Assembly: GCF_025699065.1 (NCBI RefSeq)
Contig: NZ_JAILWF010000002.1
Span: 62,001 to 126,000 of the forward strand
Length of the DNA: 64,000 bases
Direction: 5' to 3'
Source of the DNA: Nitrosarchaeum sp.
Lineage (GTDB): Archaea; Thermoproteota; Nitrososphaeria; Nitrososphaerales; Nitrosopumilaceae
Below the pieces are notes generated by a model, which ran no database searches, was not told the DNA's origin, and saw only the letters and a program-made list of their open reading frames with translations. A program made the position numbers and the translations under genes. Below are positions 1 through 64,000 of the stretch, one piece after another (position 1 is the first letter of the stretch; each line of letters begins with the position of its first letter).

Positions 1-542
1 TTAAAAAACAGTTCTTTGATTTTATCTGCTCTGATCAAGTTCTTCATCACACAAAAGACACAGAGACTTCCTTCAAATACCTAACAAAGTTTCTGCAAAA
101 AAGTGGACTTGTCTCAATTTATGTGTATAACAAAAAAGCACCAATGCGTGAATATGCAGATACATACATTCGTGAATTCACTACAAATATGAGTGAAAAA
201 GAATGTATCGAGTTTTCAAAAGACATGACGTATCTTGGAAAATCCTTGTCACAACTAAAAAAGAAAATTACAATTCCACGTGACATTCCAGTTTTGAAAA
301 TTAAAAAAGGAACGTATGATGTTCAAAGATTTATCTACTGGTATTTTCTAAAATGTTTTTGGGCTGAGGATGGAAACTTTGAGCGAAGCGTTGGTGTTAA
401 CTTTGATTGGTATTTCCCAAAATTTGCCTACAGACACACGCCAGAAGAAGTACGTAAATGGTTCAAAGATGTTAAAGTAAAGATTACCCACTTTAAAGAA
501 ATTGAAAGTGGAATTAGTGTAAACGGAAAAAGTTCAAATTAA
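1..542 (+). CDS. Class I SAM methyltransferase, C-terminal part (cut by window edge)
   Basis: The frame is open from base 3 to the stop at 540-542, so the gene starts left of the window; a GTG at 123 is probably internal. Before that GTG the frame reads SDQVLHHTKDT, which resembles the post-motif-II segment (D-x-L-x-H) of class I SAM methyltransferases, followed by the usual FLQKSGLVSIY strand. The tail holds FIYWYFLKCFW and ERSVGVNFDWYFP, and the same tail recurs in a broken copy at about 1610-1842. The substrate is probably a sugar or lipid glycan, judged from the neighbours. The gene overlaps the next one tail to tail by 9 bp. The family call is fairly safe; the substrate is unknown. Confidence 0.75.
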   Translation, partial: KKQFFDFICSDQVLHHTKDTETSFKYLTKFLQKSGLVSIYVYNKKAPMREYADTYIREFTTNMSEKECIEFSKDMTYLGKSLSQLKKKITIPRDIPVLKIKKGTYDVQRFIYWYFLKCFWAEDGNFERSVGVNFDWYFPKFAYRHTPEEVRKWFKDVKVKITHFKEIESGISVNGKSSN

Positions 543-1223
543 TTTTTTTGTTATTTTTATTACTGTTTGAACAATACCGGTACCATTTTCTTGAGGCTTA
601 ATTACAAATTCATCTTCCTTTAGTTGTTTTAGAAGAGTTTCTTTTAATTGAATTAGTGATATATCATTATAATAACAACCATCATCATCTCTCCAACTCA
701 TTTTATGTTTTTTTAAGTCAGGGAAATATCCTCTATATGCATTAATGTAAGCATATTTTTTACATTGTGTGCAAATCTTTGAAATAAACTGTTCAATATC
801 ATATACATGATCCACTACTGCATGCGAATAGATTAAATCATATTTTTCAATACTCTCCATCTTTATCCAATCTCCACAAATAAACTGAAAATTAGATTGC
901 TTTTTACAATAATCAATATTTTCTTGTGAAATATCTATTCCTGTATAATTTAGATCTTTAAACAAATGTTTGTATTTTATTGGGTAAATACCAGTTCCAC
1001 AACCTATCTCCAAAACTGTAGAAATATCCCTTTTTTCTTTTAAATATCTAATAAAATCTTCATGTAGCAAATAATTTCTTTCATGTATCTGAGAATACCA
1101 TTCATTATCAGCTTTTTTCCATTCTTTATTCCCATAATTTGACTTTCCAATAATTTTCTCTTTAATTCTCCTACGAACAGTTTTTGAAATTGCAGATATG
1201 TCCAACTCTTTCTCTAAATTCAT
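534..1223 (-). CDS. Class I SAM-dependent methyltransferase
   Basis: A 229-residue protein with the SAM-binding motif I LEIGCGTG at residues 71-78, an acidic motif II (TGID, near residue 95) and a post-II segment YDLIYSHAVVDHV. This is the standard Rossmann methyltransferase layout, with an extra N-terminal 65-residue stretch containing KEKIIGKSNYGN. A related N-terminal stretch appears broken at about 2480-2597. It probably methylates a small molecule or glycan. The ATG start at 1223 is the first in frame. It converges with the preceding methyltransferase, overlapping by 9 bp. Its exact substrate cannot be read from the sequence. Confidence 0.8.
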   Translation of the reverse strand: MNLEKELDISAISKTVRRRIKEKIIGKSNYGNKEWKKADNEWYSQIHERNYLLHEDFIRYLKEKRDISTVLEIGCGTGIYPIKYKHLFKDLNYTGIDISQENIDYCKKQSNFQFICGDWIKMESIEKYDLIYSHAVVDHVYDIEQFISKICTQCKKYAYINAYRGYFPDLKKHKMSWRDDDGCYYNDISLIQLKETLLKQLKEDEFVIKPQENGTGIVQTVIKITKKLI

Positions 1224-1265
1224 TTTTTACTCTTAAATAAAACTTAATCTCTCTTAATCTTCTCT

Positions 1266-1382
1266 AAGGTTATTAAAAGAGTAAATAATGATGAAGAACT
1301 GATGATAAAAAATGAAATATCAAAAATTAGCAAAAAATATTATTTTTCAGATTTTACTGAAAAAATTATGAAAAACTTTTAA
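1266..1382 (+). pseudogene. Possible C-terminal remnant of a decayed gene
   Basis: Between two stops, a frame encodes about 38 codons ending at TAA 1380-1382, with the look of a real protein tail (VIKRVNNDEEL, then KKYYFSDFTEKIMKNF). It has no start codon or promoter. The charged helix followed by an aromatic segment recalls the C-terminus of GT-B glycosyltransferases, but that is only an impression. It lies next to two other remnants, which supports decay rather than chance. Confidence 0.3.
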
Positions 1383-1420
1383 GTTTGGCTAAAATTAATT
1401 ATTCCTTTATTTCATTCTAG

Positions 1421-1549
1421 AATCCAACTAAATTACCTTATGTTTTATGGAGACATGATGTTGATTTCTCAATTCATAGATCACTACGTCTTGCTGAAAT
1501 AGAAAATAAAATAGGTGTAACCTCAACTCGGAAACCATCATACAATTAA
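1421..1549 (+). pseudogene. Remnant of a polysaccharide-deacetylase-like gene
   Basis: The frame from 1421 reads LPYVLWRHDVDFSIHRSLRL then AEIENKIGVTST before the stop at 1547-1549. The HDVD motif followed by LAxIExxxGVxST is characteristic of the N-terminal part of NodB-fold polysaccharide deacetylase-like proteins, where it normally continues into a long catalytic barrel. Here a stop (TAG 1418-1420) lies directly upstream and the frame ends after 42 codons, so no working enzyme is encoded. It is part of a run of gene fragments at 1266-1842. Confidence 0.6.
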
Positions 1550-1842
1550 TTGTAAAAACTGTAAAAATACATTTACAGTTACTGAAAGAATACCTAGATT
1601 TGTTGTTGACAAATCTAAAGATTTTATTAAAACTGTTCATCTATTGGCATTTTTTAAAATGTTTTTGGGATCCTTCTGACAATTTGGAAAGAAGTGTAGG
1701 TGTTAATTTTGATTGGTACTATCCGAAATATGCTTACAGACACACTTCAGAAGAAGTTAAAAGATGGTACCAACAATCTAAAATAAAAATTACACATTTT
1801 CAAGAAATTGAAAGCGGTATAAGTGTTACAGGCAAAAAATAA
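1548..1842 (+). pseudogene. Broken methyltransferase: N-terminal zinc-ribbon fused out of frame to a C-terminal tail
   Basis: Two pieces of one gene type lie side by side. At 1548-1640 the frame reads CKNCKNTFTVTERIPRFVVD, which fits a Trm112-like zinc ribbon found at the N-terminus of some class I methyltransferases. From about 1610, in another frame, comes FIYWHFLKCFWDPSDN and then ERSVGVNFDWYYP to the stop at 1840-1842. That second piece closely matches the tail of the methyltransferase at the start of the window. The central SAM-binding part is missing, so an internal deletion with a frameshift is the simplest reading. Confidence 0.65.
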
Positions 1843-1931
1843 TTCTCTTACCTATGTTGAAATTTTAACTCATCTCTAGCTCTATGTTAGTCATATTTAG
1901 TAAAAATTTTTTATGAATTTCTTTATATTAG

Positions 1932-2462
1932 ATGATTTCTTCATCAATAGAGAATGTTATGGTAGTTATAAATAAAAATTTGGGATTCAGAGGCTGGTTT
2001 TATTTTAGGCAAGGGTGGAGTACATATTTTGCATTTATTTTTGCAGCTATCAATACAATGGTAGTTACTTATTATCTTGCAATAGAAAACATTCCTGCAT
2101 TAAAAGAAGTATTTCCAACTTTTTACATCTATTTTTTATTCATGTCTTTAATTGGCATCCCAATACTGATTGCAGCTGGATACATTCATTTTAAACGAAC
2201 CCAAGCATTCAGAGCAGAAGCTGATATTTCTTGGGAATCAAATCCATTTCAACTAAGAATGTTTACCAATTCTGAAATTTTAGTTAAATTAAATCTTCAA
2301 CTTATTGATAAATTCATCAAGTTTTCCCAAACTGGACAAATTAAGGAAGAGGAACTACGTGAAATAGAGAAAATAAAAGAAGAACTTGAGAAATTTGTTA
2401 ATACAAGAAGTTTTCAAAATAAAACTGATCTGGATTTTTTTAAAAAGATTAGACGGACATAA
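1932..2462 (+). CDS. Two-helix membrane protein of unknown function
   Basis: A 176-residue protein. After a short amphipathic N-terminus (residues 1-30, GFRGWFYFRQGWSTYF) there are two hydrophobic segments, about residues 34-55 and 68-92. A polar C-terminal half follows, with a predicted charged helix (EEELREIEKIKEELEKF). This looks like a small inner-membrane protein with a cytoplasmic helical tail. I do not recognise a named family. It stands alone between gene remnants on either side. The composition and the clean start and stop favour a real gene. Confidence 0.65.
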   Translation: MISSSIENVMVVINKNLGFRGWFYFRQGWSTYFAFIFAAINTMVVTYYLAIENIPALKEVFPTFYIYFLFMSLIGIPILIAAGYIHFKRTQAFRAEADISWESNPFQLRMFTNSEILVKLNLQLIDKFIKFSQTGQIKEEELREIEKIKEELEKFVNTRSFQNKTDLDFFKKIRRT

Positions 2463-2465
2463 ATT

Positions 2466-2597
2466 TTTTACAGGTTTAATTTGTTTTTTCCATAAAATCG
2501 TTCTCTCTAAACCATATTCTAAATTTACTGTGTTTCCATAAATCCTTTTTCCCATAATCCTTTGTTTCAATTCTCTTTTTAGTATTCTTGATTGCAA
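2466..2597 (-). pseudogene. Possible remnant of a methyltransferase N-terminus
   Basis: On the minus strand from ATG 2597 the frame reads LKRELKQRIMGKRIYGNT. This resembles VRRRIKEKIIGKSNYGNK in the N-terminal region of the intact methyltransferase at 534-1223 (shared pattern R..K..I.GK..YGN). The open frame then runs into the 3' end of the neighbouring plus-strand gene and contains no SAM-binding motif. It may be a truncated paralogue, but the match is short. Confidence 0.3.
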
Positions 2598-2674
2598 CTA
2601 ATCCATTGAATCATTCGGGTTATTCAAACATTAATTGTTACATTACCAGATAAGATAGTTCTGCTACAAATTAT

Positions 2675-3340
2675 TTAGATGTCTAATTTTTTCTTTATTT
2701 TACCTGGTACACCAACACATAACGAGAAATCTGGCACATCATTTATCAATACAGTACCGGCTCCAATCACACACCATTTACCTACATGAATTTTTTCTTT
2801 TGTCGTTGTACCAGAACCCAGAAATACCCCTTTTTCTATGATATTGGACCCGTTTATGTGGACACCAGGACTCAAGTCTACAAAATCATCAATTTTGGAA
2901 TCATGAGCAATTGAACACAAATTATCAATCCTACAATGTTCACCTATTTGTACGTCAACCGTAATGATAGTTCCAGCTTGAATTATAGTTCCTTTTCCTA
3001 CTATAACTGATTCAGACATGATAACTGATGGATGAATCAGGGTTGCAAATTTCACATTCCTTTTTTCAAGAAGCGCAACAATTTTTTTTCTTATTAATCC
3101 GTTACCTATAGCAATTACACACTGAACATCTTTCGCCGTTTTATTTTCGAACCACTCTATACCACCTAATACTTTTTTTTGATGAATTAATTTACCATGT
3201 AATTTAGTATTATCATCTATGAAACCCAAAATCTCATAAGTATTTGAAATCTTGTTGTGTTCTAGTAATGTCCATAATACCTCATTTCCAAATCCACCAG
3301 CTCCAATGATTACAATTTTATCAGCTTTTTTCATATTCAT
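2675..3340 (-). CDS. PglD/NeuD-family sugar O/N-acyltransferase
   Basis: A 221-residue protein with an N-terminal Rossmann-like PglD domain (VIIGAGGFGNEV at residues 10-21, then GFIDDN) and a C-terminal left-handed beta-helix of hexapeptide repeats (about residues 100-210). It ends in the typical GVPGKIKKK tail. Such enzymes transfer an acetyl group from acetyl-CoA to the 4-amino group of UDP-amino sugars (PglD) or to sialic acid hydroxyls (NeuD). The proposed catalytic His lies in SIAHDSKI. A DegT aminotransferase 0.9 kb away would supply a 4-amino sugar, favouring the PglD role. It is divergent from galU across 29 bp. Confidence 0.85.
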   Translation of the reverse strand: MNMKKADKIVIIGAGGFGNEVLWTLLEHNKISNTYEILGFIDDNTKLHGKLIHQKKVLGGIEWFENKTAKDVQCVIAIGNGLIRKKIVALLEKRNVKFATLIHPSVIMSESVIVGKGTIIQAGTIITVDVQIGEHCRIDNLCSIAHDSKIDDFVDLSPGVHINGSNIIEKGVFLGSGTTTKEKIHVGKWCVIGAGTVLINDVPDFSLCVGVPGKIKKKLDI

Positions 3341-3369
3341 TTTTATACATTAATTTAAAAGATAAGTTA

Positions 3370-4224
3370 TTGATAAACACCGCTGTAATTCCAGCCGCAG
3401 GATTTGGTACAAGATTATTGACACTAACAAAAGAATCACCTAAAGAAATGGTTCCATTGTTTTACAAATCTAATAGTGAAATTACTGTCACTCCTTTGAT
3501 AGAGAGAATATTCTTGCAGCTTTTTGATGCTGGAATAAGAAATTTTTGTTTTATAGTTGGGAAGAAAAAAAGGGCAATAGAAGATCATTTTACTATTGAT
3601 AATGAATATTCTAAATTGATTAAAAAAAATAATAAAAACTTTAAACAAGTATTAAAAAATTTCTCTAAAAAAATTGAACAATCAAACATAGTATGGATCA
3701 ATCAAAATAATCCAAATGGTTTTGGTTCTGCTGTTTTACATGCAAAAGAATTTGTAGGCAACAAGCCATTTCTGGTACATGCAGGGGATGCTTTTGTACG
3801 TAGTAATGAAAAACACATCAAGCAGATAATTGACGCTCATAAAAAATACGAATCTATCGCAACTCTATATGTTCGAGAAATAAAAAATCCAAAATTATAT
3901 GGTGTTGCAGAGGCAGCAAAGATAAACAAAGAATTATACTCAATTCAACGAGTTGAAGAGAAACCAAAACAACCCAAAAGCAATTTTGCCTTAATGCCAA
4001 TCTACGCGTTTACGCCTATTATATTTGAAGCACTTTCAAAAACAAAACCAGGTTTAAGAAATGAATTACAACTAACTGATGCAATACAAAAACTGATTGA
4101 TTGGAAATATCTTGTAAGAGCAATTAAATTTAAAAATGCCGATGATTGTATAGACATTGGAACACCAGAAAATTATTTTCGAGCACTTACAGTTTCTTTT
4201 AAAGATGCTAAATTGAGGAATTGA
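3370..4224 (+). CDS. galU: UTP--glucose-1-phosphate uridylyltransferase
   Basis: GalU-type nucleotidyltransferase of 284 residues that joins UTP and glucose-1-phosphate to make UDP-glucose. Visible motifs are AAGFGTRLL (residues 8-16, nucleotide binding), KESPKEMVPL (a GalU signature with the substrate-binding Lys), GSAVLHAKEF, HAGDAF (metal-binding Asp) and RVEEKPKQP. The start is a TTG at 3370; no ATG lies upstream in frame. The length fits bacterial and archaeal GalU. It faces the aminotransferase tail to tail with 4 bp between, and it supplies the island with a basic UDP-hexose. Confidence 0.9.
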   Translation: MINTAVIPAAGFGTRLLTLTKESPKEMVPLFYKSNSEITVTPLIERIFLQLFDAGIRNFCFIVGKKKRAIEDHFTIDNEYSKLIKKNNKNFKQVLKNFSKKIEQSNIVWINQNNPNGFGSAVLHAKEFVGNKPFLVHAGDAFVRSNEKHIKQIIDAHKKYESIATLYVREIKNPKLYGVAEAAKINKELYSIQRVEEKPKQPKSNFALMPIYAFTPIIFEALSKTKPGLRNELQLTDAIQKLIDWKYLVRAIKFKNADDCIDIGTPENYFRALTVSFKDAKLRN

Positions 4225-4228
4225 AATT

Positions 4229-5368
4229 TCATCTTTCAAAAAATTCGCGTATGGAGTCTGCAATTAATACTATTTCTTCTTTTTTTAAGTTAGGATACAT
4301 TGGTAAACATAAAATTTGATCGCTTACTTTCTCTGTAGTTTTTAAAATCCCTTTTTTATATCCGAATCTCTTCTTGTAGAATGTTGTTAAGTGTATTGGT
4401 TCGTAAATCACTTTTGTCTGAATCTTTTTTCTATTCATAAAATCTCGAAGTTTATCTCTTGTTTTCTTGCCATTTTTTATTCTTATTGGATATAACATAA
4501 AATTACTTTTTCTATCTGCTGGGATTTTGGGAGTTTCGATGTGCTCTATTTTTGTTAATAATTCCGACAAATAATTTGCATTATTATTTCTTAATTCAAT
4601 TAGTTTTTCTAATTTTGCTAGCTGAGAAAGACCTAAGGCAGCATTTATTGAAGACATTCTCCAATTGTATCCAAGCGAAACATAATCTGGAGAGGCTGAT
4701 GATATGAAGTAGTTTTCTTTATCAATTCTACCGTGAGAACGAATACGAATCAGTTTTTCATAATCTCTCTTAGAATTTGTAAAAGCAACTCCACCTTCAC
4801 CTGATGTTATAACTTTATTCCAAGCCATGCTAATGATGGAAAAGTCTCCAAACGAACCTCCATTTTTCCCTTTAAATTTAGAACCCAAGGCAGTTGCCGC
4901 ATCTTCAATTAATACAAGATTATTCTTCGTTGCTATTTTTTGTAATTCGTTAATTTTACAAATATTTCCTGCATAATGAACAGGGATTATCGCTTTTGTT
5001 TTATTTGTTATTCTGGCTTCAACATCAAGTGGATCTAACCCAAAAGTCTCTTCTTCAATATCTGCAAAAATTGGAGTTGCACCTACATATTGTATTGAAT
5101 TTGATGTTGCAATAAAAGTAAATGATGGTGTGATAATTTCATCACCTTTTTTGAATCCATTGATGATCATAATTGCATGCAAGGCAGAAGTTGCCGAATT
5201 AAACGAAACACAATATTTCATTCCAGTTTTGTCACAAAAATCCTGCTCTAATTTTGTAATCTCAGATGAAAGTCCCCAATACATTCCTCTTCTTAACACA
5301 GATAGCACATTACTCTCATCATTTTCATCATAATGCATTTTAAAAAGTGGGATTTTCCAATCAATCAT
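4229..5368 (-). CDS. DegT/DnrJ/EryC1 PLP aminotransferase (4-keto-sugar aminating)
   Basis: A 379-residue fold-type I aminotransferase of the DegT/DnrJ/EryC1/StrS family. It moves an amino group from glutamate to a 4-keto-6-deoxy nucleotide sugar. The PLP-binding Lys is K185 in MAWNKVITSGEGG, the PLP-ring Asp is D156 in LIEDAATALGS, and SATSALHA (residues 58-65) binds the phosphate. The substrate could be the product of RmlB (6.5-7.4 kb) or of the PseB-like dehydratase (45-46 kb); the sequence does not decide between them. It pairs naturally with the PglD-like acyltransferase nearby. Confidence 0.88.
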   Translation of the reverse strand: MIDWKIPLFKMHYDENDESNVLSVLRRGMYWGLSSEITKLEQDFCDKTGMKYCVSFNSATSALHAIMIINGFKKGDEIITPSFTFIATSNSIQYVGATPIFADIEEETFGLDPLDVEARITNKTKAIIPVHYAGNICKINELQKIATKNNLVLIEDAATALGSKFKGKNGGSFGDFSIISMAWNKVITSGEGGVAFTNSKRDYEKLIRIRSHGRIDKENYFISSASPDYVSLGYNWRMSSINAALGLSQLAKLEKLIELRNNNANYLSELLTKIEHIETPKIPADRKSNFMLYPIRIKNGKKTRDKLRDFMNRKKIQTKVIYEPIHLTTFYKKRFGYKKGILKTTEKVSDQILCLPMYPNLKKEEIVLIADSIREFFER

Positions 5369-5445
5369 TAAATTAAATTAATTTCATGAATAATTAAACA
5401 ATTTGGAGAAATATGTTATATTGCGCCATAACCCTATAACTCATA

Positions 5446-6441
5446 ATGGAAAGTAAAAAAGAAAGAATTAACGTTGCATTTGTTTATAAACCATGTCCTA
5501 CGCTTACTAGCACTAACTATCATACTCTCTCATATAATTTTTTTATGAAAGCATTAAAGCGTAATACAAGAATTAAAGTAACCGACATTGCTACTAATGA
5601 AAATTATGATGCAAGTTCATTAAAAGACAAATTTGACATCATTTTGCTTTTTGAGAATAGTAATTTTGGTCCTGGATGTATGCCAGATGAAATCTCAAAT
5701 ATGGAAGATCTAGACATACCAGTGATTACAAGAGCTGGTGATCCGTGGAATGCAGATCAGAAAAATATAATGAAAATACACAAAAAAAATAAAATAGATG
5801 CCTATTTTGGATTCCATCACCCAGATCTATTCTATGAGTATTATCCCAAGGATTTTGCATATGGTGTTGTGCTATATGGACTAGAACCATTGTTATACAA
5901 GCATCTTCAACCATACAACAGCAGAATCAGAAACAGAATTCTAAATTCAGGTGCAGTGGCAAGCAAGAAAATATCCTCTAAACTTATTTATAAATTTAGA
6001 AAAAAAACTTTAGATCCTAGAATGCATTATAATCTTCGAGCTAAATGTAATGATTTATCATATGTTGACTATACATCAACTATTCAACATGCATATACTG
6101 GAGACAAATATCCATTACTTTTACAAAAATATACTGCCGCCATAGCTGCGATGACGACAAGTTATACTACAAAGTATTGGGAGATTCCTGCTGCAGGATG
6201 TCTAACTTTTATGGAAGTTACAGAAAAAAATCATGGCGAATATCTTGGTTTTGTTGATGGTGAAACTGCAATATTCATAAATGAAGACAATTACAAAGAA
6301 AAATTTGAACAATATCTAAAAGATACAGATAATCCAAAATGGGAAAAAATTGCTAATGCCGGAAAAGAATATGCATTAAACTATCTAAATAATGATGTAG
6401 CTTTGAATTCATTAGTGGATTTAATGGAAAAATTACTCTAA
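5446..6441 (+). CDS. CgeB-like GT-B glycosyltransferase
   Basis: A 331-residue cytosolic protein. The C-terminal third has the pattern of GT-B enzymes of the CgeB/Glyco_trans_1_2 type: KYWEIPAAGCLTFMEV, then YLGFVDGETAIFI and a terminal helix. These families use an E-x(n)-G-x-L core for the donor nucleotide. The N-terminal half (FVYKPCPTLTSTNYHTLSYN, RAGDPWNAD) is the acceptor domain. It probably adds a sugar to the surface glycan. It is divergent from the aminotransferase gene and transcribed alone. The fold is likely; donor and acceptor are unknown. Confidence 0.7.
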   Translation: MESKKERINVAFVYKPCPTLTSTNYHTLSYNFFMKALKRNTRIKVTDIATNENYDASSLKDKFDIILLFENSNFGPGCMPDEISNMEDLDIPVITRAGDPWNADQKNIMKIHKKNKIDAYFGFHHPDLFYEYYPKDFAYGVVLYGLEPLLYKHLQPYNSRIRNRILNSGAVASKKISSKLIYKFRKKTLDPRMHYNLRAKCNDLSYVDYTSTIQHAYTGDKYPLLLQKYTAAIAAMTTSYTTKYWEIPAAGCLTFMEVTEKNHGEYLGFVDGETAIFINEDNYKEKFEQYLKDTDNPKWEKIANAGKEYALNYLNNDVALNSLVDLMEKLL

Positions 6442-6476
6442 ACAGGTTTGTTGAATTTGTGAATTCAATGCTTAAT

Positions 6477-7409
6477 TCAATTTTTGTTATGTAGATACCA
6501 ATCAATTGTTTGTCTAATACCGCTCTCAAAATCAATTGTTGGTAACCATCCAAGCTGAGTTCTGATCTTTGATGAATCCATACTATATCTATAATCATGC
6601 CCAGGTCGATCTTGTACATATTCATAAAGATCTTCCGGCTTGTTCATTATCTTCAAGATTTTTTTCACTACAGTTAATGCATCAATTTCATTTGCCGATG
6701 AAATATTATATGATTCTCCAGATTTACCATCCTCTAAAACTCTCATAATTGCTTTGCAATGATCATCTACAAAGATCCAATCTCTAATTCCTTTGCCTTG
6801 ATTCTGTATCGGTATTTTTTTATTGTAATGAGCAAGCATAATTGTTTTTGGTATTAATTTTTCAAAAAATTGGTGAGGGCCATAATTATTTGTACATCTT
6901 GTAATAACAGCATCTATCCCATAGGTTACAACATACGAATTAACAAGTAGTTCTGCAGAAGCCTTGCTTGCAGAATATGGACTAGATGGATTAAATCTAA
7001 ACATCTCACTAGCACTACCTACTTCTAGACTACCAAAAACCTCATCTGTTGAAATATGCACAAGTCGTTTTTGATACAGTTTTATTTTTTCCAAAATTGT
7101 AAAAACTCCATAGATATTAGAATCAATGAATGGTTTTGCGTTATCGATACTTCTGTCTACATGTGATTCAGCTGCAAAATTAATAACTGCATCACAATCT
7201 TTAATCAGAGTATCCATTAGTTTACTGTCTGTGATATTTCCTTTTACAAATTCATAATTTTTGCTATTTTGTATTTCTGTTAGATTTTTATGATTAGAAC
7301 CAGTAAGCTCATCATCTACGTTCACAACTTGGTGATTGAAATTTTTCAAAACATGCAGTATAAAATTACTACCTATGAATCCTAGCCCACCGGTTACTAA
7401 TAATTTCAT
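6477..7409 (-). CDS. rfbB: dTDP-glucose 4,6-dehydratase
   Basis: An extended SDR of 310 residues that converts dTDP-glucose to dTDP-4-keto-6-deoxyglucose. NAD-binding GGLGFIG lies at residues 7-13, the RmlB hallmark TDEVFGS starts at residue 121 (Thr, Asp, Glu for dehydration), and the catalytic Tyr/Lys are Y145 and K149 in YSASK. FAAESHVDRSI (residues 78-88) is also typical. Its substrate would come from the thymidylyltransferase at 20.5 kb. It is followed in the same direction, 8 bp upstream, by the GT-C gene, so the two may be co-transcribed. Confidence 0.9.
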   Translation of the reverse strand: MKLLVTGGLGFIGSNFILHVLKNFNHQVVNVDDELTGSNHKNLTEIQNSKNYEFVKGNITDSKLMDTLIKDCDAVINFAAESHVDRSIDNAKPFIDSNIYGVFTILEKIKLYQKRLVHISTDEVFGSLEVGSASEMFRFNPSSPYSASKASAELLVNSYVVTYGIDAVITRCTNNYGPHQFFEKLIPKTIMLAHYNKKIPIQNQGKGIRDWIFVDDHCKAIMRVLEDGKSGESYNISSANEIDALTVVKKILKIMNKPEDLYEYVQDRPGHDYRYSMDSSKIRTQLGWLPTIDFESGIRQTIDWYLHNKN

Positions 7410-7417
7410 GATTTCTC

Positions 7418-8986
7418 TTAATTTCTAATATTATATGAACTCTCATATCTATTATAGTTAATCTCAAAAATCTTTACTTTGTATTTTTTTAAATTATTTT
7501 CATTATTGATTTTTTCAAGAAATGAATAGTCAGATTCATTTTGATAAATCATATTAAAAATGCTATTTTGACTATCTTTCTCTATTACTAAATGTGTTAA
7601 ATTATTCTGTTTTGCATACGTCATTAACTGTTCAATAGACTCGTAGTCAATGTTTGGAATTATCTTGATTTTATGTTCTAGACTAGTTCTTATGGATTTT
7701 CCTTCTTCCCTTTGAATCAAGAAATCCCTCTTAAACTCTTCTACATTATTTGGTAAATCCGAAGATTCTAACAAATTGCTATTAGGATAGAAGTCATTCA
7801 AAATTTTAGGAGATTTGTTTAATTCTTTGGTGATTTCCAATACTTCTAGTTCATATTCAGAATCATATTTTATTAAAATAAAGATTGTTGATAATATAAT
7901 AATAACACACAATGGAATTACTAAATGAATTTTTGAAAATTTATCAAATTTCTTTACTAAAAATATAGTCCATATTGAAAGTAATGGATATAGAGGAAGT
8001 AAGTATCTGGTATCTTGTAGCGGTATTGCATAGGAATAAAAAATTGGAGTAGACAGGATTATTCCAGTTAAAAATAGAGAAAATTTATTGAAATCCAGTT
8101 TTTTAAAGGATAGAATAAATCCAACTGGTGCAAAAATAATAAAATTTGGTATTAATATCCATCCTAAATACTTTGGAAAGTTTTCAAGACCTTTTATCAA
8201 AAATGGAATACCTGAATTATTTTCAGTCATTTTAGGATCTTGTATATGATATGCAACAGTATTTTCTAACCTGTTAAAAAGTAAATCATTACCATGGATA
8301 TTTTGTTGATAATTCATAAATGGATAAATTGTTACTAAAAATATTAACAAACAAAATCCATATTTAAATAATTCAGAATGATTTTTTCTATGTTTTATGA
8401 AATACAATATGGTTAGCGTAAAAAATAGGAATAATCCCTCTGGTCTAACTGACGATGCCATTCCAGCAGTAAAAAATGCAATATAAGAAAGAAAAATATT
8501 TTTTCTCAAAAATAGTGCTAAACTTGTTGCTATTAAAAATACAAACATGGGGTCTGTTGAACCTAAACTTGAATTACTTACTACTCTTGGATCAAAAACG
8601 AAAATTATTGCAGCAAGTATTCCATATTTTTTTGGAAAAAATAATTTAGATAAGTAAAATATTGGTATTGCAGTAATTGAAGAAAAAACTACACTTGTTA
8701 GTTTTTGTATTTCCATGAATGTGTATGTCTCATTGAAAGGAATGATACTAAATAGACCGGATAAGAAAAATGGCCACCCTGCTTTTGATGGTGAGTAATT
8801 TGGAATTTCATGGGTGAATTTTATGTCCATTGCAAACATATAGTAATCAAAACTATCAAGAACGACGGGAATCTTTATTGAAAAAAATAACAATCTGAGA
8901 ACTATTCCAGAAATTATTATTAGCCCTAAAACAAAAAATGGATTTTTATAAAATTGCGAATTATTATCTAAAATTGTTTTACTCAC
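7418..8986 (-). CDS. GT-C membrane glycosyltransferase (GT39/ArnT-like)
   Basis: A 522-residue protein with about ten hydrophobic helices in residues 15-370, then a soluble C-terminal domain of some 150 residues. The first loop carries a GT-C-like acidic pair (LDSFDYYMFAMD), and the later segments FDPRVVSNSSLGSTDPMF and LQDTRYLLPLYPL are typical of the PMT/ArnT (GT39) group. That group transfers sugars from polyprenyl-phosphate donors outside the membrane. It may act with the DPM1-like polyprenyl-phosphate glycosyltransferase at 51.9 kb. The donor and acceptor are unknown. Confidence 0.75.
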   Translation of the reverse strand: MSKTILDNNSQFYKNPFFVLGLIIISGIVLRLLFFSIKIPVVLDSFDYYMFAMDIKFTHEIPNYSPSKAGWPFFLSGLFSIIPFNETYTFMEIQKLTSVVFSSITAIPIFYLSKLFFPKKYGILAAIIFVFDPRVVSNSSLGSTDPMFVFLIATSLALFLRKNIFLSYIAFFTAGMASSVRPEGLFLFFTLTILYFIKHRKNHSELFKYGFCLLIFLVTIYPFMNYQQNIHGNDLLFNRLENTVAYHIQDPKMTENNSGIPFLIKGLENFPKYLGWILIPNFIIFAPVGFILSFKKLDFNKFSLFLTGIILSTPIFYSYAIPLQDTRYLLPLYPLLSIWTIFLVKKFDKFSKIHLVIPLCVIIILSTIFILIKYDSEYELEVLEITKELNKSPKILNDFYPNSNLLESSDLPNNVEEFKRDFLIQREEGKSIRTSLEHKIKIIPNIDYESIEQLMTYAKQNNLTHLVIEKDSQNSIFNMIYQNESDYSFLEKINNENNLKKYKVKIFEINYNRYESSYNIRN

Positions 8987-9025
8987 TCTCCGTCTAATTT
9001 TTTCATATAATTAAACATTAAATTC

Positions 9026-10174
9026 CTATTTTGTGATTATCGCATATTTTTTTATGCAAATTAAAAATACTGCGTAAGAAGTTTGACCTAAAACATATGC
9101 TATAGCTATTCCTAAGACATCAAATTTTGTGCCTAAAATCATTATTGATAAAACAAGAACAAGAATTGATATGGCATATCCTATAATTATTGGCTTGCTG
9201 TTTTCTTGGCTCAAAAATGAAGAAATTAACATTGATGAAATAGTAGAAGGGATTACTGCTAAACTCAATATTGGAATCAATGTGACTGATTCTTGATATT
9301 GAGGAAATACATGTGGTATTACTAATGGTGCAACAAAAAATCCTAAAATTGCTAATATGAAAGACAATAAGATAGTATATAATTTAATTCTCTTTGTTGA
9401 ATTACCGGCAGCTTCTTCTGGAATTACAAAATTTGAAACAATTCCAGGTACTATAGAAAGCAAAGAAAGTACTTGTAATCCTAAATAATAATTTCCCAAA
9501 AGTGAAAATCCGAACATGGGACCAATTAAAATTTTATCAATATTCCCGTTTAATGCTCTTCCCAAATCTCTTAAGTATATATTCATTACAAAAACTATTT
9601 TTTCTTTTAGTAATGTAAAATTAATTCCATTTTCTTTAATTGTTTTAAAAAAATATTTTAACATAACTAAAAATGATAATGCGACTCCTAGAATAACACC
9701 TGTTTGATTTAAAATAAAAAATAATCCAATCGCTAAAACAAACTGAAGAATTTTTTGGATTAAAAAAAGTTTTGAATACTCACTATATGTTCTTCTACCT
9801 AATAATTCTGCAATAGTTAAATTATAAATTACACTTCCAATAACAAATATACCAATCTCAAGATTTTGTAAAAATACATAAAGAATAACTGCTGAGATTA
9901 TGCTTGTAATAAACGAAGTCACATAAATTGTACCTTGAATTTGAATCTTCTTTGCAGAGAAAATTACTATGGCTTGAGGACCACCAATTAAACAAACTGT
10001 GGCAACAATTCCTCCTATAGATAACAAATAACTTAATTCACCATATTTTTCGGTTTGTAACATCCCTGCAATAATAAACCATAAGCCTACTGAAATGACA
10101 CTACCAGCTATATTTGCTATCCCGATTTTAGAAATATTTTCTAATTTAGAGCTCCATTTCATACTAATAATCAA
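9026..10174 (-). CDS. Wzx-like polysaccharide flippase (MOP superfamily)
   Basis: A 382-residue protein made almost wholly of hydrophobic helices (about 10-12). The start resembles RfbX/Wzx flippases of the MOP superfamily: GIANIAGSVISVGLW, then EKYGELSYLLS. Those proteins move polyprenyl-linked oligosaccharides across the membrane. At 382 residues it is shorter than the common 420-480, so it may have one or two helices fewer, but the frame is intact. M5 is an alternative start. It lies 39 bp upstream of the GT-C gene on the same strand, consistent with a flip-and-transfer module. Confidence 0.82.
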   Translation of the reverse strand: MIISMKWSSKLENISKIGIANIAGSVISVGLWFIIAGMLQTEKYGELSYLLSIGGIVATVCLIGGPQAIVIFSAKKIQIQGTIYVTSFITSIISAVILYVFLQNLEIGIFVIGSVIYNLTIAELLGRRTYSEYSKLFLIQKILQFVLAIGLFFILNQTGVILGVALSFLVMLKYFFKTIKENGINFTLLKEKIVFVMNIYLRDLGRALNGNIDKILIGPMFGFSLLGNYYLGLQVLSLLSIVPGIVSNFVIPEEAAGNSTKRIKLYTILLSFILAILGFFVAPLVIPHVFPQYQESVTLIPILSLAVIPSTISSMLISSFLSQENSKPIIIGYAISILVLVLSIMILGTKFDVLGIAIAYVLGQTSYAVFLICIKKYAIITK

Positions 10175-10252
10175 AATAAAATATTAACTATAATCTATCT
10201 GTTTTTTCCCAAATGGTTACCTATTAATTAAATTGATTTATTCTTGAATTAA

Positions 10253-10978
10253 TTGAAAATCCCTGAATCATTAGCGCATATAATTCAAAAATCCGCAAAT
10301 AAATTTGGATATAAATTTGAACCATTCTATAACCCAAATTTAACAAACTTTGAATCTGATGTTTTATCCTCAGTAAAACCATATACTTTTACTCCCATTC
10401 ATGCCATTTTGAGTTTAATAGATTCTGTAAAATATATTGTAAAAAATGATGTGAGTGGTTGTTTTATTGAATGTGGTGTCTACAAAGGTGGTTCCATAAT
10501 GACTATGATAAAAACACTGAATGAACTCAAAATCAATGATCGTGAAATTTTTCTATTTGATACTTTTGAAGGTATGCCACCCCCAGGAAAATTTGATTAT
10601 AGACCAAAAACTGGTACTGTTCCAAATCTTGAAAATGATGAAACAATAGTATCATTAGATGAAGTCAAAAATAATGTTCTTAGCTTGGAATATGATGAAT
10701 CAAAAATCCATTTTATCAAAGGAAAAGTAGAAGACACTCTACCTAAAACAGAGCTTGGTTCTATTGCTTTATTGCGTCTTGATACTGATTGGTACGAATC
10801 TACAAAAATTGAGCTAGAATATCTCTATCCCAAACTTTCACAAAATGGAGTGATAATAATTGATGATTATGAATCGTATTTTGGAGCAAAAAAGGCCACT
10901 GATGAATATCTGAATGATAAATTATACTTACACCGGATTGTTCCATCTGGTGCAAGAATTGGAATTAAAACAAATTAA
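10253..10978 (+). CDS. TylF/MycF-family O-methyltransferase
   Basis: A 241-residue SAM-dependent methyltransferase of the macrocin O-methyltransferase family, which methylates sugar hydroxyls using Mg2+. Motif I is ECGVYKGG (residues 73-80), and DTFEGMPPP (103-111) is a family signature. The metal-binding residues are present: LDTDWYEST (176-184) and DDY (204-206). The start is a TTG at 10253. It converges with the next aminotransferase, overlapping by 4 bp. Unlike the related gene at 44.3 kb, it keeps every expected catalytic residue. Confidence 0.87.
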   Translation: MKIPESLAHIIQKSANKFGYKFEPFYNPNLTNFESDVLSSVKPYTFTPIHAILSLIDSVKYIVKNDVSGCFIECGVYKGGSIMTMIKTLNELKINDREIFLFDTFEGMPPPGKFDYRPKTGTVPNLENDETIVSLDEVKNNVLSLEYDESKIHFIKGKVEDTLPKTELGSIALLRLDTDWYESTKIELEYLYPKLSQNGVIIIDDYESYFGAKKATDEYLNDKLYLHRIVPSGARIGIKTN

Positions 10979-12165
10979 ATGGTTTTGTCTGCATACTTTT
11001 TAATACAATTGATCACAAAATCTAATTCTTCTTTTGTAATTTGTGGATATAATGGCAATGAAATGATTCTTTCATATAATAACTTGGAATTTCTTAATTC
11101 ATCATATGTTTTTCCAATTTTTTTAAATGCAGAAAATTTATGAACTGGTTTATAGTGTACTGATGTTCGAATTCCTTCTTTTAGTAACTTTCTAAATAAT
11201 TCATCTCTAGAAATTCCGTACTCATTTGTAATCTGAACTATATACAAATGATAAGAATCTACATTTCCTTTTGATAATTTAGAAATTTTAACTCCTTTTA
11301 TTTTATTTAGATTTAAATTATAATGAGTTACTGCCTTTTTTCTTAAATTATTCAATCTTTGAAGATTTTGTAATTGACTAATTCCTAATGCGGATCTTAT
11401 TTCATCTAATCTATAATTATATCCTGGGATTTTAACATCATATTCCCATGGCTTACCTTTATGGTATCTCTCCTCAAGTGTTTTGGTAATACCATGATTT
11501 CTTAATATCCGAATTGAATCAGCAATTTTTTTAGAGTTTGTAATAATCATACCACCTTCAACGGTTGTTATGTTCTTCGTTGGATAAAAGCTGAAACAGC
11601 CAGCACTTCCAAAATTTCCAACATGTTTATCTCTATACTTACTACCTATAGCATGAGCACAATCTTCAATTATAGTAAGATTAAATTTTTTTGCTATTTT
11701 TCTAATCTCAAACATATTACATGGTTTACCTGCTAAATGAACAGGAATGATCGCTCTAGTTTTTTTTGTAATATTTTTTAAAATAGAATCTGATGAAATA
11801 TTCATATCATCTTCTAAAACATCAGCAAATACTGGTGTAGCACCTAATAGCGATACTGCACTAGCTGTAGCAACAAATGTAAGATCAGGAATAATTACTT
11901 CATCATTGGGTTTTATACCAATTGATTTTAGTGCTAAATGTAATGCTGATGTACCATTCGATACACCTACTGCATATTTTGAACCAGTCATTAACGCAAA
12001 TCTTTTTTCAAATTCTCTAAGCACTGGTCCATCGGTAAGCAATGGAGATTTTAATGCCTTTTGAATTTCTTTTACATCCCTATCTGAAATATATGGTAAA
12101 AAAAATGGTACTTTGATTTTATTATTTTCAAAAGAATCTTTACTTTTTTTCATCAGGGAATCCAC
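10975..12165 (-). CDS. DegT/DnrJ/EryC1 PLP aminotransferase
   Basis: A 396-residue sugar aminotransferase, the second of three in the window. The PLP Lys is K197 in FSFYPTKNITTVEGG, the PLP-ring Asp is D168 in IIEDCAHAIGS, and the phosphate loop is SNGTSALHLA (residues 69-78). The FYPTKN form is common in ArnB/PseC/VioA-type enzymes that aminate 4-keto-6-deoxy sugars. Together with RmlA and RmlB it could make dTDP-4-amino-4,6-dideoxyglucose. It is separated by a single base from the upstream glycosyltransferase, so they are likely co-transcribed. Confidence 0.88.
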   Translation of the reverse strand: MDSLMKKSKDSFENNKIKVPFFLPYISDRDVKEIQKALKSPLLTDGPVLREFEKRFALMTGSKYAVGVSNGTSALHLALKSIGIKPNDEVIIPDLTFVATASAVSLLGATPVFADVLEDDMNISSDSILKNITKKTRAIIPVHLAGKPCNMFEIRKIAKKFNLTIIEDCAHAIGSKYRDKHVGNFGSAGCFSFYPTKNITTVEGGMIITNSKKIADSIRILRNHGITKTLEERYHKGKPWEYDVKIPGYNYRLDEIRSALGISQLQNLQRLNNLRKKAVTHYNLNLNKIKGVKISKLSKGNVDSYHLYIVQITNEYGISRDELFRKLLKEGIRTSVHYKPVHKFSAFKKIGKTYDELRNSKLLYERIISLPLYPQITKEELDFVINCIKKYADKTI

Positions 12166-12166
12166 A

Positions 12167-13363
12167 TCACTTCTGATTTTTTAACTGTATGGTTTTTTCA
12201 TAAATAGAAAGAATTTCGTTTGTCATACTTTCTAGATTTGCTTCTTTTATAATCATATTATAACCTGCTTCTCCTAATCTTTTACATTCATTTGGGTTTT
12301 CTAATAACTCTATGATTGATTTTGCTAACGCCTTTGGATCTGAAGCAGGAACTAAAATACAATTTTCATTATGTGTGATTGTAAATGGTATTCCGTGTGC
12401 AGTAGTACTTATTGTTGTTTTTCTGCATGCAAAACCTTCTAGTGGGGTTAAAGGAGATAACTCCCATTTTGACGGTAGTACAAGAAACTTACATTGATGA
12501 TATGCAGAGATTACATCTTCTCTTGGTGGTTTTTTTATAACCATGATCTTTTTCTCTAAATCCAATCTTTTGATCATTTTCTCCATTTCGGATTCAAATC
12601 CAAAATCCACCCCCATTATAACAAACCTAATTTCATTTAAAATTGGTTCATTTTTAATTAAGCTAATTGCTTCTAGTAATGTATCAATCCCTTTTACCTT
12701 ATGAAATCTTCCTAAAAATAAAATGAATTCTTTATCAATATAATATTTTTTAGAAAAATCAATTTTTGATTCTTGAAGATCATCAAAATCAATTCCATTT
12801 TTTACAATTAAGATTTTTGATGTGTCACAAAATCCTAAAAATATATTCTTTTCATATTCATTTGGAACAATTATGGTATCTGCTTGTTTTATAATATAAT
12901 TTATTAATGGTCTTTGCAAATTGATAAGAATTTTTTTTTGAATTGAAGAATTTTTCAAATCTGGATGTGTTGTTAATCCACCCTGATCAGAAATTACTAA
13001 AGGGATTCTTTTCTTTTTAGCAACTAATGCTGCAATTAAAGCTTGGAAGCTTCTAATTCCTATAATGTGAATTATATCAAATTCATCTTCCATCATTTGT
13101 TTATACATTCTAGGATTGACAAAAAATAGAAATTTTGAAAAAACTACATGAGTGCGTTTTATCCAAAAATTTCCAATTTTTTCTTTTCCAGGTAATTTTT
13201 TGTTAAATGTAGATGTGTTATTAGCAAAATCAAGATCAGTTGTGTATATTGTAACGTGGTTACCTATATTGGAAAGTTTTTTTGCAATATGTATTGATAA
13301 AAACATGATCCCTCCAAACTGAGTTGCAGGTAGAGAAGCAGGACATGCAATTGCGATTTTCAT
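12167..13363 (-). CDS. GT4-family glycosyltransferase
   Basis: A 398-residue GT-B retaining glycosyltransferase. The N-terminal domain begins IACPASLPATQFGGI. The C-terminal domain has VKNGIDFDDL, FLGRFHKVKGIDTLLEA and the E-x7-E region LSPLTPLEGFACRKT that binds the nucleotide-sugar. This is a complete group 1 (GT4) enzyme, cytosolic or at the membrane face. It is directly followed, with one base between, by the aminotransferase. It may add the amino sugar made by that neighbour, but this is only suggested by position. Confidence 0.87.
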   Translation of the reverse strand: MKIAIACPASLPATQFGGIMFLSIHIAKKLSNIGNHVTIYTTDLDFANNTSTFNKKLPGKEKIGNFWIKRTHVVFSKFLFFVNPRMYKQMMEDEFDIIHIIGIRSFQALIAALVAKKKRIPLVISDQGGLTTHPDLKNSSIQKKILINLQRPLINYIIKQADTIIVPNEYEKNIFLGFCDTSKILIVKNGIDFDDLQESKIDFSKKYYIDKEFILFLGRFHKVKGIDTLLEAISLIKNEPILNEIRFVIMGVDFGFESEMEKMIKRLDLEKKIMVIKKPPREDVISAYHQCKFLVLPSKWELSPLTPLEGFACRKTTISTTAHGIPFTITHNENCILVPASDPKALAKSIIELLENPNECKRLGEAGYNMIIKEANLESMTNEILSIYEKTIQLKNQK

Positions 13364-13420
13364 TATGTTCTTCCTATTTTTTACCTATAGTTAAAGTAAT
13401 TACTTTAAAATTTAAAATGG

Positions 13421-14197
13421 CTAATTATTTTTTGATGCATATAATATTCCCATATCTGGAGTGGTTGAATCCACTTTGATTTTAAAATTCTGTGATGCCA
13501 AAATCAATTTTATCTCCTCTAATTTTTCAGGAAATTTATTAAACATATGATATTCCATAACAATTTTATTGATTTTTTTGAAATATTCTAAAGGAAGATT
13601 CTTAAGAATTTCATATTCTGCTCCCTCGCAGTCCATTTTTAATAGATTACAGAATTGAATTTGATTTTCATCAAAAATATTTTTTAATGATGTGGATTCT
13701 ACTAATACACTATTTTGTGATTTTGTGTATATACTATGACCTGCATCATCATCATTTAAGAAAATTTGAATTTTTTTCTTTGAATCTAATACTGCACAAT
13801 TATATGCATTTACTTGTTTTAAACTGTTAATTTTGATATTTTCAATCAATAATTCAAAATTTGTTTTGACTGGTTCATATGCATAGATTTTACCCTCCTT
13901 ACAAAACTGTGATACATATAGTGTAAAAAGTCCTATATGAGCTCCAATGTCTATAACAACATCATTAGAATTTATTTTCAAATATTTCTTATCATATTCT
14001 TCAACTACCCAGACATTGATTAATGCCATTAAATCTGTTGAATGATTTCTAATCTTAATTTTAAAATCATTATGTGTTTTAAAAATTGTGAACTTATAAA
14101 AATTTAAATTAAAATATACAGGAATGATATTTATCCAGTTTTTGAATATTTTTCTTGATTTATTTAAAATAAAGATCTTCTCTTTAATTGTGAGCAA
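13421..14197 (-). CDS. FkbM-family methyltransferase
   Basis: A 258-residue class I methyltransferase of the FkbM type, usually an O-methyltransferase of sugars or polyketides. Motif I is DIGAHIGLFT (residues 83-92), followed by YAYEPVKTNFELL and LLKMDCEGAEYEIL, which are strong FkbM signatures. The N-terminal 60 residues are less conserved. It lies 57 bp upstream of the GT4 gene on the same strand and is divergent from the epimerase. It probably caps or decorates a sugar in the island's glycan. Confidence 0.87.
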   Translation of the reverse strand: MLTIKEKIFILNKSRKIFKNWINIIPVYFNLNFYKFTIFKTHNDFKIKIRNHSTDLMALINVWVVEEYDKKYLKINSNDVVIDIGAHIGLFTLYVSQFCKEGKIYAYEPVKTNFELLIENIKINSLKQVNAYNCAVLDSKKKIQIFLNDDDAGHSIYTKSQNSVLVESTSLKNIFDENQIQFCNLLKMDCEGAEYEILKNLPLEYFKKINKIVMEYHMFNKFPEKLEEIKLILASQNFKIKVDSTTPDMGILYASKNN

Positions 14198-14256
14198 TTA
14201 CAAATTGAATTAATTAGATATTAATAAATTAGAAGAATTTATTCTAAGATTATAAA

Positions 14257-15198
14257 GTGAATTCAATGAAAATTTTGATTACAGGTGGAGCTGGATTTGT
14301 GGGAAGTCATCTAGTTGAGCATCTATTATCCAAAAACCATGAAATTACAGTAATTACCAGAAGCCATACACATAATTTACATAAAATTCGTAGAGACATA
14401 ACAATTGAGAAAATAAATGTAACAAATTTCTTGAAGCTGGAACATTCCATAATTAAAAATAAACCTGAATTAATCATACATTTAGCTGGAAATACATCTC
14501 ATTCTAAATCATTTGAAAATCCTTTTGATGATCTTTCTTCTAATGTAAGATCTACTCTTAATATTTTAGAAATAATACGACATTCACTTCATGATTGTAA
14601 ATTTATTTTAGGTAGTACTTTTGTTGTAATTGGAAAGCCATCACATATCCCTGTGGATGAAAAAACCCCTTGTAATCCAACTACATTGTATGGTGTTAAT
14701 AGATTATCCAGCGAATATTACACTACTATTTATCATAACCTTTACAATATTGATTCGAAAATTTTTAGAATTACAAACTCATTTGGGCCACGTGAACAAA
14801 TTATTCCAAATAAAAATGCCATAAATTATTTAATTTACAAAGCATACAAAGGAGAAGATATTACTATATACAATAAAGGTAAATTTTTTCGAGATCTTGT
14901 ATACATATCAGATGTGATTAATGGAATAGAAAAAATTATTCAAAAAGGAAAGTCAGGTGAATTATACTGGATTTCTTCTGGTAAGAAGACATGGTTTTAT
15001 CAGCTAGGACAGTGGTTAGAAGAATTAACACATTCAAAAATTTCTTATGTTCCTGCTCCTACTTACACAAAAAAAGTTGATGTTGGAAACTTTGTTGTTA
15101 ATAATTCTAAACTACGCTCTTTAGGATGGAAACCATCAATTTCTGTAAAAGAAGGTATTCAAAACACTCTAGATTATTTCAAAGACATAAAATTATAG
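14257..15198 (+). CDS. NAD-dependent sugar epimerase/dehydratase, YxxxR variant
   Basis: An extended SDR of 310-313 residues with NAD-binding GGAGFVGSH and LAGNTSHSKSFENP. Its active site is odd: the usual Y-x-x-x-K reads LYGVNRLSSE, so the catalytic Lys is replaced by Arg. STFVVIG supplies a Thr. Other family features are kept (GPREQIIP, RDLVYISDV, GWKPSISVKEGI). It may still bind a nucleotide-sugar, but its chemistry may differ. The ATG at 14266 is a better start than the GTG at 14257. It converges with the deacetylase, overlapping by 6 bp. Confidence 0.8.
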   Translation: MNSMKILITGGAGFVGSHLVEHLLSKNHEITVITRSHTHNLHKIRRDITIEKINVTNFLKLEHSIIKNKPELIIHLAGNTSHSKSFENPFDDLSSNVRSTLNILEIIRHSLHDCKFILGSTFVVIGKPSHIPVDEKTPCNPTTLYGVNRLSSEYYTTIYHNLYNIDSKIFRITNSFGPREQIIPNKNAINYLIYKAYKGEDITIYNKGKFFRDLVYISDVINGIEKIIQKGKSGELYWISSGKKTWFYQLGQWLEELTHSKISYVPAPTYTKKVDVGNFVVNNSKLRSLGWKPSISVKEGIQNTLDYFKDIKL

Positions 15199-16020
15199 TG
15201 ATTTTTGGTATTTTTCAAATGAAGTAAATTCAAAGTTTTGAAGAATTTCATTCATTCTGTCAAATGTTTTCCTAATATTATGAAATGTTATAAAATGATC
15301 TTTTTTTGGCAAGGATATATCTGGCATTAATTCTGGAGTTAGCTCCCATGAATGTACATAATACGTTGCAGGAACATTGTTGCTTTCATATCTTTTAATC
15401 GTATCTTTAGAAACTTTCATTGGTAATGTTCTTAAATAAAATCCCCCACACGAAGGGATTTTTTTTCCTAAGATATTAGTTACAGCTAGTGGATATTCTA
15501 TAATCTTTGCACTTGGATTATTCTTTTCAATAATCTCACTAGATATTCTATATGGTTCTTTTTGTGCATTAGTAATTCCATACATAGAAGTTTTTGCAGG
15601 CACAATACTACTATCATATTCATAATCGTTTTTCTCTAGGACATTAATTGCCCATGATGTCGAATAATTTAGTGAAAAGCTAGGAGCTCGAAATCCTTTG
15701 GATCTTTTTCCGGTAAGTTTTGCAAATTTTTCAATTTCAATATTAAATTTTTCTTCATTACTTTCTGTTAAACTATCATGATACATTGAATGAAATGCAA
15801 TTTCATGATCATTTTTTAAAATTTTATCTAATATCTCTGGTCTAAATTCAATTAATTCACCAACCACAAAAAAAGTTGCAATAGTGTCAGTTTTTCTTAA
15901 TAACTCTAGAATTTTATCAATTCCATCAATTATTCTTGGAATTTTTTTTTCATTTGTAAGATGTTTTTTTATTAAATGAGGATGAAACCAGTCTTCAAAA
16001 TCAATGCCGATAATGTTCAT
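15193..16020 (-). CDS. NodB-fold polysaccharide deacetylase
   Basis: A 275-residue protein of the carbohydrate esterase 4 (NodB) fold. It starts IIGIDFEDWFHPH, typical of the DUF3473-linked exopolysaccharide deacetylases. Likely metal ligands are the Asp in that motif (D7) and H77/H81 in FHSMYHDS. RAPSFSLN (about residue 136) and the late SCGGFYLRTLP and YYVHSWELTPE motifs are also family marks. No signal peptide is seen, so it may act inside the cell on a lipid-linked sugar. It is 28 bp downstream of the acyltransferase gene. Confidence 0.87.
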   Translation of the reverse strand: MNIIGIDFEDWFHPHLIKKHLTNEKKIPRIIDGIDKILELLRKTDTIATFFVVGELIEFRPEILDKILKNDHEIAFHSMYHDSLTESNEEKFNIEIEKFAKLTGKRSKGFRAPSFSLNYSTSWAINVLEKNDYEYDSSIVPAKTSMYGITNAQKEPYRISSEIIEKNNPSAKIIEYPLAVTNILGKKIPSCGGFYLRTLPMKVSKDTIKRYESNNVPATYYVHSWELTPELMPDISLPKKDHFITFHNIRKTFDRMNEILQNFEFTSFEKYQKSL

Positions 16021-16048
16021 TTCTTCTCGATATGGTTAGTTTGATATA

Positions 16049-16576
16049 TTATTCAATCTTTTTTACTATTCTTGCAGGATTACCCATCACTACACATGAA
16101 TCAGGAACGTCTTCAAAAACAGCACAGTTTATTGATACAATAGAATTTTTCCCTATTGTAATACCTGCAGTAATTACTGAACCAGGATTAATTACTGCAC
16201 CGTCCTTGATGACGACTTTTCCAATTTTTCTTGGATATTTTTCTTGTTTTAAAAATAAATTGGCTGTAGGATTAACATGAGCAAAAATCATTACATTTGA
16301 ACCTATGGTAACATTATTTCCGATCTCAACCAAACTAGGATATACTAGATCAATTAGGACATATGGAGAAATATGACAATTTTCACCTATCTTAACTCCT
16401 CGTGATCTTTGCATACTTATTACAAAATTTGATCTCGGTGAGGAATATGCTAATTTATGGTAAATCCACGATTTCAACATTTTTAATTTGAAATTTAGTT
16501 TACCTGAATTTCCAGATAATCCATAATATTTTAGTAATTCTTCTTCATTTTTTTTGAAAATATTGTGATCATTCAA
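16049..16576 (-). CDS. Hexapeptide-repeat acyltransferase (WbbJ/LacA type)
   Basis: A 175-residue protein with a C-terminal left-handed beta-helix from about residue 55 to 165. Hexapeptide turns are visible in GVKIGENCHISPYVLID, NNVTIGSNVMIFAH and GAVINPGSVITAGITIG, and it ends with the usual VVMGNPARIVKKI. The AHVN segment may carry the catalytic His. It is an acyl-CoA or acyl-carrier-dependent O/N-acyltransferase. It lies beside the FkbH/ACP operon (divergent, 94 bp between starts), which makes it a candidate to use the acyl-ACP made there. That link is my inference. Confidence 0.83.
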   Translation of the reverse strand: MNDHNIFKKNEEELLKYYGLSGNSGKLNFKLKMLKSWIYHKLAYSSPRSNFVISMQRSRGVKIGENCHISPYVLIDLVYPSLVEIGNNVTIGSNVMIFAHVNPTANLFLKQEKYPRKIGKVVIKDGAVINPGSVITAGITIGKNSIVSINCAVFEDVPDSCVVMGNPARIVKKIE

Positions 16577-16670
16577 TATGTACCTATCAAATCCAATTAA
16601 TCTTTAAAGCTTATGCAAAAATATTCAAGAAATATCTAAATTAGTATGAAACATTTATTGTGTTATCCTC

Positions 16671-18431
16671 TTGAATCATATAATGGAAAAAGCATTATCT
16701 GAATATATGCTGATAGCAGAAAAACTGGAACCTAAAGATCATTCTAAAAATATTAAACTTGCTTTTCTGTCGAGTTTCACAATTAATGGTTTAGCTGAAG
16801 TAGTAAAAACCAAGTGTCATTACAAAAAAGTATTTTGTAATACATACGTTGGATCGTATAATCAATATAATCAAGAGATATTAAATAATAAAAGTAATTT
16901 GTATAAGTTTAATCCAGAATTAACATTTCTTATTTTAGATGTACGTTCTATTTTTGATGAATTATATTATTTTCCTCATCGTTTTTCTCTTGAACAAAAA
17001 AATAATTTTATTTCAAATAAAGTTAATGAACTTATAAATTTAGTCACATATTTTAAAACCAATTCAAATTCAAAATTAATTTTATCAAATCTTCCACTAA
17101 TGTCTCAAAATTCTCATATTATATCAGAATCAAAAACTGAGTTTAATAACAATCAAATGATATTACAATTTAATAAATTACTAGAAGATAAAATACGTAA
17201 TCTAGAATCTGTTTTTATTTTTAATATGAATGACTTTGTAATTAAATATGGTGAAGAGAATGTCTTTAATTATCAAAACTATTTTTTTGGCGATATAAAA
17301 ATTGCATTAAATTTTATTCCACATCTTGGAAATATGTTGATGTCATTTATTATAGCATTTTTAGGGATTTCAAAAAAGTGTATCGTTTTAGATCTAGATG
17401 ATACTTTATGGGGAGGAATAGTTGGAGAAGATGGATTTGATGGAATTAGTTTAGGACCTCAACCACCTGGAAATTCTTTTGTGGAATTTCAAAAATACCT
17501 AAAGGCTATGAGTGAAAGAGGAATAATTCTTTCCATAAACAGTAGAAATAATGTACACGATGCTCTAAATGTTATCAGAAATCATCCGTATATGATTCTA
17601 AAAGAAGAAGATTTTTCATGTATTGTAATCAATTGGGGTGATAAAGTTGAAAACTTGCGTGAAATTTCTAAAAAACTGAATATTGGGCTTGACAGTATGG
17701 TATTTTTTGATGATGATCCAGTTAATAGAGAATATGTTAGAAATCGACTTCCAGATGTACAAGTCCCAGAAATGCCGTCAGATCCATCTGACTATTGTAG
17801 AGTATTGTTAGACATGAATGAGTTTAGTTCCTACGAAATAACTGAAGAAGATCTTAAGCGTAAAGAAATGTATTCACAACAACAAAAAAGAATTGAACTA
17901 CAACAAAATAGTTCGAATCTTGATGATTTTCTTAATACCTTAAATCTACATGTAATTCTAAAGAATGCAGACAGTTATTCAATTCCAAGAATCTCACAAC
18001 TAACATTAAAAACTAATCAATTCAATTTAACTACTAAAAGATATCAAAAATCGGAAATTGACGCATTCAGTAAATCTCAAAATATGCTAGTGGGATCTGC
18101 TCAAGTATTAGATAAATTTGGTGATAGTGGAATTACTGGCGTGTATATAATAAAAAAGACTAACTCAAAGGAATGGGAGATTGATTCATTTCTTCTTAGT
18201 TGTAGAGTAATGGGCAGAGAAATTGAAAAAGTTATGATGGAACATATAATAAATTTAGCACGAAAAAATAATGTGGAAATTCTAAAAGCAAAATTCATTC
18301 CAACAGAAAAAAATGAACCAATTAAATCTTTTCTACCAGCATGTGGTTTTATAAAATCTGGTGATTCTTGGGTTTATGATATTAAGCAACCATTTACTTC
18401 TCCTACTTTTGTTAAAAAGGAGATAAAATAA
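16671..18431 (+). CDS. FkbH-like HAD-IIIC protein with GNAT-like C-terminus
   Basis: A 586-residue protein in three parts: an N-terminal SGNH-like region (about 25-225), a HAD-IIIC domain (about 235-380) and a GNAT-like domain (about 415-575). The HAD nucleophile motif is DLDDTLWGG (residues 241-249); Lys (K325) and FDDDP (346-350) complete the site. FkbH enzymes take glycerate from 1,3-bisphosphoglycerate onto an acyl carrier protein; related ones sit in sugar-modification clusters. Its stop overlaps the start of an ACP gene by one base. ATG 16683 is an alternative start to TTG 16671. The family is clear; the acyl group carried is unknown. Confidence 0.88.
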   Translation: MNHIMEKALSEYMLIAEKLEPKDHSKNIKLAFLSSFTINGLAEVVKTKCHYKKVFCNTYVGSYNQYNQEILNNKSNLYKFNPELTFLILDVRSIFDELYYFPHRFSLEQKNNFISNKVNELINLVTYFKTNSNSKLILSNLPLMSQNSHIISESKTEFNNNQMILQFNKLLEDKIRNLESVFIFNMNDFVIKYGEENVFNYQNYFFGDIKIALNFIPHLGNMLMSFIIAFLGISKKCIVLDLDDTLWGGIVGEDGFDGISLGPQPPGNSFVEFQKYLKAMSERGIILSINSRNNVHDALNVIRNHPYMILKEEDFSCIVINWGDKVENLREISKKLNIGLDSMVFFDDDPVNREYVRNRLPDVQVPEMPSDPSDYCRVLLDMNEFSSYEITEEDLKRKEMYSQQQKRIELQQNSSNLDDFLNTLNLHVILKNADSYSIPRISQLTLKTNQFNLTTKRYQKSEIDAFSKSQNMLVGSAQVLDKFGDSGITGVYIIKKTNSKEWEIDSFLLSCRVMGREIEKVMMEHIINLARKNNVEILKAKFIPTEKNEPIKSFLPACGFIKSGDSWVYDIKQPFTSPTFVKKEIK

Positions 18432-18667
18432 TGTCCGAAAAGCTTTATTCGTTAATTTCAAAAATTCTAGGAATTCCTATACAACAAATTAATGATGATT
18501 CTGGTCCTGGAAATCTTTCTTCATGGACTTCATTCAAAAGCTATGTTTTACTTTATGAACTAGAAAGCACATTTGATGTAAAATTCAGTATTGATGAGAT
18601 AATGGATGTGAAAAATGTATCTGATATAAAACGACATTTGAAAAATCACGGAAAATCATTTGACTAA
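18431..18667 (+). CDS. Acyl carrier protein
   Basis: A 78-residue four-helix acyl carrier protein. It aligns without gaps to the classic ACP helix II: TSFKSYVLLYELESTFD here against DSLDTVELVMALEEEFD in E. coli ACP. That places the 4'-phosphopantetheine attachment at Ser34. The second acidic helix (SIDEIMDVKNVSDIKRHL) is also typical. Its ATG overlaps the FkbH stop by one base, and its 3' end overlaps the MaoC gene by 8 bp. It would carry an acyl chain made or loaded by its operon partners. Such proteins are rare in archaea. Confidence 0.85.
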   Translation: MSEKLYSLISKILGIPIQQINDDSGPGNLSSWTSFKSYVLLYELESTFDVKFSIDEIMDVKNVSDIKRHLKNHGKSFD

Positions 18668-19085
18668 TTCACAATCTTTCAAATTTAATGAAATCCAGGT
18701 AGGACAAGAAGCATCTTTTCAATTAAAAATAACTAATGATATGATTAACAAATTTGCAGAAATTTCAGGAGATTATAATCCACTACATGTAGATGAACAA
18801 TTTGCAAAAAATTCAAGATTTGGAAATAAAATATGTCATGGAATGTTACTCGGTTCTTTTATCTCACAATTAGTTGGGATGCATATGCCAGGAACAAACT
18901 GCTTATACCTCTCACAGAATTTAGAATTTGAAAATCCATGTTATGTTAATGATAAAATTACGATTAAAGGCATAGTTGTTGGAAAAAGTAATAGTACCAA
19001 AATCCTAGAGATTTCAACTACTATCATAAATCAAGATAAAATAGTCCTTGTAAGTGGAATTGCAAGAGTTATGGTTTTGGAATGA
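18660..19085 (+). CDS. MaoC-like (R)-hydratase
   Basis: A 141-residue hot-dog-fold protein of the MaoC/PhaJ family, which adds water across an enoyl thioester to give an (R)-3-hydroxyacyl thioester, or the reverse. The active dyad is D38 and H43 in ISGDYNPLHVDEQFA, followed by GNKICHGMLLGSFIS. These match the hydratase-2 motif. The start is a TTG at 18660 inside the ACP 3' end. Its operon position suggests it acts on an ACP-bound (or CoA-bound) acyl group that ends up on a sugar. The exact substrate is not visible. Confidence 0.87.
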   Translation: MTNSQSFKFNEIQVGQEASFQLKITNDMINKFAEISGDYNPLHVDEQFAKNSRFGNKICHGMLLGSFISQLVGMHMPGTNCLYLSQNLEFENPCYVNDKITIKGIVVGKSNSTKILEISTTIINQDKIVLVSGIARVMVLE

Positions 19086-19088
19086 CTT

Positions 19089-19436
19089 ATGATAGATAAA
19101 ATTGGAATTGGAATCGATTTAGTAAAGGTTAGTATGTTTAACAGTTTACCATATGATTCTAATAAAAACTTCTATACAAAAATTTTTACAAATTCCGAAA
19201 TCAAATATTGTCTAAAATTCTCAAATCCATATCAACATTTTTCAGGAAAGTTTGCAATAAAAGAAGCTGTACAAAAATCTATTTTAGACAAAATACCAAT
19301 ACTTCATATAATTACTGATCATAAAAATTCAATTCCAACAGTCAAAATTAAAAATAATCAAAAATATTCATTTAAGATCTCATTGTCTCATGAAGATGAA
19401 TATGCTGTGGCTGTTGTTATTTCTGAAAAAATCTAA
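19089..19436 (+). CDS. acpS: Holo-ACP synthase (AcpS-type phosphopantetheinyl transferase)
   Basis: A 115-residue AcpS-type enzyme that moves 4'-phosphopantetheine from CoA to the Ser of an acyl carrier protein. Mg2+-binding Asp D10 is in GIGIDLVKV, Glu E59 is in GKFAIKEAV, and FTNSEIKYC and SLSHEDEYAVAVV are also AcpS marks. It lies 3 bp after the MaoC gene in the same operon, so its target is presumably the ACP three genes upstream. It is slightly shorter than bacterial AcpS (about 125). It converges with the next glycosyltransferase, overlapping by 4 bp. Confidence 0.87.
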   Translation: MIDKIGIGIDLVKVSMFNSLPYDSNKNFYTKIFTNSEIKYCLKFSNPYQHFSGKFAIKEAVQKSILDKIPILHIITDHKNSIPTVKIKNNQKYSFKISLSHEDEYAVAVVISEKI

Positions 19437-20479
19437 GTTCTAAATTTTTGTTTTTGTTGCTTGCTTAAAAATTCCAGAATTTTTAAAAAAATTTTTCCTT
19501 CAATCCCATCAGAGACATTTTTTGGAACCTCAATCTTATCAGGAAAAGAATTAATCAATTCTATGTCTGATACAATTTTATTTTTCTCGATCTCGATTTG
19601 TTTTCCTTTAATAAAGTCTTTATTATCTCGTAAACTCTTTTCAGCATTAATTTTGACACGTAAATATCCTTTCACTAAATAAAATACCCAGACAAGAATT
19701 TCTGTCAATACAAGATTTATTTTCATTTTTTTTAATGTATCATTTGAAAAATGTGTTAAGAGACAATACTTACGATTTCTTTCTAACCAATAAAATTTAG
19801 CTTTACTCCATTTCAATGAATAACTTTCAGCATGAAAAATCACTGCTTTAGGTACAAAAAATGACTTAATTCCTTTTTGTGCTGCTCGCCAGCCAATATC
19901 TAGATCATCATGATATAAAAATAGAAATTCGTCAAAATAATTTAATTCCTCAAAAATGGTTTTGGAAGAAAACAGACAAGTCCCTGATGCATAACCTACT
20001 TGAGAAATTTCTGTATATTGTTCTAAATCCATTTTACCTTTATCTCTTGCAAATCCAAACCCAAAAATATGAATCATGTTTCCTGTACTTTGAATAATTT
20101 TTTTATCCTCTATCGATAAAATTTTTGGTTGGTATAATCCTCTACCTTTATTTTCATATGCATTAAGTAATTCGTAAACAAATCTTTTTTCAACTATTGT
20201 ATCTGGATTTAAAATGATCACAAATTCTCCATTTGCAGCTTTTATTCCCACATTATTTCCACCACAATATCCAAGATTCTTTTTATTTTCAATCAAAATA
20301 ATATCAGGAAATTTTTTCTTGCATTCAATATGGCTGTTATCCGTTGATAAATTATCAACTATTATTACTTCTATATTCTTGTATGCTTGTTGAAAAATTG
20401 AATTAATGCAATCATCCAATAGTTTTCCTGCATTATAATTTAAAATAATTATGCTAATTAGTGGTTCTTTCATTAACAT
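19433..20479 (-). CDS. GT2-family glycosyltransferase (rhamnosyltransferase-like)
   Basis: A 348-residue GT-A enzyme. It opens ISIIILNYNAGKLLDDC, the GT2 start, then VDNLSTDNS and the DXD-equivalent NPDT. The second half has GYASGTCLFSSKTI and FLYHDDLDIGWRAAQKG, the ED-like acceptor/base region of WbbL-type rhamnosyltransferases. One hydrophobic segment near residues 250-270 may associate it with the membrane. It lies 23 bp downstream of the thymidylyltransferase on the same strand, so a dTDP-sugar donor is plausible. Confidence 0.87.
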   Translation of the reverse strand: MLMKEPLISIIILNYNAGKLLDDCINSIFQQAYKNIEVIIVDNLSTDNSHIECKKKFPDIILIENKKNLGYCGGNNVGIKAANGEFVIILNPDTIVEKRFVYELLNAYENKGRGLYQPKILSIEDKKIIQSTGNMIHIFGFGFARDKGKMDLEQYTEISQVGYASGTCLFSSKTIFEELNYFDEFLFLYHDDLDIGWRAAQKGIKSFFVPKAVIFHAESYSLKWSKAKFYWLERNRKYCLLTHFSNDTLKKMKINLVLTEILVWVFYLVKGYLRVKINAEKSLRDNKDFIKGKQIEIEKNKIVSDIELINSFPDKIEVPKNVSDGIEGKIFLKILEFLSKQQKQKFRT

Positions 20480-20502
20480 CTCTTCAATATGGGTTTAGAC
20501 TA

Positions 20503-21564
20503 TTAAAGAAAAATTCTTGTTCCTTCTCCGAGTAAGAATGTCTTTGCTTCATCATTATGAACACTTAGCTCTGAATTTGATGCTATTATGCTGTTTCTTA
20601 TTTTTATATCAACTTGAATTTTACAATCATTCATAATTATTGAATTTTCAATTTTTGCTTTAGCAATCAAACAATTATCTCCTATACTTGTGTTAGGACC
20701 AATCACTGATCCACTTTTAATTATTGATTTTTTTCCAATCAATACTGGACCTATTAATTTAACATTATTCTCAATGATTGCTCCAACTTCAATAATAATT
20801 GGATCATTAATTATCTGATCCACATTAACATCTTTTTCAATATGTGTATGCATTTTTTCTAAAATCTCTTTATTTGCATTAATAATATCTTCTGGAGTTC
20901 CAGTATCCTTCCAATAGTCAGTAATCATATGATAATCAATTCTATTACCTCTTTCAAGTAGCATATGTAGTGCATCTGTAATCTCTAACTCATTCCTCCA
21001 TGAAGGTTTTAAATTTTCAATCATATCAAAAATTTTCTTATTAAGAAAATAAATTCCAGTCACTGCAAGATCTGAAGGAGGATTTTTTGGTTTTTCAATA
21101 ATTTTCACAATTTTATTATTTTTTATTTCAGCAATACCAAATCTTGATGGATTATCTACTTTACAAAGTAATAGTGTTGCATCACTTGTAGAAGTTTCAA
21201 ATTCTCTTGCAAACTCTTGAATTGATTTTTGAATTATATTATCACCTAAAAATACTAAAAATTTTTCTTCACCAACAAAATTTCTTGCTAGCATTATTGC
21301 ATGAGCAATACCTCTAGGAGAATCTTGTTCTATATACTCAATTTTGACTCCAAAATTATTTCCATCTCCGTAGTATTCTTTTACTTTGTTAGCACCAATT
21401 CCTCCGATTATTATCACAATTTCTTTTATTCCAGCATCTTTCATACTTTCAATGCAGTACTGAGACATAGGTTTGTTTGCTATGGGTAAAAGCTGTTTTG
21501 GTCCAGTGTGGGTTAACGGTCTTAAGCGTGTTCCATGACCACCATGCAATAATATTCCTTTCAT
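20503..21564 (-). CDS. rfbA: Glucose-1-phosphate thymidylyltransferase, long form
   Basis: A 353-residue protein that makes dTDP-glucose. The N-terminal nucleotidyltransferase domain has HGTRLRPLTHTGPKQLLPI (substrate and Mg binding), FLGDNI and KDTGTPEDI. After residue 245 there is a left-handed beta-helix with hexapeptide repeats (GAIIENNVKLIGPVLIG). This long form is typical of archaeal and some bacterial RmlA enzymes. It feeds RmlB at 6.5 kb, giving dTDP-4-keto-6-deoxyglucose for the aminotransferases. It is divergent from the sulfatase-fold gene across 71 bp. Confidence 0.88.
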   Translation of the reverse strand: MKGILLHGGHGTRLRPLTHTGPKQLLPIANKPMSQYCIESMKDAGIKEIVIIIGGIGANKVKEYYGDGNNFGVKIEYIEQDSPRGIAHAIMLARNFVGEEKFLVFLGDNIIQKSIQEFAREFETSTSDATLLLCKVDNPSRFGIAEIKNNKIVKIIEKPKNPPSDLAVTGIYFLNKKIFDMIENLKPSWRNELEITDALHMLLERGNRIDYHMITDYWKDTGTPEDIINANKEILEKMHTHIEKDVNVDQIINDPIIIEVGAIIENNVKLIGPVLIGKKSIIKSGSVIGPNTSIGDNCLIAKAKIENSIIMNDCKIQVDIKIRNSIIASNSELSVHNDEAKTFLLGEGTRIFL

Positions 21565-21635
21565 AACAATACCTATTTCTATTTCTTAATAAATTAATTA
21601 TTGATTTCTCTAAACATTATATCTAAGATATCAGG

Positions 21636-23012
21636 ATGTTTTACATGCGTCCAAATTTGTTAATAATTCTAGTTGATTCATTACGCGCCGATAAATTTTA
21701 TGGTAAAGAAAAATCATCTGATACTCCAAATATTGACTCATTTATATCAAAAGGAGTTTATTTTAATAAAAATTTTAGTTCATCAGATGGAACTGTTTTA
21801 TCTTGGTCAAGCATATTTACTTCTTTACATTCATTTAAAACAGGAGTCACTGGAAAAAATTTCAATAAAATTAATAGCAATATAAAAACGCATTTTCAAT
21901 TATTACAGGAATCTGGTTATCATGCTTATTCATGTGTTCCAAAAATTGCTTATGTAGTTGGTCTATTAGATAATTTTTCAAATGATGATAAAACATATCC
22001 GAATTTCCTAAATCTAGACGAAGGTCTTGCTGAAAAAATTATTACAAAATTAAAATCAGGTCAGATGCTAGAGCCTTGGATCTTTTTTATTCATATTAAT
22101 GATATTCATTTTCCAATTAAACCCCCACAAAAATTTGATAAGGAAAAATTTGGTGTTACCAAATATGAAAGAATGATTTCCTCAATTGATTACTCACTTG
22201 GTAAAATTTTGGAACATGTTAATCTAGAAACAACTACAGTTGTTCTGTCTGCAGATCATGGAGCCTATATTCCAAGTATAAAAAATTCTGATATTAAAAT
22301 TAATTTTGAACCTAATGGTCAATTACAACGCACTATTACAAAATTTGCTAATAAAATACCCTCTTCTTTAGAGCCAATAAAAAGAAAATCATTTTTTATT
22401 TTGGAAAATATTAGAAAAAAATCTAAAGAACAAAAACTCAAAAATCTGGATTTATCAGAAAAAGAAAAACGAGCGTTATTATCACAACGTGGAGATTCGG
22501 ATCATTTCCTCTTTGACGAAAAAATACACGTGCCACTACTTTTTATGGGATATGGAGTTAAAAATCCAAAAATTGTAGATCAGCTTTCAAGGAGTATTGA
22601 TATTTTTCCTACTTTGTTGGAAATAATCGGTATAACTTATCCTAATGTGTCATTTGATGGTCAGAGCTTATACCCACTTTTTGAAAATAAATTATTAAAA
22701 GAATTACCAGTGATAATACAAAGTAGTCCTCAAGTAGAAATTAAATCAAATGATGTAATTGGAGTTAGAACAAAAGATTTCAAATATTTCAGAGATATAG
22801 ATAATGCCGGAAAAAGAGTATTTCTTTTCGATTTATCAAGTGATCCTGACGAAGAAAATAACATTGCTTCTTTAAATCCTGAAAAAGTTTTTGAGCTTGA
22901 GAAAATTTTACAAAAAGAATCTTTGAATTCCATTCATAAAAATGAAATGGAGATTGATGAAGATGAAATCAAAAATATAGAAAAGGAACTCAAAAAACTA
23001 GGTTATGTTTAA
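21636..23012 (+). CDS. Sulfatase-fold (alkaline phosphatase superfamily) protein without the formylglycine motif
   Basis: A 458-residue protein of the sulfatase/alkaline phosphatase superfamily. Metal ligands are visible: D14 in ILVDSLRAD and DH in VVLSADHGAY. The formylglycine motif C/S-x-P-x-R of true sulfatases is absent; the equivalent region reads TVLSWSSIFTSLHSFKTG, with Ser or Thr as possible nucleophile. That favours a phospho-transferase or hydrolase role over sulfate ester cleavage. The tail has the usual FDLSSDPDEENNIA. No signal peptide is seen. It converges with a second such gene, overlapping by 4 bp. Confidence 0.82.
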   Translation: MFYMRPNLLIILVDSLRADKFYGKEKSSDTPNIDSFISKGVYFNKNFSSSDGTVLSWSSIFTSLHSFKTGVTGKNFNKINSNIKTHFQLLQESGYHAYSCVPKIAYVVGLLDNFSNDDKTYPNFLNLDEGLAEKIITKLKSGQMLEPWIFFIHINDIHFPIKPPQKFDKEKFGVTKYERMISSIDYSLGKILEHVNLETTTVVLSADHGAYIPSIKNSDIKINFEPNGQLQRTITKFANKIPSSLEPIKRKSFFILENIRKKSKEQKLKNLDLSEKEKRALLSQRGDSDHFLFDEKIHVPLLFMGYGVKNPKIVDQLSRSIDIFPTLLEIIGITYPNVSFDGQSLYPLFENKLLKELPVIIQSSPQVEIKSNDVIGVRTKDFKYFRDIDNAGKRVFLFDLSSDPDEENNIASLNPEKVFELEKILQKESLNSIHKNEMEIDEDEIKNIEKELKKLGYV

Positions 23013-24121
23013 TCTCTATTAATCCATTTTAACAATTCTCTTTTTAATTCTGATTCAATTTTTATTCCTGTTCCATACAAATTTTTTGTTTCATTGGGAT
23101 CATTTTCTAAATTATATAATTCCCATTTATCAGGTGTTTTGAGATACATAAGCTTGTATGATGGGGATTTTATACAAAAAACATTTGGTTCCATTGGAGA
23201 TGGATATGGCCCATGTAGAGCACCAGTCTCAGAAAATGTATATTTTTTTTCACTAATTCCTTTACTATCGTCTTTTAAGAAGTTTACAAAACTATCTCCT
23301 GGTAGATTTCCATATTCTATCTCACAATAATCTAGTATTGTTGGTAAGATATCGATTGATTCTCTCAATTTGCTAGTCTTTCTACCACTCTTAATCTCTG
23401 GTCCTATGAAAATATAAAATGATCTTATGGTTTCTTCAAATGTAAACGAACCATAATTTCTTTCACCAAATCTCTCTCCTATGCCAGTACCATGATCACT
23501 GAAAAATACAATTAAAGTATTTTTTTCTATTTTTTGTTGATTTATTTTTTCAATAATTTTTGTAGCATATTTTCCTGCCTCAGAAAATACTAAATCATAA
23601 TTTTTTAAATTTTCTTGTTTATTTTTATAAAATCTCTCATCATTCCATTCATACTTTTTTAAAATTTCTGAAACAGTAATTGTATGGATTCTGGTAAAAT
23701 GAAGAAATAAAAATATTGGCTTATCTTTTGCCTGTTTTATACAATCTTCAATAAACTCTGGATGTCTATTAAACAAATTATCCTTGTATTCGTCATGTGA
23801 TTGATGAATGTCAAATCCCCGATTTGCTATTATTTTATCTGATAAAAGATCACATGCTGTGAAATACCCATTCTCTTTAAAGTATTCTGACATAATTTTA
23901 ATTGAGTTTTTCAATCTGAACATCTTGTAATATGCGTTTATTCCGTTTTCTTTTCCATAATTACCTGAGAATAATGCATTGACTGAGCCTATGGTGTATG
24001 GAATTGCAGTTGTTACATTATCTAATAAAGTTCCGTTTTTAAGGACGCTGGTGAATTCTGAATTATTTATTCTGTCCCATCTTGCTCCATCAATTAAGAC
24101 TATAATTACATTATATTTCAT
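23009..24121 (-). CDS. Sulfatase-fold protein, last gene of the putative phosphoramidate operon
   Basis: A 370-residue sulfatase/alkaline phosphatase superfamily protein. D10 lies in VLIDGARWD, the second metal site is FFSDHGTG, and the tail LYNLENDPNETKNL is family-typical. The nucleophile region reads IPYTIGSVNALFSG, so Thr or Ser replaces the formylglycine Cys. It overlaps the nucleotidyltransferase gene by 4 bp and is probably co-transcribed with it. It may therefore handle a phosphoramidate or phosphodiester on a glycan rather than a sulfate. That role is a guess from position. Confidence 0.82.
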   Translation of the reverse strand: MKYNVIIVLIDGARWDRINNSEFTSVLKNGTLLDNVTTAIPYTIGSVNALFSGNYGKENGINAYYKMFRLKNSIKIMSEYFKENGYFTACDLLSDKIIANRGFDIHQSHDEYKDNLFNRHPEFIEDCIKQAKDKPIFLFLHFTRIHTITVSEILKKYEWNDERFYKNKQENLKNYDLVFSEAGKYATKIIEKINQQKIEKNTLIVFFSDHGTGIGERFGERNYGSFTFEETIRSFYIFIGPEIKSGRKTSKLRESIDILPTILDYCEIEYGNLPGDSFVNFLKDDSKGISEKKYTFSETGALHGPYPSPMEPNVFCIKSPSYKLMYLKTPDKWELYNLENDPNETKNLYGTGIKIESELKRELLKWINRD

Positions 24122-24927
24122 TTCTCAGCTCTAAAAAATCTTGAAATATTTCCATTTTTATACATTTTATTATATAATTTATAATCATTAATAGAATCTA
24201 ATTCTAACCACCCATTTTTTATTGATACTGCTTTAATTTTTTCTCCTGAATTAATTAAATACATTAGGAAATCTGTCATAAACGATTTTTCAAATGTTGT
24301 ATTGGGATTCATTATGTTTTCACCGTTTAAACTTGCTTTTTTTAAAGCATCATATTTTTTTCTGATTTTATTAATGCTTTTTCCTTGAAATTTCATTAGA
24401 CCAATATATTGCCCATTTATTTCCTCTATGTTTTTCACTTTCTTTCCAATATCTGTAATGTACCCGTTTTTGTTAATTTTTAGGCTCTCTGCATCAGAAA
24501 GTGGCTCAACAAATCGTAGATTCCAATACTTTTTCCAATTTTTATCAATTACAACTGAAAAATCTTCTTTAACTGATAATAACTTTTTTAGAATTCTCTC
24601 TTCAAAAATTATATCTCCATATGATACTATAATGGAACTTGAATTTTTGAAAAATGGTTCAGCACAAAATAATGAATACATCATGTTTGTTTTATGAAAT
24701 TTTTTATTTTTTAAATATATGATATTTGGAAATCTAATACTATCACCTAAATATCCTGTAACTACAATGATGTTATTTATACCACAATTTTTGAAACACT
24801 CTATCTGATATTCTAATATTGATTTTCCAAATAATTTTACTAAACATTTTGGTTTGTGTACAGTTAAAGGCCTTAACCTTCTTCCTTCTCCTGCAGCTAA
24901 AATTATTGCTATTGGCTTATTTGTCAT
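24118..24927 (-). CDS. Nucleotidyltransferase, candidate CTP:phosphoglutamine cytidylyltransferase
   Basis: A 269-residue GT-A-fold nucleotidyltransferase. Near the N-terminus LAAGEGRRLRPLT binds the NTP, then KPKCLV and VSYGDIIFEE (metal-binding Asp). It resembles the LicC/PntC group that uses CTP and small phosphorylated substrates more than RmlA or GalU. Its neighbours are a PEP-synthase-like kinase and a class I amidotransferase, the same trio as C. jejuni Cj1416-Cj1418, where the Cj1416 enzyme makes CDP-L-glutamine. It overlaps the amidotransferase gene by 11 bp. The fold is certain; the substrate rests on gene context. Confidence 0.8.
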   Translation of the reverse strand: MTNKPIAIILAAGEGRRLRPLTVHKPKCLVKLFGKSILEYQIECFKNCGINNIIVVTGYLGDSIRFPNIIYLKNKKFHKTNMMYSLFCAEPFFKNSSSIIVSYGDIIFEERILKKLLSVKEDFSVVIDKNWKKYWNLRFVEPLSDAESLKINKNGYITDIGKKVKNIEEINGQYIGLMKFQGKSINKIRKKYDALKKASLNGENIMNPNTTFEKSFMTDFLMYLINSGEKIKAVSIKNGWLELDSINDYKLYNKMYKNGNISRFFRAEK

Positions 24928-25549
24928 TCCCTTTTAAAAAATCTAATAAGTGTATTTGAAAGTCATTCATATCTCTTTCAGGATGCCACATGACACCAAT
25001 GATTGGTAGTTTTGTATGTCTTATCCCTTCAACTGATTCATCATCTTGGCATTTTGCAAATATCTTTAAGTCTTTTCCTAAATCATTTTCTTCAATTAGA
25101 TTTCTATGAAAAGAATTTACTTCTATGACATCAGTAATATGTGGCACATCATTAGAAATAAATTTGATATTGTGTCGTTTACTTACATGATCCACTGATT
25201 TATTCTTTTTAATATTTCCACCAAAAAATACATTTATGGCTTGCATTCCTCTACATACACCTAAAATTGGAATTTTGTTTTTTATCCCAAAATCAATTAC
25301 TTTTTTTTCTGTTTGATCTCTGATAAGATCATCACCTAAATTATCTCCTCCCGAAATTATTATCCCTTCTATTCCTGATTCTGACAAATATTCATTTATG
25401 TTTTCAATTGAATTGGGAATGAATATGGGTAACAAATTTAATTTGTTTAAAAATTTGCCCCAATCATGGCTTATCGCATCTCTTTTTTCCGTATATGATT
25501 GAGAATCTGAAATTCTCATTGTGATGCCAATTTTTTTTAAACTCATCAT
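24917..25549 (-). CDS. Class I glutamine amidotransferase (C26 type), candidate gamma-glutamyl-CDP-amidate hydrolase
   Basis: A 210-residue C26/PuuD-type amidohydrolase. The catalytic triad is readable: C99 in GVCRGMQAIN, H189 and E191 in VMWHPERD. SGGDNLGDD (residues 66-74) is the oxyanion-side loop. PuuD relatives cleave gamma-glutamyl amides. In C. jejuni, Cj1417 of this family frees cytidine diphosphoramidate from CDP-glutamine; the gene order here matches. It lies 34 bp downstream of the kinase and overlaps the nucleotidyltransferase. A simple gamma-glutamyl-GABA hydrolase is possible but would not explain the neighbours. Confidence 0.82.
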   Translation of the reverse strand: MMSLKKIGITMRISDSQSYTEKRDAISHDWGKFLNKLNLLPIFIPNSIENINEYLSESGIEGIIISGGDNLGDDLIRDQTEKKVIDFGIKNKIPILGVCRGMQAINVFFGGNIKKNKSVDHVSKRHNIKFISNDVPHITDVIEVNSFHRNLIEENDLGKDLKIFAKCQDDESVEGIRHTKLPIIGVMWHPERDMNDFQIHLLDFLKGNDK

Positions 25550-25583
25550 TAAAACTTAGATGATTTCCTTATTTACTTTTTAG

Positions 25584-28079
25584 TTATTTTATATAACCTA
25601 ATGAACGAAGTGTTTTTTTGACTTCCAGAATTTCATTAATTGTTTCATTTTCTAAAATTGTTATCTGTTCATTCTTACAGTCCAGCATTATCTTTTTTGA
25701 TTTTTTTAGATTTTCAAATAACATTTCTCCACAACCTATAGCTGCTGGCAATCCTAATTCAGAACATCTAATTGCCATATGTGATGCGACTCCACCGTAT
25801 TTTGTTATTAATCCTAGAGGATTTTTAGTAAATATCCAGTCATAACCAGGATCTGCATTCTCTATTAAAACAATTTTATTTTTCAAATCATCATTATTCA
25901 AGTTTTTTATAATTTTTATGTCTGCAGTTATTTTTTTTTCTGAAATATAATTTGGTTTTGACACAAAATAATCAACAATAAAAAAATCCTTGATGTCTGA
26001 GATTATAGGTGGTAATTGAAGATAATTGTTAATCTCTTTATGAATTGCATTTTGTTTTATCTTAGAAGACCATTTTTCTGTTAGTTTCTTCCTAGATAAT
26101 TTTTGTGAATTAATTATTGTACTTAAATCAAGATTCGCCATATCTTTTCTGGAGAAGCCAAGTTTTTCTCCAGACAATGCAATGAATTCCAAGGATTCGC
26201 TAAGATTTTTAGTAAACTCAAATTTCAATCTCTCTCTTTCTGAAATAGAGCTTTTTACCAAATCAATAAAATCATTATATTGGATTTTTAACCCTTGTCT
26301 TTCTAAAACTTGTTCTATTTTCTTTTGATTAATTTTTTTATTTATGTGACTTTGAATAGGTTGAAATTTGTATTTTTCAAAAAATTTTTCATTGTCATAT
26401 CTTGTTGCAGTAATGTCGTATGTTCCAGGTCGTAAGTGTCCATATTTTTTAATAAATTGTTTAAAAGTCATTTTTTTGTTTGAAAATAATGCAAAATCTT
26501 TTCTAAAATCGGTTAACGGTGATTCAATTGACTCTAATATTGAATTATAATCTTTGACGTTAAGTATATTCTTAGATACAAAGCTCTTGATAATAATTGA
26601 ACTAATAAATGCAATTCTTGCCATTGTTGAAAATGGTATTGTTCCAAATTTTTTACAATCTTCTAAAAGAATTTTCGCTGTATCAAGATAATCTACATAA
26701 GTTTTATTCGAATTTTCTAAATTTTCAATAATTATTTCTCTATGTGTTTTTAATTCCTTAATTGAATTTTGAGAATCTTTTAATATCTTTGAAAAGTTTT
26801 CAAAAATAGTATTTGTAAATTGTTTTAACTCCATTTCAATATTGTTAATTTCTTCATTTGTAAATCCATATTTTTTTAACTCCTTTAATCTCTTTGTTAC
26901 TGTTAAATCATAACATGAAAATAATATTTCAAATTCTACTTTATCATGTAAATATGGGTATTTTTGTAATTTTGATAAATAATACTTCATTATTTTTTTT
27001 TCAATTGATGTTGAAAATTGTTTTGGAAAAAATGACGAAAAACTAGTTGTGACATTGACATATGGTTTATTTCCAAATTTTTTCATTAGGTTTTTACTGT
27101 ATGGTTTTTTATATCCAATGACTGTTCTGCCTTTAAACCAAGCATAATTCATTATCAAATTATCATATATTGAATAATCCAATTGGTTGGGGTTTTTTCC
27201 AATTATCTCTGATGGATTCCAATCAGCCATATCTGAAAAAATACTAATTTGTTCATTTGGAGAATTTTTACTTCTTATGAAGTCATATTCTAATTTAGAA
27301 ATTCTGTTCTGTAATCTTAAATCATTATATGAAAAACTCTGATTAGATAATCCTGTTAATGGTCTTACCTGAAAGATCACAATATTTTGGTTTTTCCTTA
27401 TGCCAAATTCTACATCTAAAATATCGGAATTTAGGATCTTTTCTAATTCAAAAATTGATAAAATTAATTTTCTCCATTTTTTTGGAACATAATTTTTTTG
27501 GCAATATCTGTAAATCTTTATTGTGCGATTTACAAGTCCTTTCGTTACACTATTTGTAATTCTTGAATCGTCATAATTTATTATAAAATATGGTGCTCCT
27601 GTGTCTGGTGTTCTACTAAAAATCACTCCACTAGTAACAATGTTTTTTGATTGATTCTGAATTAATATTTTATTTCTAATTTCAAAATTATTTTTAATTT
27701 TATATGAATTAATTACTCTATTTATGGCATTAATAGTTGATTTTTTATTTGTTGGTAATACATCTAAAACACTTTCATAACTTCCAGCTAATGAACTATT
27801 TTGTGAATCTTCATCAATAGCAGAGCTTCTAACAATAATTTTATTATTAAATGAACTTGAAATAGTTTTTAGAATTTTTTCAGGATCTGAATTCCATTCT
27901 TCAACAGTAAAGAAAAATAATTTTTCAATTTCTGCTTTTTTGATTTTTCGTTTTAATAATGCTAATATGTCAGCTTTTGTATTGAAATTCTGTTTTGCAT
28001 CTTTGTCAAATATTTTTTCATTTTTAAAATTATTCATATTTTTAGATTTTCTTATTTTGAAACTTCTTAAATCGTTCAA
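25584..28079 (-). CDS. PEP-synthase-like phosphotransferase, candidate L-glutamine kinase
   Basis: An 831-residue protein. The N-terminal ATP-grasp domain of the PPDK/PEP synthase type has IVRSSAIDEDSQNSSLAGS (R84) and FSRTPDTGAPYFIINYDD. Residues about 270-690 are a large helical linker. The C-terminal swivelling domain has the catalytic His in KYGGVASHMAIRCSELGLP (H767). It ends soon after, so the PEP-binding barrel of true PEP synthase is missing. This is the layout of C. jejuni Cj1418, L-glutamine kinase (ATP to AMP plus phosphate). The first ATG overlaps the IMPase gene by 38 bp; ATG 28037 is an alternative start. Confidence 0.85.
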   Translation of the reverse strand: MNDLRSFKIRKSKNMNNFKNEKIFDKDAKQNFNTKADILALLKRKIKKAEIEKLFFFTVEEWNSDPEKILKTISSSFNNKIIVRSSAIDEDSQNSSLAGSYESVLDVLPTNKKSTINAINRVINSYKIKNNFEIRNKILIQNQSKNIVTSGVIFSRTPDTGAPYFIINYDDSRITNSVTKGLVNRTIKIYRYCQKNYVPKKWRKLILSIFELEKILNSDILDVEFGIRKNQNIVIFQVRPLTGLSNQSFSYNDLRLQNRISKLEYDFIRSKNSPNEQISIFSDMADWNPSEIIGKNPNQLDYSIYDNLIMNYAWFKGRTVIGYKKPYSKNLMKKFGNKPYVNVTTSFSSFFPKQFSTSIEKKIMKYYLSKLQKYPYLHDKVEFEILFSCYDLTVTKRLKELKKYGFTNEEINNIEMELKQFTNTIFENFSKILKDSQNSIKELKTHREIIIENLENSNKTYVDYLDTAKILLEDCKKFGTIPFSTMARIAFISSIIIKSFVSKNILNVKDYNSILESIESPLTDFRKDFALFSNKKMTFKQFIKKYGHLRPGTYDITATRYDNEKFFEKYKFQPIQSHINKKINQKKIEQVLERQGLKIQYNDFIDLVKSSISERERLKFEFTKNLSESLEFIALSGEKLGFSRKDMANLDLSTIINSQKLSRKKLTEKWSSKIKQNAIHKEINNYLQLPPIISDIKDFFIVDYFVSKPNYISEKKITADIKIIKNLNNDDLKNKIVLIENADPGYDWIFTKNPLGLITKYGGVASHMAIRCSELGLPAAIGCGEMLFENLKKSKKIMLDCKNEQITILENETINEILEVKKTLRSLGYIK

Positions 28080-28863
28080 TTATTTCAGAATGTATTACTC
28101 CATTTGTAACTAATAATCCGTTCTCATGATTTATGCTCTCTGTATTGTACACTAACTTTTCTCCACACATATCAGTCATTTTTCCTCCTGCCTCATGGAT
28201 TATACAATATGATGCTGCTGTATCCCATTGTTTGATCTTATTTGTAGTTGTAAAGTACATCTGTGCTCTCCCTGTAGATATGTCCATTACTTTTAATGAA
28301 CTTCCTCTTGACACAAATTCTTTTAAACCAAGAGAATCCGAAAATTCTTTTTCAATAGGTGCTAAATGATGTCTGCTTCCAACTGCAATACATTGTGAAA
28401 GGTCTGAGATTGGATTTATTGAAATTTTTTTCCACACCCCATTTTCATTTTGGAATGCCCCCCTACCTTTTTCTGCAACAAAGAGAATTCTATTTTCTGG
28501 CCAATATACAATGCCTACTGTTGGTATCTTATTTTCTATCAATGCAATCATTACCGTGAATTCTCCTGTTTTATTTATAAAATCCGCTGTACCATCAAGA
28601 GGATCAATTATCCAAATTGAATTTTCTTTAATTCGACTTTTATCATCATTACTTTCTTCTGATAAAACTTGTATCCCTGTTTTTGAAAGATACTCTAAAA
28701 TTATTTCGTTACTTGCAATATCTGCACGAGTAATTGGCTCTTCATCTTTTTTATAAGATGTTTTAAAGTCAGAGTCATAAATCTCCATTATCTTTCTCCC
28801 TGCAAGTATAATACTGTCTATAGCAATTTCAATATGTTTTGAAAATTCAAAAGGTTTTTCCAT
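28042..28863 (-). CDS. Inositol monophosphatase / CysQ-family phosphatase
   Basis: A 273-residue Mg2+-dependent phosphatase of the IMPase fold. EEPITRADIASNEI (residues 41-54) is the CysQ-like N-terminal motif, E69/E70 and IIDPLDGTAD (residues 85-94) bind metal, and WDTAASYCIIHEAGG is the second signature. CysQ removes 3'-phosphates from bisphosphorylated nucleotides such as PAP. It is the first gene of the operon with the glutamine-kinase-like gene. If a 3'-phosphorylated phosphoramidate donor is used, as in Campylobacter, this enzyme could recycle the leaving nucleotide. That is inference; a sugar-phosphatase role is also possible. Confidence 0.85.
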   Translation of the reverse strand: MEKPFEFSKHIEIAIDSIILAGRKIMEIYDSDFKTSYKKDEEPITRADIASNEIILEYLSKTGIQVLSEESNDDKSRIKENSIWIIDPLDGTADFINKTGEFTVMIALIENKIPTVGIVYWPENRILFVAEKGRGAFQNENGVWKKISINPISDLSQCIAVGSRHHLAPIEKEFSDSLGLKEFVSRGSSLKVMDISTGRAQMYFTTTNKIKQWDTAASYCIIHEAGGKMTDMCGEKLVYNTESINHENGLLVTNGVIHSEIIERFKKFQNKKI

Positions 28864-28932
28864 TATGATAAAAATATTTATTCATTATAAAAATTAGTGT
28901 TTTTAGTATTTCTTATTTCATCTCTTATAAAA

Positions 28933-29811
28933 TCAAATTTTAACAATTTCCTTATCTCGTTTTAATAATAAATTCACGTCTACTAATTCTTCATTAGGAT
29001 ATTTTTTCATTAGACTGTTCACATCCGTTTTTGTAATTGTTCCTTTATTATCATCAATTTCAAAGATATTGAAACCCAAGCTTACTAATTCTTGTAAGTG
29101 CTTATCAGGTTTTATATTATATTTTTTTATTGCGTCTGGCCACCACTCCATCATTAATTTTAAATTTTTATTCTTTTCAATAGTTTTTCGCATACCTTCT
29201 ATAACTAATGGTTCAGAACCTTGAATATCCATTTTTATAAAATCAACTTTAATGTCTTTATCTTGTAAATATTCATCAATAGAAATTGATTCTACTTCAA
29301 TCTCACTATGTTTGACATCTGGTTTGAAAAGTTGATTTTCTGTACTACTATCTTCCCCAATGAAGAATTTTACAACTCCTGATTTTTCAGAAACTGCTTT
29401 TTTTTCCACAATTACATTTTCAAAATGATTTTCCTCAACATTTTTCTTTAAAATTTCAAAATTTCTAGGCTCGGCTTCAAAAGCAATAACTTTTCCACTA
29501 GAGCCAACAATTTTTGCGAGTAATAATGTATAGTACCCAATGTTAGCTCCAACATCTATTGTAATATCTCCTTCATTTACTAATTTTTTTACAACTTTTG
29601 TTTCTGTCTTTTCATGATACCCATACACAGATAAAAAGAGAGAATCTTTGTCATCAAGAAACATCTTATTACCTTCAATTATTACAAAGTCTGGTTTTAA
29701 TTTAGAATTAATTCTATTGTTAATTTTTTGAATAGCACCATATTTTGATAAATTTGATCCTGATAAATCACTTACAAATTTTTTATAAATTTTAAATAGA
29801 CTTTTTTTCAT
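28933..29811 (-). CDS. FkbM-family methyltransferase
   Basis: A 292-residue FkbM-type class I methyltransferase. Motif I is DVGANIGYYT (residues 86-95), then VIAFEAEPRNFEIL and DFIKMDIQGSEPLVIEGM, all strong family marks. It probably methylates a sugar hydroxyl or another O-group. It lies 69 bp upstream of the IMPase gene on the same strand and could be read with that operon. If the operon makes a phosphoramidate, this could supply an O-methyl group, but in Campylobacter different methyltransferases do so, and the sugar is a likelier target. Confidence 0.87.
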   Translation of the reverse strand: MKKSLFKIYKKFVSDLSGSNLSKYGAIQKINNRINSKLKPDFVIIEGNKMFLDDKDSLFLSVYGYHEKTETKVVKKLVNEGDITIDVGANIGYYTLLLAKIVGSSGKVIAFEAEPRNFEILKKNVEENHFENVIVEKKAVSEKSGVVKFFIGEDSSTENQLFKPDVKHSEIEVESISIDEYLQDKDIKVDFIKMDIQGSEPLVIEGMRKTIEKNKNLKLMMEWWPDAIKKYNIKPDKHLQELVSLGFNIFEIDDNKGTITKTDVNSLMKKYPNEELVDVNLLLKRDKEIVKI

Positions 29812-29874
29812 TAAGGCTTTCTATGATGCCCATCTAATAATTATTCTCATTTCTCACTTTATTGTTTAAATTAA

Positions 29875-29883
29875 TTTTTATAT
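29875..29883 (+). promoter_or_regulatory. TATA-like box before the sulfotransferase gene
   Basis: A TTTTTATAT-type run lies about 21-29 nt before the ATG at 29904, which supports that start over the longer frame from 29862. Confidence 0.4.
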
Positions 29884-29903
29884 GGATTTTTTTTTCTCTG
29901 AGT

Positions 29904-30767
29904 ATGAAAAAACCTAATTTATTCATAGTTGGGCAAACTCGTTCTGGAACAACATCATTAAAAGAATATCTAAATGGTCATCCAGATGTCTATATTTATC
30001 ATGCAGGAAAAGGGTTTTTTGGATATGGAAAATCTGAAATTAAATCGGAAGAAGAGTATTGTAATCTGTTCAAAGAATTTCAAAATAAAAAAATAATTGG
30101 TGAAAAATGCAGTGATTATCTACACTGTCCAATATCTGCTGAAAAAATAAAAAATTTTTCTCCCGATGCTAAAATTATCATTATCCTGCGAAATCCTGTT
30201 GATATGATGTATTCTTTACACAATTGGCAATATAACATGGAAACTGTTGAAACTATAGCTGATTTTGAAGAAGCATTAAAAATCGAAGAAAAACGTAAAC
30301 ATGAAAGAACGCAAAATCCTTATGCGTACCATCCGCATATTTTTTATCAGGAACTTGCTGATTACTATACACAAATAAAAAGATACATAGATCATTTTGG
30401 AAGAATAAATGTTAAAGTAATAATTTTGGAAGAGTTTGTTAAAAATCCTGAAAAAACATATCTTGAAGTACTAGAATTTCTAGAACTCGATTCTAATTAT
30501 GTTCCAGACTTTGATCAACATAATGCAAATCGTATCCCACGAAACAGAAATTTACAAAAATTTGTAAAAAATGACTCTTTCTCACTACTCAAATTCTTAA
30601 AAAAAATTCCTGGCACTGGAAAATTATATGAATCAATTAATTTACCTGAACACGAAAGAATAATTCTTGATTCCTCTCTTCGAAAGAAACTTTTAGAAAA
30701 ACTCTCTCCAAACATAGTAAAACTCTCCAAACTCTTAGAAATGGATTTCAGTTTATGGGAAAACTAA
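29904..30767 (+). CDS. Sulfotransferase-fold protein
   Basis: A 287-residue protein from ATG 29904. The 5'-phosphosulfate-binding loop GQTRSGTTSL is at residues 10-19 and the 3'-phosphate-binding loop is in IIIILRNPVDMMYSL (R96, S104). These are the two PAPS-binding elements of sulfotransferases. The longer frame from 29862 is disfavoured because a TATA-like box (29875-29883) would lie inside it. It may sulfate a glycan. No APS kinase is seen in the window, so PAPS must come from elsewhere. The fold also suits other 3'-phosphonucleotide donors, of interest beside the CysQ-like gene. Confidence 0.85.
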   Translation: MKKPNLFIVGQTRSGTTSLKEYLNGHPDVYIYHAGKGFFGYGKSEIKSEEEYCNLFKEFQNKKIIGEKCSDYLHCPISAEKIKNFSPDAKIIIILRNPVDMMYSLHNWQYNMETVETIADFEEALKIEEKRKHERTQNPYAYHPHIFYQELADYYTQIKRYIDHFGRINVKVIILEEFVKNPEKTYLEVLEFLELDSNYVPDFDQHNANRIPRNRNLQKFVKNDSFSLLKFLKKIPGTGKLYESINLPEHERIILDSSLRKKLLEKLSPNIVKLSKLLEMDFSLWEN

Positions 30768-30809
30768 TTTTTGTATAAGGTTTTTATTCAGTTGACTTTT
30801 TAAAACATT

Positions 30810-31376
30810 GTGAGAATTTTTTCACAGAATTTATCAAACTATGATCTTCCATTACCTAAGGATTGTATTTTTAGGATCAATTTAGCTTGGGTGAATGGCC
30901 TTGAAGAGTTAAAGTCTATATTATTAAAACATGTTTCACACCAAATTTTCCTTGATTTACCTATAAACCGTACAAAACCACCTCATAACAAATATTCTAT
31001 AGAAGAATTGATTCCCATAATTAAAGAATTTTCTAATATTAGATATTTTGCTATTTCAAATGTTGAAAAAAAAGACGATGTAATTAAGTTTAAAACTATT
31101 TTACCTTCATCAGTAAATATTGTTCCAAAAATTGAAAGTAAAACTGGAATTGATAACATAGAAGAAATTACAAATGAATTAACCTCGAAAATTATCATGT
31201 TAGATCATGATGATCTTTTTTCGTCACTTATCAAATTAAATGAAGATCCCATAACATTCAAAACTTACATAAGTATTCTATCAGATTTTTGTAACAAAAA
31301 TAATGTTATATTATTAAGAACTATTGGTGTAATATTTAGTGATGAAGAGACTAAAATCAGTAATTATGTTCGATAA
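30810..31376 (+). CDS. Minimal pyruvate-kinase-like barrel protein
   Basis: A 188-residue protein that follows the pyruvate kinase A-domain order: FRINLAWVNGLEEL (near R-x-N), IFLDLPINRTKPP (near DLxGPKIR), YFAISNVEKKDD (near AxSFVR), VPKIESKTGIDNIEEI (KIE motif) and IMLDHDDL in place of the usual R-G-D-L. It lacks the B and C domains, so it is not a normal pyruvate kinase (about 470 residues). It may belong to the wider PEP/pyruvate barrel superfamily and handle a three-carbon unit, such as a pyruvyl or enolpyruvyl donor. The start is a GTG at 30810. Function is open. Confidence 0.6.
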   Translation: MRIFSQNLSNYDLPLPKDCIFRINLAWVNGLEELKSILLKHVSHQIFLDLPINRTKPPHNKYSIEELIPIIKEFSNIRYFAISNVEKKDDVIKFKTILPSSVNIVPKIESKTGIDNIEEITNELTSKIIMLDHDDLFSSLIKLNEDPITFKTYISILSDFCNKNNVILLRTIGVIFSDEETKISNYVR

Positions 31377-31437
31377 ATCACTTTATTAACTAATTTTTAA
31401 TATGTATTAATAATAAGAAATTAAGTGTTAATAGTTT

Positions 31438-31881
31438 ATGATTGAAATTAAAAACTTAGAAGTTCATGAAACCAAGAATATTCATACATCTAAAGCCAAT
31501 GGAAATCTAACCGTTGTTTATAGAGACTGGGACAATTATCTAAAAATACCCCCTGCCATGATCTATATTACTTCTGTACATCCTAATGAAATCAAAGGTC
31601 CTCATCTTCATAAAAAGCGTAATAGCTATTTTTTATGTATTGATGGAAAAGTTTTATTTGTTATAAAAGACAGAAATGGAAAATATGAGGAAATTATTAC
31701 CGATTCTAATAAACCACAACTTATTTTTGTTCCAAAAGAAACTCCATCAGCACATCTAAATTTATCAAAAGATAATTCATCGATTCTTGTTTTAGCTGAT
31801 CTCGCATGGAGGCCAAATGATAATGAGATGGATAATATAGAATTTAGTGATTATGATTGGTCGAAATGGAAAAACAAATAG
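31438..31881 (+). CDS. RmlC-like cupin (sugar epimerase/isomerase family)
   Basis: A 147-residue single-domain cupin. GPHLHKKRNSYFLCIDGKV (residues 55-73) matches the metal- or substrate-binding strand seen in RmlC-like and WxcM-like proteins, followed by LIFVPKETPSAHLNLS. These enzymes epimerise or isomerise keto groups in nucleotide sugars, with no need for metal in the RmlC case. It could act on the dTDP-4-keto sugar from RmlB. The 3' end overlaps the next gene's start by about 16 bp (ATG 31866), so the two are probably translated together. Confidence 0.78.
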   Translation: MIEIKNLEVHETKNIHTSKANGNLTVVYRDWDNYLKIPPAMIYITSVHPNEIKGPHLHKKRNSYFLCIDGKVLFVIKDRNGKYEEIITDSNKPQLIFVPKETPSAHLNLSKDNSSILVLADLAWRPNDNEMDNIEFSDYDWSKWKNK

Positions 31882-33710
31882 GAATAATCGAAAATATAAT
31901 TTTGATAGATTCCTCTTCAGAGATTGAAAAACTTCTTCCTCTTATCAATAAAAATTCTGTTGTTTATGCATTTGATTATGATACTCATAAAAAATTATCT
32001 GAACTTGGTATATCACATAAAAATTCTGAAAGTATTTTAAATAATAACAATATTACAGAAATTCAAAACAATGTTTACAAATTTTCTTATTGGTATAATA
32101 ACAAAGAATTTTCAGAATTTGTATTCTTTAATGAAATCAATATTGGAAGATTATTTCATGAAGAATTCTTAGATTATATTGTTCAATTTTTTAAAAAATT
32201 TTATGAAATTCATTTTTTAATTGAACACCATCCTAAATCAAAATTTATTGCTGGTGGAGAATTATTTGAGATCTTATATTTAATGTGTAAAACTGGGCGA
32301 GAAGTGGCTTTTACTAAAAAAGAATATCTTTTTACTCATGATAAAGTAAGATTTTCAATTCCTTTAGGTTCCAAAAACATATCATTGATTTTACCATTTT
32401 CATTCTATAAAAAAATCAAAAATATATCTGAAAATTTTTTTAGATTAATTCTAAAAAAATTTACTTATCCTTCTGTACTATTTGTTGAATTTGATACTAT
32501 TAGATATAAAAAATTAATTCAAAGTGGAAAAAAATATGGTGTTCCAATTTCATTATTTGGAATAAGAAGACCTTCTATATGGAATTTTGAATCATATAAA
32601 ATAATTAAAAATTCAAATTCTAAAATTATTACACAAAGTTCATTACTAAGTCATAATCGTTTTGATAATACTGACCACAAAAAGATAACTAATAATTTTG
32701 AATTATTATTTCAAACTACCACTTTCAAAAACTATTTTTCTTTATTTGATATAGAATTCAGTTCTTTAATCAAAAAAATTTTGAAATCCTTAATTTTACC
32801 ACGCATAAATTCTATTCTACTAGATATTATTACTATTAATTCTCTTTTCTTAAAACATAAAATTACTTCAATTATGTTATTATCTGAAGTGGGTTATACC
32901 GAGCAACTTGTTCAATTTTTTGCTCGAAAACATCATATTCCTACATATATGTTACATCTAGGACTACATTATGATACCATTGAAGCAAAAGAAATGAATT
33001 TCTCTCAATCAGCATATCCTGTAAATTCTGATAAATTCTTTGTTTGGGGAAATATTGTAAAAGAAGACGCAAAAATTCATGGTAATATTCCAGACGAAAA
33101 AATTATCATTACTGGTAATCCTAGGTTTGATGATTATTCTAGTCTCAATACAAAAAATGAAGATTATGTTTTAATAGCAACATCTGGCCCTCAACATGAA
33201 GATATTAATGGTTTATTGATAGCAAACCATGAAAAATACGTAAATGCTATTTATGAAATTTGTAAAATATTAAAATCATTAAATAAAAAATTTATCATAA
33301 AACTTCATCCATCAATTAAAGAATTTGATGTGGCACCTATTGTTAATGAGATTGATAATACAATTCCAATATTAAAAGATGGTGAGATTTTTCCATTAAT
33401 ACAAAAATGTAGTTATATGATTATACTTGGATTATCTACTGCTATAATCGAAGCTCAGATCTTACAAAAACCTGTAATTAGTGTCAAGATTATTGATTAT
33501 AATCTAGGTAATCCATCTGTTTTTGCTTCTAAATCATGTATTGTTTCCAATATTGATTCCTTAGAAAATAATTTAAAAAAATTGGAAAATGCTGATTTTC
33601 GTAAAGATGTTATCTCAAATGCTAATAACTTTCTTAACAATTATCTTTTACATAGGAATAATGCTACTGAATCATTTTTCGAAAATCTAAAGAAGCTTAA
33701 CAATTATTAA
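31866..33710 (+). CDS. Large GT-B-fold surface-carbohydrate protein
   Basis: About 614 residues from ATG 31866 (a longer TTG start at 31857 also fits). The C-terminal half looks like a GT-B nucleotide-binding domain of the CDP-glycerol glycerophosphotransferase/KpsC-like kind: VWGNIVKEDAKIHG, IITGNPRFDDY, FIIKLHPSIKEF and the late LGLSTAIIEAQILQKPVI. The N-terminal half has no motif I can name. It probably transfers a sugar or polyol-phosphate, perhaps a nonulosonate, to a growing chain. The gene is in tight contact with the cupin and converges with the amidotransferase, overlapping by 4 bp. Confidence 0.6.
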   Translation: MEKQIGIIENIILIDSSSEIEKLLPLINKNSVVYAFDYDTHKKLSELGISHKNSESILNNNNITEIQNNVYKFSYWYNNKEFSEFVFFNEINIGRLFHEEFLDYIVQFFKKFYEIHFLIEHHPKSKFIAGGELFEILYLMCKTGREVAFTKKEYLFTHDKVRFSIPLGSKNISLILPFSFYKKIKNISENFFRLILKKFTYPSVLFVEFDTIRYKKLIQSGKKYGVPISLFGIRRPSIWNFESYKIIKNSNSKIITQSSLLSHNRFDNTDHKKITNNFELLFQTTTFKNYFSLFDIEFSSLIKKILKSLILPRINSILLDIITINSLFLKHKITSIMLLSEVGYTEQLVQFFARKHHIPTYMLHLGLHYDTIEAKEMNFSQSAYPVNSDKFFVWGNIVKEDAKIHGNIPDEKIIITGNPRFDDYSSLNTKNEDYVLIATSGPQHEDINGLLIANHEKYVNAIYEICKILKSLNKKFIIKLHPSIKEFDVAPIVNEIDNTIPILKDGEIFPLIQKCSYMIILGLSTAIIEAQILQKPVISVKIIDYNLGNPSVFASKSCIVSNIDSLENNLKKLENADFRKDVISNANNFLNNYLLHRNNATESFFENLKKLNNY

Positions 33711-34870
33711 TTATCATAATTAATTTTTGTTAAATTTCCCTTATCATCTCGTAATAATTTTCCATTTGTATCTTTTTTAAAAAGATCATAATTTGCAAAC
33801 TTATCTATAACTTCCATGAAATCTTTTCTTGACAGTTCGAAATCTGTCAAATATTCATCTAAGTAAAGTTCCGGAATTTTACCCTCAAATTTTTTTACTA
33901 ATTCCATTCCTTCTTTACGTGTAATTCTACCATGTCTAATGTCTATTGATGCATTATCTGTTGCTCTTCCATAACCAAATTTTATCCATTTTAAATAATC
34001 ATGTAATCCTTGTCCTTTATTATCCAAATTTTCGAAATTTGTGTAAGTGCCCTCACATGGTTTTTCATTAACTTGAAAGCCAATTTTTTTTATAATCTCT
34101 AGTTGATTTCTAGCATCCCATTTTATATAATGTCCTAGAAAAACTCCTACAATACCTAGCTTTTTAATTTCGTCCTTATCTGGAAATTTATAAGGTAACA
34201 AATCCTTTTTATCAATTCCATATCTTAACATATGCTCAGGTTCTCTATATCCACTAGTTTTATCATTGGTTTCTATTTTTGTTCCATATTTTTCTCTCCA
34301 TTTTTCATCTAAAAATGGATTGAGACTATCCTCTAATGGACCACCATATTCTGCTTGAGAGTTTTCTCCCCAAATCAATAATTTTATTTTATAATTTACT
34401 GCTACCTGAAATGGAACAGTAAAAATCCCAAAATGTTCTGGCCATGAAGCATCTCCAAAGTCAAGTAATCCGATTTTTTGCATTTTTTTGTATATGTCTT
34501 GTTTTGGAGTAAATTCAATACAATCAACATCTAATTTCTTTTTCAGATTCTCTAAATTTTTTCTACCTAACTCAGTCCATTCTCTAGGTCTAAATGCTAC
34601 AAGTAATGGGTTTAGTCCAAATTCTTTCTTTATAACATATGTTTGATAATGTGAATCTTTTCCTCCACTTACAGGTATGATGCAATCATAATTTGAACCA
34701 TCTTTGTTTCTATATTTTTCTAAAATCTGTCTCAATTCTTGTTTTCGTTCATCCCAATTAATCTTGTTTTTAACTTCTAAAAAGTTACAAGCATTACAAA
34801 CCCCACTCTCATCTAGTTTCAAATCTGGTTTTGTTTCTGGATAAACACAATTTTTACAATATCTAATCAT
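33707..34870 (-). CDS. N-acetyl sugar amidotransferase (PseA/WbpG type)
   Basis: A 387-residue PP-loop ATPase. A Cys4 zinc site is formed by C5, C8, C25 and C28 (RYCKNCVYP and GVCNACNF), and the ATP-binding PP-loop SGGKDS is at residues 68-73. The later GENSQAEYGG and RYGIDKKDL are family marks. These enzymes turn an N-acetyl group of a bound sugar into acetamidino, in pseudaminic/legionaminic acid (PseA) or in O-antigen (WbpG). WbpG needs HisH/HisF-type partners for ammonia; none is in the window. It suggests an amidine-bearing nonulosonate here. Confidence 0.87.
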   Translation of the reverse strand: MIRYCKNCVYPETKPDLKLDESGVCNACNFLEVKNKINWDERKQELRQILEKYRNKDGSNYDCIIPVSGGKDSHYQTYVIKKEFGLNPLLVAFRPREWTELGRKNLENLKKKLDVDCIEFTPKQDIYKKMQKIGLLDFGDASWPEHFGIFTVPFQVAVNYKIKLLIWGENSQAEYGGPLEDSLNPFLDEKWREKYGTKIETNDKTSGYREPEHMLRYGIDKKDLLPYKFPDKDEIKKLGIVGVFLGHYIKWDARNQLEIIKKIGFQVNEKPCEGTYTNFENLDNKGQGLHDYLKWIKFGYGRATDNASIDIRHGRITRKEGMELVKKFEGKIPELYLDEYLTDFELSRKDFMEVIDKFANYDLFKKDTNGKLLRDDKGNLTKINYDN

Positions 34871-34948
34871 GATGTTGTTAATTTTATTCTCTATATGAGT
34901 ATTTTGTATAAGAAAATATGCTTTTTATAATTAGTCTTTGAAATAATT

Positions 34949-35719
34949 ATGATGATTGGTTGTATTATTCAAGCTAGAATGGGATCAACTAGATTACCTG
35001 AAAAAGTTATGAAAACATTAGAAAAGAATGTAACTGTTTTAGACTTTGTTATTGAACAAATTAATAAATCTAAATTTATTGATAAAATAATTATTGCAAC
35101 TACAACTCTTTCAGAAGATGATGTGATAGAAGATCATGTAAAAAGCTTAGGCATTTCTGTTTTTCGAGGTAAATCTCATGATGTTCTAGATAGATATTAT
35201 CAATGTGGAAAAAAATTCAACCTTCCAATTATTGTGAGAATAACTTCTGATTGTCCCTTAATTGATCCTGAAATTAGTGATCTTGTAATTTCAAAATTTG
35301 ATCCATTAAAATATGACTATGTTTGTAATACTCACCCAAGAACTTTTCCTCAAGGCACCGAAACTGAAATTTTTTCATTTAAATCTCTTAAGATAGCATG
35401 GAAAAATGCAAAGCTTCCATCTGAACGGGAACACGTTACTCCCTTTTTTTATAATAATAAAAATAAATTCAGAATTTTAAATGTCAAAAATGAAGAAGAT
35501 CTTTCCAATCTTAGATGGTGTTTAGATCGAAAAGAAGATCTTATAGTATTGAGAAAAATTGTTTCAACAATAAAATCTAGACCGATTCTTACAAAACATA
35601 TTTTAAATATGTATAAAATGGAGCCTAAAGTTTTTGAAAAAAATAAACGATATTCTGCTCTTGAGGGTTATATGAAATCGCTTAATGACGATGTAAAATT
35701 CTTGCATAACCAAGATTAA
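34949..35719 (+). CDS. SpsF-type acylneuraminate cytidylyltransferase family protein
   Basis: A 256-residue member of the CMP-NeuAc synthetase family, SpsF subgroup. IIQARMGSTRLPEKVM (residues 6-21) is the nucleotide-binding start, VFRGKSHDVLDRYYQCG and RITSDCPLIDPE follow, and NTHPRTFPQGTETEIF is typical. SpsF enzymes activate sugars for spore-coat or surface polysaccharide. The substrate could be a nonulosonic acid made at 41-52 kb, in addition to the NeuA-type enzyme at 47.6 kb. A TATA-like run (34921-34933) lies before the start. Confidence 0.85.
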   Translation: MMIGCIIQARMGSTRLPEKVMKTLEKNVTVLDFVIEQINKSKFIDKIIIATTTLSEDDVIEDHVKSLGISVFRGKSHDVLDRYYQCGKKFNLPIIVRITSDCPLIDPEISDLVISKFDPLKYDYVCNTHPRTFPQGTETEIFSFKSLKIAWKNAKLPSEREHVTPFFYNNKNKFRILNVKNEEDLSNLRWCLDRKEDLIVLRKIVSTIKSRPILTKHILNMYKMEPKVFEKNKRYSALEGYMKSLNDDVKFLHNQD

Positions 35720-35732
35720 CTTATAATACAGG

Positions 35733-35746
35733 TTTTTATATAAATA
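35733..35746 (+). promoter_or_regulatory. TATA-like box before the radical SAM gene
   Basis: A run TTTTTATATAAATA ends about 15 nt before the ATG at 35762. It is among the strongest archaeal TATA-like boxes in the window and implies a leaderless or nearly leaderless transcript. Confidence 0.45.
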
Positions 35747-35761
35747 TTTGAAAATTACTCT

Positions 35762-37342
35762 ATGAAGGTCCTGTTAATTCATCCTCCAGTCAGAGTGGAT
35801 CATGATCCTTTGGATATACCAGCTGGATTGTCTATTTTAGCCAGTATATCAATGAATGAGGGTAATAAAACAGCTCTTTTGGATCTTAACATCGAGAGGC
35901 CCATTCCAAGTTGGAATGATATTGCAAAACAAATAGCTGTGGAATCTTGGGATTTAATTGCAATAGGTGGTTTGAGTAGCATGTACAAAGATATTAAAAA
36001 AATATTGTATATTTCAAGAAAGCTTAACCCTAATTCTCTAATTGTTTGTGGTGGAGGTTTCATTACATATATGCCAGATAAAATCATGAGATTTAATCCA
36101 GAAATTGATATTGCTGCAATTGGTGAAGGAGAAGACACCTTTAAAGAAATTTTACAAAACTTTGATTCAAAGAAATGGGATTCCATCAAAGGTATTTGTT
36201 ATAGAGAAAACAATGAAATTGTATTTACTGCTCCACGTCCACTAATTCCAAATTTAGACGTCATTCCATATCCTGCGTGGGATTTATTGGATATGGAAGA
36301 ATATTTCAAGTATTCTGGTTCTATGTGGTTTAATGGTGCATGGAAAAGCAAACGCAGAGTGAATTTTGTAACTGAAAGAGGATGTCCTCGTCAGTGCACT
36401 TTTTGTACGCATAATGGAATGAATAGATGGGATCAAATTGCTTTATTAGGAAATGAAAAAGTTAAACTACTAGATCAAGAGGCTGGGTTTCAAGCGATTA
36501 CAAGATTCTTTTCCCCAAAGTATGTTGTTGAACATACATTATATCTTTCTGAAAAATATGGGATTGATTACATTTGCCTCCTTGATGAAAATTTAACATC
36601 AAGTCCAAAAAGAGTTCATGAACTCTGTGATTTATGGATTAAAGAAGGATTGAATAAAAAAATACAATTAGGCACTGCAGGAGACGCTCCTAGCATAACC
36701 CCAGAAATTGTAAAACACATGAAAGAAGCTGGATTTACTTTTATAACCATTGGTGGAGAAAGCGGAAGTGATAAAGTATTACTAAAAGATATAGGTAAAG
36801 GTGTTACTAGAGCCCATAACCAACAAGCGGTTGATACGCTAATTGCTGGTGGTGTTTCTCCTGTGATGACATTTATGGTTGGTAATCCCAATGAAGATAT
36901 CAATGATGTTCTTGAAACTGTAGACTTTTTTATTCAAAATAATGTAGAAATTAATCCTTTCATTTGCACTCCATATCCTGGAACCAAGATATTCATGGAT
37001 AACCAAGATTTTATTTTAGAACAATATGATGAAAAATTAAGACTTCTTCAAGCAGGTAGATTTCCTAACATATCCAAGGACAAAATAACTAAATGGAAAG
37101 ATGAAGCACTAGAAAAATTTCTTCTTTCACTGAATAATGCCACTGATTATTCATGTACAGTAAGTAAACATTTTGATTTCTCTGATTTAATTTCTATTCG
37201 GTATTTTATGCATACAAAAGATGTATCGAGATTATTGAAGCTATCACATCTTAGAAATTGGTCTCATAAACCAAAATGGGATAAAGAGTGTCCAGTTTGT
37301 AATGCAGAAGAAATCCTAAATAAAATTTGTATTAATCCCTAA
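35762..37342 (+). CDS. Cobalamin-dependent radical SAM enzyme
   Basis: A 526-residue protein with an N-terminal B12-binding-type domain (residues about 1-150, VCGGGFITYMPD and AAIGEGEDTF) and a radical SAM domain with the [4Fe-4S] cysteines C208, C212 and C215 in GCPRQCTFC. GGESGSDKVLLKDIGKG and VGNPNEDINDV are usual for the class. Such enzymes methylate unactivated carbons or phosphorus, or rearrange ring systems. The target here may be a sugar or lipid part. A strong TATA-like run precedes it by about 20 nt, so the transcript may be leaderless. Confidence 0.87.
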   Translation: MKVLLIHPPVRVDHDPLDIPAGLSILASISMNEGNKTALLDLNIERPIPSWNDIAKQIAVESWDLIAIGGLSSMYKDIKKILYISRKLNPNSLIVCGGGFITYMPDKIMRFNPEIDIAAIGEGEDTFKEILQNFDSKKWDSIKGICYRENNEIVFTAPRPLIPNLDVIPYPAWDLLDMEEYFKYSGSMWFNGAWKSKRRVNFVTERGCPRQCTFCTHNGMNRWDQIALLGNEKVKLLDQEAGFQAITRFFSPKYVVEHTLYLSEKYGIDYICLLDENLTSSPKRVHELCDLWIKEGLNKKIQLGTAGDAPSITPEIVKHMKEAGFTFITIGGESGSDKVLLKDIGKGVTRAHNQQAVDTLIAGGVSPVMTFMVGNPNEDINDVLETVDFFIQNNVEINPFICTPYPGTKIFMDNQDFILEQYDEKLRLLQAGRFPNISKDKITKWKDEALEKFLLSLNNATDYSCTVSKHFDFSDLISIRYFMHTKDVSRLLKLSHLRNWSHKPKWDKECPVCNAEEILNKICINP

Positions 37343-37432
37343 TAACTCATTTTATACTTTTGAATTAAATATGAAATAATACTGTCTCTCTAACACCTAA
37401 TTTTATATTGCAAACACCTTACTAAATATTAA

Positions 37433-38809
37433 ATGGACTCTGATTCTATTTCAAATTTTGATTCACATTCCATTGGGAAAAAAATGACTGAATTAATGAA
37501 GATTCTTTTCCCTATTCCAAGAAGTATTACTGGTAACGGTGTTAGAGACACCCTAAAAATTATCCAAAAATACATTAACTTAGAAATTTCTGAAATACCT
37601 TCAGGTACAAAGGTTTTTGATTGGATCGTGCCTGAAGAATGGAATATTAAAGATGCTTATATAATGAATTCTAATAATGAAAAGATTATTGACTTCAAAA
37701 AATCTAATTTACATATTTTACAATACAGTATTCCAAAAAAAACAAAAATAAGTTTTGAGGAATTAAAAAAACACATCTTTACACTGCCTAACCAACCTAA
37801 TGCAATTCCCTATGTGACCTCATTTTATTCAAAAAATTGGGGGTTTTGTATGACTCATAATGAATTTCTAAAATTAAAAAATGATGAATATTTTGTGCTT
37901 ATTGATTCTTCACATACAAATGGAAGCTTAACCTATGGAGAATATCTAATTAAAGGAAAATCAGAAAATGAAATATTAATCTCAACATATGTATGTCATC
38001 CATCATTATGTAATGATAATCTATCTGGATTGGTTTTATGTTCAATTCTCGCTGAATACCTTAGTCACTTTGACTTGTATTATTCTATCCGATTCTTATT
38101 TATTCCAGAAACAATAGGTGCCATTACTTGGCTCTCATTAAATGAAAATATTGTAAATAACATTTCTCATGGATTAGTTGCAACATGTCTAGGCGATTCA
38201 GGAATTTCAACATATAAAAAATCACGTAATGGTAATAATACAATTGACGAGGTTGTTGAACTTGTACTAAAAGAATCTGGCGAACCATATAAAATCTTAG
38301 ATTTTTGGCCATCTGGAAGTGACGAACGACAGTTTTGTTCACCTGGCTTTAATTTACCAATGGGTTCTTTGATGAGAACTCCTTATGACATGTTTGAACA
38401 ATATCATACATCATTAGATAATTTAGCTTTTATGAATGAAGCCTGTCTAGTAAATAGCTTTTTTAAATATGTCAAAATTATTGAAAAATTAAATAAAAAT
38501 TACCAAGATACGCACATAAGATCTAATACATTCCTTAAAAATAAAAAATCAATTGACGGTGATCCGGTTTTTCTTAATTTATTTCCTAAATGTGAGCCAC
38601 AATTAGGAAAAAGGGGGTTATATAATAATCAGGGTGGAATAAAAGGCCAAGAAATTTTAATACAAAAAAAAGCAATTGCTTGGTTGCTAAATTTTTCTGA
38701 TGGAAAACATTCATTGAAAGATATTGAAAAAAAATCAGGTTTAGATTATAACATTTTATATGATGCTTCAAATATTTTAATCGAAAATAAACTTATAATT
38801 AAGTTGTAA
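37433..38809 (+). CDS. DUF4910 aminopeptidase-fold protein
   Basis: A 458-residue protein of the DUF4910/DUF2172 family, a zinc-peptidase (M28-like) fold. FPIPRSITGNGVRDT (residues 26-40) is the family opening. Zinc ligands are likely H189 and D195 in CHPSLCNDNLSG and E226 in IPETIGAI, with a later His in YHTSLDN. A C-terminal winged-helix-like tail (about 390-458) follows. These proteins are found in surface-glycan clusters and are thought to be hydrolases, perhaps of amides on sugars. No signal peptide, so probably cytosolic. The true substrate is unknown. Confidence 0.85.
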   Translation: MDSDSISNFDSHSIGKKMTELMKILFPIPRSITGNGVRDTLKIIQKYINLEISEIPSGTKVFDWIVPEEWNIKDAYIMNSNNEKIIDFKKSNLHILQYSIPKKTKISFEELKKHIFTLPNQPNAIPYVTSFYSKNWGFCMTHNEFLKLKNDEYFVLIDSSHTNGSLTYGEYLIKGKSENEILISTYVCHPSLCNDNLSGLVLCSILAEYLSHFDLYYSIRFLFIPETIGAITWLSLNENIVNNISHGLVATCLGDSGISTYKKSRNGNNTIDEVVELVLKESGEPYKILDFWPSGSDERQFCSPGFNLPMGSLMRTPYDMFEQYHTSLDNLAFMNEACLVNSFFKYVKIIEKLNKNYQDTHIRSNTFLKNKKSIDGDPVFLNLFPKCEPQLGKRGLYNNQGGIKGQEILIQKKAIAWLLNFSDGKHSLKDIEKKSGLDYNILYDASNILIENKLIIKL

Positions 38810-38826
38810 AATCTAACTTTTATAAA

Positions 38827-39687
38827 ATGATCAAAAACTCTGCACGTGATTATTATGATCAAGAAGCTAATGCCTATAAAAAAATGTATGAACCAAACTA
38901 TAAATTTTATCCAGCAAATTTGATTCGCTTAAAATTACTAATAAAATTACTCAAAAAAAATCATTTGAGAACTGTATTGGATATTGGATGTGGTACAGCT
39001 ATACCTATGATTAAATTATTAAATCGTGGTTTCAATGTAACTGGATTAGATTATTCAAAAAAAATGGTCCATTTTGGAAAAATTGAACTAGAAAAAGCAA
39101 ATTATTCTTCTAATTTAATATATCATGCTAATATTGAGAAAAAAAATAGTTTAAAAAATAGAAAGTTTGATGCTATTCTTGCTTTAGGTGTTTTTCCACA
39201 CATTCAAAATGAAAAAATTGCATTAAGAAATATCAGAGATCTTCTAAATAAAAAAGGAAAAACATACATAGAATTTCGCAATATGTTGTTTTCTACTTTT
39301 TCCTTAAATAAATACTCGATAGATTTTTTTCTAAATGATCTAATTGATACCACTTCATTACCAAAACATATAAAACAAAATCTGATAAATTTTTATTCAA
39401 AAAAATTTTTAGTTAAAAAACCACACATTAGAAAGGATGGAAGAATTTCTTATAATGATATATTAGCAAAGTTTCATAATCCGCTAACTTTGGAAGAAGA
39501 TTTGTTTAAACCCTTAAAAATGAAGATAGATGACATACATTTCTATCATTTTCATGCATTACCACCAATCTTTGAAGAAAAATGCCCCAAAGTCTTCCGA
39601 AATATTAGTTTAAACTTAGAAAGACCAGATAGCTGGAAAGGTTATTTCTTAAGTTCTGCTTTTGTGGTAGAAGCATCAAAATTATAA
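38827..39687 (+). CDS. Class I SAM-dependent methyltransferase
   Basis: A 286-residue methyltransferase with motif I LDIGCGTAIP (residues 51-60) and motif II VTGLDYSKKMV. Its post-motif-II strand FDAILALGVFPHI is normal for class I. The C-terminal third (LEEDLFKPLKMKIDDIHFYHFHALPP) is an insertion or substrate lid. It sits 17 bp after the DUF4910 gene and may be co-transcribed with it. The substrate, probably a sugar or a sugar acid, cannot be read. Confidence 0.83.
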   Translation: MIKNSARDYYDQEANAYKKMYEPNYKFYPANLIRLKLLIKLLKKNHLRTVLDIGCGTAIPMIKLLNRGFNVTGLDYSKKMVHFGKIELEKANYSSNLIYHANIEKKNSLKNRKFDAILALGVFPHIQNEKIALRNIRDLLNKKGKTYIEFRNMLFSTFSLNKYSIDFFLNDLIDTTSLPKHIKQNLINFYSKKFLVKKPHIRKDGRISYNDILAKFHNPLTLEEDLFKPLKMKIDDIHFYHFHALPPIFEEKCPKVFRNISLNLERPDSWKGYFLSSAFVVEASKL

Positions 39688-39806
39688 ATTTTCTTAACAT
39701 TTTTTGCAGTCATGTTTATCTATTAAATACTGGAAATTTAATCTCTCATATGTTATTTCTTATCTTTAATGATAAAGTTTTAATCCGAATAATTGATAAA
39801 TAACTT

Positions 39807-39810
39807 GGAG
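39807..39810 (+). promoter_or_regulatory. Shine-Dalgarno-like GGAG
   Basis: GGAG lies 11 nt before the ATG at 39822. Clear Shine-Dalgarno sites are rare in this window, so this one supports translation of the short frame that follows. Confidence 0.35.
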
Positions 39811-39821
39811 AAAGTCATTTT

Positions 39822-39977
39822 ATGATTAAAGGAAATTTTGATATAAAGAAAATAGAAAAAAAATCACTTACTGAACAAGAAGAATTTGAAAACCTGGTAT
39901 CAAAATCTGGTGTTGGCTCACATATGGTATTTCGAAGCTCTAAAAAAGATGAAGAATTATTTATTGATGAATTATAA
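39822..39977 (+). CDS. Small 51-residue protein of unknown function
   Basis: An ATG frame of 51 codons with a GGAG motif 11 nt before it. The product is charged and soluble (KKIEKKSLTEQEEFE, then HMVFRSSKKDEE) and has no membrane segment or known motif. It ends 18 bp before the DUF115 gene and could be co-transcribed with it. It may be a small partner of that protein or a remnant of a gene's 5' end. Existence is moderately supported by the ribosome site. Confidence 0.4.
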   Translation: MIKGNFDIKKIEKKSLTEQEEFENLVSKSGVGSHMVFRSSKKDEELFIDEL

Positions 39978-39995
39978 TAATCATGATTCTTTAAA

Positions 39996-41078
39996 ATGGA
40001 TAATAAAAAAGAGATAATTGAAGTAACATCAAAAACTTTTGAGTTTCTTAAAAATCTCAAAACTTCTATGGGAAAATCTGAAAATAATTGGGATGACTGG
40101 TTTTCAACATATTTTAATTTACATAAAGCTACTCCTGATGCAGAGACTATTGAACAAATTTTTCAAAATGCAACTTATGAAAAATATTATGATGAATGGA
40201 TACAAAATTTTACAAATAATTTATTCCATATTTGGAGTGAACACTCTGCTAGTGAACTTAAACTAATCAAAACTTCAAATCCATCATCTCTAGTAATAGG
40301 AAGAGGACCATCAATAAAGAAAAATAATCACTTAGAAGTTATCTCACAAAGTGATTATGATGGAACAATTGTATGTTGTGATGGATCACTAACAAATGCT
40401 CTGAATGCAGGAATTACACCAGATAAATTCCCAAATTTTTATGTAATTACAATTGATTCTCAACAAAGACAAAAATTGTGCTATGATCATGATATAGTTA
40501 GACAGTATGGACAAAAAATTAAATGTATTTTTTCAACAACAGTATCTCCGTTGACATATATGGAAGCTAAAAAATCCAATATGGAAATATACTGGTTAAA
40601 TACACTCTTTGATTATAATAATGGTAAAAACTCATTTAATTATATATCCAATCATATGATTAAAACCAAAAATCATACAACAGGATTACCTGCAATTCAA
40701 ACTGGAGGTAATGTGGGAACTTCTGCATGGGTAGTATCTTGGGCAATTTTAAAAAAATCTGTTATAGGATTGATTGGTATTGATCATGGTTATTCGTCTG
40801 ATGATCGTACTGAACATGATCATCTACTTCCACAAGAAATTGATAGAAATAGTGCTGCGTTCAAAAGAGCATATCCAATACTATACAATCCAGAATTTGA
40901 TTGTTATTGTCAACAGGATCCAATATTTCAATATTATTCAAATGCATTCAAAGAATTTATTGAAAGAACATCTTCTAAAATTAAAACAATTAATGCTACC
41001 GAGGGTGGAGCTCTTTTTGGAAAATTTATTGAATGTATGACATTAAAAGAATTTCTCAGGCAAAACACTATAACTTAA
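39996..41078 (+). CDS. DUF115 / Maf-like glycosylation protein
   Basis: A 360-residue protein with the DUF115 (MAF_flag10, MptE-like) domain: LVIGRGPSIKKN (residues 99-110), IVCCDGS (start of the donor pocket), TTGLPAIQTGGNVGTSAWV and LIGIDHGY. Maf proteins of bacteria attach pseudaminic or legionaminic acid to flagellin; MptE, a relative, is a pterin diphosphokinase. Because the nonulosonate genes follow directly, a sugar-transfer role is the better guess. It is a candidate to put the island's acidic sugar on a surface protein. Confidence 0.82.
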   Translation: MDNKKEIIEVTSKTFEFLKNLKTSMGKSENNWDDWFSTYFNLHKATPDAETIEQIFQNATYEKYYDEWIQNFTNNLFHIWSEHSASELKLIKTSNPSSLVIGRGPSIKKNNHLEVISQSDYDGTIVCCDGSLTNALNAGITPDKFPNFYVITIDSQQRQKLCYDHDIVRQYGQKIKCIFSTTVSPLTYMEAKKSNMEIYWLNTLFDYNNGKNSFNYISNHMIKTKNHTTGLPAIQTGGNVGTSAWVVSWAILKKSVIGLIGIDHGYSSDDRTEHDHLLPQEIDRNSAAFKRAYPILYNPEFDCYCQQDPIFQYYSNAFKEFIERTSSKIKTINATEGGALFGKFIECMTLKEFLRQNTIT

Positions 41079-41126
41079 GTTTTTATCGACATTATTAATT
41101 AAAAAATAAAAAAGTACTTGTAACCT

Positions 41127-41663
41127 ATGTATTTAACTAAGTTAATGATTTCTGGTAATCTGATAAATCTTCGTGCAATCGAAGAAACCGATTTAAAAGA
41201 ATTAAAAAAACTACGAAACACAAAACAAGCGAGAATTCATACAAGAGAATTTCGATTATTAAGTATGATTAATCAAAAAACGTGGTTCGAGTCAATTCAT
41301 ACACAAAATCCACCACATTTTATCATGTTTGTTGTAGAAAACAAAAATGGTAAACTTATTGGAATTTGTGGGCTTACATATATAGATTGGAAAAATCGAC
41401 ATGCTGAAATTTCAATACTATTATCTCAAAAAAATTGGCAAAAAACCAATCCTGCTAAAGAAATAATCTATTTATTAGAAGAATATGGGTTTGGTGAACT
41501 AAATCTACATAGATTATGGGCTGAAATATTTGAAACAGCTCCATTAAATATTGCACTATTTGAAATGCTTAATTATAAACTAGAAGGGAAATTAAGAGAA
41601 AAATTATGGAGAAATAACAAATGGAATGATTCTTTCATCTTCTCTAAATTAATGGACGATTAG
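41127..41663 (+). CDS. GNAT N-acetyltransferase (PseH-like)
   Basis: A 178-residue GNAT. The start NLINLRAIEETDLKEL and the late GELNLHRLWAEIFETAPLNI follow the RimJ/RimL/PseH pattern. PseH acetylates the amino sugar formed by PseC in pseudaminic acid synthesis. It is 3 bp before the aminotransferase gene and probably co-translated. The usual acetyl-CoA pyrophosphate loop (R/Q-x-x-G-x-G/A) is degenerate here (SQKNWQKTNPAKEI), so its CoA binding may be atypical. Confidence 0.8.
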   Translation: MYLTKLMISGNLINLRAIEETDLKELKKLRNTKQARIHTREFRLLSMINQKTWFESIHTQNPPHFIMFVVENKNGKLIGICGLTYIDWKNRHAEISILLSQKNWQKTNPAKEIIYLLEEYGFGELNLHRLWAEIFETAPLNIALFEMLNYKLEGKLREKLWRNNKWNDSFIFSKLMDD

Positions 41664-41666
41664 ATT

Positions 41667-42755
41667 ATGAAAGCTATCAAGTTGTTTGATGTAAGTGTTG
41701 ATAATAGAGAACAACAGACATTAAAAAAAATCTTATTCAGCAAATTTTGGGCATCTGGATCTGGAACAGGATTAGTAAAAAAATTTGAAAATAAATTTAA
41801 AAATTATGTTAATGCTAAATCTTGCATTGCTGTTAATTCAGGTACTGCAGCATTACATTTGGCTATCTCTTTATTTGATATAAAAAATAAAGAAGTTATT
41901 CTACCTTCTCTATCTTTTGTTAGTACTGCAAATGCTGTTTTATACAATGGAGGTATTCCAGTTTTTGCTGATGTTGAAAAAGAAACACTTTGTATTGATC
42001 CAAATGACGTAGAAAAAAAAATTTCCAAAAAAACAAAAATGATTATTCCTGTTCATTTTGCAGGAATGCCATCGAATCTTAATTATTTAAAAAAAATCGC
42101 AAAAAAACATAATTTGCTTCTTATTGATGATGCGGCTCATGCCACTGGTAGCACATACAATGAAAAGATGATTGGTTCTTTAACTGATCTGTGTTGTTTT
42201 AGTTTTCATCCTGTTAAAAATTTAGCTATGCCTACTGGCGGCTTAATATCCATAAATCATAAAGATCATAAATCATTTTCATACGACTTATCTGCAAAAA
42301 GATGGTGTGGAATTACTGATAGAAATGGAATTGATTATAATGTAAAACATATTGGTTGGAATTATTACATGAATGAATTTTCAGCTGGTATTGGATTAGT
42401 GCAATTATCAAAATTAACAAATTTAAACAATAAACGAAAAAAAATTGCAAAAATATTTTATGAAAATATTAAATTAGAAAATAAAATGAAGTTTGATACT
42501 AATTGTTCTTATCATTTTTATTGGATACTGGTAAATAATAGAACTGCTTTTAGAAAAACTCTACAAAAATATGGCGTTGAAACTGGTATACATTATAAAC
42601 CAATACATAATTTTTCACTTTATGAAAATAGATCATATGATTTACCTGTTACTGAACAGATCAAAAACAAAATAGTATCTTTGCCCTGCCATCCAAACCT
42701 TTCTTCTAATGATATTAAAAAAATCATTACTTTAGTAAATAAGTATGGTAAATAG
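41667..42755 (+). CDS. DegT/DnrJ/EryC1 PLP aminotransferase (nonulosonate pathway)
   Basis: A 362-residue sugar aminotransferase, third in the window. The PLP Lys is K184 in FSFHPVKNLAMPTGG, D155 is in LIDDAAHATGS, and NSGTAALHLA (residues 57-66) binds the phosphate. The position between two GNATs matches the PseC/LegC step of pseudaminic/legionaminic acid synthesis, which aminates the 4-keto sugar from the PseB-like dehydratase at 45-46 kb. It overlaps the following GNAT by 11 bp. Confidence 0.88.
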   Translation: MKAIKLFDVSVDNREQQTLKKILFSKFWASGSGTGLVKKFENKFKNYVNAKSCIAVNSGTAALHLAISLFDIKNKEVILPSLSFVSTANAVLYNGGIPVFADVEKETLCIDPNDVEKKISKKTKMIIPVHFAGMPSNLNYLKKIAKKHNLLLIDDAAHATGSTYNEKMIGSLTDLCCFSFHPVKNLAMPTGGLISINHKDHKSFSYDLSAKRWCGITDRNGIDYNVKHIGWNYYMNEFSAGIGLVQLSKLTNLNNKRKKIAKIFYENIKLENKMKFDTNCSYHFYWILVNNRTAFRKTLQKYGVETGIHYKPIHNFSLYENRSYDLPVTEQIKNKIVSLPCHPNLSSNDIKKIITLVNKYGK

Positions 42756-43299
42756 AATGAAAAACAAATTGAAAATTAAAAATCAATATAAAATAAATTT
42801 TAAAAAAATATCTAATAATGATCTTAAACAAATTAAAGATTGGCGTAATCTTAACAAAATTCGTGAGTTTACTTATCAATATACACTCTTAAACACAAAA
42901 ACACAAAATGCGTGGTATTCAAGTCTTAAAAAATCAGATGAAAAAATAATGTTTTTAATTTTAAATGAATCCCATCCTATTGGTACTTGTGGATTTGTAC
43001 ATTATGACAAATTGAATAAAAGTGCAGATGTGTCTATATTTATTGGTGATAAAAATTTTCATGGAAAAGGAATTGGTACAATAATTTTACAAAAATTGAT
43101 AAAATATGGTTTCATCAAATTAAATTTACACAGAATTGGGGCTGAAATTTTTGAATATAATTTAATTTCTGTAAAATTATTTGAAAAAGCGTCTTTCAAA
43201 AAAGAAGCTACTTTAAGACAATCTTTATGGAGACATAATAAATGGTGGAATGTTTATGTATATTCTATAATTAATCCTGGGTTTACGCACAATCTTTAA
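42745..43299 (+). CDS. GNAT N-acetyltransferase
   Basis: A 184-residue GNAT of the RimJ/L kind. The acetyl-CoA loop is in DKNFHGKGIGTIILQKL (Q/R-x-x-G-x-G equivalent: HGKGIG), and FIKLNLHRIGAEIFEYN follows. It resembles its neighbour at 41.1 kb, so the two may be an old duplication; this copy keeps the CoA loop better. One could acetylate the 4-amino and the other the 7-amino group of the sugar. ATG 42757 is an alternative start. It converges with the first NeuB gene, overlapping by 17 bp. Confidence 0.82.
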   Translation: MVNRMKNKLKIKNQYKINFKKISNNDLKQIKDWRNLNKIREFTYQYTLLNTKTQNAWYSSLKKSDEKIMFLILNESHPIGTCGFVHYDKLNKSADVSIFIGDKNFHGKGIGTIILQKLIKYGFIKLNLHRIGAEIFEYNLISVKLFEKASFKKEATLRQSLWRHNKWWNVYVYSIINPGFTHNL

Positions 43300-44362
43300 T
43301 TAAAATTCCACATCCTTTGGATATGTTTCTCTTAGATATTCTCCCTTCAATTTTTCTCCAGAATCTTGGTTCTTCTCCTCTTTTTTGGTTTCCTGGTCGA
43401 AGGAAAGCATAATTCTTATCCAACACAAATCTATCACCCTTTTTAATATCCACAATTGTCTGAATTGATCTTACCGCAAATTGTCTGAGTTCTTTTTCTA
43501 TAGGCTCAATTTTTTTGATTTTTTTACCTCTAGCAATCTCACTTTTCCTAATTGCATTAATCATTTGTTTTAATTCGATTGGATTTAAAGCAAAAAAATG
43601 ATCTGGACCCTCTAATGTTTTATCTATTGTAAAATGTTTTTCAATAATGGTTGCTCCTAAACCAATAGCTGTTAATGGTCCAATTATTGGATCTTCACTA
43701 TGATCAGAAAATCCTATTGGTACTTTAAATATTTTTTTCATTTGTATAACTGTGTTCAAATTTAATGATTCAATCGGTGCTGGATATTTTGCAGTACATT
43801 GTAATATTGCGATATTTTTACATCCATTTTTTCTTAATAGTTTCACAGCAAAATTAATTTCATCAATATTACTTGCACCAGTGGAAATTATTACTGGTTT
43901 TTTCGTTTTAGCTATGTATTCTAATAATTTCACATGATTTATTTCATAAGATGCAATTTTATGAATTGTCACAAATTTATTGACATTTTTTGCATCATCT
44001 ACTGAAAATGGTGTTGACATAAAAAGAATTTTTCTTTTTTGGCAATGTTTTGATAAAATTGGTAACATAGATGATTTCATTGAATACTCATCAAAAATAT
44101 CAGTGATCTTCTTTCTTATACCATTTTTTTTTAAGTATTTACTTTCTCCAGCATTTTCAACATAAACAGATTTTGCATTATATGTTTGAAATTTTATAGC
44201 ATCTGCACCTGATTTTGCTGCAACGTCAATTAATTTTTTTGCTCTGTTTATGCTTTCTCTTTTAGATGATGCTTTCCAATTCGAGCCTGCTTCAGCTATG
44301 ATAAAACAATGATCTGGATTGTTAAAAAATTCATTTTTTATTTTCAATTTATAGCACCGCAT
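43283..44362 (-). CDS. neuB: NeuB-family nonulosonate synthase (copy 1)
   Basis: About 359 residues from ATG 44362; a longer frame starts at 44395 inside the upstream gene. NeuB enzymes join PEP to an N-acetyl hexosamine to give a nine-carbon acid. Family motifs are FIIAEAGSNW, DAIKFQTYNAKSVY, MSTPFSVDDA, KIASYEINH, PVIISTGAS and GFSDHSEDP. A C-terminal antifreeze-like SAF domain follows (IKKGDRFVLDKNYAFLRPG). The length is normal. It may be PseI- or LegI-like; the sequence does not tell. A second, different copy is at 50.8 kb. Confidence 0.88.
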   Translation of the reverse strand: MRCYKLKIKNEFFNNPDHCFIIAEAGSNWKASSKRESINRAKKLIDVAAKSGADAIKFQTYNAKSVYVENAGESKYLKKNGIRKKITDIFDEYSMKSSMLPILSKHCQKRKILFMSTPFSVDDAKNVNKFVTIHKIASYEINHVKLLEYIAKTKKPVIISTGASNIDEINFAVKLLRKNGCKNIAILQCTAKYPAPIESLNLNTVIQMKKIFKVPIGFSDHSEDPIIGPLTAIGLGATIIEKHFTIDKTLEGPDHFFALNPIELKQMINAIRKSEIARGKKIKKIEPIEKELRQFAVRSIQTIVDIKKGDRFVLDKNYAFLRPGNQKRGEEPRFWRKIEGRISKRNISKGCGILIKDCA

Positions 44363-45107
44363 ATTGAGTATATGGTGTAAAAGAAAATCTTTCAAACTTC
44401 AGCTCTCTAATATTGAGAGATTCTAATAATGCCATTGTAGTTCCTGGCCAATGTTTATCATTTAAAATATTTAATGCTAAAATACTACCTTTAGGCATTC
44501 TTGGGATGAAAATTTTTAATGCAGTTTTCGTTGGTTCAAATGCTAAGAAGTCTAAATACAACAAACTAACCACAGTAGATGGATTTTTTTTCAAATATCT
44601 AGGTATAGATTGCTGTGCATCACCTTTCACAATTTCGATCTTTGGAATGTGATTAAGAAATCTATTTTTGTCAAAAACTTCTATACATTTTTTTAAATCT
44701 TCAAACGAATTTATTCCAAATCCTCCTTTTTTTGCAAATTTTGAAATTGATAGTTTATCCTCCCTAGATATTTCTGTGAGTCCTGAAAAAGTATCAAAAC
44801 CAATGATTTTCCTTTCAAAATTCACTGGTTCAAATATTGAACTTAGCTGAGCAAAAGTCATTAATCCTCCACCAAAAGCTATTCCGCATTCAATTATAGA
44901 ACCTGGTACATGAATAATTTTCTTAAATATCTCATATTTCGCCAAAAAATTTGTTAAGTCTTGTCTTGGTACAAACTTTGAGAAGTTCTGTAATTTTTCA
45001 ATATCTGTACCTAGACTATTTTTAAAATAATTGTTTAATTTTTCTAAATATTCTAAATCATTTTTTGTATTGAATTGTTCTTCTTTAAATCTGGAAAATT
45101 TAACCAT
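44349..45107 (-). CDS. TylF-family protein with altered metal site
   Basis: A 252-residue protein of the TylF/MycF class. Motif I is intact (ECGIAFGG, residues 73-80; FDTFSGL, 104-110). The Mg2+-binding region differs: the expected LDTDxYxST reads LDFLAFEPT (185-193) and the expected IIDDY reads ALNILN (211-216), so at least two Asp ligands are gone. It may have lost metal-dependent methyl transfer or use another route. Upstream of NeuB copy 1 and overlapping it, it is probably co-transcribed with it. Confidence 0.8.
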   Translation of the reverse strand: MVKFSRFKEEQFNTKNDLEYLEKLNNYFKNSLGTDIEKLQNFSKFVPRQDLTNFLAKYEIFKKIIHVPGSIIECGIAFGGGLMTFAQLSSIFEPVNFERKIIGFDTFSGLTEISREDKLSISKFAKKGGFGINSFEDLKKCIEVFDKNRFLNHIPKIEIVKGDAQQSIPRYLKKNPSTVVSLLYLDFLAFEPTKTALKIFIPRMPKGSILALNILNDKHWPGTTMALLESLNIRELKFERFSFTPYTQYAVL

Positions 45108-45145
45108 CTAAATTCACTTTCTTCTTACCTATGTTTTAAAGTATA

Positions 45146-46159
45146 TCAAAGCAAATTTGATTTATTAATAATTTGTTTTAATTCTTCTTTAGGTATTCTT
45201 TGTACCATGTCTGATGCATAAATCTTCATTTCTGGAATCTTTTTTACTTCTGGATGTCGCTTTTCTAAAATATCATACATTAATGGATTTGAAATTAGAT
45301 ATGTTTTTCCCATATCCCAAGTGTATTTCACTTCATCTTCATTTATCAAAACTTCTCTTAATTTTTCTCCAGGTCTAATACCTATTATATCATGTTCTAC
45401 TTGTCCAACTATCTCTGTCAATGCATCTTTTAATTCCATTATTGAATATGCTTTTAATTTTGGTACAAAAACTTCAGAACCTTCACCAATTACTGCAGAT
45501 TCTAATACAAATTCTAATGCTTCATTCATTGTAATACTAAATCGTGTCATATTAGGATCAGTAATTGTAACTTTTTCTTTTTTTCTAATTTGTTCAATAA
45601 ATTTAGGAACAACAGAACCGCTGCTACCGAAAACATTACCATATCTAACTGCTATAAATTTTGTAGGATGCTTAATTGGATTTAAATAATAATTTGCTGA
45701 AACAAATAATTTTTCCATAAGTAATTTTGTAGCACCATATGTGTTTAGTGGCGATACAGCTTTATCAGTACCAATACAAATCACTTTTTCAACAGAATTT
45801 TTTATTGATGCATCAATTACATTCTGTGATCCAATTACATTTGTTTTAATTCCTTCAAATGGATTGTATTCTACAATTGGAACATGTTTTAAAGCTGCTG
45901 CATGAAAAACAATATCTACATCTTCAAAAGCCAGCTCTAGTCTTTTTAAATCTCTTACATCACCAATAAAATACCTTAAACGTTCATCATGAAATTTATT
46001 TTCCATTCTGATTTGTTTTTCTTCATTTCTACTAAAGATCTTAATCCTTTCAACATTCATCTGCAAAAGTTTTTCAGTAAGCGCTTGACCTAATGAACCA
46101 GTTCCCCCAGTAATTAGAATCTGCTTGTCTTTGAAGAATGATGATAATTTTGAGTCCAT
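45146..46159 (-). CDS. pseB: UDP-GlcNAc 4,6-dehydratase (PseB/FlaA1 type)
   Basis: A 337-residue SDR that converts UDP-GlcNAc to a 4-keto-6-deoxy sugar, the first step of pseudaminic (with inversion) or legionaminic/bacillosamine pathways. NAD-binding GGTGSLG is at residues 18-24, FHAAALKHVP at 85-94, the active TDKA at 131-134, and Tyr/Lys are Y141 and K145 in YGATK. TDKA in place of TDE and the cytosolic length fit PseB. Start ATG at 46159. It is likely the source of the sugar for the DegT enzymes at 41.7 kb and possibly 4.2 kb. Confidence 0.88.
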   Translation of the reverse strand: MDSKLSSFFKDKQILITGGTGSLGQALTEKLLQMNVERIKIFSRNEEKQIRMENKFHDERLRYFIGDVRDLKRLELAFEDVDIVFHAAALKHVPIVEYNPFEGIKTNVIGSQNVIDASIKNSVEKVICIGTDKAVSPLNTYGATKLLMEKLFVSANYYLNPIKHPTKFIAVRYGNVFGSSGSVVPKFIEQIRKKEKVTITDPNMTRFSITMNEALEFVLESAVIGEGSEVFVPKLKAYSIMELKDALTEIVGQVEHDIIGIRPGEKLREVLINEDEVKYTWDMGKTYLISNPLMYDILEKRHPEVKKIPEMKIYASDMVQRIPKEELKQIINKSNLL

Positions 46160-46215
46160 ATGATTTTTTTCTATAGGGAATGAGAATATTTGTTTTTAGT
46201 TATATTTTCAAAACT

Positions 46216-46225
46216 CTTTAAATAC
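46216..46225 (+). promoter_or_regulatory. TATA-like box
   Basis: The 10-mer CTTTAAATAC lies 71-80 nt before the ATG at 46296. The identical 10-mer precedes the DPM1-like gene on the other strand (52797-52806). It fits the archaeal TATA box; a 5' leader of about 45 nt would follow. Confidence 0.4.
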
Positions 46226-46295
46226 ATAAAATTTTTAGCACGCAGTAATAAATAACCAAGGAAAACTATTATCCACACAGTGAAGTTTGATTTTT

Positions 46296-47576
46296 ATGAA
46301 AATTTTAATAACAACAATGATCCCTACAGACAAAATTCATCCACGAACATATGTTTTTAAAAAAATTATTGATTCATTAAAATCCAGAACTTTTTGTGAA
46401 GTGAATTGGATCATGTGTTATCCTTACAAAACATCTAATTCTAAACAGGTATCTGATTATATTGACATACATAATTTTTCAAATGCCTTACAAATGCTAA
46501 ATAAACTAAAACCAGATCTCATTTTTGTTGATCCACAAATTGAACCAATACAGTACGCTATTAGCATTTGTGCTAAAAAACTTAACATTCCTATAATTGC
46601 TCGACCTCCAATTGTAAATTACTTTCCATCACAATCAAGAAAATCTAATATTTTGTATAAACTTAGAAATTTCTTCTCTTCTGAAAATCCATCTGGTGAA
46701 TTACAAGATAAAAAATTCTTTTCTCGAGGAAGTTTTTTCTTATACAAAATTAATTTTTATTTTAAAACTAAATTAGATTTAAATGTTAAATTCTTAAATG
46801 CAGTTTTTTCAACTATTCGATATTTTCGGATTATAGCCATTTCCAGAACTCAATTACCAGTGAATCTTTATGCTGATCTACATTTACTTGCTAGTGAAAA
46901 TCAAATTAATGATTACATTAAAAATGGAATTTCTCAATCAAAATTAAAAGTTGTAGGTAATGTTTGGATAGATAAAAATTTCAACAATATTTCAAAAGTA
47001 AATTATAATATAAAAAATAACAAAATAAAAATTTTAATTGTTACTACCCCATTATTTGAACATGGTGTTTGGTCATCATCACAACGAGATGAATTCTTAA
47101 AAAAATTATTTTCTATATTAACTGATGATAAATTTGATATTTCATTAAAGATTCATCCAACTTCTGAAAATATTAATTATTATCGTTCTTTGCTTAACAA
47201 GCTAGATATTTCATGTCCAATTTTTCAGTCTGAAGATATATGGACTTTAATTCCTAATTATGATCTCTTTATCTCATATGGTCCATCTCAAGTTTTAGGT
47301 GATCTTGCATTTAGTCAAAGAAGAACCATTACTATTTCTATTGGAAAACAATTGTTAGGTATTCCTTTAGTAAAAGAAGCAATTTCTTCTGGTTTTATTA
47401 CTGAATGTCAAGAAATTACTCAATTAAAAAATACAGTAATTTCAGTAGCAAATTCAATCCCTAAACCAAACCAGGAGTATTTGAATGAAATAAAGAAGCT
47501 TTTTTTTAATTTTGATGGTAAATCATCAGAGCGTTGTGCTGAAGTTATAGTGTCTTTCATGAACGATAAACACTAA
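46296..47576 (+). CDS. GT-B-like surface-glycan protein
   Basis: About 426 residues from ATG 46296 (TTG 46287 is a longer option). The N-terminal half runs KILITTMIPTDKIHPRTYVF, then KPDLIFVDPQIEPIQYA. The C-terminal half has LKIHPTSENINYYRSLL and LFISYGPSQVLGDLAFSQRR, features of GT-B nucleotide-sugar enzymes. The position before neuA suggests a nonulosonate transferase or a UDP-sugar hydrolase (the PseG step). The G-x-x-R-x-E and H-x-x-E motifs of NeuC are absent. I treat it as a GT-B protein of unknown donor. Confidence 0.58.
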   Translation: MKILITTMIPTDKIHPRTYVFKKIIDSLKSRTFCEVNWIMCYPYKTSNSKQVSDYIDIHNFSNALQMLNKLKPDLIFVDPQIEPIQYAISICAKKLNIPIIARPPIVNYFPSQSRKSNILYKLRNFFSSENPSGELQDKKFFSRGSFFLYKINFYFKTKLDLNVKFLNAVFSTIRYFRIIAISRTQLPVNLYADLHLLASENQINDYIKNGISQSKLKVVGNVWIDKNFNNISKVNYNIKNNKIKILIVTTPLFEHGVWSSSQRDEFLKKLFSILTDDKFDISLKIHPTSENINYYRSLLNKLDISCPIFQSEDIWTLIPNYDLFISYGPSQVLGDLAFSQRRTITISIGKQLLGIPLVKEAISSGFITECQEITQLKNTVISVANSIPKPNQEYLNEIKKLFFNFDGKSSERCAEVIVSFMNDKH

Positions 47577-47617
47577 ATTCTATATTAGAGATTGTTTATG
47601 TTCATAAAGACAATATT

Positions 47618-48295
47618 TTGAAAATCTTATCAATAATTCCAGCTAGAGGAGGTTCAAAAGGAGTTAAAAATAAGAATATCAAAATTTTAGCAAATCAACC
47701 TGTTTTACAATATTCCATAAAGGCCTCACAAAATTCAAAATATATTAACAAAACAATAGTAAGTACAGAAAATCAAAAAATCATTTCTCTTGCAAAGAAA
47801 CTCAATTGTCAAGTAATTATCAGACCAAAAAAACTAGCAACTGATACAGCAAAATTAGAACCTGTCATTTCTAATGTCTTAAAACAATTAGAAACTCAAG
47901 AAAACTATGTTCCCGATATTGTAGTTCTTTTGCAAAATACATCTCCTCTAAGAACATCCAGACATATTGATGAGTCTATTGAACTTTTTTTAAAAAAACA
48001 ATTTGATTCTCTTCTTAGTGTAACTAATTCTCATAATTTTCTATGGAAATCAAAAAATGAAATCGGTGTTCCAATAAATTATAATCCAACACAAAGACCA
48101 AACAGGCAGGAAATGAAAAATCAATTTGTTGAAAATGGTGCAATCTATATCACTACATATAATGCATTCAAAAAATCTTTATGTAGAATTTCTGGAAAGA
48201 TAGGCATGTATTTTATGAGTCCTGAAGATTCATATCAAATTGATTCTTTAGATGAATTCTATTTTATTGAAACACTTATGAAAAATAAGAATTAA
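47618..48295 (+). CDS. neuA: CMP-nonulosonate synthetase (NeuA/PseF type)
   Basis: A 225-residue cytidylyltransferase that joins CTP and a nonulosonic acid. IIPARGGSKGVKNKNIK (residues 6-22) is the family signature, then VVLLQNTSPLRTSRHIDES and ENGAIYITTY. The start is a TTG at 47618. It is the activating step that follows the NeuB enzymes. Length and motifs are normal. It converges with the TylF gene, overlapping by 4 bp. Confidence 0.9.
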   Translation: MKILSIIPARGGSKGVKNKNIKILANQPVLQYSIKASQNSKYINKTIVSTENQKIISLAKKLNCQVIIRPKKLATDTAKLEPVISNVLKQLETQENYVPDIVVLLQNTSPLRTSRHIDESIELFLKKQFDSLLSVTNSHNFLWKSKNEIGVPINYNPTQRPNRQEMKNQFVENGAIYITTYNAFKKSLCRISGKIGMYFMSPEDSYQIDSLDEFYFIETLMKNKN

Positions 48296-48948
48296 TTTGT
48301 CTTGATAATATAGTGAGGAGTTTTACTATACTGAAATCTTTGAATCTTTATTCTCTTGTTTTTAAAATAATCATCAACTGCCTTTGTTTCACCTGGCCAT
48401 ATTTTATAGTCATCCAATATCAAAATTCCACCTTTGACAATTTTTGGAAATAAGTTTTCTAAAATAGCAACTGCTGGTTCATATGAATCAGTATCCAAAT
48501 TAAGCATAGAAATCCTCAACTTAGGATTTAATTTGAGAAATTTTGGTATTGTTTCTGTAACATCACCTTTGACTAATTTGACATTAGAAATTTTTTTCCT
48601 TTGTAAAACTTTCATTAATTGTTCTTTTGAAATTCCTTCATTTCCTGCATCGGTAATGAATTTTTTTCTTAACGTCTGATCTTCTTTGAATTTTGTTTTT
48701 GGAAATTTTCCAAATGCATCAAAGCCAATAATTTTATTTTTCATTTGAAAAATCTCTCTAAAAGCAGCAAATCTTAGCAAAGACGATCCTTTAAAAACTC
48801 CACATTCAATAATGTCACCATTTAGATTCTTAATTTTTTTAAATAACTCATAGTGCGCGATTATTTTAGATATTCTGCTATTTTGACATGACAAATAAAA
48901 ATTATTTTCATATTCAAACGATTTATTAAAATCTGGTAAGACTATCAT
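48292..48948 (-). CDS. TylF-family O-methyltransferase
   Basis: A 218-residue member of the same family as those at 10.3 and 44.3 kb. Motif I ECGVFKGSS (48-56) and the metal-binding LDTDSYEP (151-158) and LDDYKIW (178-184) are intact, so it is probably an active Mg2+-dependent sugar O-methyltransferase. It is 31 bp downstream of the Gmd gene on the same strand and may be the last gene of that operon. Confidence 0.87.
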   Translation of the reverse strand: MIVLPDFNKSFEYENNFYLSCQNSRISKIIAHYELFKKIKNLNGDIIECGVFKGSSLLRFAAFREIFQMKNKIIGFDAFGKFPKTKFKEDQTLRKKFITDAGNEGISKEQLMKVLQRKKISNVKLVKGDVTETIPKFLKLNPKLRISMLNLDTDSYEPAVAILENLFPKIVKGGILILDDYKIWPGETKAVDDYFKNKRIKIQRFQYSKTPHYIIKTN

Positions 48949-48979
48949 CGAATTTTCATCTATTTAGATTTTTAATCCA

Positions 48980-49966
48980 TTAATTTTCAAACATATCCTT
49001 CCTTAATCTAAAATATTCCATGTCATGTTCAACCATATTTCTTACTAAATCTTTAAAACTCATTTTAGGTTTCCATCCTAGTTGTTTTTGTGCTTTTGAT
49101 GAATTTCCAATTAATTCATCTATGTCCGTAGGCCTCATAATTGATTTATCGATTTCTACAAAATCATGCCAGTCTCCCATACCTGCATATTCAGTAGCTA
49201 ATGTTAAAAATTCTTCAACAGAATGAGATTCACCTGTTGAAATAACATAATCATCTGGATATTTTTGTTGTAACATTAACCACATAGCTTCTACAAAATC
49301 ACCAGCAAATCCCCAATCTCTTTTTGCATAAATATTTCCTAAATTGAATTTTTCAGCTTTTTTAAATTTTATTCTTGCAAGATTCCATGTAATACGTCTA
49401 GTAACAAATTCAATCCCTCTAAATGGTGATTCATGATTAAATAAAATTCCACAACATGCAAAAATATTGTAAGCCTCTCTGTAATGATTAGTAATATGAT
49501 GTGCAAATACTTTTGCTGCTCCATAAGGACTACGAGGTTTAAAAATCGAATTCTCATCTTTAATTCCAGAATAATTTCCAAACATCTCACTAGAAGATGC
49601 TTGATAGAATTTTGAATTTGGAGAATTCTCTTTTAATGCATCTAGAACTCTAAGAGTTCCAAGACCTGTAATATCTGCAGTTAAAATTGGTTGTTGAAAA
49701 GACGCACCCACAAAAGACTGAGCAGCTAAATTATAAACTTCATCTGGCTGTGATTGTCTAATAGCTGATTGAATTGAAGAAGGATCAGCAAGATCAGCTT
49801 TTATTCTAGTTACTTGATCAAATGTTCTCATTTCATCTAGTCTTTCAAAACATTTGTGGCTAGTTCTTCTAAAAGTACCAAAAACATTATATCCTTTTTT
49901 TAAAAGAAAATTCGATAAATAAGCCCCATCTTGACCCGTTAAACCAAAGATTAATGCATTTTTCAT
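48980..49966 (-). CDS. gmd: GDP-mannose 4,6-dehydratase
   Basis: A 328-residue SDR. FGLTGQDGAYLSNFLL (7-22) is the NADP-binding start with the GQDG mark of Gmd, NLAAQSFVGASF (79-90) and SSSEMFG (124-130) follow, and Tyr/Lys are Y148 and K152 in YGAAK. RRITWNLARI is also typical. It makes GDP-4-keto-6-deoxymannose, the precursor of fucose, rhamnose or perosamine. No GDP-fucose synthase is seen nearby. It overlaps the isomerase gene by 4 bp. Confidence 0.88.
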   Translation of the reverse strand: MKNALIFGLTGQDGAYLSNFLLKKGYNVFGTFRRTSHKCFERLDEMRTFDQVTRIKADLADPSSIQSAIRQSQPDEVYNLAAQSFVGASFQQPILTADITGLGTLRVLDALKENSPNSKFYQASSSEMFGNYSGIKDENSIFKPRSPYGAAKVFAHHITNHYREAYNIFACCGILFNHESPFRGIEFVTRRITWNLARIKFKKAEKFNLGNIYAKRDWGFAGDFVEAMWLMLQQKYPDDYVISTGESHSVEEFLTLATEYAGMGDWHDFVEIDKSIMRPTDIDELIGNSSKAQKQLGWKPKMSFKDLVRNMVEHDMEYFRLRKDMFEN

Positions 49967-50784
49967 GATACTATCAATCCTGCTATTCTCACCTTATCTA
50001 AAAATTCTTCGAAACCTTTACCTCCTCTTTCATGACCTTTCCATACCTCTATGGCAAAACTTTTGTTTTCAAAACCGTTTAAAATTGGAATTACTTTTTC
50101 AAATGGCAAATCTCCTTCGCCAAACTGTAATCCCTCACCATCTACATCTGCTGCGTCTGAAATATGAAAATGCTCAACATACTTTCCAATTTTTAACAAT
50201 TCATCAACAACTGATAAATTATTTTTATTACAATAAAGATGTGAATGGCAAAGATCATAACATACCTTTAGACCTGTATCTTTACAATAATTGTACATGT
50301 CTTCGGCACTGAGGAAAACATTACTGTACCATCTTCCACCAAAAAACCATGCGTATGGTGGCATATTTTCAAGCAGAAAATTTATGTTTTTGAAATCTAA
50401 TTGTTTTACTGAATCAATGATCATTCCTTGCATCATACTAATATCCTCTTGTTTTGATTCGTATAATGAATAACCTCCAGGATGAACTATAATTGAAGGA
50501 ACTCCTTGAAATTGTTCACCTAAAGAAATTGTTTTATCAATCGCCATCTGAATCAACTCTAATGTTTTTTCTTTTGAGTGGATTTGATTTGTCTCTTTTA
50601 AACTCACGATATCCAGAAGTTTACGTTCAAAATATTCATAACAGTGAACTATCAAATTTTGATTAAATTTTCCATCAAGCTCTAATTTTAGATCGCTGTC
50701 TGAAAAGTGAAACTCTAGATATCGAGGATTAAACTTGAGCATATCATTCAAATCTGGTTTTCTGACTTTCATTCCTAAAATCAT
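49963..50784 (-). CDS. TIM-barrel sugar isomerase/epimerase-like protein
   Basis: A 273-residue protein of the AP-endonuclease-2/xylose isomerase barrel type. Likely metal ligands are Glu in LLENMPPYAW, Asp and His in CYDLCHSHLY, His in EHFHISDAADVDGEG and Glu in FAIEVWKGHE. Such proteins epimerise or isomerise sugars. It is squeezed between NeuB copy 2 and gmd with 4-bp overlaps on both sides, so its substrate should belong to the same pathway. It might make the hexose that NeuB uses. I do not know the true reaction. Confidence 0.78.
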   Translation of the reverse strand: MILGMKVRKPDLNDMLKFNPRYLEFHFSDSDLKLELDGKFNQNLIVHCYEYFERKLLDIVSLKETNQIHSKEKTLELIQMAIDKTISLGEQFQGVPSIIVHPGGYSLYESKQEDISMMQGMIIDSVKQLDFKNINFLLENMPPYAWFFGGRWYSNVFLSAEDMYNYCKDTGLKVCYDLCHSHLYCNKNNLSVVDELLKIGKYVEHFHISDAADVDGEGLQFGEGDLPFEKVIPILNGFENKSFAIEVWKGHERGGKGFEEFLDKVRIAGLIVS

Positions 50785-51836
50785 TTTAAATCATCCATCT
50801 GGAGATATTCACCTTTTTTGATATCTCGTGTTGATTTCTTACCAATCAGTTCAAAATAGTACTGAGGTGAAATTCCTCTAGCAGGTGTTTTTACATCAAT
50901 ATTTCTTTCAGAAAAAATATCACCACGTTTTATGTCTGATGAACATACAATACTTTTTCCTAAAACTTCTCTTTGTAGAATTTCTCCTCTAGTCATTTTT
51001 TTAATTGGATTTCCCTTCGCTTTTTCACAGATTCTGATCTCTTGTACCAATTTTTTGAAATCATTTGGTTCTAATGATGCTGCTTGATCTAATCCTTTCA
51101 TAGTTTTATCTAAAGTAATGTGCCTTTCAATAACTATAGAACCAATATTTGCTGCCATAATAGATGGGGTTATTTCAGATTCATGCCCACTATATCCTAT
51201 TGGAATATTGAATTTTTCTCTTAAAGTTGGAATTAAACTTAGATTTAGTAGATCGATCGGTGATGGATATGTGCTATTACAATGAAGAAGAATAAGTGGC
51301 ACATTTTCATTTTTAACAAAATCTACCGTCTTTTCAATTTCTTCTATTGTAGACATCCCTGTTGAAATAATCATGGGTTTTTTTAATTTTGAAATATATT
51401 TTATCAATGGAAAATTTGTTAAATCTGCTGAAGAAATTTTATATGCTGGAACGTTGAATCGTTCCAAAAAATCTACACTTGGAATATCCCATGGAGTACA
51501 AAGAAATGTTATGCTCTTTTCTTTACAATATGAAATAATTTTTTTAAAATCATCATCCGTGAACTCTACTTCTTTTAAAACTTCAATTAAAATTTCAGTT
51601 CCTTGGCTTTCTAATGTTGGATTTTCTAGAATGTTTTTTTGATAAATATTGTCCAAATGCCTCTTTTGGAATTTTACCGCATTAACTCCTGCATAAACAG
51701 CTGCATCAATTAATTTTTTAGCTAATTCTAAATCTCCATTATGGTTAATGCCTATTTCTGCAATTATATAACATGGATTATTAAATCCGATTTTTTGATT
51801 ATCTATAATAATTTGATTTTTGAAAGTATATTCCAA
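50781..51836 (-). CDS. neuB: NeuB-family nonulosonate synthase (copy 2)
   Basis: A 351-residue synthase. YIIAEIGINHNGDLELAKKL (residues 23-42) is the NeuB opening, then NAVKFQKRH, FLCTPWDIPSVDFL, PMIISTGMSTIEEI and IGYSGHESE. The SAF domain is at the C-terminus (IKRGDIFSERNIDVKTPARG). It differs from copy 1 at 43.3 kb in many positions, so it probably uses another substrate. It is the first gene of an operon with the TIM-barrel isomerase and gmd (4-bp overlaps). Confidence 0.9.
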   Translation of the reverse strand: MEYTFKNQIIIDNQKIGFNNPCYIIAEIGINHNGDLELAKKLIDAAVYAGVNAVKFQKRHLDNIYQKNILENPTLESQGTEILIEVLKEVEFTDDDFKKIISYCKEKSITFLCTPWDIPSVDFLERFNVPAYKISSADLTNFPLIKYISKLKKPMIISTGMSTIEEIEKTVDFVKNENVPLILLHCNSTYPSPIDLLNLSLIPTLREKFNIPIGYSGHESEITPSIMAANIGSIVIERHITLDKTMKGLDQAASLEPNDFKKLVQEIRICEKAKGNPIKKMTRGEILQREVLGKSIVCSSDIKRGDIFSERNIDVKTPARGISPQYYFELIGKKSTRDIKKGEYLQMDDLK

Positions 51837-51896
51837 TGTGTTTGACTACTTGTGGTTATATTTAATTTATAATAAAAAATTAATCAAATAAATTTT

Positions 51897-52775
51897 TCAT
51901 CGTTTTTCTCTAATTATACTTACCATCGAATGTAATATTGTTGCAGTGACTAATAGAATTACTCCAATTATAACTCCGCCTACACTAGGTAATGCAATAT
52001 TTGTAATTACTTGACGCTCATAAGAAAAAATTTGTAATGTCCAAACACCAAAAAATAATCCAATCCCAAGAAAAATCATACCTGGAATCCCATAGAAACT
52101 TAATGGTCTTTCCATAGCTACATATTTTATTGTACTTAAAATTACAGAAGTCCCATGTGATACTGGGTTATGAGTTGATGTATCACCTTCATACAAAACT
52201 CTAATTGGAACTTCTGAAATTCGAAGGTTTTGTTTTGCAGCTTTAATTAAAACTTCGGTAGAAACACCCATACCTATTTCAGTTAGATTAATTTTTTCAA
52301 TTACATCTTTACTATATGCTCTAAAACCACTTTGTGAATCTGAAATTTTTGTTCCTGCTGTTATATTTGTAAGACCTGTTATTGCTTTAATGCCTACTTT
52401 TCTATATTTTGGAATATTTTCTGAGCTATCTAAAAATCTTGAACCAATTACAATATCTGCCTCATTGTTCAATATTGGTTGAGTTACTTTAGCAATATCT
52501 TCAACTCTATGTTGTCCATCTGCATCAAACGTTATCAAAATATCTCCACCGATCTCTTTACTTTTATCAAAAATTGATCTTATTGCAGAACCATATCCTA
52601 AATTTTTTTCATGTTTAATCACATTGGCTCCCATTTCTTTAGCTATTTCTCCAGTAAGATCAGATGATCCATCATCACACACAATTATAATATCCACAAT
52701 TTTTTTTAATTGTAAAATAATTTTTGCGATATTTTTTTCTTCATTGTAAGCTGGAATTCCAACTATTGTTGTCAT
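51897..52775 (-). CDS. DPM1-like polyprenyl-phosphate glycosyltransferase with two C-terminal membrane helices
   Basis: A 292-residue GT2. TTIVGIPAYNEEKNIAKII and VCDDGSSDLTGEIA open the GT-A domain, FDADGQH holds the DXD, and SQSGFRAYSKDV is the Dpm1/AglJ-type acceptor loop. Two hydrophobic helices (about 228-252 and 258-285) anchor the C-terminus. It probably transfers a sugar to dolichol phosphate, starting or feeding a lipid-linked glycan, in line with the flippase and GT-C genes at 7-10 kb. A TATA-like box lies 22 nt before the ATG. Confidence 0.87.
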   Translation of the reverse strand: MTTIVGIPAYNEEKNIAKIILQLKKIVDIIIVCDDGSSDLTGEIAKEMGANVIKHEKNLGYGSAIRSIFDKSKEIGGDILITFDADGQHRVEDIAKVTQPILNNEADIVIGSRFLDSSENIPKYRKVGIKAITGLTNITAGTKISDSQSGFRAYSKDVIEKINLTEIGMGVSTEVLIKAAKQNLRISEVPIRVLYEGDTSTHNPVSHGTSVILSTIKYVAMERPLSFYGIPGMIFLGIGLFFGVWTLQIFSYERQVITNIALPSVGGVIIGVILLVTATILHSMVSIIREKR

Positions 52776-52796
52776 GAAATGAGATTTTTATCCTAT

Positions 52797-52806
52797 GTAT
52801 TTAAAG
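52797..52806 (-). promoter_or_regulatory. TATA-like box
   Basis: On the minus strand the 10-mer CTTTAAATAC begins about 31 nt and ends 22 nt before the ATG at 52775, a spacing suited to a leaderless transcript. It is identical to the box at 46216-46225. Confidence 0.45.
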
Positions 52807-52844
52807 TCGTAGATTAACTATCTATACTTCATAAACGATTTTTT

Positions 52845-52940
52845 ATGGAATTATGCCCAAATAGGATGGTTGAAAAAGAAGTAATGCAATTGATTCAACA
52901 ACTTCGTGAAGGTGGATTAATTGTCATCCCTAATCAATAA
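52845..52940 (+). pseudogene. Fragment of a second DUF59-gene 3' end
   Basis: Thirty-one codons from ATG 52845 to TAA 52938-52940. Codons at 52869-52937 match the C-terminus of the DUF59 gene at 59085-59153: VEKEVMQL, QQLREGGLI and NQ are shared, with 20 of 23 residues identical by eye and most codons also the same. The rest of the gene is absent and the end is a new stop. It is a broken partial duplicate. It marks the right edge of the glycan island, where recombination may have occurred. Confidence 0.75.
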
Positions 52941-53002
52941 CACATTTGTTTTAGCTTAATAAATGACAATCTATTTTAACTATTTGAAGAAATTATAACT
53001 GT

Positions 53003-54577
53003 TTGAAAAGTTATTCAAAACATCTATCATCAAGATTAGAATTTGGGGAAACACAAGAAAGTTTTAGAAAGCCTATTCTTAGAAGTTCAGGAATTTTTCC
53101 TGTAATAAAAAATCAATATTATAGTTCAAGAATTTTATTTCTTGGGTATTGGCTAATTAAAAGAGATATACCTGAAGTAAGTATTATCATCACTTTAAGA
53201 GATAATTCTGGAAGTCTTTTATCAAGAAAAACGAATGTTATTTCAACAGTTCAGGCATTTTCTATAAATTTAGACTCTTTGCTTAAAGAAATACATTACA
53301 TACAATCTGACTTTCTTGGTTCAATCGAACTAGAATTTAATACAACACGAGATATGGTTTTTCCATATCCTGCATTAGTTCTAGAATATTTTAATGAACA
53401 ATTTAGTACTTGTGTTCATACCATAGAGAGAATCTACAATGATTTTGAGGATCTAAATGAAAATGAACAATTCAAAGTTCCAGAATCTGGTTTTGATATT
53501 TACTGTGATGAGGATCTTGAACCGTTTATGGCGTTTGTTAATGGTCCACTGAAAAATAATAATGGTTGTATTGATTACACTATTACAACCCATAAATCTG
53601 AAAAATTCAAGGGTTCATTTAGTCTGGGAAACATAAAACCATATGAAACAAAACTGATAAAATTTAAAGATCACATTCCTAAATTACGTGAAATTCTTAA
53701 TGGAAATTCAGGATCAATTTCGATTAGCCATAATTTTGAAGGATTTTTCCCTAGACTGTTAGTAGGAAATATTCAATCATCATTCCCATCACTAAGCTTC
53801 ACACACTCATATTATGATTGTACTCTATGTGACTCGGAAACAGATTTTTGGAATAGAATTAATTCAAATTTTTATGATTCATCTATTTACATACCATTAT
53901 TCCTAAAAAATAATCTCTATACTGAATTAGTAATATATCCAAATTTCTCTCCTTCAAATTTTGATATCCAAATAATTATTTATGATAAAAATGGCAATGA
54001 ATTACATAATTTCGATCACTTTATGAGTTTTAATAGTAAAGAATCAAAATTAGTTAAGATAAATTTTAACAAATTACTTACTGAATCGTATATTGCTCAT
54101 AATTCTGCTGTATCTGCTCATATAATTACAAAATTTTCTAGCCAAAAAATTCCTACTCGAATAAAATTTGGATTAGATGTAGGAATCTCTAAAGCACGCT
54201 CAAAGTTGCCTTGTAATATTTGTTTTAATGCTAAAGTAGGCAATCCAAGTATTGAAAATAAGCCAGGATCTTTTCATTGGGCGCCAATTTTTGTAAATAA
54301 CTCAATAATTACTATAGGTAATTTTTCACCTAAAAAAAATTATAATCAAACAGCTAATATTAAAATGAATTTCTATAGAAAAAAAGATTCATCTACAATT
54401 ACAAAAGAAATTTGTCTTAAACCAAATTCAGAATATCGATTAAACCTAGATGATGAAATAAAAGAATTTTTGATAGATGATGGATGGATTACTATGAAGG
54501 CTGACAATCCTTTTGTACATGGATATTACTTTAATTTCCACTCTTCTGGTTCAGTAGCTGGAGATCACGTTTTTTAA
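53003..54577 (+). CDS. Large protein of unknown function at the island edge
   Basis: A 524-residue protein with TTG start at 53003. It is rich in short hydrophobic strands split by turns, as in beta-sandwich or repeat proteins, with several FSP, FSS and SS elements. There are three Cys near residues 274-280 and 392-395 (DCTLCDSE, PCNICFNA). No signal peptide or membrane helix is seen. I do not recognise it. It lies between the broken DUF59 copy and the antiporter, on the strand opposite the latter. Its AT-rich codon use fits the island, not the chromosome after it. Confidence 0.65.
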   Translation: MKSYSKHLSSRLEFGETQESFRKPILRSSGIFPVIKNQYYSSRILFLGYWLIKRDIPEVSIIITLRDNSGSLLSRKTNVISTVQAFSINLDSLLKEIHYIQSDFLGSIELEFNTTRDMVFPYPALVLEYFNEQFSTCVHTIERIYNDFEDLNENEQFKVPESGFDIYCDEDLEPFMAFVNGPLKNNNGCIDYTITTHKSEKFKGSFSLGNIKPYETKLIKFKDHIPKLREILNGNSGSISISHNFEGFFPRLLVGNIQSSFPSLSFTHSYYDCTLCDSETDFWNRINSNFYDSSIYIPLFLKNNLYTELVIYPNFSPSNFDIQIIIYDKNGNELHNFDHFMSFNSKESKLVKINFNKLLTESYIAHNSAVSAHIITKFSSQKIPTRIKFGLDVGISKARSKLPCNICFNAKVGNPSIENKPGSFHWAPIFVNNSIITIGNFSPKKNYNQTANIKMNFYRKKDSSTITKEICLKPNSEYRLNLDDEIKEFLIDDGWITMKADNPFVHGYYFNFHSSGSVAGDHVF

Positions 54578-54661
54578 TCTAAAAAATAAAATTTGAGTTT
54601 GCACGGCTCTATTATCTCTCTGCCTTAGTCTCACTGTATATCCTTTGATATCTTCAATATG

Positions 54662-55858
54662 TTATGTTGTTATTTTTTTTAACCAAGGTTTTGCAATAAT
54701 TGGTGTTAACACTGTGGTAATAAAACAAATTGCTACTGCAACAGAAAATAAAGTAAGATCTAAAATCCCAATAGAGTATGCTAAAGCAGTAATGGCAAGA
54801 CCGACAGTTCCTCGTCCGTTTAACAGTGATGCCGTTGCCAAACTTTCCCCTTTTGATAATTTACATAATCTGGCACCAATAAACCCGCCTAGAGTTTTAC
54901 CAAAAATACCTAGTGCCACCAATGATATCAATAGAAATACGGTTGCATCTAATGATTGACCGCTGAATTTTATTCCCAGAATTGCAAAAAATAATGGTGC
55001 AAAAAATCCAAATGTTACTCCAGATAATATTCCGTACGATTTATCGGCTTCCCTCTTACCCAATATTTTTCCACTAAAAATTAATCCTGCAAAGAAAGTC
55101 CCTATGATAAAATGAAGACCAGCTAGTTGTGCTAAAAGTGATAATGTTATTGTCATAATTATCAAAATGCCAAACGTGGCTTCCCTAGTCTTAGCTTTTG
55201 TAAAGAATAATTCTAATCTGTGTGGGAACCAATAATTGAATTTATGAATCGCAAACGCTAAAAATACAATTCCAACAAGATAGATCAACATAGGAATTAT
55301 AGATAATCCAATGTCAACTACATCAAGTGAAGTGTTTCCTGTCATGTGTATTTGTAAAATTACTGCAAGTATGACTAGTGTAATTATGTCATCTACTACT
55401 GCAACAGACATTACGGTGTTGCCTATTTTTGTTTTTAATATCCCTAATTCTAATAAAATTATGGCACTGACAGGTACGGATGTAACAGACAACAATAATC
55501 CAATAAACAGTGATTGAACTAATGATAAACCAAAAAGAATGGATATTTGAAAACCTATGAAAAAAGGTATTACTAGGGAACATACAGATATTATGAATGC
55601 GGATTTTCCTGTTTTTCTAAGCTCTCTTAGATCCATTTCAAGTCCTATAAACAACATCATAAAGAAAATTGCAATTGTTGAAATCAGTTCAAGATTTTCA
55701 TTTGGAATGATAATTCCAAATATTGTGGGTCCAACTATTATCCCTGCAAGTAGTTCACCTCCTAAAGATGGCTGTTTAAACTTGCGAAATAATTCCCCAA
55801 GAAGTCTGGCTGCTGCAAGTAATATTACAATATTAACAAATATTTGTTCTAATTCCAA
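54662..55858 (-). CDS. CPA2-family Na+/H+ (or K+/H+) antiporter
   Basis: A 398-residue membrane protein with about twelve hydrophobic helices. SLGGELLAGIIVGPTIFG and FFMMLFIGLEMDLREL are CPA2 marks, and the ion-binding pair is D156/D157 in VAVVDDIITL, which suggests electrogenic exchange. The regulatory RCK domain of KefB is absent, so it is a short NapA-like form. It probably keeps Na+/pH balance. It converges with the island's last gene and is the first gene of the ordinary chromosomal region. Confidence 0.87.
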   Translation of the reverse strand: MELEQIFVNIVILLAAARLLGELFRKFKQPSLGGELLAGIIVGPTIFGIIIPNENLELISTIAIFFMMLFIGLEMDLRELRKTGKSAFIISVCSLVIPFFIGFQISILFGLSLVQSLFIGLLLSVTSVPVSAIILLELGILKTKIGNTVMSVAVVDDIITLVILAVILQIHMTGNTSLDVVDIGLSIIPMLIYLVGIVFLAFAIHKFNYWFPHRLELFFTKAKTREATFGILIIMTITLSLLAQLAGLHFIIGTFFAGLIFSGKILGKREADKSYGILSGVTFGFFAPLFFAILGIKFSGQSLDATVFLLISLVALGIFGKTLGGFIGARLCKLSKGESLATASLLNGRGTVGLAITALAYSIGILDLTLFSVAVAICFITTVLTPIIAKPWLKKITT

Positions 55859-56235
55859 ATAATGTTTGAAATGAACCGACTTATTTCAAGATTATCTTTT
55901 AGTTTGGTGTCATAATCTTGTTATGCTAATACGATTTGCTTTAATTGCAGATGGGCTTTAGGAAAATCTGTATTTATACAGTTTTATCACAAGTTTTAGC
56001 GTTTAGCAATATTTGATTTTTAGAGAAATAAAAAGGACAAAGTATGTGGAACCATTATGTTTTAATTAATTTTTTTATACATTTAAAACTAATCTAGATA
56101 TTGTTATAACATGTCAATAATTAAATTGTTAAAAGCAAAAATCAAAATTTCAAGACTTCCAAAAAAACAATCCTCTGAAATGTATTCATATTTAATATAT
56201 CCATGTTTAATGTGCTCATATTTAATGTAAAAATA
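55859..56235. other. 377-bp intergenic region without a clear gene
   Basis: AT-rich spacer between the antiporter start and the PGI/PMI stop. It holds one 39-codon plus-strand frame (56111-56230) with no motif or ribosome site. Near its end are three degenerate copies of a roughly 14-nt unit around TTTAAT (56186-56228). I see no RNA gene or strong hairpin. It probably contains the antiporter promoter. Confidence 0.4.
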
Positions 56236-57246
56236 CTATAGTCTATTTTTAATATAATCAATTGATTTGACGGGAGTGGGATCTATTCCATCTAAAACTG
56301 CTTTGTATATTGTAGAATAATCTAAGAGATAAATCAAATTGATTACTTTTGATATGATACTACCATTCACTGACATTATTTCTTTATATTCAATTTTATT
56401 TTGTTGTAAAAATTCTTTAAGAATTTTCCATCTCTCCTTAGTTCCGATATGATCATCTTGACCCTCAATTAAGATTGGCTGAATAGTGGATTTCCTTTCC
56501 CACGAAACAATTCCATTGTGACAAGTTTCTATCACATCTTCAGTAAAAGCATGCATTTTTATATTTTCTTGAAGTGAGTTTTTAAATCTGATTGCAGCAG
56601 ATTGCAATCCATAAGGATAGTAAATTATTGGAATATCATTAATCCATTTTGCCAGATTAAGAGATGGATTATCATCAGTTAGATTTGATGAATTAATTTT
56701 TTTATTGAGTTCTTCCATTTTTTTTATTGATTCAAAAATATCTTGTTTTTTAATTTCAAGTGTTGATTGTAATACATTTAACACAGTATACAAATATGAA
56801 GTAAAAGAAGCCCGAGGAGAATGATGTTGTGGAATAATTCTGTGTTTTATTTTATTTTTTATACAATATTCCAACATTCTTCCTCCTGAGGAAAATACGA
56901 TGATTTTGCTTTTCATCTTATAAGCAGAATCTAAAACAGAAAGTGATTCAATTGTATTGCCAGAAACACTAACAACTACTACCAATGTATTAGAATCAAC
57001 TGTTTGTGGTAAATGATATCCCTTTACAACATTAACATGAATATTTGTTTTTGATAAAATAGATGAAAATATATCGCCTATAGCCCCCGATCCTCCCATT
57101 CCTGCAAATACTATGTCATCAATACGACCAAAATCAATAGGTTCTTGCTTGGACTCAAATGATTCGCGTGCAATCTCTGGCCATTTATCATATATTTTGT
57201 ACATTCCCTGTGTGTCTACTTTATCTATTGTTGCAATGTCTAGCAA
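56236..57246 (-). CDS. Bifunctional phosphoglucose/phosphomannose isomerase
   Basis: A 336-residue SIS-domain enzyme of the archaeal/actinobacterial PGI/PMI family, which interconverts glucose-6-P, mannose-6-P and fructose-6-P. VFAGMGGSGAIGDIFSS (46-62) and VVVSVSGNTIESLS are the sugar-phosphate loops, and QHHSPRASFTSYL is the family-specific segment with the catalytic residues. It provides hexose phosphates for GalU, RmlA and the GDP-mannose route used in the island. It is divergent from mtnA across about 207 bp. Confidence 0.88.
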   Translation of the reverse strand: MLDIATIDKVDTQGMYKIYDKWPEIARESFESKQEPIDFGRIDDIVFAGMGGSGAIGDIFSSILSKTNIHVNVVKGYHLPQTVDSNTLVVVVSVSGNTIESLSVLDSAYKMKSKIIVFSSGGRMLEYCIKNKIKHRIIPQHHSPRASFTSYLYTVLNVLQSTLEIKKQDIFESIKKMEELNKKINSSNLTDDNPSLNLAKWINDIPIIYYPYGLQSAAIRFKNSLQENIKMHAFTEDVIETCHNGIVSWERKSTIQPILIEGQDDHIGTKERWKILKEFLQQNKIEYKEIMSVNGSIISKVINLIYLLDYSTIYKAVLDGIDPTPVKSIDYIKNRL

Positions 57247-57453
57247 TATGATTCAAAATATTCAAAAACAATATAACAATTTGTAAATCTAAAAATCCTT
57301 GAGAAGTCTAGAATACATGTTTGCCAGAAGCCGCTTCTCATAAACTGATACAAACGGTAAATCTGTTCTCTAGACACATAATTTGAGATGAAATTTTCTC
57401 TATTTGCTCTTCTCTTCCAATGATTTTTAAAAAGCCTGACTCTGATACGAATA

Positions 57454-58509
57454 ATGGATAATACTGTGATTGATTCCTCGCTAAGAACAGTAGAATGGAA
57501 AGATAACAAAGTAGTAATGATTGACCAAACCAAACTACCAAATCAGTTAGTCTTTGTAACATATGACGATTATAACCAAGTGGCAGATGCTATTAGAACT
57601 CTAGTTGTGAGAGGCGCTCCTGCTATTGGGGTATCTGGCGCTTTTGGCTTGGCTCTAGCGGCGTTACAAAGCAAAGCAGTTACAAAAGATCAACTTGTCT
57701 TAGATTTGGAAAAAGCAAGAAAAATCCTATATGAGACAAGACCAACTGCTGTAAATCTAAAATGGGGCTTGGATAAAATTATGAAGATTGTAAATTCTGG
57801 AGATACGGTTGAGCAAATCAAACAATTGGTGATTGATGAATCAAAAAAGATGGCAGATGAAGATATCCAAATAAACAAAACTATGGGAAAAAATGGTTCT
57901 GTTTTATTTGATAATAACGATACCATAATGACTCATTGTAATGCAGGAGCATTAGCTACTGTAGCTTATGGAACTGCGTTAGGTGTAATTAGAGCAACAA
58001 GGGAGAGCGGAAAAAACATCAAAGTTATAGCTACAGAAACTAGACCAATACAACAAGGCTCTAGATTGACAGCGTTTGAGCTAAAGCATGATGGGTTTGA
58101 TGTTAGTCTGATTCCTGATACTGCGGTAGGATATTCGATGGCAAACGGACTAGTCACCAAGGTAGTTGTTGGTGCTGATAGAATTGTAAGAACTGGCCAT
58201 GTCTTTAACAAAATCGGAACATATCAGGTAGCAACTATGGCAAAGCAACATGGGATTCCGTTTTACGTAGCAGCACCATTGTCCACTTTTGATATGACTA
58301 GTGATGCCAAAGATGTAATTATTGAGATGCGAAAGGGAACCGAAGTTACTGGAATTGGCGATAAAAAAACAGCACCAGATGATATCAACGTGATAAATCC
58401 TGCATTTGATATGACTCCGCCTGAGCTGATCTCTGGAATAATTACTGAAAAAGGCGTGGCAAAACCACCATATGAAGAATCTATCAAAAAATTATTTGAA
58501 GCTAATTAA
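57454..58509 (+). CDS. mtnA: S-methyl-5-thioribose-1-phosphate isomerase (eIF2B-like)
   Basis: A 351-residue member of the eIF2B/MtnA fold. RGAPAIG is at residues 53-59, the catalytic Cys C162 in MTHCNAGALAT and Asp D242 in VVGADRIVRTG match the MtnA active site. It isomerises methylthioribose-1-phosphate in methionine salvage; an archaeal ribose-1,5-bisphosphate isomerase is the main alternative, but NCNAG/HCNAG with GADRI and the length favour MtnA. Codon use is less AT-rich than in the island. The DUF59 gene follows 38 bp later. Confidence 0.87.
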   Translation: MDNTVIDSSLRTVEWKDNKVVMIDQTKLPNQLVFVTYDDYNQVADAIRTLVVRGAPAIGVSGAFGLALAALQSKAVTKDQLVLDLEKARKILYETRPTAVNLKWGLDKIMKIVNSGDTVEQIKQLVIDESKKMADEDIQINKTMGKNGSVLFDNNDTIMTHCNAGALATVAYGTALGVIRATRESGKNIKVIATETRPIQQGSRLTAFELKHDGFDVSLIPDTAVGYSMANGLVTKVVVGADRIVRTGHVFNKIGTYQVATMAKQHGIPFYVAAPLSTFDMTSDAKDVIIEMRKGTEVTGIGDKKTAPDDINVINPAFDMTPPELISGIITEKGVAKPPYEESIKKLFEAN

Positions 58510-58526
58510 TAGAAAGTTTTTATTGA

Positions 58527-58535
58527 TTTTATATT
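58527..58535 (+). promoter_or_regulatory. TATA-like box before the DUF59 gene
   Basis: TTTTATATT ends 12 nt before the ATG at 58548, within a run of A/T. It could serve a leaderless start, though it is a little close. Confidence 0.3.
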
Positions 58536-58547
58536 GCATTAAATAAT

Positions 58548-59186
58548 ATGAGCACTGTCACTGCACAAGCCATTAAAGAATCTCTTAAACAATGCATGGA
58601 TCCCGAAGTTCCGCTAAACATTGTAGAGATGGGACTAATCTATGGAATTGATGTAGCTGAAGATAATAATGTAAATATCAAAATGACAATGACAACTCAA
58701 GGTTGTCCGTTACATGAAACATTGGTTCAAGATGTAACAAGATATGCAAAAAAAGTTCCAGGAGTAAATAATGTCAAAGTAGACATTGTCTGGGAACCAA
58801 AATGGACAATGGATAGCATGACTGAGGAAGGAAAAGCAAAAATCAAAAACATGACAAATACAATGACTACACCAGCTCCAATTAATTATGAAATTGCGTT
58901 ACCTCAAGGAGTTGGTAAATTGGTACAACAAGAAGATGGTTCAATGGTACTAGCTAATGAACATGATCAAGGATTTATGGTTAATCAGGCAATTGTGGAT
59001 TTTTGGAAATCATGCAATGGACAACGTAAAGTCACTGAACTAGTAGAAATATTTGCACAACAAACAGGACTGCAAAGAAATCAAGTAGAAAAAGAAGTAA
59101 TGCAGTTACTCCAACAACTACGTGAAGGTGGATTGATCGCAATTCAAAATCAACCAGATGCACCAAATGTTGAATTCAAAAAATAA
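58548..59186 (+). CDS. DUF59/MIP18-family protein with PqqD-like C-terminus
   Basis: A 212-residue protein. The N-terminal DUF59 domain (residues about 5-100) has DPEVPLNIVEMGLIYGI (18-34) and TTQGCPLHETL with C53, as in SufT/MIP18 factors that help load iron-sulfur clusters. The C-terminal part (about 120-205) resembles the PqqD fold, ending KEVMQLLQQLREGGLI. It is a usual thaumarchaeal gene. A piece of its 3' end is repeated at 52.85 kb. It probably takes part in Fe-S protein maturation. Confidence 0.83.
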   Translation: MSTVTAQAIKESLKQCMDPEVPLNIVEMGLIYGIDVAEDNNVNIKMTMTTQGCPLHETLVQDVTRYAKKVPGVNNVKVDIVWEPKWTMDSMTEEGKAKIKNMTNTMTTPAPINYEIALPQGVGKLVQQEDGSMVLANEHDQGFMVNQAIVDFWKSCNGQRKVTELVEIFAQQTGLQRNQVEKEVMQLLQQLREGGLIAIQNQPDAPNVEFKK

Positions 59187-59188
59187 AC

Positions 59189-59833
59189 TTAGAAAATATA
59201 ATTTGAATTTGCACCATCAAAATTAATTACAACGCCTGATAGATACTTTATCTTGTTTTCAATGATTGCTTTGACAAAGTTTCCAATTTCTTCAGGTTCC
59301 CCAAGTCGTTTCATTGGTAGTGACTTTTTGTATTCATCAATGTTTTCAATTAGCTCTTTTGTTCTATCTGTATTAATTGGACCTGGTGCAATATTGATAC
59401 AACTGATATTTTTTGCAGCATAGTCTTTGCTTAGAATCTTAAAGACTTCACTAAATGCAGCACGATATGCAGAAGATATTATCAATTTTTTATTTGGCTC
59501 TTTAATTACGCTAGAACTAATCAAAAATATGTAACCACCATCATTAATCTTGATGTTTTGTAAAATCATACAAAACCCTAAAAATAATTGATTATGATAT
59601 TTTTTCCAGTCATCTTCTGTAATATTTGCAAATTCTTTAGCTTCAGGTCCACCTGTGTTGAGTACTAGTATGTCTGTTTGATTATGGTTTTGTACAAATT
59701 TTTTAACACTATCTAAATTTGAAGTATCAATATCATCTTTTGATGCTGCAAAAACATCTATCTTTATTGATCTTAACGACTCTGAGATTGCCTTACCCAT
59801 TCCTCTTGAGCCTCCAAGAACAATCGCTCTCAT
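59189..59833 (-). CDS. SDR-family protein without the catalytic Lys
   Basis: A 214-residue short-chain dehydrogenase fold. VLGGSRGMGKAISES (5-19) binds NAD(P), ILVLNTGGPE replaces the common NNAG, and ISSSVIK has the catalytic Ser. The usual Y-x-x-x-K reads SAYRAAFSEVF, so Lys is replaced by Phe. The protein may bind cofactor without normal redox activity, or use another base. NIAPGPINTDRT near the end is family-typical. It converges with the DUF59 gene with 2 bp between. Confidence 0.8.
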   Translation of the reverse strand: MRAIVLGGSRGMGKAISESLRSIKIDVFAASKDDIDTSNLDSVKKFVQNHNQTDILVLNTGGPEAKEFANITEDDWKKYHNQLFLGFCMILQNIKINDGGYIFLISSSVIKEPNKKLIISSAYRAAFSEVFKILSKDYAAKNISCINIAPGPINTDRTKELIENIDEYKKSLPMKRLGEPEEIGNFVKAIIENKIKYLSGVVINFDGANSNYIF

Positions 59834-59976
59834 ACTGTTATCATTGTTATTCTGTAATTAAATTTCTTTATGAAAAGTAAACTGGATTTGGAGAATCATT
59901 TCTTATAACCATTTCTTATCTTTGTTACTGATATTTTCTGCCTGCTGGTTAAATGTAATTTTGAGATTTCTTAATC

Positions 59977-60951
59977 ATGCAAAAACTTTTAGGACTGTTT
60001 CTGTTTGCTGTGCTGATATCAGGAGCATTTTCCTCAAGTTTTGCATTTGCTCAAATACCTACAGCACAAAATGATCAATACTCATTAAATGAGGATTCAA
60101 TTCTTACTGTTGATTCTAACGGAGTTTTGATAAATGATGCAAATATTGATAATGATTTCTTTGCAATAATTCAGACTAGCGTTGGTTTTGGAATCCTTAC
60201 GCTAAATTTGAATGGAACATTTACCTATACTCCTAATTCAAATTTTAATTCTGTTGATTCATTTACCTATGTTGCAACCAACGGAACGCATAGTAGTAAC
60301 AATGCCACAGTTACACTTTTTGTTAATCCCGTTAATGATGCACCAATAGCACAAAATAATACTGCAACAACCCCAGAAAACACCTCAGTAATCATTTCTG
60401 TACTAAACAACGACTCTGATGTAGATGGTGATTCACTCACAATTAGTTCTGTAACACAAGGAGCTAATGGAACAGTCACAACAAACAGTACCATTGTAAC
60501 TTACATTCCAAAGCCAAACTTTCATGGAGTAGACTCTTTCCGTTATACAATATCTGATGGATTGTTAACTGATATTGCAACTGTTTCTGTAACTGTAACT
60601 CCATTTGATGATCCTGATGATGATAATGATGATAAAGTCAATATCTGCCATAAAGACAAGAAGACAATTTCTGTTTCAGTAAACGCTATCTCTGCTCATC
60701 TAAAGCATGGAGATACAGTTGGAGCATGTGAAAACGACCAGAATCAAAATATTAATAAAAAGTTAATAGAAGAACAGATAACAACACTAAAGAAAGATTT
60801 CAAAGCTCAAGAAAAAATACTAAAAGAACAGCTAAAAGCATTAGAGAAAAAATTCAAAGCACAAGAAAAAGAGCTTAAAGAACAACTAAAAGATTTGAAG
60901 AAAGACAAGAAATCTAAAGATCATGATGATGACCATGATGATGACGACTAA
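59977..60951 (+). CDS. Secreted cadherin-like two-domain protein with Cys/His element and acidic tail
   Basis: A 324-residue protein with an N-terminal signal (LLGLFLFAVLISGAFSSSFA, likely cut before QIPTA). Two tandem Ig/cadherin-like domains (about 27-112 and 113-208) carry NEDSILTVDSNGVLIND and DSDVDGDSLTISS, with Ca2+-site Asp. Next comes the ICHKDKKTISVSVNA / HLKHGDTVGAC element (about 225-252), a Lys/Glu coiled coil (about 260-308) and a D/H-rich end. It is exported and could bind metal or attach to the S-layer. No membrane anchor is seen. The role is unknown. Confidence 0.8.
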   Translation: MQKLLGLFLFAVLISGAFSSSFAFAQIPTAQNDQYSLNEDSILTVDSNGVLINDANIDNDFFAIIQTSVGFGILTLNLNGTFTYTPNSNFNSVDSFTYVATNGTHSSNNATVTLFVNPVNDAPIAQNNTATTPENTSVIISVLNNDSDVDGDSLTISSVTQGANGTVTTNSTIVTYIPKPNFHGVDSFRYTISDGLLTDIATVSVTVTPFDDPDDDNDDKVNICHKDKKTISVSVNAISAHLKHGDTVGACENDQNQNINKKLIEEQITTLKKDFKAQEKILKEQLKALEKKFKAQEKELKEQLKDLKKDKKSKDHDDDHDDDD

Positions 60952-60963
60952 ACTAAAGATTTA

Positions 60964-60995
60964 CGTCTAAAATTATTTTTAATAAGAATTTTTAC
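60964..60995. terminator. Possible bidirectional T-rich terminator
   Basis: A short A/T-rich stretch with two T5 runs lies between convergent genes (stops at 60951 and 60999). Archaeal termination uses such runs. There is no hairpin and the evidence is weak. Confidence 0.25.
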
Positions 60996-60998
60996 TAG

Positions 60999-61238
60999 TT
61001 AGATTTCTTTAATTTCTGTAATTGTTCCCAACACAGAATCCATCTTAACAATAGCTTTTTTCTCATCCCAACCAAGTGCAACATACCAGTCACCTGCATC
61101 CCCATCATATTTTGTCTCAAGCGTCTTGATGTTTTCTGGTTGAACGTTGTATTCTTTTGCAATACCTGAAACAGCTAAAGAGATTGCATCTCTTTCTTTT
61201 TCCAGTCTTCTCTTCATTAATCCTATTCCTGGATTCAT
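60999..61238 (-). CDS. Small conserved-looking protein (79 residues)
   Basis: A 79-residue soluble protein. After a charged helix (LMKRRLEKERDAISLAVSGI) come alternating strands (TLETKYDGDAGDWYVALGWD, then AIVKMDSVLGTITEI) that recall a PepSY-like alpha/beta unit. It has no signal peptide. The sequence has the composition of a real protein and a clear ATG start. I cannot assign a function. It lies between two unrelated genes on the other strand. Confidence 0.68.
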   Translation of the reverse strand: MNPGIGLMKRRLEKERDAISLAVSGIAKEYNVQPENIKTLETKYDGDAGDWYVALGWDEKKAIVKMDSVLGTITEIKEI

Positions 61239-61357
61239 ACTATCTCTGATTCTTTTGTTCTAATATAGTTAATTCTCAAAATTACCCACAATGTTTAATT
61301 TTTTTATTTGATAAATTTACAACGCTTCAAATAACACGATCAAAGAGACATCATAAA

Positions 61358-61951
61358 ATGAAATTAATCCAGAAATTTTCAAATTCATCACTTGCAAAGA
61401 CTAGCACACTTGTATCTCTAGTTTCCGTTCTAGCAGTTGTTGGGCCATTTGTAGTTGTATCTGCTGGTTTTTGGGATGCAATTTCTCATCTTCAAAAAGA
61501 ACCTGAATTCTTTTGGAGCATACAGCATATCGTTGTGTATACTGGCGTTTCAATAACTACAAGTGCAGCTATAGTTGGAACCATTCTTTTACTTCGAAAT
61601 TCTACCAAAAATTCTCTTAAAAATGGAATCATTCTAGTGATTACGGGTTCACTAATTCAGATTGTATCAGGATATGCCGATTCACTTTCACATGAACTTT
61701 TTGGAATTGACGGTTTGATATCTTGGTCTCATCAGCCACTAGAATTTGGTCTAGTCTTATCTGCACTGGGTGGATTTCTAATATTAAAAAATCTTGAAAA
61801 AACAAAACTCAAAGTACTTTTACCTTTCTCAATAATTTCATTTTTGTTTTTTACAACTTGGCTTGTGTTTAATCTGGTGTTTATTTTTGGCCACACAATA
61901 CAATGTCTTCCAGTTTACAAGATATTCTTATCTGGATGTTCAATCTTGTAA
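61358..61951 (+). CDS. Five-helix membrane protein of unknown function
   Basis: A 197-residue protein with five hydrophobic segments (about 15-38, 52-76, 86-106, 118-140 and 148-172). Polar His and Asp sit in or next to helices (GFWDAISHLQ, QHIVVYTGV, YADSLSHELFG, WSHQPLEFG). This recalls small haem- or metal-binding membrane proteins, but no named family is evident. It converges with the next gene, overlapping by 37 bp. Confidence 0.68.
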   Translation: MKLIQKFSNSSLAKTSTLVSLVSVLAVVGPFVVVSAGFWDAISHLQKEPEFFWSIQHIVVYTGVSITTSAAIVGTILLLRNSTKNSLKNGIILVITGSLIQIVSGYADSLSHELFGIDGLISWSHQPLEFGLVLSALGGFLILKNLEKTKLKVLLPFSIISFLFFTTWLVFNLVFIFGHTIQCLPVYKIFLSGCSIL

Positions 61952-62406
61952 TTTTTTAATTTCATATATGATGAAAAAATAATAATTACTGCACCTACTA
62001 GTATCATTATTCCTGGGGGTATCATAACTTCTGAGCCAGCATCTCCCAACTCAATTTGCAAATTTATTTGATTTTTTGAAGGATTTGTCACTTTTACTGT
62101 ATATGTTCCACTTTTCTCAAAATCAAAATATCCTACAGACATTTTTGTCTGAACACTTTCTTCAGATATTATGTTCTGGTTATTATCTAAAATTTGAACA
62201 AATATCTGCTCACCGCTAAATTCCGGCATGAATACTTTGTAATATCCGATACCTTTACCATTCAAACTCAGCTTTAGATCATGCGAATTTGATGATTCTA
62301 GTGCAATTTCCTCAGATATTTTGTCTCCTTGTACAAAAACAAACGATATCCAAATCATTCCAATCACACATAACATCACACCAATTTTGAACAAAGAGAA
62401 TTTCAA
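61915..62406 (-). CDS. Membrane-anchored beta-sandwich protein
   Basis: A 163-residue protein. An N-terminal hydrophobic helix (about 5-26) is followed by a beta-rich extracytoplasmic domain (about 30-125; YYKVFMPEFSGEQIFVQILD, SGTYTVKVTNPS) and a second helix (about 130-152) near the C-terminus. The middle has the look of a pre-peptidase C-terminal or GOLD-like sandwich. It is probably a small surface or stress-related protein. I do not assign a function. It overlaps its neighbour tail to tail. Confidence 0.68.
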   Translation of the reverse strand: MKFSLFKIGVMLCVIGMIWISFVFVQGDKISEEIALESSNSHDLKLSLNGKGIGYYKVFMPEFSGEQIFVQILDNNQNIISEESVQTKMSVGYFDFEKSGTYTVKVTNPSKNQINLQIELGDAGSEVMIPPGIMILVGAVIIIFSSYMKLKNYKIEHPDKNIL

Positions 62407-62448
62407 TTCATCAAGTATGTGAACTGTTTGTTTAATAAAATAATCTGA

Positions 62449-62522
62449 GGGCTCGGAGGGCTTCGATCCCTCGACCTAGCGGTTCGAAGCCGCTCGCACT
62501 ATCCAGACTGTGCAACGAGTCC
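62449..62522 (-). tRNA. tRNA-Arg (anticodon TCG)
   Basis: Read on the minus strand, 74 nt fold as a cloverleaf: D stem GCAC/GTGC with a GG-bearing loop, anticodon stem AGCGG/CCGCT with loop CTTCGAA (anticodon TCG, for Arg CGA), variable loop AGGTC, T stem GAGGG/CCCTC. The acceptor pairs GGACTCG with CGAGCCC with one mismatch (A3 and C70). T9 and A54 are also unusual. No CCA is encoded. It overlaps the 5' extension of the aminotransferase frame, which therefore must start later. Confidence 0.85.
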
Positions 62523-62566
62523 AAACAAGTAAGAATTTAACAGGCCTAAATATCTGTCTAGGTACT

Positions 62567-63739
62567 TTGAAAATATCAAAAAAAGTAGCTGGAGTTGAAT
62601 ATGCAATTAGGGATATCGTTCTAGCTGCAAGAAAAGTTGAAGAAAAAGGAATGAAAGTTGATTATCTCAACATAGGTGATCCTGTGCAATTTGGTTTTCA
62701 ACCTCCTGATAATGTAAAAGAGGCAATGATAAATGCAATAAGAAATGGAGAGAACTTTTATTCCACATCAGAAGGTCTCAAAGAACTAAGAGTGGAAATT
62801 GCAAAAAAAGAAAATGTAAAAGGATTATCCATCTCACATGATGACGTTTTAATCACAAATGGAGTTTCTGAAGGACTTGATATGGTAATATCCTCTATTG
62901 TTGAAGAAGGTGACGAAGTTCTCTTACCTGGTCCATATTATCCACCATATGCCTCGTACGTTAGATTACATGGAGGAATCCCAGTAGAGTTTGCAGTAGA
63001 CTTGGATAACTCTACGCCTGATATTGAAGATATTAAATCAAAGATTACATCAAAAACAATTGCTATTTGCTTGATCAGTCCAAATAACCCTACAGGTGTA
63101 GTATTTAATGAATCATCACTAAAAAAATTAGTAGAAATTGCAAATCAACATAATTTGTATATTATTTGTGATGAGATTTATGATCAAATAATTTTTGATC
63201 AAAAATTTGTAGGAATTGGAAAAGTTGCAGGTGATTCGCCAGTTATTGTTCTAAATGGATTCTCCAAAGTCCATCTAATGTCTGGATGGAGAATTGGATA
63301 CATTGCATTTAATCAATCATCAAAACTTGATGCACTAAGAGAAAATCTTCCAAAACTTGCACGAGTAAGAATTGCTAGTAATCTCCCAGTTCAGTATGCT
63401 GCATTAGAGTCGTTGCGAGGACCACAAGGATACATCGCAGAATTTGTATCTGAATTAAAAAAGCGAAGAGATCTTGTTGTAAAACGACTCAATGAAATGC
63501 CTGGTTTATCTTGTCCTAATCCAAAAGGCGCGTTCTATGCTTTTCCAAAAATTGAAGATAATAAATTTGGAACTGATAAAGAGTTTGTACAAAAACTTTT
63601 AGAAACAAAAGGAGTTTTAACTGTACATGGTTCTGGATTTGGAGAAAAATATGGTAGTGGACACTTTAGATTGGTGTATTTGCCAAGTCTTGAAATTTTA
63701 GATTCGGCAATGAACAAAATTGAAGACTTTGTCAGCTAA
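62567..63739 (+). CDS. Class I/II PLP aminotransferase (alanine/aspartate type)
   Basis: About 390 residues from TTG 62567, chosen because the frame from 62510 runs through the tRNA gene. It opens KISKKVAGVEYAIRDIVL. Motifs are NIGDPVQFGFQPP, GPYYPPYASYV, SPNNPTGVV (PLP-stacking Asn), ICDEIYDQI (Asp) and the PLP Lys in NGFSKVHLMSGWRIGY. It fits the AspC/AlaT-like family and probably moves amino groups in amino-acid synthesis. The stop overlaps that of the next gene. Confidence 0.85.
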   Translation: MKISKKVAGVEYAIRDIVLAARKVEEKGMKVDYLNIGDPVQFGFQPPDNVKEAMINAIRNGENFYSTSEGLKELRVEIAKKENVKGLSISHDDVLITNGVSEGLDMVISSIVEEGDEVLLPGPYYPPYASYVRLHGGIPVEFAVDLDNSTPDIEDIKSKITSKTIAICLISPNNPTGVVFNESSLKKLVEIANQHNLYIICDEIYDQIIFDQKFVGIGKVAGDSPVIVLNGFSKVHLMSGWRIGYIAFNQSSKLDALRENLPKLARVRIASNLPVQYAALESLRGPQGYIAEFVSELKKRRDLVVKRLNEMPGLSCPNPKGAFYAFPKIEDNKFGTDKEFVQKLLETKGVLTVHGSGFGEKYGSGHFRLVYLPSLEILDSAMNKIEDFVS

Positions 63740-64000
63740 TAACTCCAAACTGAAAACTTTTGTGGAATTATCTCTATAATGCAGTCTGTATTGTCTAATA
63801 GTTCTACCGCAGACTTGTTTTGCAAACTTTTGAAATACCTTGCAAGTATTTTTTTTGCAATTTTTTTTACTTTGTTATTTTCTAAAATGATATTTGCGTT
63901 TCCTTGACCCATTACTCCAAAAATTGGAGAATTTACTCCTACATCTACACAAAATGCAACTTTGTTATTTTTTTTAACATTTTGTGCCTTTTTGGTTTTA
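63736..64000 (-). CDS. Pyridoxamine-5'-phosphate-oxidase-like FMN-binding protein (partial)
   Basis: The minus-strand frame is open from the right window edge to the stop at 63736-63738. It reads KVAFCVDVGVNSPIFGVMGQ, then GNANIILENNKV, IAKKILARYFKSL and ends CIIEIIPQKFSVWSY. The VMGQGNA element and the ending with a Trp fit the split-barrel flavin-binding PNPOx family, such as deazaflavin- or FMN-dependent proteins common in archaea. The N-terminal part is outside the window. Its stop overlaps the aminotransferase stop. Confidence 0.7.
   Translation of the reverse strand, partial: KTKKAQNVKKNNKVAFCVDVGVNSPIFGVMGQGNANIILENNKVKKIAKKILARYFKSLQNKSAVELLDNTDCIIEIIPQKFSVWSY

Follow-up and report, generated by a model that had tools for sequence, protein, structure and literature searches.

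What does a compact run of five minus-strand genes, set among genes for glycans, make for the archaeon that carries it? The first-pass annotation had read it as a phosphoramidate pathway resembling that of Campylobacter jejuni. Our analysis indicates that the operon probably makes cytidine 5′-diphosphoramidate (CDP-NH2) and may place the phosphoramidate on a cell-surface glycan. The three-enzyme core of the proposal held up (family models, tree, synteny, fusions and co-occurrence), whereas the second half of the pathway departs from the C. jejuni one, with no Cj1415 and with a sulfatase-fold partner.

The locus and its surroundings

The window, by which we mean the whole 64,000-nucleotide stretch of Nitrosarchaeum sp. 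DNA that was analysed, comes from an archaeal genome of 1.6 Mb, and relatives of its module occur in Nitrosopumilus and Marine Group I thaumarchaeotes, among others. The genes discussed here are as follows.

28933..29811, minus strand: FkbM-family methyltransferase gene (PF05050, 72 bits)
28042..28863, minus strand: CysQ-like/IMPase gene (273 aa; Pfam Inositol_P)
25584..28079, minus strand: L-glutamine-kinase-like gene (831 aa; Pfam PPDK_N and PEP-utilizers)
24917..25549, minus strand: C26/class-I glutamine amidotransferase-fold hydrolase gene (210 aa; Pfam Peptidase_C26/GATase)
24118..24927, minus strand: LicC/COG1213-type cytidylyltransferase gene (269 aa; Pfam NTP_transf_3)
23009..24121, minus strand: sulfatase-fold (alkaline-phosphatase-superfamily) gene (370 aa; PF00884 (Sulfatase) and PF01663)
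21636..23012, plus strand: second sulfatase-fold gene (458 aa), convergent with the operon

The five ORFs from 28863 to 23009 were found with the coordinates, strand and spacing first claimed for them, and Pfam confirmed the domain that had been assigned to each. Overlaps within the run are 4, 11 and 38 bp, and its sole gap is 34 bp. The annotated TTG start of the kinase is probably over-called, with the true start at the ATG at 28037, because homologues start near residue 27–32, residues 1–31 are disordered in the structural model, and this ATG comes immediately after the CysQ stop codon. The FkbM methyltransferase gene lies 69 bp upstream of the CysQ gene on the same strand and may be the first gene of the same transcription unit; FkbM homologues are present at three other module loci (L013, L017 and L025). 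A sulfotransferase gene begins at 29862, 1 kb from the module. The flanks hold mostly glycan-biosynthesis genes (nucleotidyltransferases, epimerases, aminotransferases, NeuB-/WbuX-like proteins, glycosyltransferases and a flippase, some identified by profile scans and the remaining names read from the sequences), and we take the window to be a glycan-biosynthesis region. Its GC content is 26–30% over 1–56 kb and 32–33% beyond.

Kinase, hydrolase and cytidylyltransferase

In an NCBIfam profile scan, the kinase scored 831.7 bits against NF004508 (cut-off 501), versus at most 57 bits against PEP synthase models and 29 bits, over the C-terminal part alone, against the rifamycin phosphotransferase (RPH) model. 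The family title of NF004508 is “hypothetical protein”. Pfam returned PPDK_N and PEP-utilizers and no match for a PEP barrel, in agreement with the original description of a kinase lacking that domain. The protein comprises an ATP-grasp domain (residues ~69–240), a helical substrate domain (~260–700) and a phosphohistidine swivel domain (~734–803), with H767 located in the motif GGVASHMAIRC; H767, R84, Q237 and R239 are invariant in 17 homologues. Its AlphaFold model (mean pLDDT 84) matches rifampin phosphotransferase (5hv1) over most of its length, and better than it matches PEP synthase. The two share the order of ATP-grasp, substrate and swivelling phosphohistidine domains, but they differ in sequence, being 14–16% identical over the structural match. 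As modelled, this RPH-like three-domain fold is the expected architecture for a phosphohistidine kinase that transfers phosphate from ATP to a substrate.

A tree of 28 proteins, which included neither Cj1418 nor an RPH sequence, placed the kinase family apart from E. coli PpsA and from the host’s own PPDK-like protein with support of 100/99, and resolved a DPANN clade (99/99) and a bacterial clade (97/95) distinct from the Nitrosopumilaceae. The window kinase is 31–36% identical to the bacterial kinases. The first-pass annotation had named phylogeny as one check on the assignment, and the kinase did not group with PEP synthase or PPDK; although its fold is RPH-like, its score against the RPH model is low. 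On the family-model scores and the PEP synthase/PPDK tree, we rejected both PEP synthase and RPH as its identity.

For the hydrolase, the best NCBIfam match was NF045546 (gamma-glutamyl-CDP-amidate hydrolase, Cj1417), at 125 bits, half of the curated equivalog cut-off of 250; the runner-up scored 68. NF045546 is matched by every one of 16 homologues, archaeal and bacterial, and gave the lowest E-value seen among them; it is also the top match for 4 plasmid homologues. Since no homologue with a known score reaches 250 bits, we regard the protein as a distant relative of the NF045546 family rather than a certified equivalog, and as a candidate gamma-glutamyl-CDP-amidate hydrolase. The catalytic triad assigned earlier, C99/H189/E191, is at those positions and conserved: among 16 homologues C99 is invariant, and H189 and E191 are near-invariant, missing only from one sequence cut by a contig end. 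We weighed PDB entry 6qur (“Glutaminase”) as a structure that might represent Cj1417 but dropped it, as its alignment resembles a TrpG/PabA-type amidotransferase.

Alongside the hydrolase stands CYTIDYLYLTRANSFERASE, a LicC-type cytidylyltransferase in which Arg17, Lys27 and Asp105 are invariant across 13 module homologues. These residues are comparable to the critical set R16/K26/D112 (PMC12275187), and the closest solved relative is the CTP:phosphocholine cytidylyltransferase LicC (1jyk, E 5e-16). The 24118..24927 product is thus a candidate CTP:phosphoglutamine cytidylyltransferase of the Cj1416 type. COG1213 cytidylyltransferases as a group act on many substrates.

Archaea, CPR and proteobacteria keep the three core genes together, in some cases as fusions. 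With duplicates and one fragment at a contig end removed, 28 distinct loci carry the kinase; the hydrolase is adjacent to, near or fused to it in 27, an arrangement far beyond chance, and a cytidylyltransferase-family gene is near or fused to it in 26. The kinase–hydrolase loci span Nitrosopumilaceae, DPANN, Dojkabacteria, Alpha-, Gamma- and Deltaproteobacteria, and Bacteroidota. On a fecal contig, kinase and hydrolase form a single 1011-aa ORF; in three bacterial fusions (Flavobacteriaceae, Vibrio and Roseovarius) a cytidylyltransferase-family domain lies N-terminal to the kinase, and a CTP_transf_like domain, which has another fold, sits at the N terminus of the DPANN kinases. Within the archaeon’s family, the kinase occurs in 9 of 250 genomes, belonging to four of 22 genera, a patchy spread that suits an accessory surface trait. 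Exactly the same nine encode the hydrolase, at 328–350 bits against at most 67 bits elsewhere; treating the genomes as independent, which is not the case, would put the probability of this coincidence at ~1e-16. A scan of viral contigs found no relative.

Equating the core with Cj1416–1418 rests on the NF045546 model and the logic of the gene set, and we deduce the first three steps, those of kinase, cytidylyltransferase and hydrolase, from protein families, residue conservation, synteny and gene fusions. On these sequence-based grounds, CDP-amidate synthesis by the core is a well-supported prediction.

The sulfatase-fold proteins and the sulfate genes

We newly recognise the sulfatase-fold gene as a constant fourth component of the Nitrosopumilaceae module: it immediately follows the cytidylyltransferase gene in seven Nitrosopumilaceae loci (the window, L008, L009, L010, L012, L016 and L055). 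When a model of the protein was run against the 250 family genomes, the nine best matches (533–612 bits, a score threshold set post hoc) came from the nine kinase-bearing genomes, most of which had entered the model directly or through what looks like a matching genome; the next match scored 437 bits. Two of the nine, G349 and G483, were absent from model building and so count as independent cases.

The predicted structure of the 23009..24121 product has a sulfatase fold, and the solved structures closest to it are those of sulfatases. In the nucleophile slot, however, the protein has Thr43 in place of the Cys or Ser of sulfatases; Thr43, D11, H146, D209 and H210 are invariant in 15 homologues, and there is no CxPxR motif. 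The protein should therefore not be a formylglycine sulfatase, and we rejected that function for the fourth gene. A threonine nucleophile and a comparable set of metals occur in LtaS/EptA-type phosphotransferases and in nucleotide pyrophosphatases. We consider the protein a candidate phosphoramidoyl transferase or phosphodiesterase, and propose phosphoramidoyl transfer with moderate to low confidence. No N-terminal membrane or signal segment was evident on inspection of its sequence. The second sulfatase-fold protein also has Thr in the nucleophile slot, and homologues of its gene flank the module in L009, L012, L013, L015 and L016.

The gene first annotated as an IMPase does encode an Inositol_P domain, and we refine its assignment to a CysQ-like 3′(2′),5′-bisphosphate nucleotidase, as its best match is to TIGR01331 (188 bits; cut-off 229). 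It is a second paralogue, 57% identical to the host’s core copy. Among the Nitrosopumilaceae loci examined, CysQ is beside the kinase in this genome alone; a more distant copy lies in L028. We therefore rejected it as a core module member. Using tblastn, we detected no Cj1415-like (APS-kinase-like) gene in Nitrosopumilaceae modules; the only APS-kinase-like gene among the archaeal loci is a CysNC fusion in L028. A dedicated Cj1415 was also sought in this genome and not found. The host’s single APS kinase above cut-off is encoded elsewhere, beside the core CysQ, and an ATP sulfurylase is encoded as well, an arrangement that fits ordinary PAPS synthesis. APS-kinase-like genes also adjoin the alphaproteobacterial and Lentisphaerae modules.

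The proposed pathway, its rivals and its relatives

After the kinase step, the cytidylyltransferase would join phosphoglutamine and CTP to give gamma-glutamyl-CDP-amidate, from which the C26 hydrolase would take off glutamate to leave CDP-NH2. A fourth step is more weakly indicated: the Thr-nucleophile sulfatase-fold proteins may move phosphoramidate onto sugar hydroxyls, in the role of Cj1421/Cj1422, or may process it otherwise. The FkbM protein could provide an O-methyl group, and the second CysQ may remove a 3′,5′-bisphosphate nucleotide left by a 3′-phosphorylated (Cj1415-like) donor or by the nearby sulfotransferase. More tentatively, we can imagine that the Nitrosopumilaceae and DPANN versions are a shortened pathway, in which CDP-NH2 would itself be the donor, not phosphorylated at the 3′ position, and cytoplasmic Thr-nucleophile enzymes of the alkaline phosphatase superfamily would be the phosphoramidoyl transferases; we rate this as a minority possibility. 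We know of no description of such donor and transferase chemistry for P–N groups.

Three other readings must be set against the phosphoramidate pathway. A wrong assignment of the kinase, which would then be a PEP synthase/PPDK or a rifampicin-type phosphotransferase surrounded by generic glycan genes, is very improbable: the protein shares PPDK_N and PEP-utilizers domains with those enzymes, and its fold is nearest to that of rifampin phosphotransferase, but the wide gap in family-model scores, the missing PEP barrel, the separation from PEP synthase/PPDK in the tree and the strict partnership with the hydrolase all argue otherwise. We also think it unlikely, though less so, that the same core logic serves another group, with the kinase and cytidylyltransferase using another amide or phospho-compound (N-alkyl glutamine, for instance, or some other phosphorylated amino acid) and the hydrolase freeing a substituted phosphoramidate or other CDP-linked group. 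The versatility of the cytidylyltransferase family, including the promiscuity of Cj1416 with Mn (PMC12275187), the hydrolase’s score below the NF045546 cut-off and the modest identity between the window and bacterial kinases would all allow for this; the almost constant association of kinase and Cj1417-type hydrolase and the conservation of catalytic residues in all groups point instead to the same three-step logic.

The third reading is compatible with the first three steps and concerns only what surrounds them: the sulfatase-fold gene and CysQ would belong to sulfate-ester metabolism together with the sulfotransferase at 29862, leaving three core genes as the whole phosphoramidate module. 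It is a serious contender that we nevertheless consider doubtful. The PF00884 fold with sulfatases as its top solved matches, the proximity of the sulfotransferase, the ATP sulfurylase and APS kinase in the genome, and the failure of other archaeal modules to keep CysQ beside the kinase are all in its favor. Set against these are the replacement by Thr of the Cys that sulfatases convert to formylglycine, the conserved position of the gene right after the cytidylyltransferase, and the confinement of its closest orthologues to kinase-bearing genomes, including the two outside model building.

The phosphoramidate pathway finds its closest counterpart in the O-methyl phosphoramidate (MeOPN) system of C. 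jejuni (PMC11800397), where glutamine-kinase, cytidylyltransferase and CDP-amidate-hydrolase families likewise occur in one glycan locus; the two candidate transferase genes near our module recall Cj1421/Cj1422. The differences are that C. jejuni has Cj1415, a CDP-phosphoramidate 3′-kinase (APS-kinase-like) with no equivalent in the archaeal cluster, whereas the archaeal module has a constant Thr-nucleophile sulfatase-fold partner, absent from the C. jejuni gene list consulted, and the window, in an archaeal host, adds CysQ and the FkbM methyltransferase. Kinase, hydrolase and cytidylyltransferase families also occur together, as here, in the plasmid modules of Deltaproteobacterium Smac51 (L042), Azospirillum (L041), Vibrio alfacsensis (L040) and Roseovarius (L043), at none of which was a sulfatase-fold partner detected. 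Those of Smac51 and Azospirillum differ in adding methyltransferase and adenylyl-sulfate kinase genes, which with their kinase, hydrolase-like and cytidylyltransferase-like genes make up a C. jejuni-like set.

The idea of archaeal phosphoramidates is not wholly new, as an O-methyl phosphoramidate cluster was predicted from structures in 2025 on the Cobalt Borg element (PMC12660748). That cluster also lies in a region for surface decoration, associated with archaea, that includes a predicted CTP:phosphoglutamine cytidylyltransferase, but Borgs are extrachromosomal and belong to methane-oxidising archaea, whereas the present module is in a Nitrosopumilaceae genome and has been tested for kinase–hydrolase partnership, fusions and co-occurrence. 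Our literature search found no description of such a cluster in ammonia-oxidising archaea and, as far as we found, dedicated P–N bond biosynthesis on glycans has been shown by experiment in Campylobacter only. In C. jejuni, MeOPN is a phage receptor (PMC3907429). The archaeal gene set appears to build the rare P–N group of the Campylobacter capsule with other finishing enzymes, so this surface chemistry may be common to bacteria and archaea. For the transfer step, the sulfatase-fold protein is a candidate that can be put to the test. If the pathway does operate in ammonia-oxidising and DPANN archaea, it would be a surface modification spread patchily across domains, as would be expected of traits under viral pressure.

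Labels of two module-bearing contigs

A Nitrosopumilaceae-like module lies on contig PAWF01000051.1 (locus L013), binned with a gammaproteobacterial MAG; the kinase of this module groups as sister to a Marine Group I kinase, and the contig is probably a misbinned archaeal one. MT837632.1 (L044), filed as "Bacteriophage sp.", carries a fused kinase-hydrolase and, by inspection, thioredoxin-reductase-, PRPP-synthetase- and MurC-like ORFs, and looks like a bacterial chromosomal contig.

Other genes in the window and a split sulfatase-fold homologue

An HpcH/HpaI-like protein is encoded at 30810-31376 of the window, and its homologue in locus L011 (561-1133) is immediately upstream of the kinase. 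The archaeal glycan region also holds, at 16671-19436 and by inspection only, an FkbH-like HAD protein followed by MaoC-like dehydratase and ACP-synthase-like genes. In the kinase-free genome G319, the sulfatase-fold homologue (G319:C1:1655363-1656471) is split between two overlapping frames, possibly a decaying copy or a sequencing error.

Recurrent neighbours and candidate transferases

One protein family without a Pfam match (c6), apparently membrane-anchored, is a repeated neighbour of the module, in both archaeal and alphaproteobacterial loci.

Members of family c6, by locus
L010, 13179-14429
L017, 8034-9323
L027, 13824-15074
L055, 4228-5466 (assigned on N-terminal similarity)

DPANN kinases (L017-L021, L025 and L028) have a TagD-type cytidylyltransferase-like domain at the N-terminus, Pfam-tested in L028, and these loci contain a separate LicC-type gene besides. 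Near several modules are CDP-alcohol phosphotransferase or CDP-glycerol glycerophosphotransferase-like genes, which are alternative candidates for the transferase.
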